64,000 nt of DNA from Liolophura sinensis (taxonomy: Eukaryota > Mollusca > Polyplacophora > Chitonida > Chitonidae), in contig NC_088295.1 of assembly GCF_032854445.1 (NCBI RefSeq), positions 44,565,385 through 44,629,384 on the forward strand, in the 5' to 3' direction. The translations under genes were made by a program, and so were the position numbers. Below are positions 1 to 64,000 of the stretch, in pieces; positions within the stretch are counted from its first letter, which is position 1, and each line of letters begins with the position of its first letter. The notes below the pieces were generated by a model, which made no database searches, was not told the DNA's origin, and saw nothing but the letters and a program-made list of their open reading frames with translations.

Positions 1-1401
1 TTGCAAAAGACCAACCACGGAAGCCACACGAAAAGCTTTAATCTTTCATTTCTACGAATCCATATCGGCATCGTAATGTCTTTTTATCCTCAAAATGGCT
101 TCTCTTCCCGCGACCTTGACCCCTATGAGGTTATCAAGGGAGCTCCGATTTTTGCACACAATCAATGTTTCGTATATCTTTTTCATATCCAAATAAAAAC
201 GGTGTAGCATTAAAATAATTACATTTTCAATTAAAGCTGTCATTTATTAACTTCACAACTTACTAAGACTTATCTTAATTAATGTTAATCCAGTGTAGGT
301 TGTGCACCAATCTTTCGCTTGGAGGTAAAATACTCACAAGGGAGAAGTCATTTTGCGTGTGCCATGCTTTGAAACGTCTGAAAATCGTCTGCCGCGCTGT
401 TGTTTAGTCAGCGAGAACATCGCTTCCTTGATATTTCTTTAAAATAATGAAGACTTATAGAGGCGTATTTTACGTATCATTCTAATCCTCGGATACTGTC
501 GTATCTAAGCAGTTACTTGTGTAAGTTTTGAATCCGATAACAGTAACCAGATGTAGATACACTTGGTATTTAGTGAGTTGTAAATGTTTTAAGAGCAAGG
601 TTTATTTCAATTCCATCATGAGTTATACTGATCTCTTACTAGAGATATGTTTAATACTTTGTTGGTCACTTAAGGTATAATCAATCACTTAGTTTGGACA
701 TGGAGATAGAATGCTTGGTGTGAACAAAAAGCTGTAATCAAATAACGCGAAGTATTGGTTACTCAACTTGTGGTGTACTCTAAGCGATTTTTTTTTTACG
801 ACATTCACATATATTCTTTAATTTTATATACATATAATCATATGGTATGAGTTGTCTGAGGAGTACTCATCTGCTTAGAACTGACATACTAACCTAGTGC
901 CAGTCCATCGAGATGAACTTGGTGTGCTAATTTAAAATATTGGCATTCACTGTATCACTGAGTCTATTCCTGTCTGTCAAAAAACTGCATACCATGTTTC
1001 CAAACTCTAACTTGATGGAACTGATTTCAGTGAGGTTTGTGTGGCTGGGGCTTAAACTTACATGTATTAAAAACTGAATGTAAGCTCTTAAATGCAAGGC
1101 ACTCTGACTAGAACAAACTGACTAGACTAGAACAAAAGCTGTCAGATAGTATGTTAGTACAGCAATTCTATGGATTAATAGGGTAAGTTGACAATGGTAC
1201 GGTGTAAAGGGGGCCAAAGTTAATTAGGTACAAACTGACTTGAAACTATCACCTCAATCATTGTTGGAAGAAGCATTTTATAAGAATACTTCACAGCAAG
1301 TGTATTCTCAAATTCTCTTTTTGTTTCCTCTTTTTATTCACATGCTATCATTTTTTTTTATAGAAGTTATTGTTTTTGTTTTCTTAATCAGATTGTTCAA
1401 G
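1..1401. other. TFIP11 upstream region, no gene seen
   Basis: No coding sequence is recognised in this stretch; its short open frames have no family resemblance. It must hold the TFIP11 promoter and probably a non-coding first exon, because the coding ATG at 1402 lies only about 10 bases after a good splice acceptor (a pyrimidine-rich run ending in AATCAG at about 1391). No TATA box or CpG-rich block marks the transcription start convincingly; the region around 300-540 is locally the least AT-rich part and is the likeliest place by inference. Confidence 0.4.
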
Positions 1402-4400
1402 ATGTCATCTCCAGAGGTTGATCAGTTCGAAATTAGTGAGAGAGACCTTGAAGATGCACTCAACCCAGGATCCTACCGCCCACGCATTTCGAAAAACAAG
1501 GCGACATACGGTAAACTTAATCAGCCATGAATGGGTGCTGATGATTATCTTGGCTTGAAACATACATGATATTGTTACATTAGTGCTGGATTTAAAAAAA
1601 ACAACATGAGTGTATCTGATTGTTTGCATGGAATGTAGATTACAATAATTCCTCAACTTCTTCACATGTTTGCAAGGTGTTTATTCCAGTGTATTCTGAA
1701 GGCATTATTTTGTATAAATTGTTAAATTATACTTTTTGTGAAGCTTTTGTGAATTATACTTTTTTTGTGAAAATGGCCAATCTAACTGTTGTAGTTGTAT
1801 ATTCAAAATGAAGTTATAAGTTTGCATAAATTGTTCTGAAGGTTTCTCTTTCATATGTGAAAAGATTGAAGAATTATGATATCTTCATATGTGCAAAACT
1901 AGTTAATTTGTCAAGCAATTGTTTGTAGAAGTCATAGTTGTCCTCTGGCATTTTGAACTAGTTTTTCCTTCAATAAATATAACCACTCTTATATTCATAG
2001 GTTTACAGTGATGTCATACCTGCTATGAGCCAATCAAAAGTGCGCTCTTTGTTCACCCGACCAGAGTACTGGAGGTGAAAACAAAGCAAATTTAACCCAG
2101 GCCTTGAATAAGATTTTACCATGAAAAACGAAAAATATAGCTTTTATGTAGGAAGTTCTTTCTGGAAAAGTAATCGGAAAGTGCCTAGCCTTTAAATATG
2201 ATAATTGTGGTGTCGTGTAGTACTTAAAACTTTCAAATTGGCAAAAATCTGCACTTCGCCATTTATCTCCATCTTATTTATTACCTCTTGCTCCTTGTGA
2301 GTAATCCGCATGTTCGAAACTATCATTTGATGAAATCAAACTGATCACATAAATTGTCTATTTGATTGTTTACATTTAAATGTACGAAGAGTAGCGGGCA
2401 CGCACTAGCTCAGCCACCTAAGGAGCTGCTTTTGTTTTTATAGTCGATGATTGGCTCTTTTTTCAGTCTAGTAGTCTAGGCCATAAAAGTTACATGTTAA
2501 ACTGAAATGGGGAAACATTGTTTCCTGTTTCGCCTGCAGTCCTGAAGTTTGTCAGGTACTTTGTAAGTGAACATGATTTCCACCAAGTCGTAACCTTTTG
2601 TCTCTAGACATAAGGTGACTGCAAATTTATTTTGTGTTTTACAGGCTGGGTGAAGAAAAAATATTCCTTTATAAAAAAGAATAAAAGTATAAAACTGAAT
2701 ATATTTTATTTTGTCCCTTCTTAAAAATTTTGCTGATTTTCCATTTTTCCAGACCAAGGTTTTCTGTTCATCTAAATATGCAGGAAAAATGGCTGCGATA
2801 GTCCGCATTTCCCAGAAATTAAATGTTATCAAGTTCAAAACAATAATTTAAATTGGATTAAATTATATTGATTGTGTGAATGAATATTCTTGAGCAAGGT
2901 GTTGAAATCTAGTGAAATAAACGTTCTTCACTACGACAGCTGCCAGGTTTTGGGGTGTTCTTTGCCAGGTAAATGTATATGATAAACCCTTTGAAACTAA
3001 GTAGAGTCAAACAAGTTAGGAGAGTTTTGAGTTAGAACTCTTTTGTCGTTAAAAATGAAACAGTACCATGTGACTTTGGAGGCGGTTAAGCAATTTTTTT
3101 TACAGTTATTTACTGATCAACTATCATACGTTTTCCGAAGACACAAATGACAACCCTTTTCATGAGAAATTTCTTAAACAAATTTTAAAAAGTTAAAAAA
3201 ATCCAGCTCCTTGATTATTTTGATCGATTGTCTACTCTAGATAAATTTTTCCATAACTTTTTTTTCAGGCGCTTAAGTAAAAGGGGTGAATAATAGTTGC
3301 CTAACATTTTTGGAAGGTTCCAAGTTGCAGTAGGACTTTTTACCTTAGCCACAGAAGAGTTCAAAGTTGAAAACGCCTCTGTTCTGAGACCTTCCAGTGA
3401 AAGGAATAAACAGCTGAGTGAACACAGATATTGGATGAAATGCATGGTAACTGTTCGGTGTATATTTTCAGGTATCTGGGCTGAGAGCGATGATGAGGAG
3501 GATACCAGACCCTCATTGGGGAGGAAAAAGAAGGCTAACTACACTGCCCCCATTGGGTTTATCAGTGGAGGACTCAAGCAAGGCTCGAAGGTGGTCAAAC
3601 CTGGACAGGAAGATGAAGAGGTGTGTTTTCTTTGATACTGTGTTTTCTTGACTTTGTTTTTCATAAATTCTGTCAGATAAGATAAAATAATGGTAAATAT
3701 GCATATATTATGAAACATAACAAAGGTGTCAGACATTATAATTTAAATAAATTTAATTTATAAAAACTAAAATAAGTCTGCCTATGTCGAGAACTAGTGA
3801 TACAGACAATGCTCAAATATACAGTATCGAAACTCTGTACCAGGGAGAATTGAATTTTAAGTGTTTTTTCGTAGTGTAAACTTCAAACTTGCTGAATTTA
3901 TTGTAGTGATTGCCGAATCTAGACTTGATATTTAACCCCACAACAAAAATGTTTTGCCTGTATCTTTGATGATTTATCCAGAAATGTCAAAGTCCAGTTA
4001 ATGAGGTCTACCAGTATATTGTTTCACATTCTCTGCTGCAGAGTTGAGTGCTGCACATATTTTTTTCATACAGGTAACATAGCTAGCAACTTTGTCAACC
4101 TGCTTTACATTGGACATCTAAAAAAAGCATTAATCCAGGCATCATGTTGTTAAGCCCTACTCATGACTTTTGACAAATTTTGAGTACTAAAGCCTCCAGC
4201 ACAGCAAAATATCAGAATTTTCCGTATGATACAAACAAATGGACAATACTCTCTATTTCTGTCCTCATTGTCCTGTCTTTTAAGAATAAAGAAGTGATTA
4301 AAGGAGAAGAAAATATAAAAATGATGCGAAAATCAGATAAAAGAGCATGAAAACTTATTTGCAAGTATGATCTTTAATATTTCTTCCATTTTTTCTTTCA

Positions 4401-7400
4401 GGAGAAAAGGGTATTTGAAAATATTTTTGCATAGTGGATATTTGGGACCACCTCTTGGTATTTATCGTCTTTGCCTACTAATGTTATAAGGATGTGATGC
4501 ATGCCTAGTATGTAAATTTGTTGTTTACGTCCAAACACATGCATGTATTTTTAATTATAATAATATTTGTGAATATATTAAAAATATAAACATGATTAAA
4601 ATCCAGGTTGAACACCTTTGTTAGCTGAAAAGACTAAATTCTAGCGCAACAATATTTATTAAACATGTCCTCATTTAAAATGTTATTATGCAAAGACAGT
4701 GTATGCTAAAAGGTGGTTCTAAATACGCACCATACAATTTACATTTACAACTAACTTTTCGTAACCTTCCATGTGAACTTCATTTAATTTTTATGTTTTC
4801 TCCACATATGGAGGGCCACGATCCTGATCTCTACCAGAATTGAATGGATTGGTGCTTAAAGTTACCTTAAGTCACTTAAAATTTCGTCCACAAAGGTGCA
4901 TTTTTAGAAGAAAATAAATGCCACAAAATATTATTTTCGGTGTTGAAACTTAAAATTTTCCAGTAGAATATTATCCAGTGTTCCCAGCAAACATCAAATC
5001 ACCTTTCTAAAATCAACATAACTCTTAGAATGAGGACAAATGTGTGAGTTAGTCATGAAAGAAATTGATGATCACGGAGGGTAGGTCAGTCTCTGCACAT
5101 GAAAATTTCAACTAAACCAGTGTATAACTTCTTTAGCAAAGTTACTGACAGACACATGAAGAGTCATGGAGACAGACAGCTAAACACTGGCGAAAACATA
5201 ACCTCCTATGGAAGGGGTAATTATGTTAGATGAGATGTTTACAGAAATTCCTTGGCTTTGTTCATCAGGATTCTGATGAGGACTTTGACACTGGGAACTT
5301 AGCAGCCAGCATAGCTAGAGAGAGGTTCAAGAGCAAGTCACAGAAACGCCCAGGAACTGGCTTCCACAAACACTCAGACAAGTAAGACTGTAATGACTGA
5401 GCAAGCTCAGCTTTCTACCCAAGTATATGTTACCTCCACATACTTATGTTAACTGTGTTTTAACCCTGCTTTGTTTTTAACAGAATAACACTGCATGCTG
5501 CTAGGATAATGAATGGAAGCCTAGACACCATATCTGTTTGATACATAATGATCCAGTTTATTGTTAAAATGCCCAAGTAATGTATGTGCATGTGCAGTGG
5601 CTCTGTAGCAGAAATGAAACCATGTATAATGCTATAATGGCCAATCGCCCAAGAACGTTCTCAGAAAGGTTAAGTCTATGATCTTGGATCTCTGGTTCTC
5701 AGAAATGTCAATAAAGCGGTACTGCTGACAGGTGAATGTTCTTGTACTGAAACGATCTCACAAAACTGTGATCAGGAGTAGGGACAGTTACACAACTGAA
5801 AACTTGAGATGGATGTCCTGTTGGCTCGGTTGGTAGAGTGCTGAATTGTGGATGAGATGCAGGGAGTAAAACATGTAACTGTGGTTACGCATGAATGGTG
5901 CTGAGGCACTGTACATCTTGACACACCAACCCACATCACATCTTCACATTTGTGCGCGTGCATGCTGACTAATCCATGTGTTGATGTGTGCGGTTAGACT
6001 GATCATTGTGTACAAGAATTGATTTATTTATTTCTTTATTTGCTTGATTTTTTATGCCATACTCAAGAATATTTCCCTTATAAGACGGCAACCAGAAATA
6101 TGGTGGGAGGAAACCTAAGCAGAGCCCCGGGGGAAACCCACAACCATCCGCACGTTTTTACAAGAATTAAACACATGCAGTATAATGTCATCAATATACA
6201 CAGCACAGAAGAATATCTTAAGCTAAATTAAGAAAAGGTGCCATTTACAGATTATGTGTAATTTTCAGAATTTCTAATGCTGGGCAGGCTGGTTGTGGTG
6301 GTTGTAATAAACTTTAAAGTACAGTCACTTAAATTGCAATCACTAAATCTTTACAGTCTATCAAATTCATTTTATTTCCAGGGCATTTGGAGGCTGGGAG
6401 AAGCATACCAAAGGTATTGGACAGAAACTACTGCAGAAGGTACTTACCTTAAAGCGCTTGTAATGTAATTTGGTATAGCATAACAGGCTCTCACAATCTC
6501 AAGTGTACAGGTGTGCGCTTGTGTCTCCAGTATAGCACAGGAGATTTGTAATATTCTTTACTATTTTCTTCAGGTTTGTCTAGCTGTTTTAAATTGTCAA
6601 ATAAACTTTCATGAGAAGGGAAATTTGCTTTTGAGAATTACAAGTAGATGTATTTCTGACCATTTGTACATGTACAATACATTTGAAATGCCTGATATAT
6701 TTAGTAGTGTCATTATTCCTCAAAATGTATTGTGTAAAAGCTGTAAAGCTATACTGTGTGAAAAGTATATTGCGTTTGAGTGAGATGGTGTTTTTCTTTG
6801 CCCTATTTAGTGACGGTAATATTTAGTTATTTTTAGTCAGTTAGCCTGAAGTGCTGCTGTTAAAACTGCTAATCTATGACCAGTGTTAGAGGTCACTTTG
6901 AACTGGGGTGCAGAAGTTCACAAAAATTGCAGTTTCTGAAATCTGCAATGGGAGGAGTATGAAAGTGTGTCCAAAATTGCAGTTGTTGAAGCCTGCATTG
7001 GGAGGAATCTGGAAGTTTACCCCTTTAAACCTGGGTATACCATATAAGTTGCACTGTGATGGGTGTAGAAGTGTAGCTGAAAATACTGAATTACATGTGG
7101 CTCCCTTTAAGTCACTGACTTGTGGGGACAAGCTATGGTTGTAAAATAAGGTGACACAAGCTAGTTGAAGATTTACCTTTAAAAGACAGATTTTAATTTT
7201 TTAAACTGATTTTAAATGCCCAGGATAAACCTTAGAAATAAACTAACAAAATCACCTATTGAAAGTACATGTACAATGCATTATACATGTATAACAGTTG
7301 TGGACAAAAAATGCCCACAAACAGTGCATATGAATGAAACAGTGTTCACTATGCTACAAAGCAGATTGTAAGAAATAATATATTATGCTTGTTGATCAGA

Positions 7401-10400
7401 TGGGATACGAGCCTGGTAAAGGCTTAGGGAAGAAGAGCCAGGGTATAACAGCCCCCATAGAGGCTGTCCAGCGGAAGGGAACTCGGGCAACACTTCAGTA
7501 CTATGGCCAGGAAAAACCCGCCTCGGCATACAAGAATGTTGTGGACTCGGACGAAGAAGAGGCTAAAGAGTTCAAAGAGCAACTTCAGCAGTGGAAAAAG
7601 CAACCAGAGGTAACATTTCACAGTGTTTGAGTTTTATGGTGGGATGTTTAAGTTACATGTATAATAAATTCTAATTTTAGAATGGAAAAGTTAGAAGCTG
7701 ACAGAAAGCTAAAGCAGATAATGAATTCTCAGAGAGATTTAGATAATAATAAAAAATACATGTAGTACATGTTAGCATTATGAATCATGCTCAAAGGAGA
7801 TCCCAGAGCAAAGTAAACGCTTTTTATCTGTGATCAGTAAAATTTTTGGCATCCTGTCTTTTAATAGGGACTAATTCTTTTAATGAAGGGTCTGAATGGA
7901 AAGTACCAGTTTTTGACTTTCGCAACTATTGTGAACCTTTACTTGATTTTAATCGAGCTTTCTGAATCACCTTATGCTAGTATCTGAATATATCAGATAT
8001 CCCATTTCAAGACGTCGTATAGCATGAATATCATTGTGTTGAATATGTTGGTTTATTTAAATACTCCCTTATTTTTCATCAGGGCCTGAGGAAAAGACCA
8101 AAGTATCAATACAAGACAGCTCAGGAGCTGATTGAAACAGGCAGCACCAAGAAGCGGAGAGGACCAGCCAGCGATATTGCCAAAGTGAAAGTGATTGACA
8201 TGACGGGCCGGGAGAAGAAGGTCCTCTCAGGTAAAATTTATCACATGCTCACTGGGGCTGGACAGTATAGGGCAGTAATATGATTCATGTGAGCAGTGCT
8301 TCTGTGGATGTTAAATGTAATGAGTTATATTGTACTTTGTTTTCTTTTGTATTACTACTGATGGAAGATAAAATATGGTCAATTTTGTGTGGGTTGGCTT
8401 CCATAATATTTCTTTTTGTGCCTCAGTCTCATCTTATTCCTGTGTAAATTCTTCAGTGTTGTTCAAATTGTGTTCATTAATTGTTGCACTGGGTTATCTT
8501 ATATTTCTCATTTGTGTCAGCAGGTTACTATGCTGTTTCTCATCTGTCTCACCAGGTTACAAAGCTATTTCTCATCTGTCTTACCAGGTTACCATGCTAT
8601 TTCTTATTTGTTTCACCAGGCTACTTAGCTATTTCTAATATGTCTCACTATGTTACCTTGCTATTTCTCACATGTCTCACCAGGTTACCCAGGCTACTTT
8701 GCTATTTCTAATATGTCTTACTACATTACCTTGCTATATCTCACATGTTTCACCAGGTTACAAAGCTATTTCTCATATGTTTCACCAGGCACAGCAAGCT
8801 TTTTCTCATTTTTCACCAGGGTATTCTATACCTCATATGTCTCACTAGGTTACCATGCTATTTCTCACGTCTTATCACATTACCTTGCTATTTCTCATCT
8901 GTCTCACCAGGTTACCATGCTGTTTTTCATTGGTCTCACTAGGTTACCATGCTATTTCTCATTGGCCTCACCAGGTTACCCAGCTATTTCTTATTTGTTT
9001 TATCAGGTTACTATGCCATTTCTCCTTTGTCTCACCAAGTCACCATGCTATTTGTCGTTTGTCTTACCAGGTTACCATGCTATTTCCCACCGCCACGACA
9101 GACCTGATGAAGATGAGGATGACTTCCAGGATGAAGGCCCCAAAGCCCGAGTGTTTGATATGCCAGAGCTAATCCACAACCTCAACCTGCTGGTGGACAT
9201 GGCTGAGGAAGAGATTGTACTCAATGACAGGAAGTATGTGCTCTCTTAGCCACTGAATGCCATAAATACATGGAACTTTAATTTAACTGATCTTTCAGGT
9301 CAACAGCTGAAGTGTTGCACTGCAGCTGACTTGCCTTTAATGGGTGATGTTTTGGTTCCAGTTTCTGCTGGAAGTTTTGCTTCAGCTTGAAGTTTGCTAA
9401 CTAGGTTTTTTTTGGTACATGTACTTTGTAAATTTCTGTGGTTTTCTGCATGAGCTTCCTGGTTTTTCCATCTTTGTTAAATATTCTTTAGTATGGTAGT
9501 AAAATCAGTTCATAAGAAATGAAATCTAGTCATAAACTGACATCTTATATAAGACACTTTATTGCACAAGAGTAAGTGAACCGTGGGAATACAGACAACA
9601 GACGCCATGCATGACGGTTGTTTACAGCTGGTATATAGTACTGAATAATAATTCATCTCTTAACTTAAATGCTTTGAAAACAAAAAGACTTAAACTTCGA
9701 ATAACAGATTTGGAATTTTCTGTCAGTAATGAAACCAGTTTCTGCCAGTTAGGATATTTCCAGTGAAAAGGTAGAGTATACTTTTTACGCAAATTACTGA
9801 ACGCTGGGGCAAACAAGAATGAAATGAAACTCATCCTCCAGTATATTAGATAGTACACATTTTCTATTTTCTACTGTCTACATACAGTCACGTAGAAAGA
9901 TGCTCTAGTGGATGTGCTCAGACACTCGTTCCAATTCTGCTTGAAATTATCTCTTAACCTTAATTTCACTGTAGACAGAAAAACATTGACATTTCCAACA
10001 CTTTGAACCCAGTATACATCCTTTAACCCCAAATTACAAAGCAGATTGCGTAATCGCATACACCAGATTTCCTTATTGGGATAAAGATATACATCATGTA
10101 ACATTATATTATACATTTGCTTTCGTCAAGAAATAACAATTTCGTCCAAAATTTAACTATAATGAACGTACATCTTGTGAATAAATCTATCCTTCAGAGT
10201 TGACCAGAGATGAAGTCATTTTGTGTAAAGCGCTTTACCTCGAGAACAGACTTACAAAATTGAAGGTGGACAGTTTCTAATCTTTCACCTATAGAGAAAC
10301 CTTGCACTTCAGCCTGGTAATTCAAAATCGGAAGCACAGGTTTATAAAATGGTTGTGATTAATGATGAACTGTTACGTTATCAAAGTTATACAGATTTTA

Positions 10401-13400
10401 TTCAAGCAGAATTAGCTGTCAGGGCTTGACCAGATAAAACATTAGCTGCCTCACTGAAAGAGCCTCCTGTTGTAAATGCGATACCTAGATAGCTAAATTT
10501 ATTCATAATTTCTAATTCTGTTTAATTGTAATAAAAAAATAATTGTTTGCATGTCCCCACCCTTTTCGGAATATCATAACTTTAGATTTATTCACATTTA
10601 CTATCATTTGCCACCTGTCACAAGAATTTTTTAATATATAGAAAGCCTTCTGCAACTGTCGTGTCCGCAAAAATAACATTGTCATCTGCATATAAAAGTA
10701 AAAACAGCTTCATCGTGTTTACATCTATACCATCAGCTCCTTTAAGAAACAATTCATCTTCAAGATCATTCAGATACATCGCAAATAAAAACGGAGACAA
10801 ACACTCCCCTTGTCACACTCCTCGAGCACAGAAAAAAGGATTACTAATGTCATTATTTTATGTCAACACATGATTTTAAAGACGCATACATCAATTTCAA
10901 AATAATTAATATCCTACCTCGAATGCCTAATTTTAGTAACTTCATCCATATTAGATCTCTAACAATATGATCAAAGTCTTTTGTAAACTCAACAAAAGCC
11001 GAATATAATGTTTTCTTAGTATTCAATATTCAATTGATCTAACAATTCAAAACAAACATATTATTAACTGTACCCATCCGGGCCCTCTATGCTGTCTGTG
11101 CCTCCACATATACACTATATTTACCTGCTGATGCGTAAAGCTGGTTGTTTATTATGCGTATAAAATTTTACAAAGATTACCTAAAAGGGTTATGCCACGA
11201 AAATTCTCTATATCGTTTACACTGCCTTTCTTATGCAGAGGAATAATGTAACCTTCAGGCTAAGAATCAGGAAAATATCCACTGGACAGAATTGCATTGA
11301 GTAACGCTAATAATACAGGTTGAAGAAAACCTATGCCATAAATAAAAAATTCATTAAGTAACCAATACGAACCACTAGACATATTCCAACTCATCAAACG
11401 TTATTTGTATTTCTACCTGCATAAAATTACTCACGTGTTCAGCGTCCTTGTCTGATATAAAAAAAATTTGCTATCAGGGTTATTAATGGCTTTGAAATAT
11501 CTCATGAAATTAGACATTGGGATAGCTGGTGATTGCAGAGGGACAACACTTCTTAGAAGCTTCCAACATTTTTTCCCATTTGAAAATCTTAGTCTCTCAA
11601 ACTTCCTAGTTTGGGTGCTCTTAAAATGGCGTCTAACTTTCCATATAACTCTCTTATACTCAATACGAGCTGTCACCGGAGCAGTTCTGCTGTATTCAAT
11701 TTTTTCTTTCCTAAAACACTTTAATCTCTTATAAAATATTTCTTGCTTAATATCACATTCATCGTTGAACCATTGTGACGAGGGACTAGCCAGCTTGGTT
11801 CTGTTCGCAGTTTATTGATTAATTTATTATTAATTCTTCTGAAAATCATACAACATACATGTGCTTGTACTACCTCAGAAATATAAGTGTCCATTACTAA
11901 GTGGTTTGGGGATTTGAGACAGATGGAAGTTGTCAGAGCCCCTGAATCAGCCACACTCTGCCCAAAATGGTGTATAACTGTTCTGGATTGACTAAATATG
12001 GTTGTGGAAACTTGCTCTTTGCTTTAGGCTACGACATGAGAAGGACATGATCATTAACATGAATCATGAGAGAGAAAGACTGGATGCAATCTGCAGGGAA
12101 GAAGAGAAACAGATTGAGAGGCTGAACAAAGTGTTAGACATGGTAGCTAGGTGAGCCTTGCATCCATTGGGTCAACTGCTTTGCCTTCAATGTTATTATC
12201 TACCTTTGATTGTTTAGAATATACAAAATTTTTATTTTATCCATATCCATATCTAACTTGTTAGAAAGGTTGTCTGTAACTTGCGAAAGGTCAGTGGTTT
12301 ACCCCAGGCCCTTCAGTTTCTTCCACCTCTAAAACTGATAGCCATTATATTTGTGAAAAATTTTTGAGCATTGCGTTCATCAACAGTCAAACAAATAACT
12401 AACATTTATAATGCTGTACAAACTTAGCATAATAAAAGAAAAGGACTAGTACCAAAAAACAACGGAAAATCATTTCTTTGTCTGATATTTTCAGATATGT
12501 TGAGAAACAAGTCTAAAAAACCATTGTTGTTAACTAATGGCCTGTGACTTACACCCTGTAATATGAGAGTTTTTCTCTCAGTTTTTACTGTGTTGTGTGT
12601 GTTATGTTAGTTGTGAGGAGAGGACAAAGCCTGACTGCCCCAACCCCCTGAGTCTGGCTGAGTGTGTGGAGATATTCCAGACTCTGCAGACTAGCTATTA
12701 TGAGGAGTACAAGATGTATGATCTCTCAGCTCTTGCAGCAGCCCTAGTATTCCCCATGGTAAGTATATTTTTGTACAGTTTTATAATTTGAATGTTTGTG
12801 ATTATGTCCTACATATGTCCTCCACAAAATGTTGCTGGGCACTTGACAGTTGTACCAAAATGTATCCATGTGAAGAGTTATACATTAAAACCTCCAGCTT
12901 TCTGAGGTTTGATACAAATTAGTTGGGAAGTGATAAATTTTTTTTTTTTTAAATTTAGGTTTAATTTCACATTTCTATTTGTGAATTCAATCACAATGTA
13001 AAACTACAATTCAAGATGTAGTCTAACTTTCTGGATTTTCAAATTGTAATCGACTTAATATCTTTATGTAATAGCTTTCATTTATTTATTTATTTGATTG
13101 GTGTTTTATATTTTACTTATACGAAGTCGGTGGTACATTTCACATGATCATTATTTCAAAGTGGGAAAAAGTAAGTCTTGACATCACATCTCAGATTTTG
13201 AAACTGATACCCATTGCAGCCTGGGAAGTTATGATTGGATGAATTTCTTTAACAGATGAGGCAGTACTTTAAGAACTGGGACCCGCTGAGAGAGCCCAGG
13301 TATGGTGTAGAGGCCGTGAAAGAGTGGCGTTATCTACTCGAGGGTTCCACTAGCCAGTACAGTCAAGACATCAAGAACCTAAGTCCTTACCAGCAGTTAC

Positions 13401-16400
13401 TCTGGGAGGTCTGGCTACCTCTTATCAGACCGGTCATCATGTAAGTGTAGAGAGAACCTTGGATAACCTTCATACTCATTGTGGTAGGGGAAACAGTTAG
13501 TACGAGAAAGAGAAAAAAAGTGTAAAAATATATTTGAACAGTGGCAAGGAGTTTGCTGTTGCATATGTTTATTAAAGATTAGTTCTATAAATTAGAAAAA
13601 TTTACTTAAAAGATGAGCTGAATAAGGGTATCCTTTGCAGTTGTATTTGAATTCACTGCTGCCTTTACAGTCCTCAACAATTTGGTACACAAATTTGGTA
13701 TTTGGAATTCTTTTGTTAATTTGTCTTCATAGCAGCTAGAAAGTGTTTTTTTGTTTTCATCTTCAGTTCTTTAGCTTCGGTAACATCTAGTTCAGGTGAA
13801 TGGAGTAATTCCCTAATTCAAAAAGCGACTTTGATTGCAAATAATGAAAACGGGCTAAATATGATATGTAGCAAATGTGCTGTTATATTAAACAGATTTG
13901 TAATTCCTCATTATTTTGTGGTTTTTGTGATTTAGGAAATGGCAGGTGCGAGACTGCGAACCTGTGATAGCCCTGGTGGACGCCTGGATGCCTGTCTTAC
14001 CTCAGTGGATTGTGGAGAACGTACAGGATCAGCTCATTATGCCCCGCCTACTTCAGGAGGTGGACTGCTGGAACCCCCTGACTGACATGGTCCCCATTCA
14101 CGCCTGGCTCCACCCATGGCTCCCAATCATGGGTAAGTCACACCCATTTATACAGAGGGTTCAGACTTGTTTTCCTCCAGCCTGGCATGCATATTTGTGA
14201 ATCACACGTGGGAAAGTTTGTCAAAAACTTGCCTAAGGTTGGTGGATTTACCCCAGGTAATAGCAGTGTATAGAGTTTTAAAGTGAAACTGAATATATCA
14301 TGGTCCCATGGTTTATGCTCAACAGGGGAAATATTTGCCAGTTATAAAGTTACTACATGCTGAATCTGTTCTAACTTCTTATATTGTATGAAGTGAAGAA
14401 AATAAAAGATTCTTAACGAAACCTTATTGAATTGTACAGATTAATGTTATGGATTGATGCTTGGCCAGCATTGATTCTAATTTTCATGAGTCATTTCCCC
14501 ATCAGGTGACAAACTGGAGCCTCTGTACGCGCCGATCCGTCACAAGCTGGCCAACGCCCTGATAAACTGGCACCCGTCAGATGTGTCAGCCAAGCTCATC
14601 CTCCAGCCCTGGCTCAAGGTGTTCAAACCTGGCCACATGGAGGCCTTTGTGGTAAAGAACATTCTACCCAAACTGGCCATGTGCATGCAAGAGTTCATGA
14701 TCAACCCTCACCAACAAGTCCTAGGTAAGTAGGCTTGTTATGTGCAAGGTTTGTTATCATGCATTGTTTTCTCTGCCAAGGGGACTTGGTGGCATTTATA
14801 TGTCTATCTGTCTGTCAGCAACTTCAATGAAAAAGTTAAATATGGATTGGGATGAAACTTTGGATTATTTGTGGATCAAAGACTTTCTTTTGAACGATTC
14901 TTCACCTTAGAGCGATAGGATAGAAATGCAGAATAATGACCCTTTGTCTGTAGTGGAGGGATTTGTGCTTAAATGTGACTGGTATGTGATGGTACATTAT
15001 GGTGGTGAAGACACCAGAACATCCTTGTGGCAAACAAGACGCCTATGTTCAATTCCCACTCAGGTCATGCTTAAAATTTGTGAAATTGGCAGCCTGTACT
15101 TCCTTGCGCTTCGTGGTTACCATTAGGAGTCCATTAAAAATGGAGACAAAGTATTAAATGAATGTACGACATACGTCGAAATATCATGTCAGAATGGGTG
15201 TTTTTTCATTCACCCTATTTGTTTATTACTCCAGTTGTATATGGGAAGGTCTTCCAGCAACATACGGGCGGAAGTGAGTTCCCCCAGGGGTCTGCCCACT
15301 TTCCTCCCAACATAATATTGATTGCCATCGTATAAGTGAAATATTATTGAGGTGGCATAAAACTCAATCAAATGAATAATATTTGTGTATAACTTAAAAC
15401 TTACCATGGGGGCCTCTGGGGCAGAATTGGTTAGCGCCCTAGCGCAGCGTAATGATCCAGGAGACTCTCACCAGTGCAGTCGCTGTGAGTTCAAGTCCAG
15501 CTCATGCTGGCTTTCTCTCCGGCCGTATGTGGGAAGGTCTGGTAGCAACCTGCAGATGGTCTTGGGTTTTCACCGGGCGTATAAGTGGAATATTCTTGAG
15601 TGCGGCGTAAAACACCAATCAAATAAATAAATAAATAAAACTTACCAGTGAACGCATTTTTAAACAAATCTGTGGCTTAATGTATGACTTGACTGTGTTT
15701 TTGTCATATTACAGAGCCGTGGCGCTGGCTGATGGAGTGGAGTGACATCATTCCCACACCGAGCATGGTGTCTATGTTAGAGAAGGCCTTTTTCCCCAAG
15801 TGGTTACAGGTGCTCTGTACCTGGCTTGGCAACATGCCAAACTATGAGGAGGTCACCAAGTGGTACTTGGGCTGGAAAACTCAGTTCCCTGACAACTACC
15901 TATCACACCCAACAGTCAGGGGTAAGTTCTCATTCATTGATTTGTTGGGAGGAGGGAATAAAAATGTGGATTTGTTCTGCCCAGGAGAGCTGTGGTCCAA
16001 ATTTTTTATACAAAAAGACAAATAATGTCAGCCAAATTTATAAGGCTGTCTAGAGACAAGGTACAGTGGTTCTTTTTTTTCTCTGGCCTCACTGTGGTTT
16101 GCTTTAAATAGGAATGACCTAAAAATTCATCCACAAAAGTGCATTTTTAGAGGCAAATAAAGTCACAAAGTATTATTTTTGGTGCAGAAACTTACATATC
16201 TTCCCGTAGAATATCATCCATGTTCCAAGCAAACTCAAAACACCTTTCTAAACTCAATAGAACTTTCAGAACCAGGGAAAATGGGCAATTCAAATATTTG
16301 ATTTGTTTAAATTGTAGATTTTTCATAATGTACTGAAGAATATTTCACTTACAGCTGTATCTCGTACGTGGCAAGGTCTTCAGCAAGCTGTGGATGGTTG

Positions 16401-19270
16401 AGGGTTTCTCCTGGGCCCTGCCTGGTTAAGTCCCACCATAATGCAATCATATGAGTGAAATGTTCTTGAATACGGCGGAACTTCAGTCAAGTGAACATGT
16501 TACTAAAATTCCAATCTAATAAATAAACAAATACCCTACTTCTTCTAAAATTTGGGACAGATATATTGACTAAAATGAGCAGACCAGATGTCTGAGAAGA
16601 AATAGGGTACGACTGTATGCAAAGATGGTCAGAAAAAACCTGGCCTTAAGCAACCGGAGAATAAAGCGGGTGAATTTCAAATACATGACCTCCATTGTTT
16701 GTCTGACCTTTGAATATGATCAATTCATTTAACAAGGGGCCAGAGACGCCAGCATCTTTTTGCGAGCAGTCGCAGTTATTGCGAATTTGGACTTATGTTT
16801 ATATCAACTCTCAGTATTGCAGTTAAATATTTCTGTTACATATTCCAGTGTACTGTTAGATTGGATATCTATTTGGCAGCACTGCACATATCAACAGCAT
16901 ATTTATTTATTTGTTTGATTGGTGTTTTACGCCATACTCAAGAATATCTCGCTTATACAACGGCGGCCAGCATTGTGGTGGGAGGAAACTGGGCAGAGTC
17001 CGGGGGAAACCCACGGCCATCTGCAAGTTGCTGACAGACCTTCCCACGTACGTCTGGAAAGGTAGCCAGCGATTTAGTCATAGATTCATCAAGCTTTTGT
17101 ATTGTGTTCAGAGCAGTTTAGCCGTGCCCTGGACATCATGAATAGAGCGGTGTCGGGTCACTTCCAGCCTGGGGCTAAGGAGAATATGGCATACTTCACC
17201 CACACAGAGAGGAGACAGATGGAGGCTAAGCCAGCTCCAGCAGGGGCCACAGAGAAACGGGAAGCAGAGATCGCTGTAAGTCTCCACAGTGTCAACTGCT
17301 GGAATTGTATCTCGGAAATCTGATATACTGTATTTCTTCTATAGTTTAAAAGTTAAAGTAAAAATGTATCACTGGAAGCACATAAAGGCCCTAAAATGAC
17401 ACCAACATTTAAGTTTTTGTCATAAGGAATTAATCAAACTTTACAAAAAATAGCTAAGCGGCCATATCAGATGGATGAGCGATTCAGAATCAAGCAAAAT
17501 TTGTCAGCTGAACTTTAGCTGAAATACAGTAAATGTATAGTGTGTTCAAAAAGTTTATAGTTATTAAAAGCTAAAGTAAAGAAAACTTTATTTGTTTATT
17601 TATTTGATTGGTGTTTTACACTGTACTCAAGAATATTTCACTTATACAACGGTGGCCAGCATTATGGAGGGAGGGAAAAGTAAAGAGAAAAGTAATCTAA
17701 TTTTGTGTACCATGAAGTCGTGCAGTGGGGAACAATTTTGTTTGCTTTTTGAATTTAATATGTATTGGGTTTTGGGTATTGATTTCCTATTTTTTCCAAA
17801 TACCAGTGGGAAATTTGCCGATCAGTGTTGAAAACATGCTCAGTGAGCATATTTCATTTTGAATTCTAACTGAGCATTTATGATAGGATTTAACATGGCC
17901 GATGTGTTAATCATTGTGTATGTTGTATTATCCTTATACTCCTTTGTGTTACAGACTAAAGCTGCCCAGAATATCAGTGCTGCTGGGCCTACAGTACCTT
18001 ACAGTTTCAGAGATCTAGTGGAGAAGAAGGTAAAGTGCTATGAAAGATGCAAAATTAAGTTTCGATTACTGGTTTTTTCATGTATCAGGGCCTGCATTTA
18101 TACACAAACAGCAAAAACCTGAGCACTTATCACTATCTGGTACAACAACCATGAAATAAATAAATATATGCGCTTTATCAGCTGTTGTTGGCAGAATGTT
18201 ATTTTGTCAGAAATCAGAAGATTGAGGGATTTGCAAGTATAAGACCTGTGTGAGTCATTGAGTTTTGTGGAATTAAATTTCATTGAATGTGATTTATTGT
18301 TAATAACAAAATGTAAAGCCAACCTGTAAATGTACGTGTATGTGAACAGACACTTGATGAACATGTTTGCCACGTTGTTCATGTTGCTCAGTTATGGAGA
18401 ATGCTGTGTGACTCACAGGTAGATTGCTCGAAAGAGCATCCCTTCAGCCCATTAATCCTTACCAAGCTAATGCAGGAAAACTCACTCCTCTTTGGCAAAT
18501 CCTAGGCAATTCTCCTCTGACTGGCAAATCCTACATAGCTCACTGCTCACTGGCCAGTCAACAGAAACTCACTTCTCCCCCATCAAATGCAGGGTATTAT
18601 TCTGGCTTTGTCTGAGTATTTGTCATGTACTACACGGGTGTTTTGGTTTCTTAGAACCAGGCTGTCGTTGTAGAATAGGGGGCCTGCAATATAAGGCTAT
18701 GCTATTTTAAATTGTTTTACGTGCAGAATAAGTGAGAAGAGGGTATACAAATGAAAATAACAAATGAAAATCATCTGATTCTAAATGTGGACTATCCCAG
18801 CAAATTTTCCTGTTTAAGACATATTTAAATGAAAGGAAAGCCTTGAAAATCAGCAAAGTCAAAGAAGATCGGGCAAAATAAAAAGTTGGATTTTCAGTTT
18901 TATTTTTATGCCATTTTTGTTTCTTTTAGTGTCAGCTTATTAGTGTCGCCAAACACACTGATAAAGGGAATAAATAGTTTAATTATCTTACCTGTACAAG
19001 GAAAATAACATATTATAACATGCAGTAAAACACCAGTTGGGAATAAAATACCCGTCACTTACCAAGATATTGTTTTGTCATTACTTTTTTCAGGCAGAAG
19101 AGAATGACCTGCTATGTGTGCCTATTGTGGGGAAGATGCACCAAGGGAAGCAAGTCTACAAATTTGGCAGTCAGCAAATCTATATTGACCGCAGTGTGCT
19201 GTTTATGATGCGACCCACACAGCACTGGGTTCCTGTCTCACTACAGGCCCTGTTAGACTGTGCCAGGTGA
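1402..19270 (+). CDS. TFIP11: Tuftelin-interacting protein 11 (G-patch spliceosome-disassembly factor)
   Basis: Orthologue of human TFIP11 and yeast Ntr1/Spp382, which through its G-patch activates the helicase DHX15/Prp43 to release the excised lariat in the nucleus. Sixteen coding exons join in phase: 1402-1510, 3472-3620, 5269-5381, 6382-6439, 7400-7609, 8083-8230, 9071-9233, 12028-12150, 12611-12758, 13256-13440, 13936-14132, 14506-14724, 15715-15921, 17112-17275, 17955-18029, 19094-19270; 2,445 nt, 814 aa (human 837). The acidic TFIP N-terminal region covers exons 1-3 ([19 protein letters not shown]). The G-patch spans exons 4-5 (about residues 131-175: [23 protein letters not shown]). 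Exon 6 has [12 protein letters not shown] helical segment (exons 7-8) and the GCFC-type region (exons 9-14) carry [27 protein letters not shown] and [10 protein letters not shown]. The end matches the family C-terminus ([16 protein letters not shown]). The start follows an acceptor and begins MSSPE. CCDC174 follows in the same orientation. Confidence 0.97.
1511..5268. other. TFIP11 introns 1 and 2 (around exon 3472-3620)
   Basis: Intronic and AT-rich. Apart from the 149-bp exon 2 and the dispersed repeat at about 4876-5040, no gene, RNA or mobile element is recognised. Short open frames on both strands (for example 2497-2838 minus and 3215-3445 minus) look like chance frames. Confidence 0.6.
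4876..5040 (+). repeat. Dispersed ~150-bp repeat, copy 1
   Basis: This stretch is clearly similar to 16115-16285 (same strand) and to the reverse complement of 60270-60380. Shared blocks are AAATTTCGTCCACAAA, GTGCATTTTTAGA, a run like GTCACAAAGTATTATTTT, and TAGAATAT(T/C)ATCCA. No tRNA-like head or coding sequence is visible, so the class is unknown. It lies in TFIP11 intron 2. Confidence 0.6.
6019..6165 (-). mobile_element. SINE-A, truncated, minus strand
   Basis: Reading the minus strand, this is the 3' half of the commonest SINE of the window: a CCACCATA...TTGAGTATGGC core and an AAATAAATAAA-type tail (the T-rich end at 6019 on the plus strand). The plus-strand complement includes TACTCAAGAATATTTC and GTGGGAGGAAAC. 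The tRNA-like head is missing. It lies in TFIP11 intron 3. Confidence 0.75.
6919..7022 (+). repeat. Two-copy ~52-bp tandem duplication
   Basis: Two adjacent, diverged units both contain CAAAATTGCAGTT, a GAA...TCTGCA or GCCTGCA step and TTGGGAGGA. The duplication lies in TFIP11 intron 4 and explains overlapping chance open frames on both strands there. Confidence 0.45.
8489..9070 (+). repeat. 32-bp minisatellite made of exon-7 3' splice-site copies
   Basis: About 17 consecutive units, mostly 32 bp, run up to the start of TFIP11 exon 7 (first clear unit at about 8519; a degenerate one precedes it). Each unit reads roughly CAGGTTACCATGCTATTTCT followed by a pyrimidine-rich CATCTGTCTCAC. The final CAG|GTTACCATGCTATTTC is the real acceptor plus the first coding bases of exon 7, so the array multiplies a strong 3' splice site. 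Because 32 is not a multiple of three and the unit lacks stops, all three plus frames stay largely open; the exon-7 frame is open back to about 8650. The sequence arrangement is direct observation; splicing use is not shown. Confidence 0.9.
9540..11960 (-). mobile_element. Degenerate non-LTR retrotransposon (LINE) remnant
   Basis: The minus strand of TFIP11 intron 7 carries broken coding pieces in LINE order. An N-terminal piece is at about 11954-11721. A linker-like piece is at 11676-11431. A reverse-transcriptase block at 10800-10618 reads [14 protein letters not shown] and then LLYADDN, the polymerase catalytic YADD motif. Post-RT pieces lie at 10116-9871 and 9858-9622. Many stops and frameshifts separate them, so it is dead. 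The clade cannot be settled by eye (CR1/L2/Jockey-like groups are possible). Both ends are approximate. Confidence 0.8.
12255..12362 (+). mobile_element. SINE-B fragment
   Basis: Contains the SINE-B core in the form GGTCAGTGGTTTACCCCAGG followed by TTTCTTCCACCTCTAAAACT and GCCATTATA. The head and the 3' tail are missing or too diverged to see. It lies in TFIP11 intron 8. Confidence 0.55.
13078..13135 (-). mobile_element. SINE-A 3' tail fragment
   Basis: Only the terminal part is left: on the plus strand TTTATTTATTTGATTGGTGT, then a diverged TACTTATACGAAG. It corresponds to the last ~55 bases of SINE-A on the minus strand, in TFIP11 intron 9. Confidence 0.6.
15228..15376 (+). mobile_element. 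SINE-A, 5'-truncated copy
   Basis: Starts inside the body (TATATGGGAAGGTCTTCCAG) and runs through the (C)CTCCCAACATAAT and CGTATAAGTGAAATATT blocks to a degraded tail AATCAAATGAAT. It lies 30 bp upstream of a second, fuller copy in TFIP11 intron 12. Confidence 0.75.
15407..15640 (+). mobile_element. SINE-A, near full-length
   Basis: A tRNA-like head (GGGGCCTCTGGGGCAGAATT, then GGTTAGCGCCCTAGCGCAGC) gives an approximate pol III A box, and GAGTTCAAGTCCAG gives the B box. The conserved body (CTCATGCTGGC, GGCCGTATGTGGGAAGGTCT) follows, then the tail TAAAACACCAATCAAATAAA with several AAATA units. A ~40-bp internal piece of the body (the CCACCATAATGCTGG block) is deleted. It lies in TFIP11 intron 12. 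Confidence 0.85.
16115..16285 (+). repeat. Dispersed ~150-bp repeat, copy 2
   Basis: Same family as 4876-5040: GACCTAAAAATTCATCCACA, GTGCATTTTTAGAGGCAAAT, GTCACAAAGTATTATTTTTG, TAGAATATCATCCA and CACCTTTCTAAA. It lies in TFIP11 intron 13. Confidence 0.6.
16354..16535 (+). mobile_element. SINE-A, diverged 5'-truncated copy
   Basis: Recognisable blocks are CGTACGTGGCAAGGTCTTCA, GTGGATGGTTGAGGGTTTCT, CCCACCATAATGC, ATATGAGTGAAATGTTCTTG and a degraded AAT(C)TAATAAATAAACAAAT tail. It is more diverged than the other copies, so probably older. Confidence 0.7.
16900..17063 (-). mobile_element. SINE-A copy close to the exon-14 acceptor
   Basis: A minus-strand copy: on the plus strand TTTGATTGGTGTTTTACGCC, ATACTCAAGAATATCTCGC, CAGCATTGTGGTGGGAGGAA, GGGGGAAACCCACGGCCATC and CAGACCTTCCCACGTACG. 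The tRNA-like head is missing. Its end lies only about 50 bp before the start of TFIP11 exon 14 (17112), so the branch point of that intron must lie in or just beyond the insertion. Confidence 0.85.
17588..17682 (-). mobile_element. SINE-A 3' part
   Basis: On the plus strand: TTTATTTGATTGGTGTTTTA, CACTGTACTCAAGAATATTT, CAACGGTGGCCAGCATTATG and GAGGGAGG, after which similarity stops. A truncated minus-strand copy in TFIP11 intron 14. Confidence 0.8.
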
Positions 19271-20070
19271 CATCTCACAGACTGTACAGAGACATGTGCT
19301 TAACCGTGATCATGCCATTTATGGGATAGCTACATGCTTATTGTAATACCATCACAGAGAAGGGTTAATCGCCGGACCAGAGCTGATGGTGTGTTTGGCA
19401 TGGCTGGTCCTTCGCAGACTTCGTGTGAGAAGCAGACTTCGGGATAAAATGTTATGGCAGATTGTGTGCGTCGAGATTAAGGCTGTTCCTCAAAGCAGCA
19501 GTAAAGTTATACCTTACCTGACGAGGTCTTAAAACAACAACAACAATATAGGACCACCTCACTTCATATCCATAATGGTGTCACATCAACTGATCAAAGT
19601 TGTCATAGAGGCACTTTCAAAGCTGATTGTTAAAGAACATTACAGTGGACTTGTGAGTGCCTGGCAGATTCTCTTTGGCATACTGATATAAGAGCAGTTT
19701 GAAGCTAGGGCAGACATATCACATATTGCTTTTGTTGGTACAATACCTCCGGTAATTCCAGGAGAAATGGTTTCTTTCAAAGAGTCGCTCTAATAAAGTG
19801 TGAACCCTGTGTGATCATGCTGATCACCACAAACTTCATTTCTATGAATTCTAGTGGTTTACACTAATTCTACCAGCTTGTCAATGTTGATTACATAATG
19901 TTACATAAGACTTTTGGTCTTAGTAATATATAATTTATTGAGGAATTTTCCTGCATTCACAGATGTTGATACAGCACCAAATGGGGTGGTCTTGCACCGC
20001 ATATTTTCCCATTTATAAAGATCATGCAGATTTTACAATAGATGTAAATAAAATTGAATAAAAGTTGCAA
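19271..20070 (+). promoter_or_regulatory. TFIP11 3' untranslated region and poly(A) signals
   Basis: No coding sequence follows the TFIP11 stop. Two overlapping-range AATAAA hexamers at 20047-20052 and 20057-20062 are the best candidates for the polyadenylation site, giving a 3' UTR of about 800 bases. This is inference from the motif and its position. Confidence 0.5.
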
Positions 20071-20354
20071 ATATCTTATTATGTGAATCCTCAAAACAAG
20101 AAAAGGAATGAACTGATTTACATATAGTATTGTGTTTGTGTATGTGAGCAGTTGATATTAATCAGCAACACCTTCTCTGCAATCTTTGTTAAAGATTTTA
20201 AACTTTGTTTTCTGGGAAAAGAACTTCTTGGCACACACGTAATATATAGATGCATGTAATAAGTTGAAGGCAGCTGTACAGGAATGACAGTAGTGGACTC
20301 GTATTCCTTGTGAACTCCAGACCATGAAAACAGGTGTGATATTACAGTGGTCAG

Positions 20355-20428
20355 TCTATTTGATTGGCACTTTACGCCGTAATCAAGAATATTTCACTAA
20401 TTAGACGGCTGTCAGTATTACGGTCAGT
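20355..20428 (-). mobile_element. SINE-A 3' fragment
   Basis: On the plus strand: TTGATTGGCACTTTACGCCG, TAATCAAGAATATTTCACTA and GACGGCTGTCAGTATTACGG. A short diverged piece between TFIP11 and CCDC174. Confidence 0.6.
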
Positions 20429-20713
20429 TAATGTATCAGCGTTGGCATGCAAAGTAAATGAACATGGCAGCAGTGATTTCTGATGAGGTATGCTGGTCCT
20501 TCACCAGTTAGGGTGCATGTTCAAATCCAGCTGTTGTGGGCACAGCTTCAGGGTTTCATAATGGTTTACTCAGTTCCCTTTACTGGGACGGTACTCAGAT
20601 ATCTTATGACCCTTGTACAACAAAAATAACTTTGAGAATGTCATAGATAAATAAATAAAGATGCAGTGTAAATTTAAATGAAACAGAAAAGGGTGTGTCA
20701 GAAATATATTTTG

Positions 20714-20735
20714 TATATATATATATATATATATA
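20714..20735. repeat. (TA)n microsatellite
   Basis: An uninterrupted run of about eleven TA dinucleotides between TFIP11 and CCDC174. Confidence 0.9.
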
Positions 20736-20967
20736 ACTCAAAGCTTATAAATGCAATGTCAAAATATTAAACAGTCCCTGTTACACAGTAAAATTATTCA
20801 GTAGATTACTAGTGGTGAACAGGAGTTTTTTCATAGCGGCATTACAAGATTCCAAACTGTAAGAGCGATGATAAACTTGAACCAGAGAATAATGGTTGAA
20901 GACCGGAATGCAAATCGGTCACGGTATTTCACTTTAATATATTTCACTACCTCACACCAATATGATA

Positions 20968-21203
20968 CGCTAGTGCAGAGTAATGACCCAGGAGTCTCTC
21001 ACCAATGTGGTCGTTGTGAGTTCAAGTCCAGCTCATGCTGGCCTCCTCTCGGTCCGTATGTGGGAAGGTCTCTCAGCAACCTGCAGATGGCCGTGGGTTT
21101 CCCCCGGGCTCTGCCCTGTTTCCGCCCACCATAATGCTGGCCTTCGTCAAGAATATTCTTGAGTACGGTGTAAAACACCAATCAAATAAATAAATAAAAA
21201 AAA
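20968..21203 (+). mobile_element. SINE-A, near full-length, upstream of CCDC174
   Basis: Begins at the distal part of the tRNA-like head (GCTAGTGCAGAGTAATGACC), has the B-box region GAGTTCAAGTCCAG and a complete body (GGTCCGTATGTGGGAAGGTC, CAGATGGCCGTGGGTTTCCC, CACCATAATGCTGGCC) and ends TAAAACACCAATCAAATAAA plus A-rich units. It lies about 260 bp before the CCDC174 ATG, so the CCDC174 promoter and leader must fit between it and 21462 or include it. Confidence 0.9.
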
Positions 21204-21461
21204 AACAGTATAATAGCCAAAATTGTAAAACACCAAAATTCCCAAAACTTCTGACAAAGCAGCGATATAGTGAAGTCAAATTTTCCGTGGAAGGATTTGT
21301 TTTCATCTTTGTGAAAAAAGCTATATGTAGGAATGATGTGCAAGATATTCGCGAAGAATTGCACCACTGGAGTCTTTGGAACTCTCCTGCTTAAGAGGCG
21401 AAATTGTCGTGTTAAACTAACAACTGCTAAACCTGAGTACGTCTCTATCGACATCTTAGAA

Positions 21462-24400
21462 ATGGATGAGAATACCTCTAAGAAAAGTGTTAACCCTTCA
21501 TCAGTAAGTCCTGAGATTGTCAGTCTAACGACATGTTGTTGTTTTATCGGGATTGCCAATACTGACGTTTTTAATGTCGTTCGTTATGGAAGAGCCCTTA
21601 TTGGAACCCCCCAAATCCGTGGCTTCTTGCGGGATATCGTAAAATACTGTTATTTACAGCTATACGTTTATTTAGATGAGGTGGTTTAGAGGAGGCTGCT
21701 TTACGTATGGCAAAGATATATATTGTGTTTGAATAATCCAGAACAGATAATGTATATTGTACAGGGCCTAGTGATGTAGGCCTAACTATGTACATGTAAC
21801 CCTCAGAAAAATAATCAACAAAGCATGGCTTATCCGTCATATGATCACAGGGAAACAGGCCATGGTTCATTGGTAAGGCTCATAACCATAAAGCATTGGT
21901 TCAAATCCAGTCTTTGGCAGGGAATTTGTAGATTGTTTTGTTGGGCCTTGATGACATTAAGTGGACAATGATCCATCAACTTGTCTACCACCGCTGTGGC
22001 ATGCAGGAAAGTTCGTCAGTAAAATGACAATAAAGTGGGTGGTTTACCCTGGGCACTTTAATTTTCTCAACGCGTCAAACTGCTTGCCATCACATAAGTG
22101 AAAAATTCTTCACTATGGTGTTAAACACCCCTCAACCCCTTGAATACATATTAAAAATAAATCTTAACTCATGAATGATTTGCTTATTAATTACGTATCA
22201 GTAAAGTAAAAGGCCATTGGACATAGCAAAGGACTCACAGGAATTGCTCAGACAACCATATTGTACATACATCAGCGGACAGCATCATTACATTCATGAC
22301 GGGTACATGTATCTAGAGGATGTGAAGGTCTAGAGAATATTTGTATGTATAGTCCCCAACCTCAAATAAAATAAAACAGCTAAAAGGCTTCAGTAAAATC
22401 AACCTTGGATTTGAGATCCCCTTAATATCAGTGGTAGTATTTGCTTCAATTCTTGCCGTGTAATAGTTCATTACTATTGAAATATTCTATAGTAAAACAC
22501 TTTTGAGTGGAGCAGTAAACACCGTTAAAATAAATAAATGTTATGTTGCAGAAGACTGTAATACATCACTTTTCTGTTTTGTTAATGCATGAACATTGAG
22601 TTACTATATCCCAAGTATTTCTTAATCAGCTTTCTACATTTTCTGGCATGTTCTCATTATTATTCACAGCTGGTGGACTTGAAAGCTGAACTGTTCAGAA
22701 AACAAGAAGAGTTCAAAACCCAAAAACTTCAAAAAGCAACCTTCATAAAAAGTCGTGTAACTGAAAAGGTAAGTGAAAAGTTTTAAATATTTTATCTCTA
22801 GTTAGTAGTATCATAGAGATAAATTCTAGAAGTGTCTTTTGGTTATTATCTACACTTAAATGTGCACTAGTATTTTGATTTCAAGGTTCTCATTTGGCAT
22901 GAGTAACAAAGTACATTAACATTAGTACTATAACTTTTGGGCTTTGCAAGTATTAAATATCTATAAATTCATGATTTATTCATAGGTTTTTATTCAAGGA
23001 TGTAAGCCATTGATCACATGTTACCTTTTACAGAAACCCAATATATGGAGCAAGAAAAATGCTGGAGTTTTACAGAGAGCAGAGAGAGATTTAGAAGCTA
23101 AAGCTGAAGAAGAAAACTCCTTAGAGAAGTCCAGGTAGTGTGACAGGGAGGTGTTTCATTATATGTTTCAGTCACTGTTTGCGTGAGGAGGTTTGTCGGG
23201 TACTTGTGCAGGGCCGAGGCTCTCCAGGAACTGTGGATTAACAACCCAGAAATTTGCCACCATTGTGTAAACTGAGGAGTGAAGACTTCTACCGAGTTGC
23301 AAAAAAAATCCCCAAAAACAGTTAAATAAAAAAGATTAACAAACACTTATGAACTGTTCCAGTACATTAAAACTGTACATGGATTGTTTTCTTTTCTTTT
23401 TTTTAGATCTTTTATTAATATTAAGTAGAAAGGAAGTTTTGCAATCAAGATGCATTGCAAGAAACTTGATATTGGTCTAAATGGATCAGCTGAGTTCTGA
23501 ACAACATGAAATTGTAACATGATCAACATAGTTCATAGTGTTGTGAAAACTTTTAATCGGGTTGTAATGTTAAGAAAGGAATGAATGAATGGTTGGGGTT
23601 TAACATCTTATTTAACAATTTTTCAGTCATATGATGACAAAAAGTCATCAGGTGTGTGTACATGTACTGTGTTTTCTTGTGGTAGGGTGAGTCCATGCCA
23701 CCAGTGTGCTGCTGCCACTGAAGCATCATGCCGAAGACACCAGACATGACACCCCACCCAGTCACATTATACTGAAACCTGGGCAACTAGCCCTGTTTTC
23801 TTGGTCTAATCTCTAAGTGCTGAGCACCAAATGTACCATTTTTAAAGTGGTATGACCTGACCCGGGTTTGACCCCAGGTCTCCCGACTTGTTCCGAGGCA
23901 GAATGTTTAATAGGAAACGATATATATATGAAAGTGGTTTCGAAAGTGAGTTCATTGTGTGTGTGTGTATTTTTTGTCAGATCACCTTTCCATAAAAGTT
24001 ATGTGTTGTATTTCACAGAAAAGCATTGGCAGCCAAAGCAAAGCTGTATGAGAAGATGACACAGGGAAATGAAATTCCTGGTAACTTGATTATTAGCTTC
24101 CTATTAAATGTAAACTGCATGTAACATTTATAGTGTTGTTCTCTCACTGTTCATGGAGCTTAGATAACAAAAACCATCAGTAACTGGCAAAAGGTTGGTG
24201 TTTTATTCCAGCTTCCTCAATCCTTAATACTATCGACCGTTGTATAAGTTAACAACTTCTTGAGTATGGGCCCCACGCCATGTCCACCTCTCTCCATAAT
24301 GCTCTCATCATAATGCTGGCCCCCATTGTATAAGTGAAAGATATAAGTATGGCTTAAAACACCCGTGAAATAAATAAATAAATAAATAAATCTTGAGTGT

Positions 24401-27400
24401 CGGTTTACCAACAATCAAATGAATAAATAAACAAATTATAAAACGCAGGTACTGATTTTGAATCCTATAAAATGAACTGTTTTGGTGGCTCTATCCAACT
24501 GTGCTTATTGGCTATTTTTTTTTCTCTATTCTGTTCATGGAGAAAGGAACTGAAACCTCATTGAGTACCTCAAAAGATGTATCCCTTGTGACTAGTTTGT
24601 GGATTATCCATACTGTGTGATTAGTTGAATGGATATTGATGATTGACAGGTTAGGAATGTTGATTTTCTCATCATAACAACTCTATTATCAATTCTTGTT
24701 TTCAGAGGAAGACGGCAGCAAAATTTTCTTGGTTGATTTTCAGAAGAAAGCAATTGATACCATTATAGAGAAGAGAGATGAAGAAAGAAAGGCTGGCGCC
24801 AATTCCAGGAGCGATGAATCCTGTAACGATGTGATGACAGAAGATATCCCAGCTAACCCAGGTGAAGAATGGTATGTAACAGCAGCCCTGATGGCTAAGT
24901 GCTTAAGCAAAGCAACATCACTGGCAAAGTAATATCTCGCGTTAAGGAGGCGAATGATCTGGTGTGTTTTTTTTACTGCAATTACCGGCTCCCATAGCAC
25001 AGTTGGTAGAGCGTCTGCTTCGAGGGCGGTAGATCAAGGGACGGGTTGCACCTAAGACTTGGTGTTCAGCATTAAGGGGGTAGTGCAACGACGGGTTGGC
25101 CCATATCAGTATAATGACTCGGGTGGGGCAGCTTACTTGCCTTTGGTAAGTCGTAACACTGAAGCAGCATGAGATAGAAGAGCAGTGGAAATCGATCCTG
25201 CAACAAGGAGGCACATTAGATACACTCTGAGGGCTCCTTCGTCGACAATGTGACTAAAAAATTGTTAACTACAATGTGAAACCTCAAGCACTTACTCACT
25301 CTATTGCAATTACCTCCCTTTTGTTTGCTCTCAGTCATCTCCTGGTTTGTAAAGAGCTGACAACTCTGACATGCCCTATGTGCACATGTATACTGTGTTG
25401 AGGCCATTTTTCCTCTAATATCTCCTATTTCAATTTATCTGCATTTGTGTTTCGCACAAGTTTTTATTGGGGAAGGATACGGTAGCATCCAGGTTATAAA
25501 GATATTCATACTCAGCTAGTATATTTTTAGTGTGATCAAATGTTTCAATAATGCTGGAATTTTGACCTGTTTCATATGTGTAAATGAATGAGAGAAAGTA
25601 ATATTCATGATTCTCTATTTTTAAGTTTTATGGCAATTGTCAGTTCGATATTTTAGACTTTCCTAGTACATCCTTGGATGTTCCTGCACGTTAGTTCCAT
25701 TCTGTAATTGTGATTATCAGGGTAGAGTTTACAGACTCGCTGGGCAGAGTCCGCACCTGTATGAGGAAAGATCTAGCAGAGTTACAGAGACGGGATAAGG
25801 ATCTAAATGTCAACAGGTGAGAAGTGTTATGAGTGAACATCTGTCGTACTGAAGTCGTTTGACATCAAATAGAATACAGGTAATTTGTATGGGAAAAACT
25901 CAGCTTGCACGCTCGGTTTCCTTTCACCATAATGCTGGCTGTTGTCGTGTAAGTGAAATATTCTTGATTACAGCGTAAAACAAATCCAGTAAATAAACAA
26001 ATACACATCAGCTAATGTGAAAAGGAAGGGAGTACTATATTTTCACACTGTGTTTGCATTTCACCCTGTGTGAAAGACTGACAGGTATTATATTTTTGCT
26101 GAATTGTGTGAAAATTTGAAAGTAAACAAAAAAATGTAAATCTGTCAAATCACCATGATCTGAATTGATTTTAATTTCAACTATTTAAGCACATCAAGTG
26201 GCCACACCTGGTTGGCTGAGTTGTGTAAATTGTCCCTCTCACCCTGCAGGTGACAGGCTTGTTTGTTTCTTTGGGTGTTGAAAATTTGTCAGATGTGTGG
26301 TTAACACTGATATTTCCACCAGTCATTTCTTAGTTCCCTTGAATGATAAAACCTTACTGTTGTGATATCAGTTTGGCCTAAAACCCCAATCAAATAAACA
26401 AGTTTATTTATACACACATTAGATTCTAGGGTAGCCATTGGTTGAGAGCAGTCATGTGCTATGGGGGTAAATATTCATACCACACTGCACTTGTGAGACT
26501 CCGCCAAACCTGAAACTAATATAATGTCATCTTAGTGCCAGGCCAAACAGAGCTGTCAAGCCATCTGCAAGTCACAATAATTTCCATATCTAGACGAAAA
26601 TAAAGTGTCCACAAGTCGAAAATAGCATTGGCAGCCAAAGCAAAGCCAGTAAAATATGACACTATTTGGTAGAATACTACAATTCAACACAAGAAGGAAA
26701 AGTTGCAGTGTTTTAAACTTCAGCTAAATGCAGGAGTTTTGAAGAAATTTACTAGTTTTTGTAGCACTCTGACTCTTTCAAGATTATGTGTGTAATAATT
26801 ATCTTTCTGTGTTAATTAAGTTTAATCCATTAGCGTTAGGAAGTTTTTGACACAAGAGCTGTATGTTTAGAAAACCTGCAGATGTTGTGGAGAAGCCTGA
26901 CTTAATGTCTGAGGACATGAGAAGAGAGTTGGAGCGTGAACGCTGGGAGAGAGAAACTGAAGAGGAACTGGATAAACCCACAGGACCTATACACTATGCA
27001 GATGTACAACACAGAGGTAATATAGTGTGAGAGATGTCCACAACTAGGGCTACATCAAGGGTTACTCCAACACCTTGGTTCATTTGTACTAGTACCTTGC
27101 TATCTGGATCAACCAATTGGTGTCGCCAAATGGACAAAATTAAATTACCATGGTAACTCACATAGGGCATAGGAAACTATTTTATCCCACCTTAATCCTG
27201 GCTGCTGTTGTATAAGTGAAATATTCTTGAGTACAGCGTAAAACACCAATCAAAGAAATAAATAATATTTTAAACGCAATTAAAAATTCTCCCCACCTCC
27301 TGTTGCCTTGGTAACGAATTTTACACCTGGCATGACAGCTCCATATACTGATCTATCAAGTATCCTAGATTTTTCAAAACACTGAACTTTCAGCTAAACC

Positions 27401-30400
27401 AGCTGAACAAAACCATCAAAAGTAGAATTATGTTGTAAATGTGGTGATTCTTTGTCATTTCAGAGGTTCGTGATCATGGTGTGGGGTTTTACCAATTCTC
27501 ACAGGAAGAGGAACAGAGACAAGCTGAGATGGAGAGGCTGGCAAATCTCAGACAACAGGTCAGTACCACTTAAAGGCTGCTTGTGAAATAGAGATACAGC
27601 TGTAATTACCATTTTTAAGTATGGCCTACAGCATAAGTATTAGTACAGGCTGCAGGCAAAAGCACTTGCAACTAATCAACTAGTGGTAGTACTTTGTTGT
27701 CTACAGTGTCATTAACTTAACCAAAGGTTGGTGGCTTACCCCAGACACTCAGGTTTCCTCCTCTTAGAAACGTGACTGCCATCTGTAAGTGAAATCCTCC
27801 TCTGAGAAAACTGACTGCCATCTGTAAGTGAAAATCCTCCTCTGAGAAAACTGACTGCCATCTGCAAATGAAAATCTTCCCTCAGAAAACTTTCGGCCAT
27901 CTGTAAGTGAAAATCCTCCTCTCAGAAAACTGACTGCCATCTGTAAGTGAAAATCCTCCTCTCAGAAAACTGACTGCCATCTGTAGCACCACAAAGTGGC
28001 AGTTTGTGTATATGACCAGTCCCTAGAGCCTCCACATATGTGTGGCTAATTTAATCATGTGATCTTTGCTATCCCTGCAGTGACTGGCCAACATGATATT
28101 GAAGCAAGAGAGGATTATGAACATGTCACAGAATAATGGTATGTTTTCTTTGTAGACAGTGGACCAGAGAAGTAAGCGTGAGATGATCAAAGAGAAGAGG
28201 AAGGCCATGCTGGAGTCACGCCTGGCAAAGGTCAAGCAGAGGAAGCTGGGGCGTGAGGGTGGGGGTGTATTCTCACAGGTTGCTCTTCAGACAGGTCTGT
28301 ATTACACTACCCTAAGTCCTCAGCCATTTTACATAGGAAAGAGCAAATATCAGTGCAATTTATGCACATTTGTAATTTGATTTGGAGACAAAACTCCATT
28401 GGTTAGGTTGCCCAATTTCAGGGTTTCACAAAAAGTATAATTTTATCAATCTACACAGAATAATGCTTTCAGAATATGCTTGAACGAACACTTTGCAATT
28501 ATGCGAAAATGTTGAAGCATTACAGCAATACTTTATATTACCTGAAGTTTAACCCCACACAAATACAGTAAATGCGATAAACCATACTACTGTATTAAAC
28601 TTTAGACTTCCTACCATCAGTTTCTCATCTAATATTTTACTTGCTAGGATCTAATTGGTGATGAATTCTCAACCCACAGCGAACATGATTTATTAACTTT
28701 TGTTTTTTTTTTGTGCTAGACGATTCAGTCAGATTTTGTATGTTTATTAACTTTCCACTGACCAGCACCTAGTGAAATTTAGAACAGACAAGTTTATGAA
28801 GTTTTATGAGTTATCACCCTTTGAAAGTATGGCTTCATGAAACCACTGGTCTGTCCATATGCATAGGGTGTAGTTGAGTGATGTCGGCAAATAAATGGCG
28901 TGTCCTGATGTATCTTACCCTAGACTTGGTGATTCTTAATGTCTGGGTGTGTGTTAAATATTCTAACGAGGTACTGCTTCTCCCTAGTCTCTACATAGTT
29001 CTCTCCACCCTTAAACCTGATAGCAGTTAAATATTCTCTGGAATATAGCACCCGGCAAATAATTGAAGAATTACAGAATTGCCTGTTTATCTTGATGTTA
29101 CAATACAAAGTGTTAACCATGGTTTATACTGACAGATTCAAAGACAGAAGAGAAACCAGAGACAAGTAAGGAACAGAAGGTTGACCAAGACAAGGATGTG
29201 GAGGCCAAGGTAGAGTCTGTGTTACAGGCAGTGAGGAAAGCTGAGAGCAGAACAGCTGCAGTGAGGGAGTGGGACATCGGCAAAACAGGTGACTGAGCAC
29301 TAGATAATACATACATGCATGTATGTGCTAAAGACAAACAAATGGGAGTAATTCATATCTTCATTAACTTAGAAATTATTTTTCACAGAAATAAATGTTT
29401 GTAGAAATTGCTTTCAAAGGAATAAATGTCATTAGAAATTGTTTTCACGTAAATAAATGTTAAGAATTGCTCTGACGGCAATAAATGTTAAGAATTGTTA
29501 TCACAGAATTAAATACACGTGCAATGAGATGTTTCAATTGTTATATGTGTTTTATAGACAGAATATGTATTCTTCCTCAGTCACTCTGACCTTCTCTCAT
29601 TTTTTTAAGGTAGATAATAGTGTGATTATAGCAGGTTTTCATGACTGGGGGGTTTAGGATAATGACTTAGGATAATTTCTGCAGTTTAAATCTCGTGCTG
29701 CCAGTGAGTTGGAACTTTATGTACTCCTAACATAATGCCATATCAGATGGATTAAAACTTTAGGATTAACATAACCACACATGATTTATAGCGATCAAGT
29801 TCATGAACTCCCCACTGACAGGTTTTACATGGCTCAAATGACATGTTTTACATGGCTCACATTTTCGCACGGTTCCCTTTTCTCTTTCAGAATATTTGAA
29901 TTTGCAGTGGGAAAATCGTAAGCAGAAGTTAGAAGATGACAGAAATCCAGAGTTCGCTCCCCCAACAGCACTGTACAGCATGGAGACAGCCAATCAAAAC
30001 AAGCCAAATGTCAGAGGCAGGAGAAGGTTTCCTGTTGGAGGTCAAAGGTCACAGGAGCCACCACAGGTTAAAATCCTCACAAGGGAAGAGTATGAGGCTC
30101 AGTGTAGAAACACATCAACTGCTTCATCCACGGCCTCATCTGACAGCACAGTCAAAACTGAGCCTGTCATTCAGAATTTATGTGATATACCATTGCCAGA
30201 ATGTCAGCCCAGCAAAGTGAAGCAAGAGCCAGTCTTCTGTCACAGTGGTGTAAAACATGATAACTTTACTCCAGAGTTTTCCCAAGATTCAAACTTTGCC
30301 CAGGCAGTTTCAGTGGAACAGGTTATGTTGCCAGGTTGTTCAATGCCTTTGTTTGCCTCATCTGTATTTAACACAACAGTGCCTCCACCTGGATTTGACA

Positions 30401-30885
30401 TTACAGTGCCCCCACCTGAATTTGACACAACAGTGCCTCCACCTGGATTCGACACTACAGTGCCCCCACCTGCATTTGTTGGTGCTGTACCTCCATCAGG
30501 ATTTGACCCCCATCAACCTCTCCCTTCCCCAGAACCTGTACCCCCTGCTCAGGCACATGTGAACCCTACAGTTCAACCACCATTTGCCCCAGTGCCTTCT
30601 GTACACTGCCAACCTGTGTCACATCATCACAGTATACCTCAGGGTAGTACTACTCAGCCTGTATCAGCAAGTAATAGCCAAGAACCTGTTGTTGTGCCAA
30701 AACTGCACATTATGGACACACGGTACATTAAGAACAAGGAGGCTCCAGTACTGGCTACTCTCACGCCCGCAGGCCAGGTAGGCATTGCAGAGGTGGTGAC
30801 ATCAAACACAGGGGCTGCTCCACCAGTGGTGTCCAACCCTGTTATCAGTGGGCAGCCTGTTAAATACATGACACAGGAAAAATGA
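21462..30885 (+). CDS. CCDC174: Coiled-coil domain-containing protein 174
   Basis: Orthologue of CCDC174, a nuclear coiled-coil protein; published work links it to the exon-junction complex. Eleven coding exons join in phase: 21462-21503, 22670-22768, 23034-23134, 24019-24080, 24706-24871, 25721-25816, 26871-27016, 27464-27558, 28156-28294, 29136-29288, 29891-30885; 2,094 nt, 697 aa. The tiny first exon encodes 14 residues ending SS before GTAAGT. Family hallmarks: SSLVDLKAELFRKQEEFK; KPNIWSKKNAGV; KLYEKMT; EEWVEFTDSLGRVRTCMRKDL; LMSEDMRRELERERWE; GVGFYQFS; the coiled coil TVDQRSKREMIKEKRKA, then ESRLAKVKQRK; VREWDIGKT; and DRNPEFAPP. Human CCDC174 is 467 aa; here the last exon alone gives 330 residues, mostly a Pro/Ser/Thr/Gln-rich tail with five 9-residue TVPPPGFDT-type repeats. 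It is followed by a minisatellite containing its own terminal codons. Confidence 0.95.
21852..22152 (+). mobile_element. SINE-B, near full-length
   Basis: A tRNA-like head is visible (CATGGTTCATTGGTAAGGCT as a weak A box, TTGGTTCAAATCCAG as a B box). The body has the SINE-B core GGGTGGTTTACCCTGGGCAC and the shared 3' region CATCACATAAGTGAAAAATT, TCACTATGGTGTTAAACACC. It lies in CCDC174 intron 1. Confidence 0.7.
24178..24392 (+). mobile_element. Composite SINE (SINE-B core joined to SINE-A tail)
   Basis: The SINE-B core (TAACTGGCAAAAGGTTGGTG) is followed by SINE-A body pieces (CACCTCTCTCCATAATGCTC, CATAATGCTGGCCCCC) and a shared tail ATTGTATAAGTGAAAGATAT, ending in about five AAATA units. Either a recombinant element or two neighbouring insertions; in CCDC174 intron 4. 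Confidence 0.6.
24983..25310 (+). mobile_element. SINE-C, full-length candidate
   Basis: A tRNA-like head, TAGCACAGTTGGTAGAGCGT, gives a clear pol III A box; GACGGGTTGCACC is a weak B box. The body (AGTGCAACGACGGGTTGGCC, CAGTATAATGACTCGGGTGG, CTGCAACAAGGAGGCACATT) is also found on the minus strand at about 63235-63538, which shows that this is a dispersed family and not a tRNA gene. The end is near AAAAAATTGTTAAC. It lies in CCDC174 intron 5. Confidence 0.75.
25912..26003 (+). mobile_element. SINE-A 3' fragment
   Basis: Body and tail blocks CACCATAATGCTGGCTGTTG, TCGTGTAAGTGAAATATTCT, TGATTACAGCGTAAAAC and a degraded AATAAACAAATA end, in CCDC174 intron 6. Confidence 0.75.
27180..27270 (+). 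mobile_element. SINE-A 3' fragment
   Basis: Blocks CCCACCTTAATCCTGGCTGC, TGTATAAGTGAAATATTCTT and GAGTACAGCGTAAAACACCA, with a short AAATAAATA tail, in CCDC174 intron 7. Confidence 0.8.
27700..27990 (+). repeat. SINE-B with an internal 40-bp tandem array
   Basis: A SINE-B core (CCAAAGGTTGGTGGCTTACC) runs into its next segment (CTCCTCTTAGAAACGTGACT, GCCATCTGTAAGTGAAA), and that segment is then repeated about six times with a 40-bp period (units at about 27757, 27796, 27836, 27876, 27915 and 27955). Four units carry the perfect donor hexamer GTAAGT inside CTGTAAGTGAAA. The array lies in CCDC174 intron 8, between the exons ending 27558 and starting 28156. Confidence 0.85.
29371..29515 (+). repeat. 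~30-bp tandem array carrying poly(A) hexamers
   Basis: Five diverged units of the form AGAAATTG-TTTTCACAGAAA-TAAATGTT lie in CCDC174 intron 10. Four contain AATAAA and the last has ATTAAA, the two commonest animal polyadenylation hexamers. The array is between the exon ending 29288 and the large last exon starting 29891. Confidence 0.75.
30376..30510 (+). repeat. 27-bp coding repeat in CCDC174 last exon
   Basis: Five in-frame units encode TVPPPGFD(T/I) variants: two perfect PPPGFD forms, then PPPEFD, PPPAFV and PPSGFD. The bases keep a strong similarity (ACAGTGCC(T/C)CC(A)CCTG), so the expansion is recent at the DNA level. It lies in the Pro-rich tail of the protein. Confidence 0.85.
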
Positions 30886-31540
30886 GATGTGATGTCAGAC
30901 GTGAGGCTTCTCCAGTGGTGGTATCAAACCCTGTCATTAGTACTCAGCCTTTCAGGTACATGACACAGGAGAAGTGAACTGTGACATCAGACACAGGGGC
31001 TTCTTCAGCAGTGGTGTCCAACCCTGTCATTAGTGCTGAGCCTGTTGGTTACATGGCACAGAAGTGAACTGTGACATCAGACACGGGGGCTTCTTCAGCA
31101 GTGGTGTCCAACCCTGTCATCAGTGTTCAGTCTGTCAGTTACATGGCACAGAAGTGAACTGTGATATCAGACACGGGGGCTTCTTCAGCAGTGGTGTCCA
31201 ACCCGGTCATCAGTGCTCAGCCTGTCAGTTACATGACACAGAAGTGAACTGTGATATCAGACACGGGGGCTTCTTCAGCAGTGGTGTCCAACCCGGTCAT
31301 CAGTGCTCAGCCTGTCAATTACATGGCATAGAAGTGAACTGTGATATCAGACACGGGGGCTTTTTCAGCAGTGGTGTCCAACCCTTTCATCAGTGTTCAG
31401 TCTGTCAGTTACATGACACAGGAGAAGTGAACTGTGATATCAGACACGGGGGCTTCTTCTGCAGTGGTGGCCAACCCTGTCATCAGTGCTCAGCCAGTCA
31501 AATATGTGACACAAGGGAAGTGAGCGGGGCCTAGTGGTTA
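30800..31540 (+). repeat. 90-93-bp minisatellite re-copying the CCDC174 C-terminus and stop
   Basis: The gene's last ~25 codons (GAAPPVVSNPVIS, then YMTQEK and TGA at 30883-30885) form the first unit. About seven further units follow, each with GTGGTGTCCAACCCTGTCAT, a CAGCCTGTCAGTTACATG-type block and AGAAGTGA, so each re-encodes a similar C-terminus with its own stop in the CCDC174 frame. Because 90 is a multiple of three, another frame stays open for 156 codons (31064-31534); that frame is a by-product of the repeat. Confidence 0.9.
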
Positions 31541-31947
31541 GTGTGCTAGATCAGCACAATGTCCCAACTGATTCTCACCAGTGTGATCACTGTCCACCTC
31601 AGTCTGACTTTTTCCCAGGCCTGATAGCTGTATAAGTGAAATATTCTTGAGTACTGTGTAAAACTCCAATGAAATCAAATCACAAATAAGGATAAATGGG
31701 CTGTATACCATTAACTATGTCTTTACTGTTGGTTTCTTGTGTCTTGAATACTATGTAAAACTCCAGTGAAAGCAATAAACAAATAAGGGATAAGTGAACT
31801 GTACACCATTAACCGGATGTCTATACTGTTGGTTTCTTGTGTCTTGAATACTATGTAAAAGTCCAGTGAAATCAGTGAACAAATAAGAAATAAGTGAATT
31901 GTACACTATTAACCATTTGTCTTTACCGTTGGTTTCTTGTGTGCACC
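31525..31947 (+). repeat. SINE-A fragment and ~100-bp tandem triplication of its tail
   Basis: A diverged SINE-A head (GGGGCCTAGTGGTTAGTGTG) and tail (GTATAAGTGAAATATTCTTG, AGTACTGTGTAAAACTCCA) are followed by two more copies of the last ~30 bases of the SINE plus about 70 bp of flank, starting near 31645, 31742 and 31842. Each unit ends CTGTTGGTTTCTTGTGT. An AATAAA at 31774-31779 inside it is one possible CCDC174 poly(A) signal, with low certainty. Confidence 0.75.
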
Positions 31948-33040
31948 ATAATAACACTGTGTAAACCAATTTTTAGTAACTTGTCTCAAAAATCAAGTCA
32001 GTTTATGACATTATCACGTAGAAGTCATGTTATGGCAAAATGGGATTTGCATAGTGCACTTTGAAAACCGAACCAGACTCTCTTAACCCTGATGGTCAAG
32101 GGTACTGGTACTCTTCCTGTAAGATTTTGCTTAACTGTTACCAGTCCATAGTCAATGTCTCATAACCCATTCCTGTGAGAACTCCCTTCCCAGCAGGTTA
32201 AACTCTAATATAAAGTACCTCCTTTGAACAGAAGTTCATTTCTTGTCTCATGCATTGGTTATTGAAGTTGTCAATTCAAAGAAAACTTGTGGAATGTGGA
32301 AAAAAGATTGTGACTTCTTCAAGAACCAAGACATTGATGCCTAGTGCAGACTACACAAGGCCATGTCTGACTAAAACACAAGGTTGAAATATGATTTTAC
32401 ACGTCATGTTTGGGCCCTAGAAATTTGAACTTTCACCTACTCTATGTACTCAGATGTTATCCTGAGACAAAATGTGCCAGAAAACTTGCATTATGAGGAA
32501 ACGGCCTTGTGGAATTGGCTTTAGTCCCTACATGTGTATACTGTAAACAGGCGAGACGCCCTTTCAACTGTCCTTAACATGGCATTTCAATGTGGCTGAA
32601 TAAGAAATGTGAAGATTGTTCTGCAAAACGAACACACGTAATACAACCCAAATAATTACTGAAAATGACACTACACCCCAAGCAAACCTACTGATTTGCA
32701 ACTTTTCAGTCTCTGGGAACCTCCTATTCAATCAATGATGCACAATTTTGGCCGACAGGATTTTGAATTTTCTTCTGGTGTTTTCACTTGGTTTTTCACC
32801 AGGTTTATTGGTGGAGGTAACCAGAGAGTCGAAAGTAAGCCGTATGCTACTGTATCTACTAGCTAGTTTCAAGGTATGCATATTATTGTTTTTGTCAGAT
32901 ACCACATCTTTGCTTGAAATAGGCAACATCTATTGTTTTCAACAATGGTTTATCAGACATATTTCACACATGTGGGGTCTTATCTTTCATGATGTTAAAG
33001 AACATAAAAATACATGAAAACATTACATATGGAGGACATA
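31948..33040. other. Intergenic stretch between convergent CCDC174 and DYNLT1
   Basis: No gene, RNA or repeat is recognised. It holds the ends of two convergent transcripts. Small open frames at about 32732-33017 on both strands overlap each other and look like chance. Confidence 0.5.
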
Positions 33041-33804
33041 AGATTTTATTTAAACATCAACTCAATAAGTGAATAATATATAGCTTCAATATAATACAGG
33101 AGAAATATGAAGATTCCTAAAATAATAAATACAAATGCCTACATGCCTGTACTAGTGGCTTTATAAACAATGTACAATTCAGACAAAGGGAAAAAAAAGA
33201 GGCCATGTTAACCATACTGGCACAACATATAACCTTATATTATGATTTAAAAAAAAAAAAAATAAAGGCTGCACGGCCTGAGTCATTCTTTATATTTCCA
33301 CCATTTGCATGAGCCTTTACAATTTTACAGATAAAACCAGGCATTCTACACACAGGGTTTGCTTCTCACCTTACAAAAGGTAAACGACAATAGTTAATTG
33401 CCAATTATCCATTTACAATAGCTGTCATTAGCTTCAAGTGACATGAATAGACATTTTGAATAAAGGGAGGGAATTTCAGCCTATTTTAAAATTAAAATGA
33501 CGCAAAAAAACAAAGGGGACTTCTTGAACAAACAAGAAAGAAATTAAAGCCAATTTTAAAAATAAAATGATGCGTGGACAAAGGAGAAGGAAATCAGGAA
33601 AGAACAGCAGCAATTGTCAGTAAAATTGAGATTGTCTGACTGGGTCCATATCAGCATATTGTATGTGTCCAGTCAAAGTAATACTCTGGATCTCCCCCAT
33701 GTCCTGTTTAAGTGGTTGATGCTGACTTCACCACGTCACAGATAGGTACATGTTATGTGTATGAATGGAGTGATGGGCAAACTGGAGGCAAAGTTATACA
33801 CCTC
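33041..33804 (-). promoter_or_regulatory. DYNLT1 3' untranslated region and poly(A) signal
   Basis: On the minus strand the DYNLT1 stop (33807-33805) is followed by about 750 non-coding bases ending near an AATAAA (plus-strand TTTATT at 33045-33050). This is the most distal good hexamer seen. The UTR assignment is inference from position. Confidence 0.5.
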
Positions 33805-36800
33805 TCAAATAGCCAGCCCAAACACACTGACAATACAATACATCGTCTTGTTCTCCCACCTCACTGTACAGCTTCCTGAAAGCAATTAACAAAATTTCTC
33901 CTTTAGGGTTTGTTATTAATATGATGTGAGTGGAAGACTTAAAGGTGAATTTAGGTAAAACTTGGCAGTGTTGAAGGAAACTGCAACAGAAACGATTTCT
34001 CACTGGGAGCATACCCCCTGTACATGTACCACAAAACACTATTTCCAATTTAATGAGATAAATCATTTGAGTTTTCATTTTTAACAGTTTCCTTTGTTTG
34101 TTCTGAAAAAAGTACAACAAAATTGCTTTTTGAAACATTTTTTCCAAAAATAAAAGAAAAAAACATCATAACAAGCAACAGCGTCAATAAACCCCTCTCC
34201 CTTCTGTAACTCAGCAAAGTTTAAAACTGAAAATTTTTACTTTAGAAATTTCAGTTAGAATTTTTTTTTTATGATTTACATGTAGACACCACAAAAGCTT
34301 GAAATCTGATCCCAGACTTAAGTTACAACACTTAGTGCAAGCACAAAACAGATTTAAGTACAAAGCAAAGCTGAACACTGCCAGAAATAATCTGTTAAGT
34401 GTGGCATTAGATAAAAACTGGTTGCAAACGTTTAGTCAATAAAGTTCACTGGTAAGTAGATGTAAGATATAAATAATGATAAATGTTTCATTTAGATAGA
34501 ACCTGAAAAGTTTTGTAATCCAGATTGATCTTGCACATGGCATGTTGTTATCATTCACACTTCATAGGTATTCACAATTTACTAGTGCCGTTATCACACC
34601 AAATTAAATGAATGTACTAAAAGCTTTATCACACCAAATTTTAAATGAATGTACTAAAAGCTTTATCACACCAAATTAATTGAATGCACAAATAGTTTTA
34701 TCACACCAAATTAACTGAATGTACTTGTAGCTTTATCACACCAAATTAAGTGAATATGCAATATAAATTGAAGCATTTCATGACAGCTCTTAAACAAACG
34801 CACCATCTGTGGAATTGTCCCAGAAACACGAACTGGCCGTGTGAAGACCTGCTCCATTCTTCTGCATTATAACACAAGTCACTGAAAACAAGGGTAGAGT
34901 CAGACAAGGATTAGGCCAAGCCACAAGTTATTTAAAAGTGTACAGAGACATAAGCAAGATCAGAGTCTCAGACTGTCTTAGCTGTTCCATTCAACTATAA
35001 TTTCTCCCCAAACAGGGTGAAATTCACAAGTCAATAAGATATGGGGTCACTTTCACAAAACTTTCGTCCCATGCAGGATGTTTAGATTATACACCATATG
35101 GCCATTTATGGGAAGAGTTTATGGGAAAAATTGATTTGTGTAGTTTTGTGAGAGTGGGCCATGATCTCTATTTTCTGGTATGGTCAGTATGCTATATCCA
35201 ATCAATACAACATACCCCCATATCTAAATTTCAGAAAAAAACCATGCATGGGAAATGTCACAAGAAATTACTTAACCCTCTTGGAGTATGCAGTGGGAGG
35301 AAAATAGAACAGCTTTCCTTGTCCTTAAGCTGGAAAATGAGATCCGGGGTTCCTTTTCCTAAGTAAATATGATTGACCCATGCATGTAACTAGCATAGCA
35401 GCCAGTAGAACCAATGGAGTATTATGTTGTCATGGTAGTTACATGCACAATTAATGAAATGGTAACCAGATCTGCATGATAAGCCTTGTTAAGAGAAGAA
35501 ATCATGTGCCCACCACCAGTAGATAAGACTGAGCTGAATAACAAGCCAATGGTGGAAGGATATGTAAAAATAAAGCAAAACAGTCCAGAAAAAAAGCAAA
35601 ACATGTCACATACATACTGTATGCATACTGCCATTAATTGAAGGGGATCTACCACGGGCTAAACTTCCTTCACTTGAAAATAATAAGGCCTGGTCTTTGA
35701 ATAGGAGATATTTACATATTTATCTGCATACTCCCTTGATCTTACATCCTTTCATAAATGCCACACACACTCAAAGAAAAAACACTTTCAATAGCCTTTA
35801 TCTAATAACTGAAATTTCAGAAATCCAATTTTATGGGAAGAAAGTGTGGCATACATGTATTAGCATTATTCTTGTAATCAATAAAGTGTATGCATGATAT
35901 GTCTGCTGATGTAATTGTCTACCAACTTATGCGGACATCAGAGAAAGGTTTGCATCTGTATAAACTATGTTCTATTTATGCGAACATGAAATACAAAGAG
36001 GAAATGTCCCAGCCAGCTGTGGCTGGACGTGACAATGGAGAAAGACCCAAGCACAAGTCTGTACAGGCTGTGCCAGTCAATACAATACTACACCACAGAC
36101 AGACCATAAACACTCATTTCAGGATAAACTTGTTAACATTATTCCTAGAACTATTTCCAACCAAATAATCCATATTTTTTTTTCCAATGTGAAAACAAGA
36201 AATTGAAATTCAACAAATAATTCCATGATGTCGTGATACAGCTGAAATACTCTTTATCTTGTATACCTAATCCTTTATCGTATTCCATCAATTAGGCTTG
36301 TCAATGTCTCCATGTTCTAAATAATAGTTTACAATATATGGCACATAAGTGTGTCCTCACAAAGTAAGAACACCGATCTGTTTTAATTAACTGAAAAAGA
36401 GAACGTTTTCTTTCCATGAGCATCTAACATTATTTGGGGAATTCAAAACTTCTGACTGGCATTCCCATTTTTTTGATGGACTTTAGTAAGTACATATGTA
36501 CACCGCTTAGTATCTCACGATCCCTACTTTCACCAGAGCACAAGGATTATTCGTCACACAATACAGGGTTTTCAGCAAAGGGTATAGCAATGTTCAGCAG
36601 ATATTAGACAGCCCTCTAGATAAAAGCCAGCACAATAAAAAAAACCTCCACTACAAGCAAAGGACAACGCATGAGCAAATATTTCCAATATGGCCCCATC
36701 ACCTCACTACTAACCATCAGTTGTACCATCCCAATAACATGAGCTGCACAAGTGAATGCCTCTGCAGCCAGTCTTTGGGGAGAGGAAACAAGTAACTGGG

Positions 36801-39800
36801 CAAGGTAAAAACACAGGGGATTACAGAAGACAGTGGGTGTGGTGGTCAGGGTGGGGCATGTGGTTACATAACTTCCACCAGACTCTGATGATCCACATAC
36901 TTAAAGCAGTTGCATTTTGTTGTAGTTTCGCCCTTCCTGTAGTATGAGATCTGGTATTAATTAGCAAGTCAGCTTTCAAAGACTGACTGAATAGACATCA
37001 GTTTTGCCTTGTGTGATTGGTGAATTTAAGGTTCACTAGGCAAAGAGAGTACTGCAGAGGAATTGATGATTCCTGAGCATCCTCAAGGACTAAAGTGAAT
37101 CTACGAGTCAGAAAACCACTTTGGCTTACTGTCATTGACTTATACACAAAACAATGAAGTGTTCTCTAAATTCTGCTCTCTACATGCATTTACAACAGTC
37201 AACAGCAGTAAACAAGGGCAAGGTTAAAAGCATACCTATATATTTGAAGGGTTTACCCAACTTTGTGAGTTGATTTAAGCACTGTTCAACCACATTTGAT
37301 GTCCACTGGTTAACTTTGTTGTACTGGTAAGCATTTCCTCCAATGGCTCCCTCAATTGACTGAAATTAATGAACCCGAACATGAATATACATAGACAACA
37401 AGTATAGATCTTGAATGATTACTACATTTGCATAGACATATACATAAATACATTAAAAATATCAAGTACATTTACTTTCATAAATTTGTTATTGGTGTGC
37501 TTTACGTTGTAACGTCGGTAACTGACTGACACAAAACACATGTAATCATACACATTTGAATAATTCCACAGATCACATTTATTCATTGAATGGATATCGT
37601 TTTTCTTTATGCAAGCCATCAGTCATAACATCAACAACACCTGTGTCTTTAAATATTACCTGACAATTAACAAATACTTCTGACAGCTCATTACGTGTCC
37701 AGGCATGTCTTACTGGCAGTAATTGTATCACAATCATGCTTCTAAAATTAGAGTAAATTTCAAGGCTTACCTCTTTGATGATATTACTGACTTCATCTAC
37801 CACAAATGCGGTCTGAAAAGCAAATGCAGAAACAAATGTAGACAAGTTCCTTAGAAGAAAGCAGGGTCTGTTGTCAGAAAGGCTTCAGAACTTTCTTAGC
37901 AACTGGCAAGGTAATTGGCAGTACATCACCATGGTAGTTACATGTTCATGTATACATACTTTCTTAAAACAGCTTCATAAATGAGAGTTCAAATACATTA
38001 AAACCTGTAATGCAGTTTGCAATAAATCTTATAACAGCTTAGATAAAGAAGCATTTTGACAATTATTACAGAATCAACTTTATGTACCAGAATTAAGTAA
38101 TATTATACAATTTCTAAATGTCACATAATACCATTTTGTTCCAGCGACACAAATGTCAAACATGTAAAACATATGTAACATGTGGTATAATGGTGCAAAT
38201 GAGCCTGGGGGAGAAGTGGCTTGTCATAATTACATAAAATAACTGTTGCTGTCAGTGTGCGGGGGGATGGTGGATGGAAAGTGTACAAAGTATTGCAAGC
38301 AATAGATATATATACTGGTCTGTGCAAGTAAACTTTTTTAATCATGAGCAGCAGAATAATTTTAACTTGTCAAAGCTATGAGTTTCTATGTCAGTGTCAA
38401 ATGTGTGTCAAATAAAAATAAACCCAAAAAGTTGTGACATAAAAGTGTGATATCTTGAACTTTGCAAAACTAAGAACACCTTGTGATACCGAGAAACAAA
38501 AAATTGTGGACATGTTCGGTATGTACATCAGTGTTTTGTTACTTGTACACCTACCGACACTACAACCTCATTTTCCACAACGCTCTGCTATGATTTGAAT
38601 GTAAGATAAGACATTGTCAATATAACAAAACATGTATATGAAATCTAGAAATGAACTAACTACTATTCTATATTATATACATATTACAATGAAGTATCTC
38701 TTAGACTTTGATTTTAGTTCAGTTCAGAACTTCCAAGACTGGAGATAACCCAGTTGTGGGTAATTTACATGTGAAACAGAATTTCTACAATCATTCACAT
38801 ATGTATAAGCTTTATTTGTAAATTTAACTTTTTAACCATTCTCAGTAAATTTAGTGGCTTTTAATGCATGCTTTTACTCCAGTCCTGAATGCATGAAAAA
38901 TCTTTCTCAGATTATAACTTGCCAAGCCCTGTTTAATGTTTTCACATGTGCAGCCAGGGATATGACTGTCAATTCAGAAATAAAATTGAACACCGTGTCA
39001 TAGCATAGAACATAGCGTACATGTGAAATACAGCTCATGCTGGCTTCCTCTCCGGCTGTAAGTGGGAAGCTCTGCCAGTAACCTGCAGATGGTCATGGGT
39101 TTTCCACGGGTTCTGCCCGGTTTCCACCCACCATAATGCTAGCTGCCGTCATATTAGTGAAATATTCTTAAGTACGGCGTAAAACACCAATCAAATAAAT
39201 AACTAAATAAATATATGTGAAATATCATAATACAGTTATTATAAACTGCATGCACTTATTATAAAAGCATGTACATTTGGAAGCTAATATTATATAACAT
39301 TATTGTAAAGATATGCACCCTTAATAGCCAAAGGTAATAACCAGATCATCTGGTCATAATGAATTTGAGTAACTTCAGAAAATGAATAATGCATAGGGCC
39401 TATTGTAATTGGTGAACAACAGTCTATAAATCTACATTAATTACATTGTATAGTAAATTTTAAAAAGCCAACGCTTTGTAACTGCTCTTTCGCTCTGTAT
39501 GCACATACATAACTGTGGCAAAGAAAGGCACTCGTTCATGTAAGATGTATATGCCATAGCAACACAGATCTGCCGGCTTCAACGCCAGGCAGAAATTCCG
39601 GAAGTCACATTCTCCACTTTGAGAACGCTTGCATTTCACTTTCCTCTTCACCCCCATATTCTTAAAATTCTTTCCGCCGCGTCAACCGAACTCTTTTTGA
39701 TTTTCTTTCATATAGTTCAACAAACAGTTCCTAACATCACTAGCTATCATTCTGAACAGTAAACTAGATACAGGAATCTGAATGAGTCATTTCGTAAAAG

Positions 39801-39933
39801 CAGGCACTGATCAGATTTGGCCGAAATATTTGGTCACGAAATCCTTCCAAAAACACACTTTATCATTGCCTATGTTAAGTAATTCTGTTACGTGTTAGTG
39901 GTTTACCTCTTCAGCGCTCTGGAAATCGTCCAT
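33805..39933 (-). CDS. DYNLT1: Dynein light chain Tctex-type 1
   Basis: The cytoplasmic dynein light chain that, as a homodimer, binds the dynein intermediate chain and cargo. Five minus-strand coding exons join in phase: 39933-39907 (MDDFQSAEE), 37812-37771 ([14 protein letters not shown]), 37359-37236 ([19 protein letters not shown] to GKPFKYI), 34881-34804 ([18 protein letters not shown] to NSTD), and 33875-33805 ([21 protein letters not shown], stop). The total is 342 nt, 113 aa, exactly the human length, with near-identity throughout, so it is certainly functional. All introns are GT-AG; the exon-4 donor is a weaker GTGCGT. Introns 1 and 3 exceed 2 kb. The gene is convergent with CCDC174. 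Confidence 0.97.
34586..34757. repeat. ~36-bp tandem array in DYNLT1 intron 4
   Basis: Five units of the form TTATCACACCAAATTAAATG, AATGTACTAAAAGC lie between DYNLT1 exons 4 and 5. Spacers vary, so this is a minisatellite and not a CRISPR array. Confidence 0.85.
35044..35160. mobile_element. Short TIR element (MITE candidate)
   Basis: A 117-bp stretch in DYNLT1 intron 3 begins GGTCACTTTCACAAAAC and ends GTTTTGTGAGAGTGGGCC, imperfect inverted repeats of each other (about 14 of 17 positions). The same kind of termini occur at 62666-62802. It has no coding capacity, as expected for a MITE. Confidence 0.6.
35161..37235. other. Remainder of DYNLT1 intron 3
   Basis: AT-rich intron. No exon, RNA gene or mobile element is recognised; open frames here are under 100 codons with no family resemblance. 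Confidence 0.55.
37813..39906. other. DYNLT1 intron 1
   Basis: A long AT-rich intron. Only the SINE-A copy at 39030-39215 is recognised. Confidence 0.55.
39030..39215 (+). mobile_element. SINE-A, 5'-truncated
   Basis: Starts in the body (AGCTCATGCTGGCTTCCTCT, GGCTGTAAGTGGGAAGCTCT), keeps CACCCACCATAATGCTAGC, and ends TAAAACACCAATCAAATAAA plus A-rich units. Antisense to DYNLT1, in its intron 1. Confidence 0.88.
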
Positions 39934-39959
39934 GGTCTTGTTTTCGGAATGAAATCTGC

Positions 39960-40065
39960 AGTTTCTCACACGAAAACAATCTTCACCACGGTTTTTATCC
40001 GTTCGACTTTCGTGTGTCGTTGACAACCAATTCTCGCCCAATCACGCATAGCCGCGAGACTAAGG
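39960..40065 (-). promoter_or_regulatory. DYNLT1: DYNLT1 promoter candidate
   Basis: Just upstream of the DYNLT1 ATG the sequence is less AT-rich and contains two closely spaced CCAAT motifs (plus strand AACCAATTCTC and GCCCAATCACG, about 40029-40046), with CpG-containing words around them and no TATA box. This suits a housekeeping promoter. The role is inferred from position and motif only. Confidence 0.4.
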
Positions 40066-40860
40066 GGGCTAACTTATTTAAGCATCATTAAGAATTTGCA
40101 GATAGAGTAGTTTCCCCTGAACATCCGAATATTGGGATCTGTTGAAAATTTTCTGAATAGCAATTATAGCCATACTGATCTTGAAACTTTGATACATTTT
40201 CAACCACTTACTAAGCAGCAGAATCTAAAAAAAAGAAGGTTAAACCACCGACCTTCTCCAAGTGCTCGACTTAAAGCCACAGCCGAAATGGCGAAAAGTG
40301 ATCTACATCGTATAAGTGAAAAATACTGAATTACAGACGACTTGAAGTAATTCTTAAAAGATGGCAATCTTAATTGAGTTATCAATCTGTACCCATTACG
40401 TCATAATGATGATACTATTATGATGAAGCTACCATGTACTCAAAGGTGCTTTTAATCAAACGAAATAAATTATATGCAGCAAGGTTTGTTTATACTCTAA
40501 ACCTTATGCGAAAGAGAATGAGCTAAACAAGAACCATCTCATAATTTTGGTAAAATGAACTATATCATTTATTTAAGAAACATACATAAATATTAAAAGA
40601 CGACAGAGTGAAAGGATGCTGTCTTTGCAACACTGAGACACAATATATTAAAGAAATATGTACATGTAAACAGTGTGAAAATATCGTGAGGAAATATCAA
40701 TGAAAGGGTGCGGAAAGCATAATACTGGAACACCTTTATTTTGTTGAACACTTGAGATCTTCGTCTGCCATTGTTTTTTTCTCACGATGTTGTCACTTTG
40801 TTTTACAATGTATGTGCATACTTCCTAGCCTCCTTTTATGTAACTGGTAATTTAAATTCG
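40066..40860. other. Intergenic region upstream of the transporter array
   Basis: No gene is recognised. About 40200-40345 contains a degraded SINE-like stretch (AAACCACCGACCTTCTCCAA and ATCGTATAAGTGAAAAATAC). No equivalent of the transporter first exon was found here. Confidence 0.45.
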
Positions 40861-41884
40861 TATCTTGTCTACAGGGCTTCTGTACAACGTTGCAAGCCTC
40901 TTAAAGAAAATACAACGCTGTAAAGAAGCCTGTGGACAAAATTCAACAGAGCTTGATTATTTACAATTATTTTGTTCACAGCGCCTACTTATTTACAACC
41001 ACATATTTTGTCCACATAACTTGTTTACCGAATTGTCCGGACCAGCCTTCAAAGACCTTGAACTTTGAATGAACCTCCCCAGTAACGAAACCACACAGGT
41101 TGCGTCGAGCGCAACATTCGTCAGAAGTTTGTGCTTTATGGCAGGGACCATAATTTGTATGTTTTATGCAACGAAAGAACTTGCAAAAGTTAAAGTCAAA
41201 AATTAAAAATTAATTTTAATTATCATTCCTCTATGATTCCCATCGTCTTCAGTCATTTTCTTGGAGTGGAATGGAGACACTTCCTGATCTGTTCAAACAC
41301 ATGTCTATATGTCAATGTACATGCACAATCTTCTGTATCTTTGTTGAATCTGGGCAAATGGCAGGCTTTAGAGTCAAATGTGTTATTTACAATTTAACCT
41401 GTTGATACACACAAACTCGCAAATGCTATAGGCGATGGGTGGTCTTCGGTTTGTACGTACTTCCTTTTTGAGACTGTCACCTTGTAGATGCAACTGTTAC
41501 ATTGAAGGTAAGGTACATATGGTTGGGGATCATTTGTGTTATTTTCTGTTAGGCAAGGGATACACAAATAATCGATAAGATCATATCGGGAGGTATTTTT
41601 GCTGTATGCGGTATAGCTAAAATTTAATGTTATACGTTGTTGACACTAGGATATCATGCGCACTTTGCTGTTATGACGATGGTGATAGAGAGCTATAGGG
41701 ACGGAAAGGCTTATTGATTAAAGCATATGTAGTAAAGTTGCTACGCACATGCACGAAGTCATAATTTATGAATAGTGGGCAAAAAATCAAATATTTGCTG
41801 TGATATGTTATACTGCATATGTTAATTAATACAAATATGTTTGACATGTATGTATGCATGGCAGTTAGAGAAATCTCAGTATTA

Positions 41885-42115
41885 TTTATTTTATTTATTT
41901 GATTGGTGTTTTAAACCTTACTCAAGAATATTTCCCGTATACGACGGTGAAACCCACGACCATCCGCAGGCTGCTGGCAGACCTTCCCACTTACGGCCGG
42001 AGAGGAAGCCAGCATGAGCTGGACTTGAACTCACAGCGACCGCATTGGTGAGAGACTCCTGGGTCATTAGGCTGCGCTAGCGCGCTAACCGACTGAGCCA
42101 CGGAGGCCCCACCTA
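41885..42115 (-). mobile_element. SINE-A, full-length, copy-A specific
   Basis: A complete minus-strand element: T-rich tail end at 41885, TACTCAAGAATATTTCCCGT, CATGAGCTGGACTTGAACTC (B-box region) and GCGCTAACCGACTGAGCCAC (A-box region), ending GGAGGCCCC. A 7-bp target duplication AGTATTA flanks it (41878-41884 and 42116-42122). The equivalent intron sites of copies B (about 47840) and C are empty. An internal piece of ~45 bp is missing. Confidence 0.9.
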
Positions 42116-42667
42116 AGTATTAACTTTTACTCTTAATTCAAATGGACTTCCACGCTCATATTAATCACCAAAAAAAAAAAAATATTAAATTTCCACCTTA
42201 ACAACTGAGCAAAAATTAACTAGATAACCTGATAATTATAAGAACCATCAACCAAAACGTCATATATCCAAGCTGTCTTGACAATAGGTAAAACAATATT
42301 TTCAATTTAACATCTATAGGCCTTGAGCTTATTCTTGAAACAAACATTGAAGCCAACTAGCAACTTGAAATGCTATTACTAGGCCTGTAATAGATCAGTT
42401 GAACATGGTTGACCGGAAGTTGTGGACAATATTGGAATAAATGACATCACCATTCACTACTTTACTTAGATTTATTGCACAGAAGGAATTTAACTGATAA
42501 TTAACGGATACTGAACCATTAAATGTGAGTGTTAACTTTCCAGGGGACAATTCTACATGCAGGTAATCAGTTGGAACCAAATTCATCAAAATATCCCCCT
42601 GTGCTCTGTCTTTTCGGCATAATGGCATAATTTACGACGTCTATGAAAACTGCTGACACCAACCTAA

Positions 42668-42803
42668 AGCCTTTACGATTATGCGGAAACACCGGTGTCG
42701 CCAGCTTATGAAAACCAATCACGTAACAATAACGCGAATAACGTCATACGATTGGCTAGGTTAGGCTGGCGACACCGATTTTTCCGTATAATCGTAAGCG
42801 CCC
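42668..42803. mobile_element. Palindromic MITE in copy-A intron
   Basis: An almost complete palindrome with ~55-bp arms: the left arm has TTTACGATTATGCGGAAA, CGGTGTCGCCAGC and CCAATCACG; the right arm has the reverse complement (CGATTGGCTAG, GCTGGCGACACCG, TTCCGTATAATCGTAAGC). It is absent from the equivalent place in copies B and C, where the flanking GACCTAA runs directly into TTTCTTTTTT. No coding capacity; a foldback or MITE-type insertion. Confidence 0.8.
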
Positions 42804-43972
42804 TTAATTTTTTTTCTTCACATACTTTTTTTTAAATTAAGTTCTTTTGTGGTTTTGTTGAACGTTGTGGTTTTTCAGCTGCCCTTGAAATTCTTGATCT
42901 GGAAATGAATGTGTTTGTGATTAACGCTGTATTCCTGATTTCCTTGTCTTAACAGGTGGTTTTTTGGTTGACCGTTTCAAGAGGAAGGGGGGTTTGTTCA
43001 TCGCCATATCTCTTTGTTGCGCTTAAGCCTTCACGGTAGCAGTGACGTGGATTTTACGATGGGGGTTTACGATGTTTTGTCAAGGCATCTTCGAGAGGAT
43101 CATCAACATAGGTGAGAGCTGTTAACTGTGAATGGCGACTAGGGTTCAATCTGGATTGACCACATACTCCTTACAGCGCATGCTCCGCTCTCGAGCGTAA
43201 ATAAATATACATGCCAACGACACATAAGCAAACTCATAGATTGCAGTTCGGAATAAATGGCTTTAGATCCAAAAGTATATTGATGAATGAACAGTCCACC
43301 AAACGGTTTAAACCGGATGTTAGCATGACTGAACCGGCTACTTGTGCTGACGGCAAGCGATTGGCGGGCTTTTCTGTCTTTGCGTTGTTCTTTATCTATT
43401 TTTTCCAGGCCATCGGTGGAGAAAGGATTTACAGCAAGTCCATCCGAATCTTCGCCTTGGACAATTTGCACTTCAGCAGCAGCGAGGCTACCTACCTCAA
43501 CTCCAGCTTTTGGATCAGCTTCAGTATCGGACGGTTTCTTGGCTTGTGGTGGCCATATTCTGATTATGGTCGAACGTTTTTCTGGTTTGGGTTTCGCTAT
43601 TTTGTTGAACACAACAACGAAGTGGCTCTATGGGTTCTCATGCACCCGATGTTGCTGTTCATCGCGCCACTTTTCCCCAGCGGGGTGGCCTGGAGCGATC
43701 ATTACCTGAAGATGTCAGGGATAGGTATCACCATCCTCATCGCTCCTATGGGGTCCATAGGAGGTGCCGCCTACATCTGGATTCTTGGCTTCGTCTATGC
43801 CAACCATGGCCCCCGGAGCTTCCTCTACATGGTTGCCGTGTACTGCCGCTGTTTGTGTCAGCGTCTCCCTGATGTCCTTCGCCGGCTGTCTTCATGGAGA
43901 TAGGTTCCAGAAAGAACGTATGGAGAGAGATACAGAACTCAAGAAAGACGACAACAAAACTGTCGCATACTA

Positions 43973-45865
43973 AATCTCTCTATGTAGCTAGAAGATCTCT
44001 AAGTCATAGGGTCTAAGTTAAAGTCGGTTCAGTGTATAGTTAAAACACGTAGTTTCAACCTTTGACCTAATATTTGCACCATGCACAAACGTGAGAGGTC
44101 GAAAATTATTATCTGAAACGTAATAATTTAAACTCAACTCTAATTATGAGCAAAGTCGAAGCACTTTGTGGAACCAATTCTAGACTATCAAGTTATTGTT
44201 TCAGACCGGAAGCAAGGCAGAATTTGTCTTACTTTTGTAAAAGGATGATCCGAGTAGACAGGGTTCTACAAGGGTGCGCGAAAGTTTAAATAAGATGTAT
44301 CTCCATATAGATGGTCTCAACAGTCGTAAATAGGCATACATAGTTAAATGAACTTGAGGCATTAACAGAAGGACAGAAACAGAGTACACCGAGATTGGTG
44401 GAATGCTCATTCCATGTAAAGTATATAACACATCTTCACAGTATCATCTGATCATCTGTTGTCGATGAGCACTGGCAGGAATCTAGGTGATACTTTAACA
44501 CTTCGTCAACACCCAAATTTTCTCCCAGATATCAGCCTATAAACAGCTACTTGTACACACGTAGGGAATCCCAAGGAACAGTCCATTAACATACATCACC
44601 GGGTTTGGTTGGAGTAATGGTATATTGGGTAAACTGAGACTTCACACTTCCACGTAATTAGCCATGTGCTTGGCACACAGAGATGTCTATATCAGTAACA
44701 AACCGTGTACTATAACTCGACTTACAGGGGGACGGCCATCAACCGCATTTAACTGACACTCTTCCATCTGAAGATGGTCGGAAAGAATCAGCTGAGGCGT
44801 AGTTTGAGATAATTTTCCGAAAAGTCGAATTTGAAGTTTCACTGGCTCCATATTTATATATCAAAAGGTCACGAGCCGTGACCTAGCAGTTAACCAATCA
44901 AAATCATTCACTTTACCATGGATTCCCGCATTGCGTGAGTAAGGGTATAGCCAAGATGGCAGTCAACATTTCAATCTGTGTTCTTCGTTTAAGAAAAAGG
45001 AAGAAATCAGACAGAATAAAACCTTCATAGAGGTTATTTCAAATCTTCACAGCCGCTTGCACTGGCGATGAGTTTTATGGGTGAAGCAAAAGGGACTTCC
45101 CGAAGTAAACCACCAACCTTTGGCAAGTTACTGGCGAACTCTTCCAAAAGTGATCTAAGTCATATTGGTGAAAGGTAAGTGATCTCCAGGGAACTTCATG
45201 CAAGACGACACAAGAGGGCTCTTTCGACCGCTTATAACCACCGAAAAAAATGGGAGTACGAGAATCCTGAAAATTCCGTGTCCAAGAATGGGATTGAACT
45301 CTTGTGAGACCTACCGATTAAAAAGATAAACACATTAACCACTCGGCCGCGGAGCTAAAGTTAATATAATAACGCTATGTTACTATTTGTTAAGTGTGTA
45401 TATGGCGTATATGATTCAACAGGTTCTATTGATGTCAGGAGAACAGAAGCTGTAAACAATGTATGATACTGTCATATTCTCGACGCATGTATGCTTATAC
45501 ATGCTTATGCATGTAGTGTATATACAAGAGGCAAACCATTCTTGTCCATGCAGATGTTTGACATTATACTTTTATATTGTCCTTACATAATTATGAATTT
45601 CATGACAAGGTTCAACAACATACATCTGTAGGTGATTTGCTCATGTCCGTGTTGCTTTGACAAAGAGTATGTAGGTCTGTACAGTTCGTGTGACCATAGG
45701 GTCACCAAGATATGTTATCTGGACCCTATACAAGAGATTATCAGAGCTCCCCAGCGAGATCATGATGACAATGGTGTTAGCAGTTTACAGGAGAGAGGCT
45801 TAAGATTTACGGGTATTAAAGGAAGGAAATCCTGAGTCACAGATCTTTTTCGGACCTTAGCCCGC
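43973..45865. other. Spacer between copies A and B (duplicated unit flank)
   Basis: No gene of its own. The first ~500 bp match the 3' flank of copy B and, more weakly, of copy C (for example TCTAATTATGAGCAAAGTCG at about 44140 and 51127). From about 44390 to 45865 it matches the 5' flank of copy C (52420-54116), including the SINE-B copy. These homologies define the duplicated unit. Confidence 0.7.
45030..45360 (-). mobile_element. SINE-B, full-length, upstream of copy B
   Basis: Read on the minus strand: head GCGGCCGAGTGGTTAATGTG (a Ser/Leu-tRNA-like A box), GAGTTCAATCCCA (B box), then the SINE-B core GCCAAAGGTTGGTGGTTTAC and CACCCATAAAACTCATCGCC. The same element lies at 53060-53403 upstream of copy C, so it predates the B/C duplication. 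Confidence 0.75.
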
Positions 45866-48800
45866 ATGATGGACGAAAAGAGGGATAAAGAAGACACCTC
45901 TGGTGTCAGACAACGTTCTACAGCCGAAAATCAGGACACACCGACGGAAGTTGGGAACAACCATAATTATAATACTGTTAACAACTCTGGAAACAATAAT
46001 GATCAGTCCTGTATCAACGATGCCAAGGATTCGGCCAGTAAGGCTGAAAGCAATGCTTTAGCCGGTAAAGGCAATTCGTTCCAAGATCTTGAAGAAACTG
46101 AGTCTAACACTAATACTGAGGACAATGACCCGATCAAAGACGCTGAAGGCAATGATTCGCCCAACAACACTGAAGGCAATAATTCGAGGAATAACGCTGA
46201 AGGCAATGATTCGAGAAATAACGCCAAAGACAATGATTCGACCAAAAACAACGAAGTGAGTGACCCAGTCAAATATCCTGATAGGAGCTCAGCCATCTTA
46301 GGGGCAGATAGTCACAACGAAACCAATGTGGCCAAGTTTGAGAATGCGAAGAAACACCCAAAACGACAGCTTCGATATCGTATCGTCAAAACCGGATGCT
46401 TAGTCACAACATGGATTTGCATTGTAAGTCCTTTTGTGTCTTTATTTGGGATTTCAAATTAAAAAAGTTGCAGCCAAACGTATATCATGTCCGATCATGA
46501 TATACTGCTTTTATATCAAAGAAATTCTCTCAGTTTCACGTACACTTGTTGTGAAAAAAAAAAGACAGCAAGGCGCCAATAAAGAAAATGCGGTGATGGC
46601 AAAAAAAATTATTGGCGTGATATTTTATATAAGGACAACGGCCGCTCTGACTACTTACACAATTCACCTGAAATTTGCTTGATGAATTAGGCCTTAATTT
46701 GCGTATAGATGGGAAACCGCGCTGGCGAAGGGATAATAATTGGTTACCGGGCATATAATTCGGCCTTAAAAGATTTTACGAAAATGGTACTCCTAAAACC
46801 ATTTTCTAAAACACCACTCTAATCTAACGTAGATATTACCACATTGTCATCAGTAAAACTTTCTTCAGAGTATACATAAACGCCATCATCATCCACAGTT
46901 TCGTATATTTCCATAGGGCTTCATTAAAGGTCGTATTTTGTCCACAGGGCTTGTTTACCGAAATGTCCGGACCAACTTTTAAAGACCTTGAACTACGACT
47001 AAACCTTCCCAAAAAGGAAGCCACAGAGGCTGTATCGAGGGCAACTTCCGGCAGAAGTTTGGGTTTTATGGCAGGGGCTATCATTGGTATGTGTTTTATG
47101 CAAGAATATGTCTTGAAGATGCATGTTTTAAGATGCATTTATTTTACACATTGCCTTTGGTCGTTTCCTCAGCGTTGAATGGAGACGCTTTCTGATTTTT
47201 TTATATCCTAGACTAGCTTATGGCGATATGTCGATGTACATGTACAATGAATCTTTGTTAATTCTGGACAAATGGCAGGTGCTGAACTTATAAATATATA
47301 TGTAATTCGTGCCATTGAACCTGTAAACAGATACAAACCCGCAAAATTATACAGGCGGTAGATGATCTTCAGTTTGTACATACTTCCATTTTGAGAGTGT
47401 CATCTTGTAGATGAAACTGTTACATTGGGGGCAAGGTACATATATATGGTTGTTTTATTTTCTGTTAAGCAACAGATTCAATAACAAACAAACGATCGTT
47501 ATCATATTATCAGCTAGTATTTTTATTGTACACATACACACAACATATCGGCCTAATATATGTGTAGGGTGTCCTATCGTTATACCTTGTGTATATATAG
47601 CTGACACTAGGATATAACGCGCACTTTGCTCTCACTTTGAAGATTACAGAGAGCTGTAGGGAATGAAAAGCCAACTAATCAAAACATACAAAGTGACATG
47701 CGCAGAGTCTTTAGTCAGTATGAACAGTGACAAAAAGAAACACAAATTTGCTACGATTTGCTGCACAGATTATGTAATACAAATACGTCTAAAATCCTTT
47801 AAATTGACATGTGTGCATGGCAATAAGAGAAACCTCAGAATTAACTTCTATTCCCAATTCAAATGGACATCCAGGCTCACATTAACCACAAATATTCAAA
47901 GTGCATCTTAATGACGCAGATACTTGAATAACATCGCAGCAAGAGTTAACCTGTTAACCTCGTCATTATGACGTCGCCAACCAAAACGTCATCTTTTCAA
48001 GATGTCTTGAAAATAAGTTAGACGGGAAATAAACAATGAAGCCAAATAGCAGCTTAACGGACTGTAATTAGCTCCAGGATTACAAAGATGTCTAAGACTT
48101 AAGTTAGACTTCATTTGCAGTATTATTCCTGGGCTTATATTTGAATTCAAATGATAAGCTCTAATTGCGTCAAAAAAATCCAAACCAGCTCTAAGTGTAA
48201 CAATAACGTAAGTCAGAATTTTAGCGCAACGGATATGTTGTGAAGTTAAGACAAAATCAGGTTTAGGTCAAAGACTGGTTCGTGATCCTGTATTTAATTA
48301 TTTATTTATTTGATTGGTGTTTTACGCCGTACTCAAGAATATTTCACTGATACGACGGTGGTCAGCATTATGGTGGGAGGAAACCGGGCTGGGAAAACCC
48401 ACGGTCATCCGCAGGTTGATGAAAGGCTTCCCACCTGCGGTCATGCAGCGAAGGAGCCAGCATGAGCTGGGCTTGAACTCACAGCGACCGCATTAGTGTA
48501 AGGCTCATGGGTCATTGCGCCGCACTGGCGTGCATACTCCTTCGGCCAAGGAGACCCCCGATCCTGTACTGGACTGGAAAATCAGCTGTACATGGTTGAT
48601 CTGAAGCTATTAACAATATTTGAATAAATCACATAACCATTTACTATTTCACCTAGGTTTATTTCACGGAAGGAATTTAAGTGACAATTAAGGGGCACTG
48701 AAATACTGAATGATTGAAACCATCATTGAAAACTGCTGACTCCGACCTAATTTCTTTTTTTTATAACTTCTTTTCTGGTTTAGTTGAACCTTATTTTGCT

Positions 48801-50834
48801 CTTACGATTATTGATCTGGAAATTATGGAAGTCTTTGTTGTTGACCATTAGTATGCGCATGTCTGTTACTACGCCTTTTTATGGATTGATGCTGTATTCC
48901 TGCTTCCCTTGTCTTAACAGGAGGTTTTTTGGTTGACCGTTTCAAGAGGAAGGGAGATTTGTTCATCGCCATATCTCTATGCTGTGCTTCCCCCTTCACG
49001 GTAGCAGTACCGTGGATGAGTTCGTTTGCCACCATGTGGTTTATGATGTTTTGCCAAGGAACCTTCGAGGGGATCATCAACATAGGTGAGAGATGGGGAT
49101 TATTTGAATATGACCTGTCCATAAAATCTTGACTCGGATTGACAATTGTTCTCTTGTAATACACGAGTACAGCGTGACCAGTTAACCAAAGAAATCGTCT
49201 GAGCAAACGCAGACGTGAGCAATAATTAGACTACAGGGCACTGACCCGTATAACATTAGGTAGAAAAAGTTTTCCATGAATTCCATTCACCGGTTAGCCA
49301 GCTATCACACTCTCGTTGCTGCTCTTGTTTTAATTTCTATGCTGTTTAATTAGTCTTTAATTATATACAAACTACACCATGCTACCTCAAGCTACATCAA
49401 GAAACTCTGTGATCGACGTTTCATATATTGCCCATCCGATTCTGATTTTTGATAAGGATTTATCAGTTCCCAGAAAACCTGTCAGATGTGAAATACAGGT
49501 ATGGCACAAAATCTGAAGAGTAGCTTGCTTCAAACACCTTTCATAAATGTCATTTGACAAAACTGGCTAGTGGTATATCTGATCCAAAGTACACGGACCC
49601 CGGTCATGTTGTATCCAGCCACTATTTTTTAACAGGTAAACGCCATTTAAAGAAACTCAAAGACTGCATAATTGAGACCAAATCGCTTTAGATCCCAAAA
49701 TGTTTTGATGAATATATTGGCTATCCCGTCTGATTTCTCTATCCCATTCCAGCTGGCCAAGAAATCATCTTACTGCTATGGGGAGAGAAGTCCGCCGGTC
49801 CTATGCATCTTCTCCATTTCGGGTTTGGAATGGGATCTTTTATCAACCCTCTTATTGCCCAGCCGTTTTTGGCTACGGAGATCCCGACAAACGTCACAGA
49901 TTTGGGCCACACTTCGTCATTCAACACAAGTAATGTGACAACAGTGGAAACTTTAGTCGGATCACGTATAGAATATGCGTATCTCATTGCAGGTCTGGTT
50001 TCTGCGTCATACTCGTCCACGTTTTTCTGGTTCCAGTACAAAGGTGTTCCCCACGGAGGGTACGTGGAGGATTACTCTGGACCAAAACAGTCCACCAAGC
50101 CGGTTAAAACTGGATGTAAGCAGTATGTTAGCCTGATTGATCCGGCTACTTGTGCTGACGGCAAGCGATTGGCGGGCTTTTCCATTTTTGCGTTGCTCTT
50201 TATCTACTTTTTCCAGGCCGCCGGCGGAGAAAGGATTTACAGCAAGTTTATCCGAAACTTCGCCCTGGACCAGTTGCATTTCAGCAGCAGCGAGGCTACC
50301 TACCTCAACTCCAGCTTCTGGATCAGCTTCAGTATCGGACGGTTTCTTGGCTTCGTCGTTGCCATATGGGTACCTATCCGCATTCTGATCATGGTGGAAT
50401 GTTTTTCTGGTTTGGGTTTCGCTATTTTGTTGAACATTCTTGGACACAACAACAAACTGGCTGTATGGGTCCTCACGCAGCCGATGTCACTGTTCATCGC
50501 GCCACTTTTCCCCAGCGGGGTGGCCTGGAGCGATCATTACCTGAAAATGTCAGGGATAGGTATCACCATCCTCATCGCCGGGGGGTCCATAGGAGGTGCT
50601 GCCTACATCTGGATTATTGGCTACGTCTATCCCAACTACGGCCCCCAGACATTTCTCTACATGGTTGCAGTATACTCAGCGGCTGCTTGTGTCAGCGTCT
50701 CTCTGATGTCCTTTGCCGGATATCTTCACGGAGACAGGTTCCAGAAACAACGTATGGAGGTAGATATAGAACTCGAGAAAGACGACAACAAAACTATTAC
50801 TTACAAAACCTCTGTGCCGCTAGAAAATCTCTAA
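45866..50834 (+). CDS. MFSD4B: MFSD4B/NaGLT1-like sugar transporter, copy B
   Basis: A 12-TM major-facilitator protein of the MFSD4 group (sodium-dependent glucose transporter 1-like); the substrate here is inferred from family. Four exons join in phase: 45866-46423, 46948-47086, 48921-49085, 49753-50834; 1,944 nt, 647 aa. Residues 1-~170 are an acidic Asn/Asp/Ser-rich cytosolic tail with 9-residue AEGNDSRNN repeats. TM1 (~175-195) has GLFTEMSGPTFKDLELRL, the family GPTxxDL element. The MFS loop 2-3 motif is GGFLVDRFKRKG (~233-244). TM5 has MHLLHFGFGMGSFINPLIAQ, and the TM5-6 loop has three N-glycosylation sequons (NVT, NTS, NVT). TM7-12 lie at ~425-609, followed by a short charged C-tail. 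The start is the first ATG after an upstream non-coding stretch; a second ATG follows at once. Whether it is closer to MFSD4A or 4B cannot be decided by eye. Confidence 0.85.
48299..48560 (-). mobile_element. SINE-A in intron 2 of copy B
   Basis: A minus-strand copy: TTTGATTGGTGTTTTACGCC, TACTCAAGAATATTTCACTG, CATTATGGTGGGAGGAAACC and CTTGAACTCACAGCGACCGC on the plus strand, with a diverged head. The same element with the same changes lies at 56527-56800 in copy C, so the insertion came before the B/C duplication. Copy A lacks it. Confidence 0.88.
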
Positions 50835-52023
50835 GCCTAAGTTATGGGGTCAAAGTCAAATTCGTTTCAATGTATGGTTTGTCAAAAACAGAAGACGGGT
50901 AGGTATTTACATCGTTTGGTGGGACAGAAATTCCCTTTGTGTCACAGGCCGAATGTTAAAGCACCCCGAGGGGAACAGTGGTAGGTATTATGAAATAGTT
51001 TTGCTCTCATACAGCAAGGGCGTTTGGATTTAAGTGAATACACAGTTTCAACCTTCGCAGTAACATTTGCACAAACGCAGGAGGTCGAAATTAATTATTT
51101 GAAATGTAAAAATTCAAACTCAACTCTAATTATGAGCAAAGTCGAAGCACTTTGTGGAACTGATTGCAGACTTTCAAGTTATTGTTTCAGTCCAGAAGTA
51201 AGCCAGAATTTGTCTTAGTTTTGTGAAAAGATGATCCGAGTAGACAGAGTTCTACAAGTGTGCGCAAAAATACTGCCTTCGAGATAACTAGTTCATCATC
51301 CTTGATGAATCGGCGTGTTTAAATCTCAGTCAAGCTTATGGCTTTACTGTTGTTTTACGTCCAAATTGGAGGGCGATGAGCACTGGTTTCTTTACACTCT
51401 GTACTCTGGTTTCCTAAGCTTCGGTATCCCGGTTTCCACTGACTTGGTTTTTCAGTTTCCACAGACTTGATATTTCAGTTTCCATATTCTTGGTATTCCA
51501 CTTTTCACAGACTGAGTATACCAGTTTCCTCATGCTCGGTTTCCCAGTTTGCTCAGTCGTGGTTATTTTCCACAGTCTCGATATTCCGGTTTCCTCAGAT
51601 TGGGTATCCTTGTTTCCCCAGACTTGGTATTCTGCTTTCCTTACATTTCTGTATCCCGGTTTTCTCGAACTTGGTTTTCGTTTTCCATGCCACGTTGGAT
51701 AATGTCGCCGCCAACCCCACTGGGATAATAGTCCCAATAATAATAAATTCCCAGACATAAGATGCCAGAGGAAGAAATGACATTAGAGTTTAAGGTGCCC
51801 TAATAACCTGTAGGTTTCTGAGTGCTATAATAAATATAAGACAGCATTAGTTTAAAGAAATAAACTCATAAAAAACAGAGGTTAGGATTACAGTTATAGA
51901 TCATAGATGGCAATTTTACTACATTAAAATTAACAAGCAATAGTTTAGTTATTCTATCGTCTTCCGGACTCTATCATCTTTCTTCCCATTATAGTGGAAA
52001 GGATAAGAGGCGTAATAATCTAG
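50835..52023. other. 3' flank of copy B
   Basis: Non-coding. It contains the copy-B poly(A) region and the 23-bp minisatellite at 51405-51690; no other gene is recognised. Confidence 0.5.
51405..51690 (+). repeat. ~23-bp minisatellite downstream of copy B
   Basis: About twelve diverged units of the type GGTATTCCGGTTTCCTCAGA, with variants such as TTCGGTATCCCGGTTTCCAC and GATATTCCGGTTTCCTCAG. The same family lies at 59235-59665 downstream of copy C. Chance open frames run through it on both strands. Confidence 0.8.
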
Positions 52024-52293
52024 ATTTTATTCATTTATTTAATTGGTGTTTTACGCTGTACTCAAGAATATTTCACTTATTCGACGGCGGTCAGCATTAT
52101 GGTGGAAGGAAACCAAGCATAGCCCGTGGGAAACATACGACGATCCGCAGGTTGCAGCAAGACCTTCCCACTTACGGCCGGAGAGGAAACCAGCATGAGC
52201 TGGACTTGAACTCACAGCGACCGCATTGGTGAGAGGCTCCTAGGTCATTAGGCTGCGCTAGCGCACTAACCAAATGAACCACGGAGGCCCCTC
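52024..52293 (-). mobile_element. SINE-A, full-length, 3' of copy B
   Basis: A complete minus-strand element from TTTAATTGGTGTTTTACGCT to the head GCGCACTAACCAAATGAACC and GGAGGCCCC. The body includes TCAGCATTATGGTGGAAGGA and CACTTACGGCCGGAGAGG. No equivalent was found downstream of copy A or C. Confidence 0.92.
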
Positions 52294-54116
52294 AAGATAT
52301 TGAAAGAGGTATCGCCAATCGAGTTTAAATAAGATGTATCTCTATACAGATGGTCTAAACAGTCGTAAACAGGCCTACGCAGTTAAATGAACTACTAAAT
52401 ACTAGGACAGAAACAGAGTACACCAAAATTGGTGGAATGCTCATTCCATGTAAAGTATATAATACATTTTCATAGTATCATCTAATCATCGGTTGTCGAT
52501 GAGCACTGGCAGGAATCTAGGTGATACTTTAACACATCGTCAACACGTAGATTCTTAACTCTTATCCTGCGTTCAAAGTAAAAGTATTAGGTTGTAAAGC
52601 CAGTGTAATCGCTTCCTGTACGGTGAGCAGTGAAATGAACATCTGGGATTCCAATAAATCTGGTGACGTAATACGGCTCTACATAGCATGAATATCATAA
52701 TTAGCCATGTGCTTGGTACACAGAGATTTCTATATCAGTAACAAACCGTGTACTATAATTCCACTTACAGTGGGACGGCCATCAACCGCATTTAACTGAC
52801 ACTGTGCCATCTCAAGATGGTCGGAAAGGATCAGCTGAGGCGTAGTTTGAGATAATTTTCAAAAAAACCGAAATAGAATCTTCACTGGCTCCATATTTAT
52901 ATATCAAAAGGTCACGAGCCGTGACCTAGCAGTTAACCAATCAAAATCATGCACTTTACCAGGGATAACCGCATTGCGTGAGCAGGGGTATAGCCAAGAT
53001 GGCAGTCAACATTTCAATCTGTGTTCTTCGTTTAAGAAAAAGGAAGAAACCAGACAAAATAAAACCTTCATAGTGGTATTACAAATCAAATTCACACCCA
53101 CTTGCTCTGGCGATCAGTTTTATGGGTGGAGCAAAAGGGACTTCCCGAAGTAAACCACCAACCTTTGGCAAGTTACTGGCGAACTCTTCCAAAAGTGATC
53201 TAAGTCATATTGGTGAAAGGTAAGTGATCTCCAGGGAACTTCATGCAAGACGACACAAGAGGGCTCTTTCGACCGCTTATAACCACCGAAAAAGAATGGG
53301 AATATGAGAATCCTGAAAATTCCGTGTCCAAGAATGGGACTGAACTCTTGTGAGACCTACCGATTAAAAGATAAGCACATTAACATTTCGGCCACGGAGC
53401 TCATGTTAGTATAATAGCACTATGTAGGTCACAGTTTGTAAAGTGTGTATATGGCGTACATGACTCAGCAGGCTCTATTGATGTCAGGAGAACAGAAGCT
53501 GTAAACAATGTATGATACTCTCATATTCTCGACGTACGTATGCTTAGCTTGGCTTAGACAGTTTTACAGAGAACATTATATTAAACAAAGCATTTGCATC
53601 ACATAGATATCTTACCTTGACGACCCAAAATAAACACCTACTTTTGAAGAGCACAAAAGTTCTTTGCCATACCTACATATGATACGGGAACCAGTTATTC
53701 ACATCTGCTAATACACACACATATATATATAAGCCTACATGTGTTTGTGCATATATTTATGTAGTGTGTATACAAGAAGCAAACCATTCTTGTCCATACA
53801 GCTGTTTGACATTACACTTTTATATTGTCCTCACATGATTATGAATTTCATGACAAAGTTCAACAATATGCACCGGTAGGTGATCTGCCCATGCCCATGA
53901 TGTTGCTTTGACAAAGAGTATGTAGGTCTGTACAGTTCGTGTAACCACAGGGTAACCAGGATATGTTATCTGGACCCTATACAAGAGATTATCAGAGCTC
54001 CCCAGCGAGATCATGATGACAGTGGTGTTAGCGGTTTACAGGAGAGAGGTTTAAGATTTACGGGTATTAAAGGAAGGAAACCCTGGGTCACAGATCTTTC
54101 TCGGACCTTAACGTGC
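52294..54116. other. 5' flank of copy C
   Basis: Non-coding duplicate of the copy-B 5' flank (about 44300-45865): for example GAGCACTGGCAGGAATCTAG at about 44466 and 52501, and CCAAGATGGCAGTCAACATT at about 44951 and 52994. About 200 bp near 53545-53750 have no equivalent upstream of copy B. It presumably holds the copy-C promoter; no TATA box is convincing. Confidence 0.6.
53060..53403 (-). mobile_element. SINE-B, full-length, upstream of copy C
   Basis: Orthologous to the element at 45030-45360: GTAAACCACCAACCTTTGGC, then GAATGGGACTGAACTC and a diverged head TTTCGGCCACGGAGC on the plus strand. It was copied with the surrounding unit and is not an independent insertion. Confidence 0.75.
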
Positions 54117-57100
54117 ATGATGGACGAGAACAGGGACAAAGAAGACATCTCTGGTGTCAGACAACGTTCTACAGCTGAAAATCACGACACACCGACGGAA
54201 GTTGGGAACAGCCATAATTATAATACTGCTAACAACTCTGGAAACAATAATGATCAATCCTGTATCAACGATGCCAAGGATTCGGCCAGTAAGGCTGAAA
54301 GCAATGCTTTACCCGGTAAAGGCAATTCGGCCAAAGATCTTGAAGAAACTGAGTCTAACACTAATACTGAGGACAATGACCCGATCAAAGACGCTGAAGG
54401 CAATGATTCGCCCAACTACACTGAAGGCAATGACTCGACCAATAACGCCAAAGACAATGATTCGACCAAAAACAACGAAGTGAGTGACCCAGTCAAATAT
54501 CCTGATAGGAGCTCAGCCATCTTAGGGGCAGATGGTCACGATGAAACCAATGTGGCCAACTTTGAGAATGCGAAGAAACACCCAAAACGACAGCTTCGTT
54601 ATCGTATCGTCAAAACCGGATGCTTAGTCACAACATGGATTTGCATTGTAAGTCCTTTTGTGTCCTTATTTGGGAATTCAGTTTAATTTATTTATTTATT
54701 TAATTGGTGTTTCACGCCGTACTTAAGAACATTTCTCTTGTACGACGGCGGCCAGCATTATTGTGAGTAGAACGGGCAGAGCCCGGGGTAAAACCCACGA
54801 CCATCCGCAGGTTGCTGACAGACCTCCCGACGTACGGCCGAAGAGGAAGCCAGCATGAGCTGTACTTGAACTCACAGCGACCGCATTGGTGAGAGACTGC
54901 TGGGTCATCACGCTGCGCTAGCGCGCTAACCAACTGAGCCACCGAGGCCCCGATTTCAATTTAAAAAGTTTCAGCCAAACGTATATCATGTCCGATCATG
55001 ATATACTCCTTTTTTTTCAAAGAAATTCTCTCAGTTTCACGTACACTTTGTTATGAAAAAAAAAAAGCCGAAAAGATAACAAGGCGCCAGTAAAGAAAAT
55101 GCGGTGATGGAAAAAAATTATCGGCATGATATTATATTTCAGGAAGATGGCCAATCTGACTACTGACACAACGTACCTGAAATTTGCCTGATGAAGTAGG
55201 CTTAACTCGCTTATAGATGGGAAACCGCGCTGGCAATAATAGGGATAATAACTGGTAACTGGACATGGCATAAAATGCGGCCTTAAAAGATTTCCGAAAA
55301 TGGTATCCCCAAAACGATTTTCTAAAACACCTCTCCAATCTAACGTGGTTATTCTTACATTGTCATCAGTAAAACATTCTTCAGTGCGTACATAAACGCC
55401 ATCATTATCCACAGTTTCGTATTTTTCCACCAGGCTTCTTTACAGTGTTGTAGTTTGTCCGCAGGGCTTCTTTACAACATCGTATTTTCTGCACAGGGCT
55501 TGTTTACCGAATTGTCCGGGCCAACTTTCAAAGACCTTGAGCTACGAATGAAATCTAGCGACAACGCCACAGAGGCTGTATCGAGGGCAACTTCCGGCAG
55601 AAGTTTGGGTTTTATGGCAGGGGCTATCATTGGTATGTGTTTTATGCAAGAATATACCTTGACGTGTTAATATGCATTTATTTTACACATTACCTTTTGT
55701 CGTTTCCGCTATGTGGAATGGAGACACTTTCTGATTTCTTTATATCCTAAACTAGCATGCCGATGTACTAGTACCATGAATCTTTGTTAATTCTTTAATT
55801 CTTGCCATTGAACCTGTAAACAGATACAAAGTCGCAAAATTATAAATTTGTAGATGTAACTATTACATTGAGGGCAAGGTACATATATATGGTTGGGGAT
55901 CATTGGTTGTATTTTCTCTTGTCATTATGAATAGTGACAAAAAGAAACACAAATTTGCTACGATTTGCTGCACTGGTTATGTAATACAAATACGTCTAAA
56001 ATCCTTTAAATTGACATGTGTGCATGGCAATAAGAGAAACCTCAGAATTAACTTCTATTCCCAATTCAAATGGACATCCAGGCTCATATTAACCACAAAT
56101 ATTCAAAGTGCATCTTAATGACGCAGATACATCGCAGCAAGAGTTAACCTGTTAACCTCGTCATTATGACGTCGCCAACCAAAACGTCATCTTTTCAAGA
56201 TGCCTTGGAAATAAGTTAGACGGGAAATAAACAATGAAGCCAAGTAGCAGCTTAACGGACTGTAATTAGCTCCAGGATTACAAAGATGTCTAAGACTTAG
56301 ATGTCTAAGACTTCTTCAGTCTAAGAGTTAGACTTCATTTGCAGTATTATTACTCGGCTTATATTTGAATTCAAATGATAAGCTCTAATTGTGTCAAAAA
56401 AATCCAAACCAACTCTAAGTGTAACAATAAAAATTTCCTAACGTAAGTCAGAATTTTAGCGCAACGGATATGTTGTGAAGTTAAGACAAAATCAGGTTTA
56501 GGTCAAAGACTGGTTCGTGATCCTGTATTTAATTATTTATTTATTTGATTGGTGTTTTACGCCGTACTCAAGAATATTTCACTGATACGACGGTGGTCAG
56601 CATGATGGTGGGAGGAAACCGGGCTGGGGAAACACACACAGAATCATCCGCAGGTTGATGAAAGGCTTCCCACCTGCGGCCATGCAGCGAAGGAGCCAGC
56701 CTGAACTCGGCTTGAACTCACAGCGACCGCATTAGTGTAAGGCTCATGGGTCATTGCGCCGCACTGGCGTGCATTGTCCCTGGGCCATGGAGACCCCCGA
56801 TCCTGTACTGGACTGGAAAATCAGCTGTACATGGTTGATCTGAAGCTATTAACAATATTTGAATAAATCACATGACCATTTACTATTTCACCTAGGTTTA
56901 TTTCACGGAAGGAATTTAAGTGACAATTAACGGGCACTGAAATACTGAATGATTGAAACCATCATTGAAAACTGCTGACTCCGACCTAATTTCTTTTTTT
57001 TATAACTTCTTTTCTGGTTTAGTTGAACCTTATTTTCCTCTTACGATTATTGATCTGGAAATTATGGAAGTCTTTGTGATTGACAATTAGTATGCGCATG

Positions 57101-58769
57101 TCTGTTACTACGCCTTTTTATGGATTGATGCTGTATTCCTGCTTCCCTTGTCTTAACAGGAGGTTTTTTGGTTGACCGTTTCAAGAGGAAGGGAGATTTG
57201 TTCATCGCCATATCTCTTTGTTGCGCTGCAGCCTTCACGGTAGCAGTACCGTGGATGAGTTCTCTTGCCACCATGTGGTTTATGATGTTTTGCCAAGGAA
57301 CCTTCGAGGGGATCATCAACATAGGTGAGAGCTGGGGATTATTTCAATATGACCTGTCCATAAAATCTTGACCCGGATTGAAAAGGATTTATCAGTTCCC
57401 AGAAAACCTGTCAGATGTGAAGTACAGGTATGGCACAAAATCTGAAGAGTAGCTTGCTTCAAACACCTTTCATAAACGTCATTTGACATAAATGGCTAGT
57501 GGTATATCTGATCCAAAGTACACGGACCACGGTCATGTTGTATCCAGCCACTATTTTTTAACAGGTAAACGCCATTTAAAGAAACTCAAAGACTGCATAA
57601 TTGAGACCAAATCGCTTTAGATCCCAAAATGTTTTGATGAATATATTGGCTATCCCCTCTGATTTCTCTATTCCATTCCAGCTGGCCAAGAAATCATCTT
57701 ACTGCTATGGGGAGAGAAGTCCGCCGGTCCTATGCATCTTCTCCATTTCGGGTTTGGAATGGGATCTTTTATCAACCCTCTTATTGCCCAGCCGTTTTTG
57801 GCTACGAAGATACCGACAAACGTCACAGATTTGGGCCACACTTCGTCATTCAACACAAGTAATGTGACAACAGTGGAAACTTTAGTCGGATCACGTATAG
57901 AATATGCGTATCTCATTGCAGGTCTGGTTTCTGCGTTATTCTCGTCCACGTTTTTCTGGTTCCAGTACAAAGGTGTTCCCCACGGAGGGTACGTGGAGGA
58001 TTACTCTGGACCAAAACAGTCCACCAAGCCGGTTAAAACTGGATGTAAGCAGTATGTTAGCCTGATTGATCCGGCTACTTGTGCTGATGGCAAGCGATTG
58101 GCGGGCTTTTCCATTTTTGCGTTGCTCTTTATCTATTTTTTCCAGGCCGTCGGCGGAGAAAGGATTTACAGCAAGTTTATCCGAAACTTCGCCCTGGACC
58201 AGTTGCATTTCAGCAGCAGCGAGGCTACCTACCTCAACTCCAGCTTCTGGATCAGCTTCAGTATCGGACGGTTTCTTGGCTTCGTCGTTGCCATATGGGT
58301 ACCTATCCGCATTCTGATCATGGTGGAATGTTTTTCTGGTTTGGGTTTCGCTATTTTGTTGAACATTCTTGGACACAACAACAAACTGGCTGTATGGGTC
58401 CTCACGCAGCCGATGGCGCTGTTCATCGCGCCACTTTTCCCCAGCGGGGTGGCCTGGAGCGATCATTACCTGAAAATGTCAGGCATAGGTATCACCATCC
58501 TAATCGCCGGGGGGTCCATAGGAGGTGCTGCCTACATCTGGATTATTGGCTTCGTCTATCCCAACTACGGCCCCCAGACATTTCTCTATATGGTTGCAGT
58601 ATACTCAGCGGCTGCTTGTGTCAGCGTCTCCCTGATGTCCTTTGCCGGATGTCTTCACGGAGACAGGTTCCAGAAAGAACGCATGGAGATGGAAATGGAA
58701 CCCGACAAAGACGACAATAAAACTGTTTCCTACATAACCTCTGAGTCGCTAGAAGATCTAAAGCCATAG
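54117..58769 (+). CDS. MFSD4B: MFSD4B/NaGLT1-like sugar transporter, copy C
   Basis: Intact tandem paralogue of copy B with the same gene structure: 54117-54647, 55497-55632, 57160-57324, 57682-58769; 1,920 nt, 639 aa. Almost every residue of TM5-TM12 agrees with copy B; differences gather in the N-terminal tail and the last ~25 residues (ERMEMEMEPDKDD against QRMEVDIELEKDD). The acidic N-tail has one 9-residue repeat fewer (27 bp), and exon 2 has one codon fewer with MKSSDNATEA in place of LNLPKKEATEA. Family motifs GLFTELSGPTFKDL, GGFLVDRFKRKG and MHLLHFGFGMGSF are kept, as are the three glycosylation sequons in the TM5-6 loop. Intron 1 carries a SINE absent from copy B, and intron 3 is about 330 bp shorter. 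Function is inferred from the family; expression of either copy is not visible from sequence. Confidence 0.85.
54686..54953 (-). mobile_element. SINE-A, full-length, copy-C intron 1
   Basis: A complete minus-strand element: TTTAATTGGTGTTTCACGCC, CGGCGGCCAGCATTATTGTG, CTTGAACTCACAGCGACCGC, GCGCTAACCAACTGAGCCAC and GGAGGCCCC. It sits inside a stretch that in copy B (about 46450-46465) runs on without interruption. An AT-rich word (TTCAGTTTA and TTTCAATTTA) flanks it as a likely target duplication. Confidence 0.92.
56527..56800 (-). mobile_element. SINE-A in intron 2 of copy C
   Basis: Orthologous to 48299-48560: the same diverged head and the odd GGTTGATGAAAGGCTTCCCA and GCAGCGAAGGAGCCAGC words. 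It was inherited through the unit duplication. Confidence 0.88.
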
Positions 58770-59234
58770 GGTCTATGTCAAATTCGGTTCAATATATAGT
58801 TTGTCAACAAAAAAGGGGTGTCGATAGGTGTTTACATCGTTTGGTGGGGCAGAAATTCCCTATGCCTCACAGATTGATTGTTAAGACACCCAGCAAGGCA
58901 CTGGGGTAAATTTTATAAAGGGTAACTTTTGGACTCAATCGTATACAGATCAAGGGCAGTCGCATCGTACAAAAAACATAAGAAAATTATCTTATTTAAA
59001 GCGTAAAAATTCTCACTCTAATTATGAGAAAAGTTGAAACATTTTGTAGAACCGATCCATGATTTTAAGCTTATCGTAGACAGGCATTTCTGGATTTTTA
59101 CAGGATTTCTGTGCCGGAGCGCTCAAAAGTACTCCTGGAGACCACTTGTCCATCACCATCGATGAACTGATGTGTTTGAATCTCAGTCATGCTTATGGCT
59201 TTAATGTCATTTTACATCCAAAGTCCTATACCAT
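58770..59234. other. 3' flank of copy C
   Basis: Non-coding; its first ~450 bp are a diverged version of the copy-B 3' flank (for example GTTTACATCGTTTGGTGGG and CTCAGTCATGCTTATGGCTT). No gene recognised. Confidence 0.5.
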
Positions 59235-59665
59235 GAGCAGTGGTTTCCCCATGCTTGGTATCCCGTTTACCCTAGGCTCCGTATCGCGTTTTCCCCATGC
59301 TTGGTATCCCGTTTTCCCCAGGCTCGGTTTGCTCAGTGTTGGTATTCAGGTCTCCTCAGACTTGGTATTCCGGTTTCCCCAGAAATAGTATACCGGTTTC
59401 TTCAGTTTCGCTATCCAGGTTTCAACACACTCGATATTCCGGTTTCCTCAGATTCGGTATCCAGGTTTCCACACACTCGATATTCCGGTTTCCTCGGACA
59501 TGGTATTCCAAATTCCTCAGATAAGGTATTCCGGTTCTCCTAGACATGGTATAACGGTTTCCTCAGATTCGGTATCCAGGTTTCAACACACTCGATATTC
59601 CGGCTTCCTCGGACATGGTATTCCTGCTTCCTCAGATTAAGTAATCCGGTTTCCCATGCAAAAGA
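59235..59665 (+). repeat. ~23-bp minisatellite downstream of copy C
   Basis: About eighteen units such as GGTATTCCGGTTTCCTCAGA, GATATTCCGGTTTCCTC and GGTATCCAGGTTTC(A/C)ACACAC. It shows a higher-order alternation (ATTCCGG units with ATCCAGG units) that the copy-B array does not show clearly. Confidence 0.85.
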
Positions 59666-60180
59666 TTAACTCAGTCAGTTTTGCCTAAGTTGTAGATGAG
59701 TAATCTCTTGTGCAGTTATATTCACATTCAAGTATATATAATATGGACCAATGTATAGTCAACAGCAGTTTTATGCAGTGTATTCATATTTTGTTCGGGA
59801 GAGTATTATATTTTATATTTAGACAGAGCGTTTCAATAAGTTGTAACGCATGTGGTTTAATTTTAACGATATGTGTCCCTAATAATTTTGTGTTTGCGAA
59901 ACATATACAGTATATTTTATTTGTTAGAATAGATTATATATTTGTTGATGGGGAATTAAAGAATTGCCTCCTGTGCATATAAGAGAACTACTCTGCTTCA
60001 AACGACGAATTATAATCCGTTATAAGCATCTGTTATTCCGTTAAGGCGGCAAAATGCATTCTATCCATTCATCCAGAATGGAATTAATGAAATGGAAATT
60101 TGCTTTTTTCGTTCTGTTTTTCTTTCTTTCATTTCAATCAGAGTAAGCTAATAAAGCAATTTGAAGTGCAACTAAGCCTA

Positions 60181-60246
60181 TATAGCTTGTATGTTCTATA
60201 GCTTGTATTTTCTATAGCTTGTATTTTCTATAGCTTGTATTTTCTA
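60181..60246. repeat. 16-bp tandem repeat, four copies
   Basis: Four consecutive units TATAGCTTGTATTTTC (the first with ATGTTC), ending in TACAGG. Non-coding and very uniform. Confidence 0.9.
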
Positions 60247-60269
60247 CAGGGAACTCGTATTTGATGTTG

Positions 60270-60380
60270 TGAGGTGATATTCTCCAGGAAAATTGTGTTT
60301 CAGCACCAAAAGTAGTATCTTGTGACAATTATTTGCCTCTAGCAATTCACTTTTGTGGTCGAAATTTTAGGTCATTTAGG
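60270..60380 (-). repeat. Dispersed ~150-bp repeat, copy 3
   Basis: Reverse complement of the family at 4876-5040 and 16115-16285: GACCTAAAATTTCGACCACA, GAGGCAAATAATTGTCACAA and TTTTGGTGCTGAAACA on the minus strand. It shows that the family is not confined to TFIP11 introns. Confidence 0.6.
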
Positions 60381-62665
60381 GTAAACATGTGTTGGACATA
60401 AGGTGATTTCTTTGCCACGGTAGAGGAAAGGGGAGATATTAGACACCTTTGGATATGTTAATGGTTCTTTACTCAGTGTAATGTATTGTCATGTTCGCCA
60501 AATAAACCAGAATGTTTGATCAACAGTGTGGATAACACGCTCATGTTTTAATCTATTCATTATTAACATTAGGTTCAGCAAACATGCCACCGAAAATTGT
60601 ACCACTGCGACCGGACATAACCTAGCGAAGGTATCAGAGTTAGGAATGTAAGCTGATGTCGCCATACCATTTGAGTCTAGACCCGTAACTAAACTATTGT
60701 CAAATTAAACAAAATGTCAAATCACTAGAAAATGTCAAGAAATGTAAACAATATTATTGGATTGATAAAATGTATTGAATTAGTAAAAACATTATCCAAA
60801 AAAGCAGAATGCCTGTTAGCCGAAAATGTAAATGTAAGGTAGCAATTTAATACAACTGATTGCGGAGGATTTGTTATAAATGGTAGTAGACATATCATTA
60901 TTCAAATCCGGCAATGGTACCTAACAAAGCACCAGCTTGATTTAAACCTGAACCGGGCAAGCGAGGGCTGGATTCGAGCCTTCCATCTCACTGGTCAGAT
61001 GCAAGTCGGCTGTATTTCTATATGGTAAATAACAGACGAAATTTGGTCCTAAAGAGCTTGAAGTCAACGTGATTAACGATGAATATTTTGTACTAGGAGT
61101 GAGTAGTCCCTAAAATAAGATCATTTGGAGGCGACAATTGTGGATCGGGTATATTGGAATAGCTTTCGTTGATTTGACTGCGGCCTTACATTAGTAAAGG
61201 TTTCCCTTGATGTGCGGTGGTCATGTTAGGTCTATACAAGATCGCCCTTATTTGAGTGATAGGGGGCCTATTCACGCGGCGTGGAGCACGGAACGAAACA
61301 AGCAGTCGGAAAGTATTGCATGCTATTGATTCTGTCTTGAGAGACCAAACAGAAAATAAAATGAACGAAACAACTTTCTGAATGTGTGAAGCCGATCTTG
61401 TTCAGCCTTGTATCAATTTTCATATCGGTATCATGATTTACGGGAAAAAATCCGAAAAGCTCCAAAATTCCAGTCATGACACACACACACACACCAACAT
61501 TTAACTTTCAGAGGATGAACGACGGATCACAACCAAATCAAAATAGAAATATATTTAAATTTCTATGAGATTTTATTTGACTATCAGTGCCTGTTGGTTT
61601 CGGGAATAAAAATACATAGTGTTCACCGTTGCATGACACCGTTCCCATGCACAATGATCTCCCATTTACTTATTGATTGCCGCCACAAGTTTTTTGAATA
61701 AGGGGATAGGCCTATGAAGACAACAATAAGGCAAAGCACGTATAATGTAAACACACACGGCCTGGCCGTATACAACAAAAGGGCTTGAGAGACAGAAATA
61801 ATTTGAATCTAAGAAAATCAACGTTCATTCAGTTAATTTCAAAGCTGGTATAAAATTCGCAGACAAAATTCTAATTCACTGAACAGTGCCGCTCAAGGAA
61901 TGTTGATCAGAAAATCACTTTCACTGGTGGATGAACCATTTGCTTTAAATCTCAGACAATCACCAAGTTGGAATTGCTTCCAAGGTATAATACATCGCAA
62001 TGAAGAGACGTATCCGTCTGGTGACCAATGTTGCGTACACAGAACTGCCCACTGTCTGTCCAGACAAGACTGCCCAGACGCCAGATAAGCAATTTCAAGC
62101 TTAAGAACACCGATGTTTAATTCATTCCAACTCTTGGCCAGTTTTGGTCAGCCGAATGATATACGCTACCCTAAATTACATGCTGGATGGTGGATTTTGA
62201 TAAACGTTGGTTTACTAGACAGGAAGTAATGCAGAGAACGACTTCCTGCGTTATTTAAAGGTACGCATAAATTTGTCTGAGCTGCCTTATACTGTGGTTG
62301 ACAAGGAAAAACAATTCGGTGAGTTCAGTTTTAGCTTAATGCTATACTATATCAGAGATTTATCCAGGGCATTCTTGAACCCAACAAAAAGGTTTGTTTC
62401 AGACTTTTGTGTGTATTCGCAAATACACACAAAAGTGACACTGTCAGCTTTGCAAATCATAAGGGTACCCAACCTATTCAGCTAGACCCATCCCTGTACA
62501 TACTAGTATACTGTATAGTGTATGAATGTACAGTATATGAATGAATGGATTTGGCTAAACGTAACTTCGGCAATACTGCAGCGATGTCGTGGTGATATAC
62601 GAGTAGACAATGAATCATTGTGGCTGTGTGCTTGTGATAGGCAAAACCAAAGAACCAAACGACCC
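60381..62665. other. Non-coding stretch, nothing recognised
   Basis: No gene, RNA or known repeat is seen apart from a short (CA)n at about 61479-61495. Open frames are all under 90 codons and show no family resemblance. Confidence 0.45.
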
Positions 62666-62802
62666 GGACCCAATTTCACAAAGCGGCGTACCATATTTTT
62701 TTATCGTACATTTATCGCACGATATTTTGTACGTCACCACCACCGTAATATTGCCCTTTACGTGCGATATTGTAGAGGTATATCTTTGTGAAAGTGGTCC
62801 CT
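62666..62802. mobile_element. Short TIR element (MITE candidate)
   Basis: A 137-bp element begins GGACCCAATTTCACAAAG and ends CTTTGTGAAAGTGGTCC, imperfect inverted termini. It also has an inner inverted pair (ATCGCACGATAT and CGTGCGATATTG). The termini resemble those at 35044-35160. Non-coding. Confidence 0.7.
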
Positions 62803-63234
62803 GGTATGGTAACGCAGGGGCCCCACGGCCCGTATTTATCAAAACGTCTGACGAAGTTCAAACACAGTTACAATTACAATGTTCCGGTTTAGAAAGTTTA
62901 AAATCTGTACATTGCTTCTTTACTGCAGAACAATGTACTAACCACAGTTTAATTTCTTTCTCGATCCGAGTATTGCTTTTTAAGGACTTGCAGTTTATGA
63001 CTTAAGCCTTGCTTAACAAATACGGGGCCAGTGCAAGAAACTGTGCATTTGAAGAAGCAGAATTTATTATATAGTATGATCGACAACTGCTGACACATTC
63101 GTAAGGTCACGTCTTTTTTCTGTTGTGTATTACACTATTTTCCGGTTATATATGGCAAGCGTGTGTTATATATCTCTAAACACACATTGAAGGGAGTCTG
63201 TGTTATACCCGAATTAGCGATGTATATTACAGGT
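62803..63234. other. Non-coding stretch, nothing recognised
   Basis: No gene or repeat recognised. The 131-codon open frame from 62610 crosses the MITE and is judged a chance frame. Confidence 0.4.
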
Positions 63235-63538
63235 GCATGTGTAATGTACGTGTAATGTACCTCCTTGTTGCAGGACGGATTTCCACCTTTCTTTTATCTA
63301 GTGCTGCTTCACTTAGACGACCAACCGAAGGCAAGTAAGCAGCCCCGCCCGAGCCTTTATACTGCTACGGGTCAACCAGTCGTTGCACTATCCTCTTCAT
63401 GCTGAACCAAGCGAGGAAGTTACAACTTCCTCTTTTAAAGTCTTAGGTGTGACTCGATAAATATAAATCATAACATGAACAAATCTTTTGGTGACAAACA
63501 ACGCTCTGCCAACTGTGCTATCCAGGCCGGATTAGTTT
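63235..63538 (-). mobile_element. SINE-C, full-length candidate
   Basis: Reverse-complement copy of the 24983-25310 family. On the minus strand the head is ATAGCACAGTTGGCAGAGCG, followed by CACACCTAAGACTT, ATAGTGCAACGACTGGTTGA, GGCGGGGCTGCTTACTTGCC and CTGCAACAAGGAGGTACATT. Similarity ends near 63235, short of the tail seen in the other copy. Confidence 0.75.
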
Positions 63539-64000
63539 TATAATTCAGCTACATATTACAAGTGGCATGACAAGTTGATGACAGACGACTATAACTAGGC
63601 TGCCAAGCAGTATTCACGTATGATTTCGGTGTAGTGGCCACGTGTTACGTATTAGCATATCTTTACAATAATCCATTCTAATTTATGTTATAACACTTAT
63701 TTAGTACAACATTACCAAGATCTTTACTCACGCCAAAGTATGTTTGCAAAAAACAAAATAATAATCACAGGGATTCGAACTCTTTCTGTAAGTGCTTCCG
63801 TCTTGTTCTCCACATTGACCTGGTTTATTCGTTGTACCATGAAGGATACCTTACCGACTTTGGCAGAAGTATGGATTTTAAACTTGGCAAAATATAACAA
63901 AAATGATCACATTTTAAAGGTAACGTTTTGCATATGAAGACAAACGTTAACTAAAACAAAACTTTGACAGCACTCACAAATACATACGCGAAAGTTCCAG
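63539..64000. other. Window end, nothing recognised
   Basis: AT-rich sequence with no recognised gene or repeat. Confidence 0.4.

What the first reader, a model, noticed from the sequence alone, without database searches (positions are those of the whole stretch)
8519..9233. A 32-bp minisatellite in TFIP11 that repeats the exon-7 splice acceptor about 17 times
Each unit combines a strong polypyrimidine tract and CAG with the first ~16 coding bases of exon 7 (GTTACCATGCTATTTC), and the array ends exactly at the real exon. The spliceosome therefore meets many near-identical 3' splice sites in a row. Every third acceptor (96 bp) would keep the frame, and that frame has no stop back to about 8650, so in-frame use would insert hydrophobic 32-residue blocks; other choices reach a premature stop in exon 7. 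TFIP11 is itself a spliceosome-release factor, so a self-regulatory decoy is possible but is inference.
Basis: partly seen in the sequence, partly recalled or inferred. Interest (0 to 1): 0.8.

Follow-up and report, generated by a model that had tools for sequence, protein, structure and literature searches.

The report
Repeated splice sites in chiton genes
In a chiton, the DNA signal that marks the start of one exon of the TFIP11 gene has been copied about 17 times in a row, and similar stutters cover the exon edges of other genes of the same animal, a ready-made natural test of how cells pick the right splice site among near-identical copies.

Summary
Window 8502-9086 is an 18.2-copy, 32-bp minisatellite whose last unit is the exon-7 acceptor of TFIP11 (exon 9071-9233). 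Eleven upstream acceptors score within the range of real ones. The genome matches the chiton Liolophura sinensis by scaffold figures.

It is not peculiar to TFIP11. The window holds a second acceptor array in an MFS transporter gene, one unit longer than in its tandem paralogue. Of 153 exons sampled elsewhere, 10 (5 acceptor, 5 donor) have arrays crossing the splice junction. Two DEAD-box loci are extreme: about 13 acceptor units, about 24 donor copies.

Best reading: tandem duplication across the junction in a minisatellite-rich genome. Arrays grow into the intron and are tolerated because exon definition should pick the copy nearest the exon (inferred). Decoy splice bases decay about like other columns in two of three arrays and faster in the third. 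Only 2 of 14 periods are multiples of three. TFIP11 self-regulation is therefore unsupported. Junction excess over chance is modest (10 against about 4). Human CBS is the known precedent. No RNA data were available.

The parts
8502..9086 (+). 32-bp minisatellite, 18.2 copies; each unit = polypyrimidine tract + CAG + first ~16 bases of exon 7
   Evidence: TRF and unit alignment
8083..8230 (+). TFIP11 exon 6
   Evidence: in-frame join, homology to TFIP11 in the PDB
8231..9070 (+). TFIP11 intron 6 (840 nt, about two thirds array)
   Evidence: exon coordinates
9071..9233 (+). TFIP11 exon 7; real acceptor CAG|GTTACC scores 10.5 bits
8521..9007 (+). upstream decoy acceptors (first exon base if used): 8521, 8524, 8556, 8588, 8620, 8684, 8757, 8789, 8820, 8911, 8943, 8975, 9007; 4.6-13.1 bits; only 8684, 8789 and 8975 keep an open frame
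   Evidence: PWM from 148 acceptors of this genome
1402..15921 (+). TFIP11 gene, 13 exons modelled (the last exons at about 17.1 and 19.1 kb were seen but not joined)
55417..55507 (+). second acceptor-spanning array, 32-bp x 2.9, two decoys before the exon of an MFS transporter gene
   Evidence: TRF and reading
55497..55632 (+). MFS gene A exon whose acceptor is repeated
   Evidence: in-frame join; Pfam MFS_1 5e-10
46903..46960 (+). homologous junction in tandem paralogue B: one unit fewer (one decoy only), exon starts 46948
   Evidence: alignment A1
40960..41067 (+). third, degenerate paralogue of the same exon; its acceptor position reads CACAT and the frame has a stop (pseudogene-like)

Best explanation
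A splice-junction-spanning minisatellite, one of many in this chiton. A short segment straddling the exon-7 acceptor was tandemly duplicated and then expanded and diverged by slippage or unequal exchange (inferred). The extra copies lie in the intron, because the copy continuous with the exon body still supplies an intact 3' splice site. Intron 6 is 840 nt and intron 7 is 2794 nt, the size range where sites are paired across the exon. The spliceosome should therefore favour the acceptor nearest the exon-7 donor (9071) over 11-13 comparable decoys (inferred from a published rule, not observed here). The same rule lets donor arrays be tolerated, since the first copy is nearest the exon. Leaky use of decoys would mostly give transcripts with premature stops. 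I read the array as a near-neutral passenger that may impose a fidelity load, not an evolved regulator.
For: Array and terminal exon. Recurrence at unrelated junctions: MFS gene with a paralogue one unit shorter; L008, a DDX3/vasa-type helicase acceptor with about 13 x 47 bp, and L022, a DEAD-box donor with about 24 x 65 bp; 10 of 153 surveyed exons. Divergence at splice dinucleotides against other columns: 0.12 vs 0.147 (TFIP11), 0.19 vs 0.092 (L008), 0.045 vs 0.061 (L022). Site strength does not explain choice: decoy 9007 scores 13.1 against 10.5 for the real site, and in L008 the real site scores 6.5 against decoys up to 16.1. Exon-centric proximity rule for introns over about 250 nt: PMC9225289 (abstract and passages); the 12 TFIP11 introns measured are 373-2794 nt. 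In the human CBS intron 7/exon 8 junction duplication the machinery strongly favours the more distal site (PMC2630376, passages; the paper writes 'donor', I read it as the acceptor).
Against: No RNA evidence of which acceptor is used. L008 decoys decay faster at AG than elsewhere (0.19 vs 0.092, 13 copies), which could be weak selection against them. Junction-crossing arrays exceed my chance estimates (10 against 2.4-4.9 expected), so pure indifference to junctions may be wrong. Related chitons could not be examined.
Confidence: 0.75

Rival explanations
1. Self-regulatory decoy: upstream acceptors are used in a regulated share of transcripts, giving premature stops and decay, so that TFIP11 (a spliceosome disassembly factor, recalled) limits its own level.
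For: 12 of 15 upstream candidates scoring 4 bits or more would give a premature stop (11 out of frame, one in frame). The gene is TFIP11; its role in the spliceosome is recalled.
Against: The same arrays sit at transporter, helicase, kinase and WD40 genes, at donors as well as acceptors; no consistent sign that decoy splice bases are kept better than other columns across three arrays.
Confidence: 0.06
2. Protein diversifier: in-frame decoys insert hydrophobic blocks (32 residues for the -96 site).
For: Sites 8975, 8789 and 8684 give open in-frame insertions of 96, 282 and 387 nt.
Against: Only 2 of 14 junction arrays have a period divisible by 3; the open frame follows from the stop-free unit; no insertion at this place in the two best PDB relatives, 8ro2 and 8ro0.
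Confidence: 0.03
3. Junctions are hot spots of array birth: some process linked to splicing, transcription or exon edges makes tandem duplication more frequent there than inside introns.
For: 10 crossing arrays in at most 306 junctions against 4.04 expected from 5000 random pseudo-junctions (66 hits; Poisson P 0.009) or 2.4 from array density times period (P 0.0002); within the same windows only 4 arrays of score 100 or more do not cross, one of them abutting a donor.
Against: Raising the expectation to about 4.9 for coding DNA in the null (my rough adjustment) gives P 0.03; crossing was judged by eye but the null by an automatic rule; genome-wide triple GGTAAGT matches are fewer than for the reversed motif (1659 against 2352); the exon share of the unit varies widely, with no fixed break point.
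Confidence: 0.2
4. Recursive-splicing ratchet: each unit's CAG|GT is used first as acceptor, then as donor.
For: Many units read CAG|GTTAC, an AG|GT juxtaposition.
Against: As donors the 13 sites scored give -0.1 to 4.9 bits; the 13 real TFIP11 donors score 5.7 to 11.4.
Confidence: 0.02
5. Assembly artefact that inflates copy number.
For: Tandem arrays can be misassembled in general.
Against: Units are diverged (mean 0.145 from consensus), which HiFi reads averaging 8,347 bp should resolve; the 585-bp array is far shorter than a read.
Confidence: 0.02

Closest known systems
Human CBS 31-bp VNTR, c.1444_1467+7(16_21), exon 13/intron 13
   Same: By its name the unit is 24 exon bases plus 7 intron bases, so the donor is repeated 16-21 times (PMC2630376, passages; PMC1395315 table passage); like the L022, L079, L082, L090, L145 and L148 donor arrays here
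   Different: Donor, not acceptor; one human gene, known to vary between people; TFIP11 is the acceptor version, and here such arrays are frequent
Human CBS 844_845ins68
   Same: Tandem copy of an intron 7/exon 8 junction; the more distal site is strongly favoured (PMC2630376, passages)
   Different: One extra copy of 68 bp, against about 17 copies of 32 bp
Internal tandem repeats at exon-intron boundaries of human segmental duplications (De Grassi and Ciccarelli 2009, authors recalled)
   Same: Repeats at boundaries that can change introns; 27 intron modifications reported (PMC2812944, abstract and passages)
   Different: Recent primate paralogues, with formation of novel introns; here an existing intron keeps its site while the array lies in the intron
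Intron gain by tandem genomic duplication
   Same: Tandem duplication involving AG/GT-bearing sequence makes new splice sites (PMC3443670, passages)
   Different: No new intron seen here; an existing acceptor or donor is multiplied
NAGNAG tandem acceptors (definition recalled)
   Same: 8521/8524 is a CAGCAG pair inside the first unit
   Different: Most sites are about 32 nt apart

Membership tests
Splice-junction-spanning minisatellite (CBS 31-bp VNTR type) | Repeat unit contains bases from both sides of one splice junction | tested here: met
   Last unit covers CAG|GTTACCATGCTATTTC of exon 7
Splice-junction-spanning minisatellite (CBS 31-bp VNTR type) | Splice site itself repeated in tandem with usable strength | tested here: met
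   11 decoys at 6 bits or more; 2.2 expected from other introns
Splice-junction-spanning minisatellite (CBS 31-bp VNTR type) | Copy number varies between individuals | not testable with these tools
   One genome only; one match of the locus in it. The MFS paralogues differ by one unit
Splice-junction-spanning minisatellite (CBS 31-bp VNTR type) | Effect on transcripts or gene activity | not testable with these tools
   No RNA held
NMD-coupled autoregulatory splicing | Regulated non-productive isoform, usually conserved sequence (recalled definition) | not testable with these tools
   No RNA or second chiton; TFIP11 decoy AG diverges about like other columns
Recursive splice site | Strong donor directly after the acceptor AG (recalled definition) | tested here: not met
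   -0.1 to 4.9 bits against 5.7-11.4 for real donors
NAGNAG tandem acceptor | Two acceptors within a few nucleotides (recalled definition) | tested here: not met
   Spacing about 32 nt, except one CAGCAG pair at 8521/8524
TFIP11 gene | TIP_N, G-patch and GCFC domains; alignment to TFIP11 in the PDB | tested here: met

The most novel reading that the evidence does not exclude
Exon edges are preferred birthplaces of tandem arrays in this chiton lineage. A mutational process tied to splice junctions seeds multi-copy acceptors and donors at roughly one sampled exon in fifteen, giving the genome a large, changing stock of spare splice sites that its spliceosome must reject by position rather than by strength.
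Probability: 0.2. Interest if true: 0.8.

Novelty: new variant of a known kind. Interest (0 to 1): 0.6.

Why it matters
Classic tests of how the spliceosome chooses between identical sites used built minigenes (recalled). Here one animal offers natural arrays of about 3 to 24 near-identical acceptors or donors at ordinary genes, in two of the three scored with decoys stronger than the site that must be used. Ordinary RNA-seq can read off whether position across the exon, the first AG, or strength decides. It also shows how such duplications can be carried without wrecking genes, and it warns that annotation of exon edges in minisatellite-rich genomes may be error-prone.

Tried and rejected
In-frame insertion theme: rejected as general (2 of 14 periods divisible by 3; P(2 or fewer) 0.105, so not itself significant). 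Recursive splicing: donors too weak. Donor motif enriched in tandem arrays genome-wide: not found (1659 triple GGTAAGT matches against 2352 for the reversed motif; these count matches, not arrays); the acceptor version was not run. A second copy or haplotig of the TFIP11 array: none found (one match). Literature: in the rows listed I saw no paper on splice-junction-spanning arrays as a genome-wide feature or on chiton arrays at splice sites; several of these listings were cut, only open-licence papers are held, and Zhuo 2007 (PMC1783408) was not held.

Rows dropped or missed: L060 (array abuts a donor but does not copy it) and L120 (about 100 nt from the donor) were not counted as crossing. 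L151, L153 and L206 are intronic. L012, L014, L029 and L030 were left out of the density estimate as overlapping or near-duplicate loci. L073, L077, L142, L143 and L195 were left out of the acceptor PWM. Three WD40 rows that met my rules were not fetched: two on C3 in one open frame, and one on C1 (open frame 130) missed by slip. Crossing was judged by eye from printed sequence, while the random null used an automatic rule; the null pool still contained the TFIP11, L008 and L022 arrays, which raises its rate.

Full report
WHAT AND WHERE. The window is G000:C1:44565385-44629384. G000 has 632 contigs; C1 is 96,433,062 bases and C5 19,479,325 bases. The Liolophura genome paper reports 632 scaffolds, a longest scaffold of 96,433,062 bases and a scaffold_13 of 19,479,325 bases (PMC11068029, passages). 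Total lengths differ slightly (609,464,459 here, 609,495,693 in the paper). The species was later corrected to Liolophura sinensis (PMC12441733, whole text). The host is therefore taken to be this chiton.

THE GENE. Thirteen exons between 1402 and 15921 join in frame to 676 aa with GCFC, TIP_N and G-patch domains. They match the PDB chain Tuftelin-interacting protein 11, 8ro2 (human, recalled), over its residues 20-701 (E 1.2e-233). The exon 6/7 join reads [14 protein letters not shown], opposite KVYYSYSQISHKHN there and KIYSGYDSFS in 8ro0 (C. elegans, recalled), with no inserted block. Exon 7 is therefore taken to start at 9071, and its first codons are ancestral.

THE ARRAY. TRF gives 8502-9086, 32 bp x 18.2, 73% matches. 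The unit TATTTCTCATTTGTCTCACCAGGTTACCATGC holds a pyrimidine tract, CAG and exon start. Seventeen units precede the real one; in the column analysis the A of the AG is kept in 17 of 17 and the G in 13 of 17. The acceptor PWM was built from 148 sites of this genome: 11 TFIP11 acceptors and 137 picked automatically as the best AG in the open frame upstream of a surveyed match, so it is somewhat circular. With it, 15 upstream sites score 4 bits or more, two of them (8427, 8457) before the array. Within the array 11 score 6 or more. The real site scores 10.5, and decoy 9007 scores 13.1. Other TFIP11 introns predict 2.2 such sites (41 in 11,222 bp) and 500 shuffles average 4.9, maximum 10. Three upstream sites give an open in-frame insertion (96, 282, 387 nt), one in-frame site meets a stop, and 11 are out of frame with premature stops.

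NOT UNIQUE IN THE WINDOW. At 55417-55507 a 32-bp array of 2.9 units precedes the exon at 55497 of an MFS gene. Its tandem paralogue at 46.9 kb has one unit fewer, while the start of the exon and the true acceptor agree. A third, pseudogene-like copy lies at 41.0 kb. Copy number thus changes between close paralogues.

SURVEY. Of 30 DEAD-box exon loci cut (49 matches listed), two have long arrays overlapping the match end. L008, whose best solved relatives are DDX3X and vasa-type helicases (best 60 of 113 shown), has 47-bp units repeating TTCCCACAG|GCTGC. L022 has 65-bp units repeating CTCTACAG|GTGAGTA over at least 1563 bp, to the end of the locus. Of 28 kinase loci cut (138 matches; the best are mostly long exons), none has a listed array overlapping a match end; splice sites were not mapped there. 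I then took 80 WD40 exons (of 150 matches; open frame up to 90 aa, no stop, E-value order) and 73 more exons (20 kinase, 6 DEAD, 9 AAA, 38 WD40; open frame up to 130 aa, no stop), with 160 bases on each side; three qualifying WD40 rows were left out. Arrays crossing the junction, read from the sequence: L073, L077, L142, L143, L195 (acceptors) and L079, L082, L090, L145, L148 (donors), 10 of 153 exons. With the 58 larger loci that is 12 of 211 matches. Several exons come from the same genes, and 306 junctions is an upper bound.

MORE THAN CHANCE? Minisatellites are dense: TRF arrays of score 100 or more cover 7.2% of 84.8 kb of DEAD loci, 5.0% of the window and 1.2% of 103 kb of kinase loci. 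Another chiton, Acanthochiton rubrolineatus, is reported at 9.21% by TRF (PMC11545220, passages). Density times period predicts 0.0077 crossings per junction in the DEAD loci and the window, about 2.4 in 306 (0.0023 in the kinase loci). Random pseudo-junctions in the DEAD loci and window gave 66 of 5000, or 4.04 in 306. I treat a 2-4 fold excess as suggestive only. A donor heptamer in triple tandem is not commoner than its reversed control (1659 against 2352 matches).

SELECTION ON DECOYS. Divergence at the splice dinucleotide against other columns: TFIP11 0.12 vs 0.147 (17 copies), L008 0.19 vs 0.092 (13), L022 0.045 vs 0.061 (23). There is no consistent keeping or purging; L008 leans to purging. 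Periods of the 14 arrays (32, 32, 47, 65, 34, 98, 51, 35, 46, 37, 80, 67, 65, 66) include two multiples of three.

MECHANISM. Shown: arrays straddle junctions; the intact exon body is continuous with the nearest copy; PWM strength does not single out the real site (TFIP11 10.5 vs 13.1; L008 6.5 vs up to 16.1; in L022 the real donor ties with others at 10.6). Published elsewhere: for introns above about 250 nt, sites closest across the exon are preferred (PMC9225289, abstract and passages), and the human CBS junction duplication strongly favours the distal site (PMC2630376, passages; the paper says donor, I read acceptor). Inferred: exon definition selects the exon-nearest copy, so arrays may grow into introns at little cost, with leakage producing premature stops. 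The 12 TFIP11 introns measured are 373-2794 nt.

KNOWN AND NEW. The kind is known: the CBS 31-bp VNTR spans exon 13/intron 13 in 16-21 copies, and boundary repeats are described in human duplicated genes. New here, as far as the rows listed reach, are an acceptor version of this size and the frequency, about one exon in fifteen of those sampled, at both junction types. This rests on one genome, a small survey and no RNA.

Noticed in passing
window 27756-27985: 40-bp x 5.8 array in an apparent intron whose unit reads TCCTCCTCTCAG-17 nt-GTAAGTGAAAA, that is an acceptor-like and a donor-like site around a 17-nt micro-exon-like core
   Followed up: no
window 30796-31500: 90-bp x 7.7 array that repeats the coding end and stop region of a large exon (ORF 29842-30882)
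   Followed up: no
window 51424-51641 and 59244-59654: Two similar-looking 23-bp minisatellites (TTTCCTCAGACTCGGTATTC type) downstream of two MFS gene copies, also rich in acceptor-like YCAG
   Followed up: no
window 40.9-58.8 kb: Three tandem MFS gene copies; the one at 41-44 kb looks like a pseudogene (stop, lost acceptor)
   Followed up: partly
L195 (G000:C8:3931662-3932083): 66-bp x 3 acceptor array whose unit is mostly exon and in frame, so an extended exon would encode near-repeats of a WD40 segment
   Followed up: no
L012 22-809, L006 602-1052, L010 2724-3180, L031 2454-3159: Further long minisatellites near helicase exons; relation to splice sites not examined
   Followed up: no
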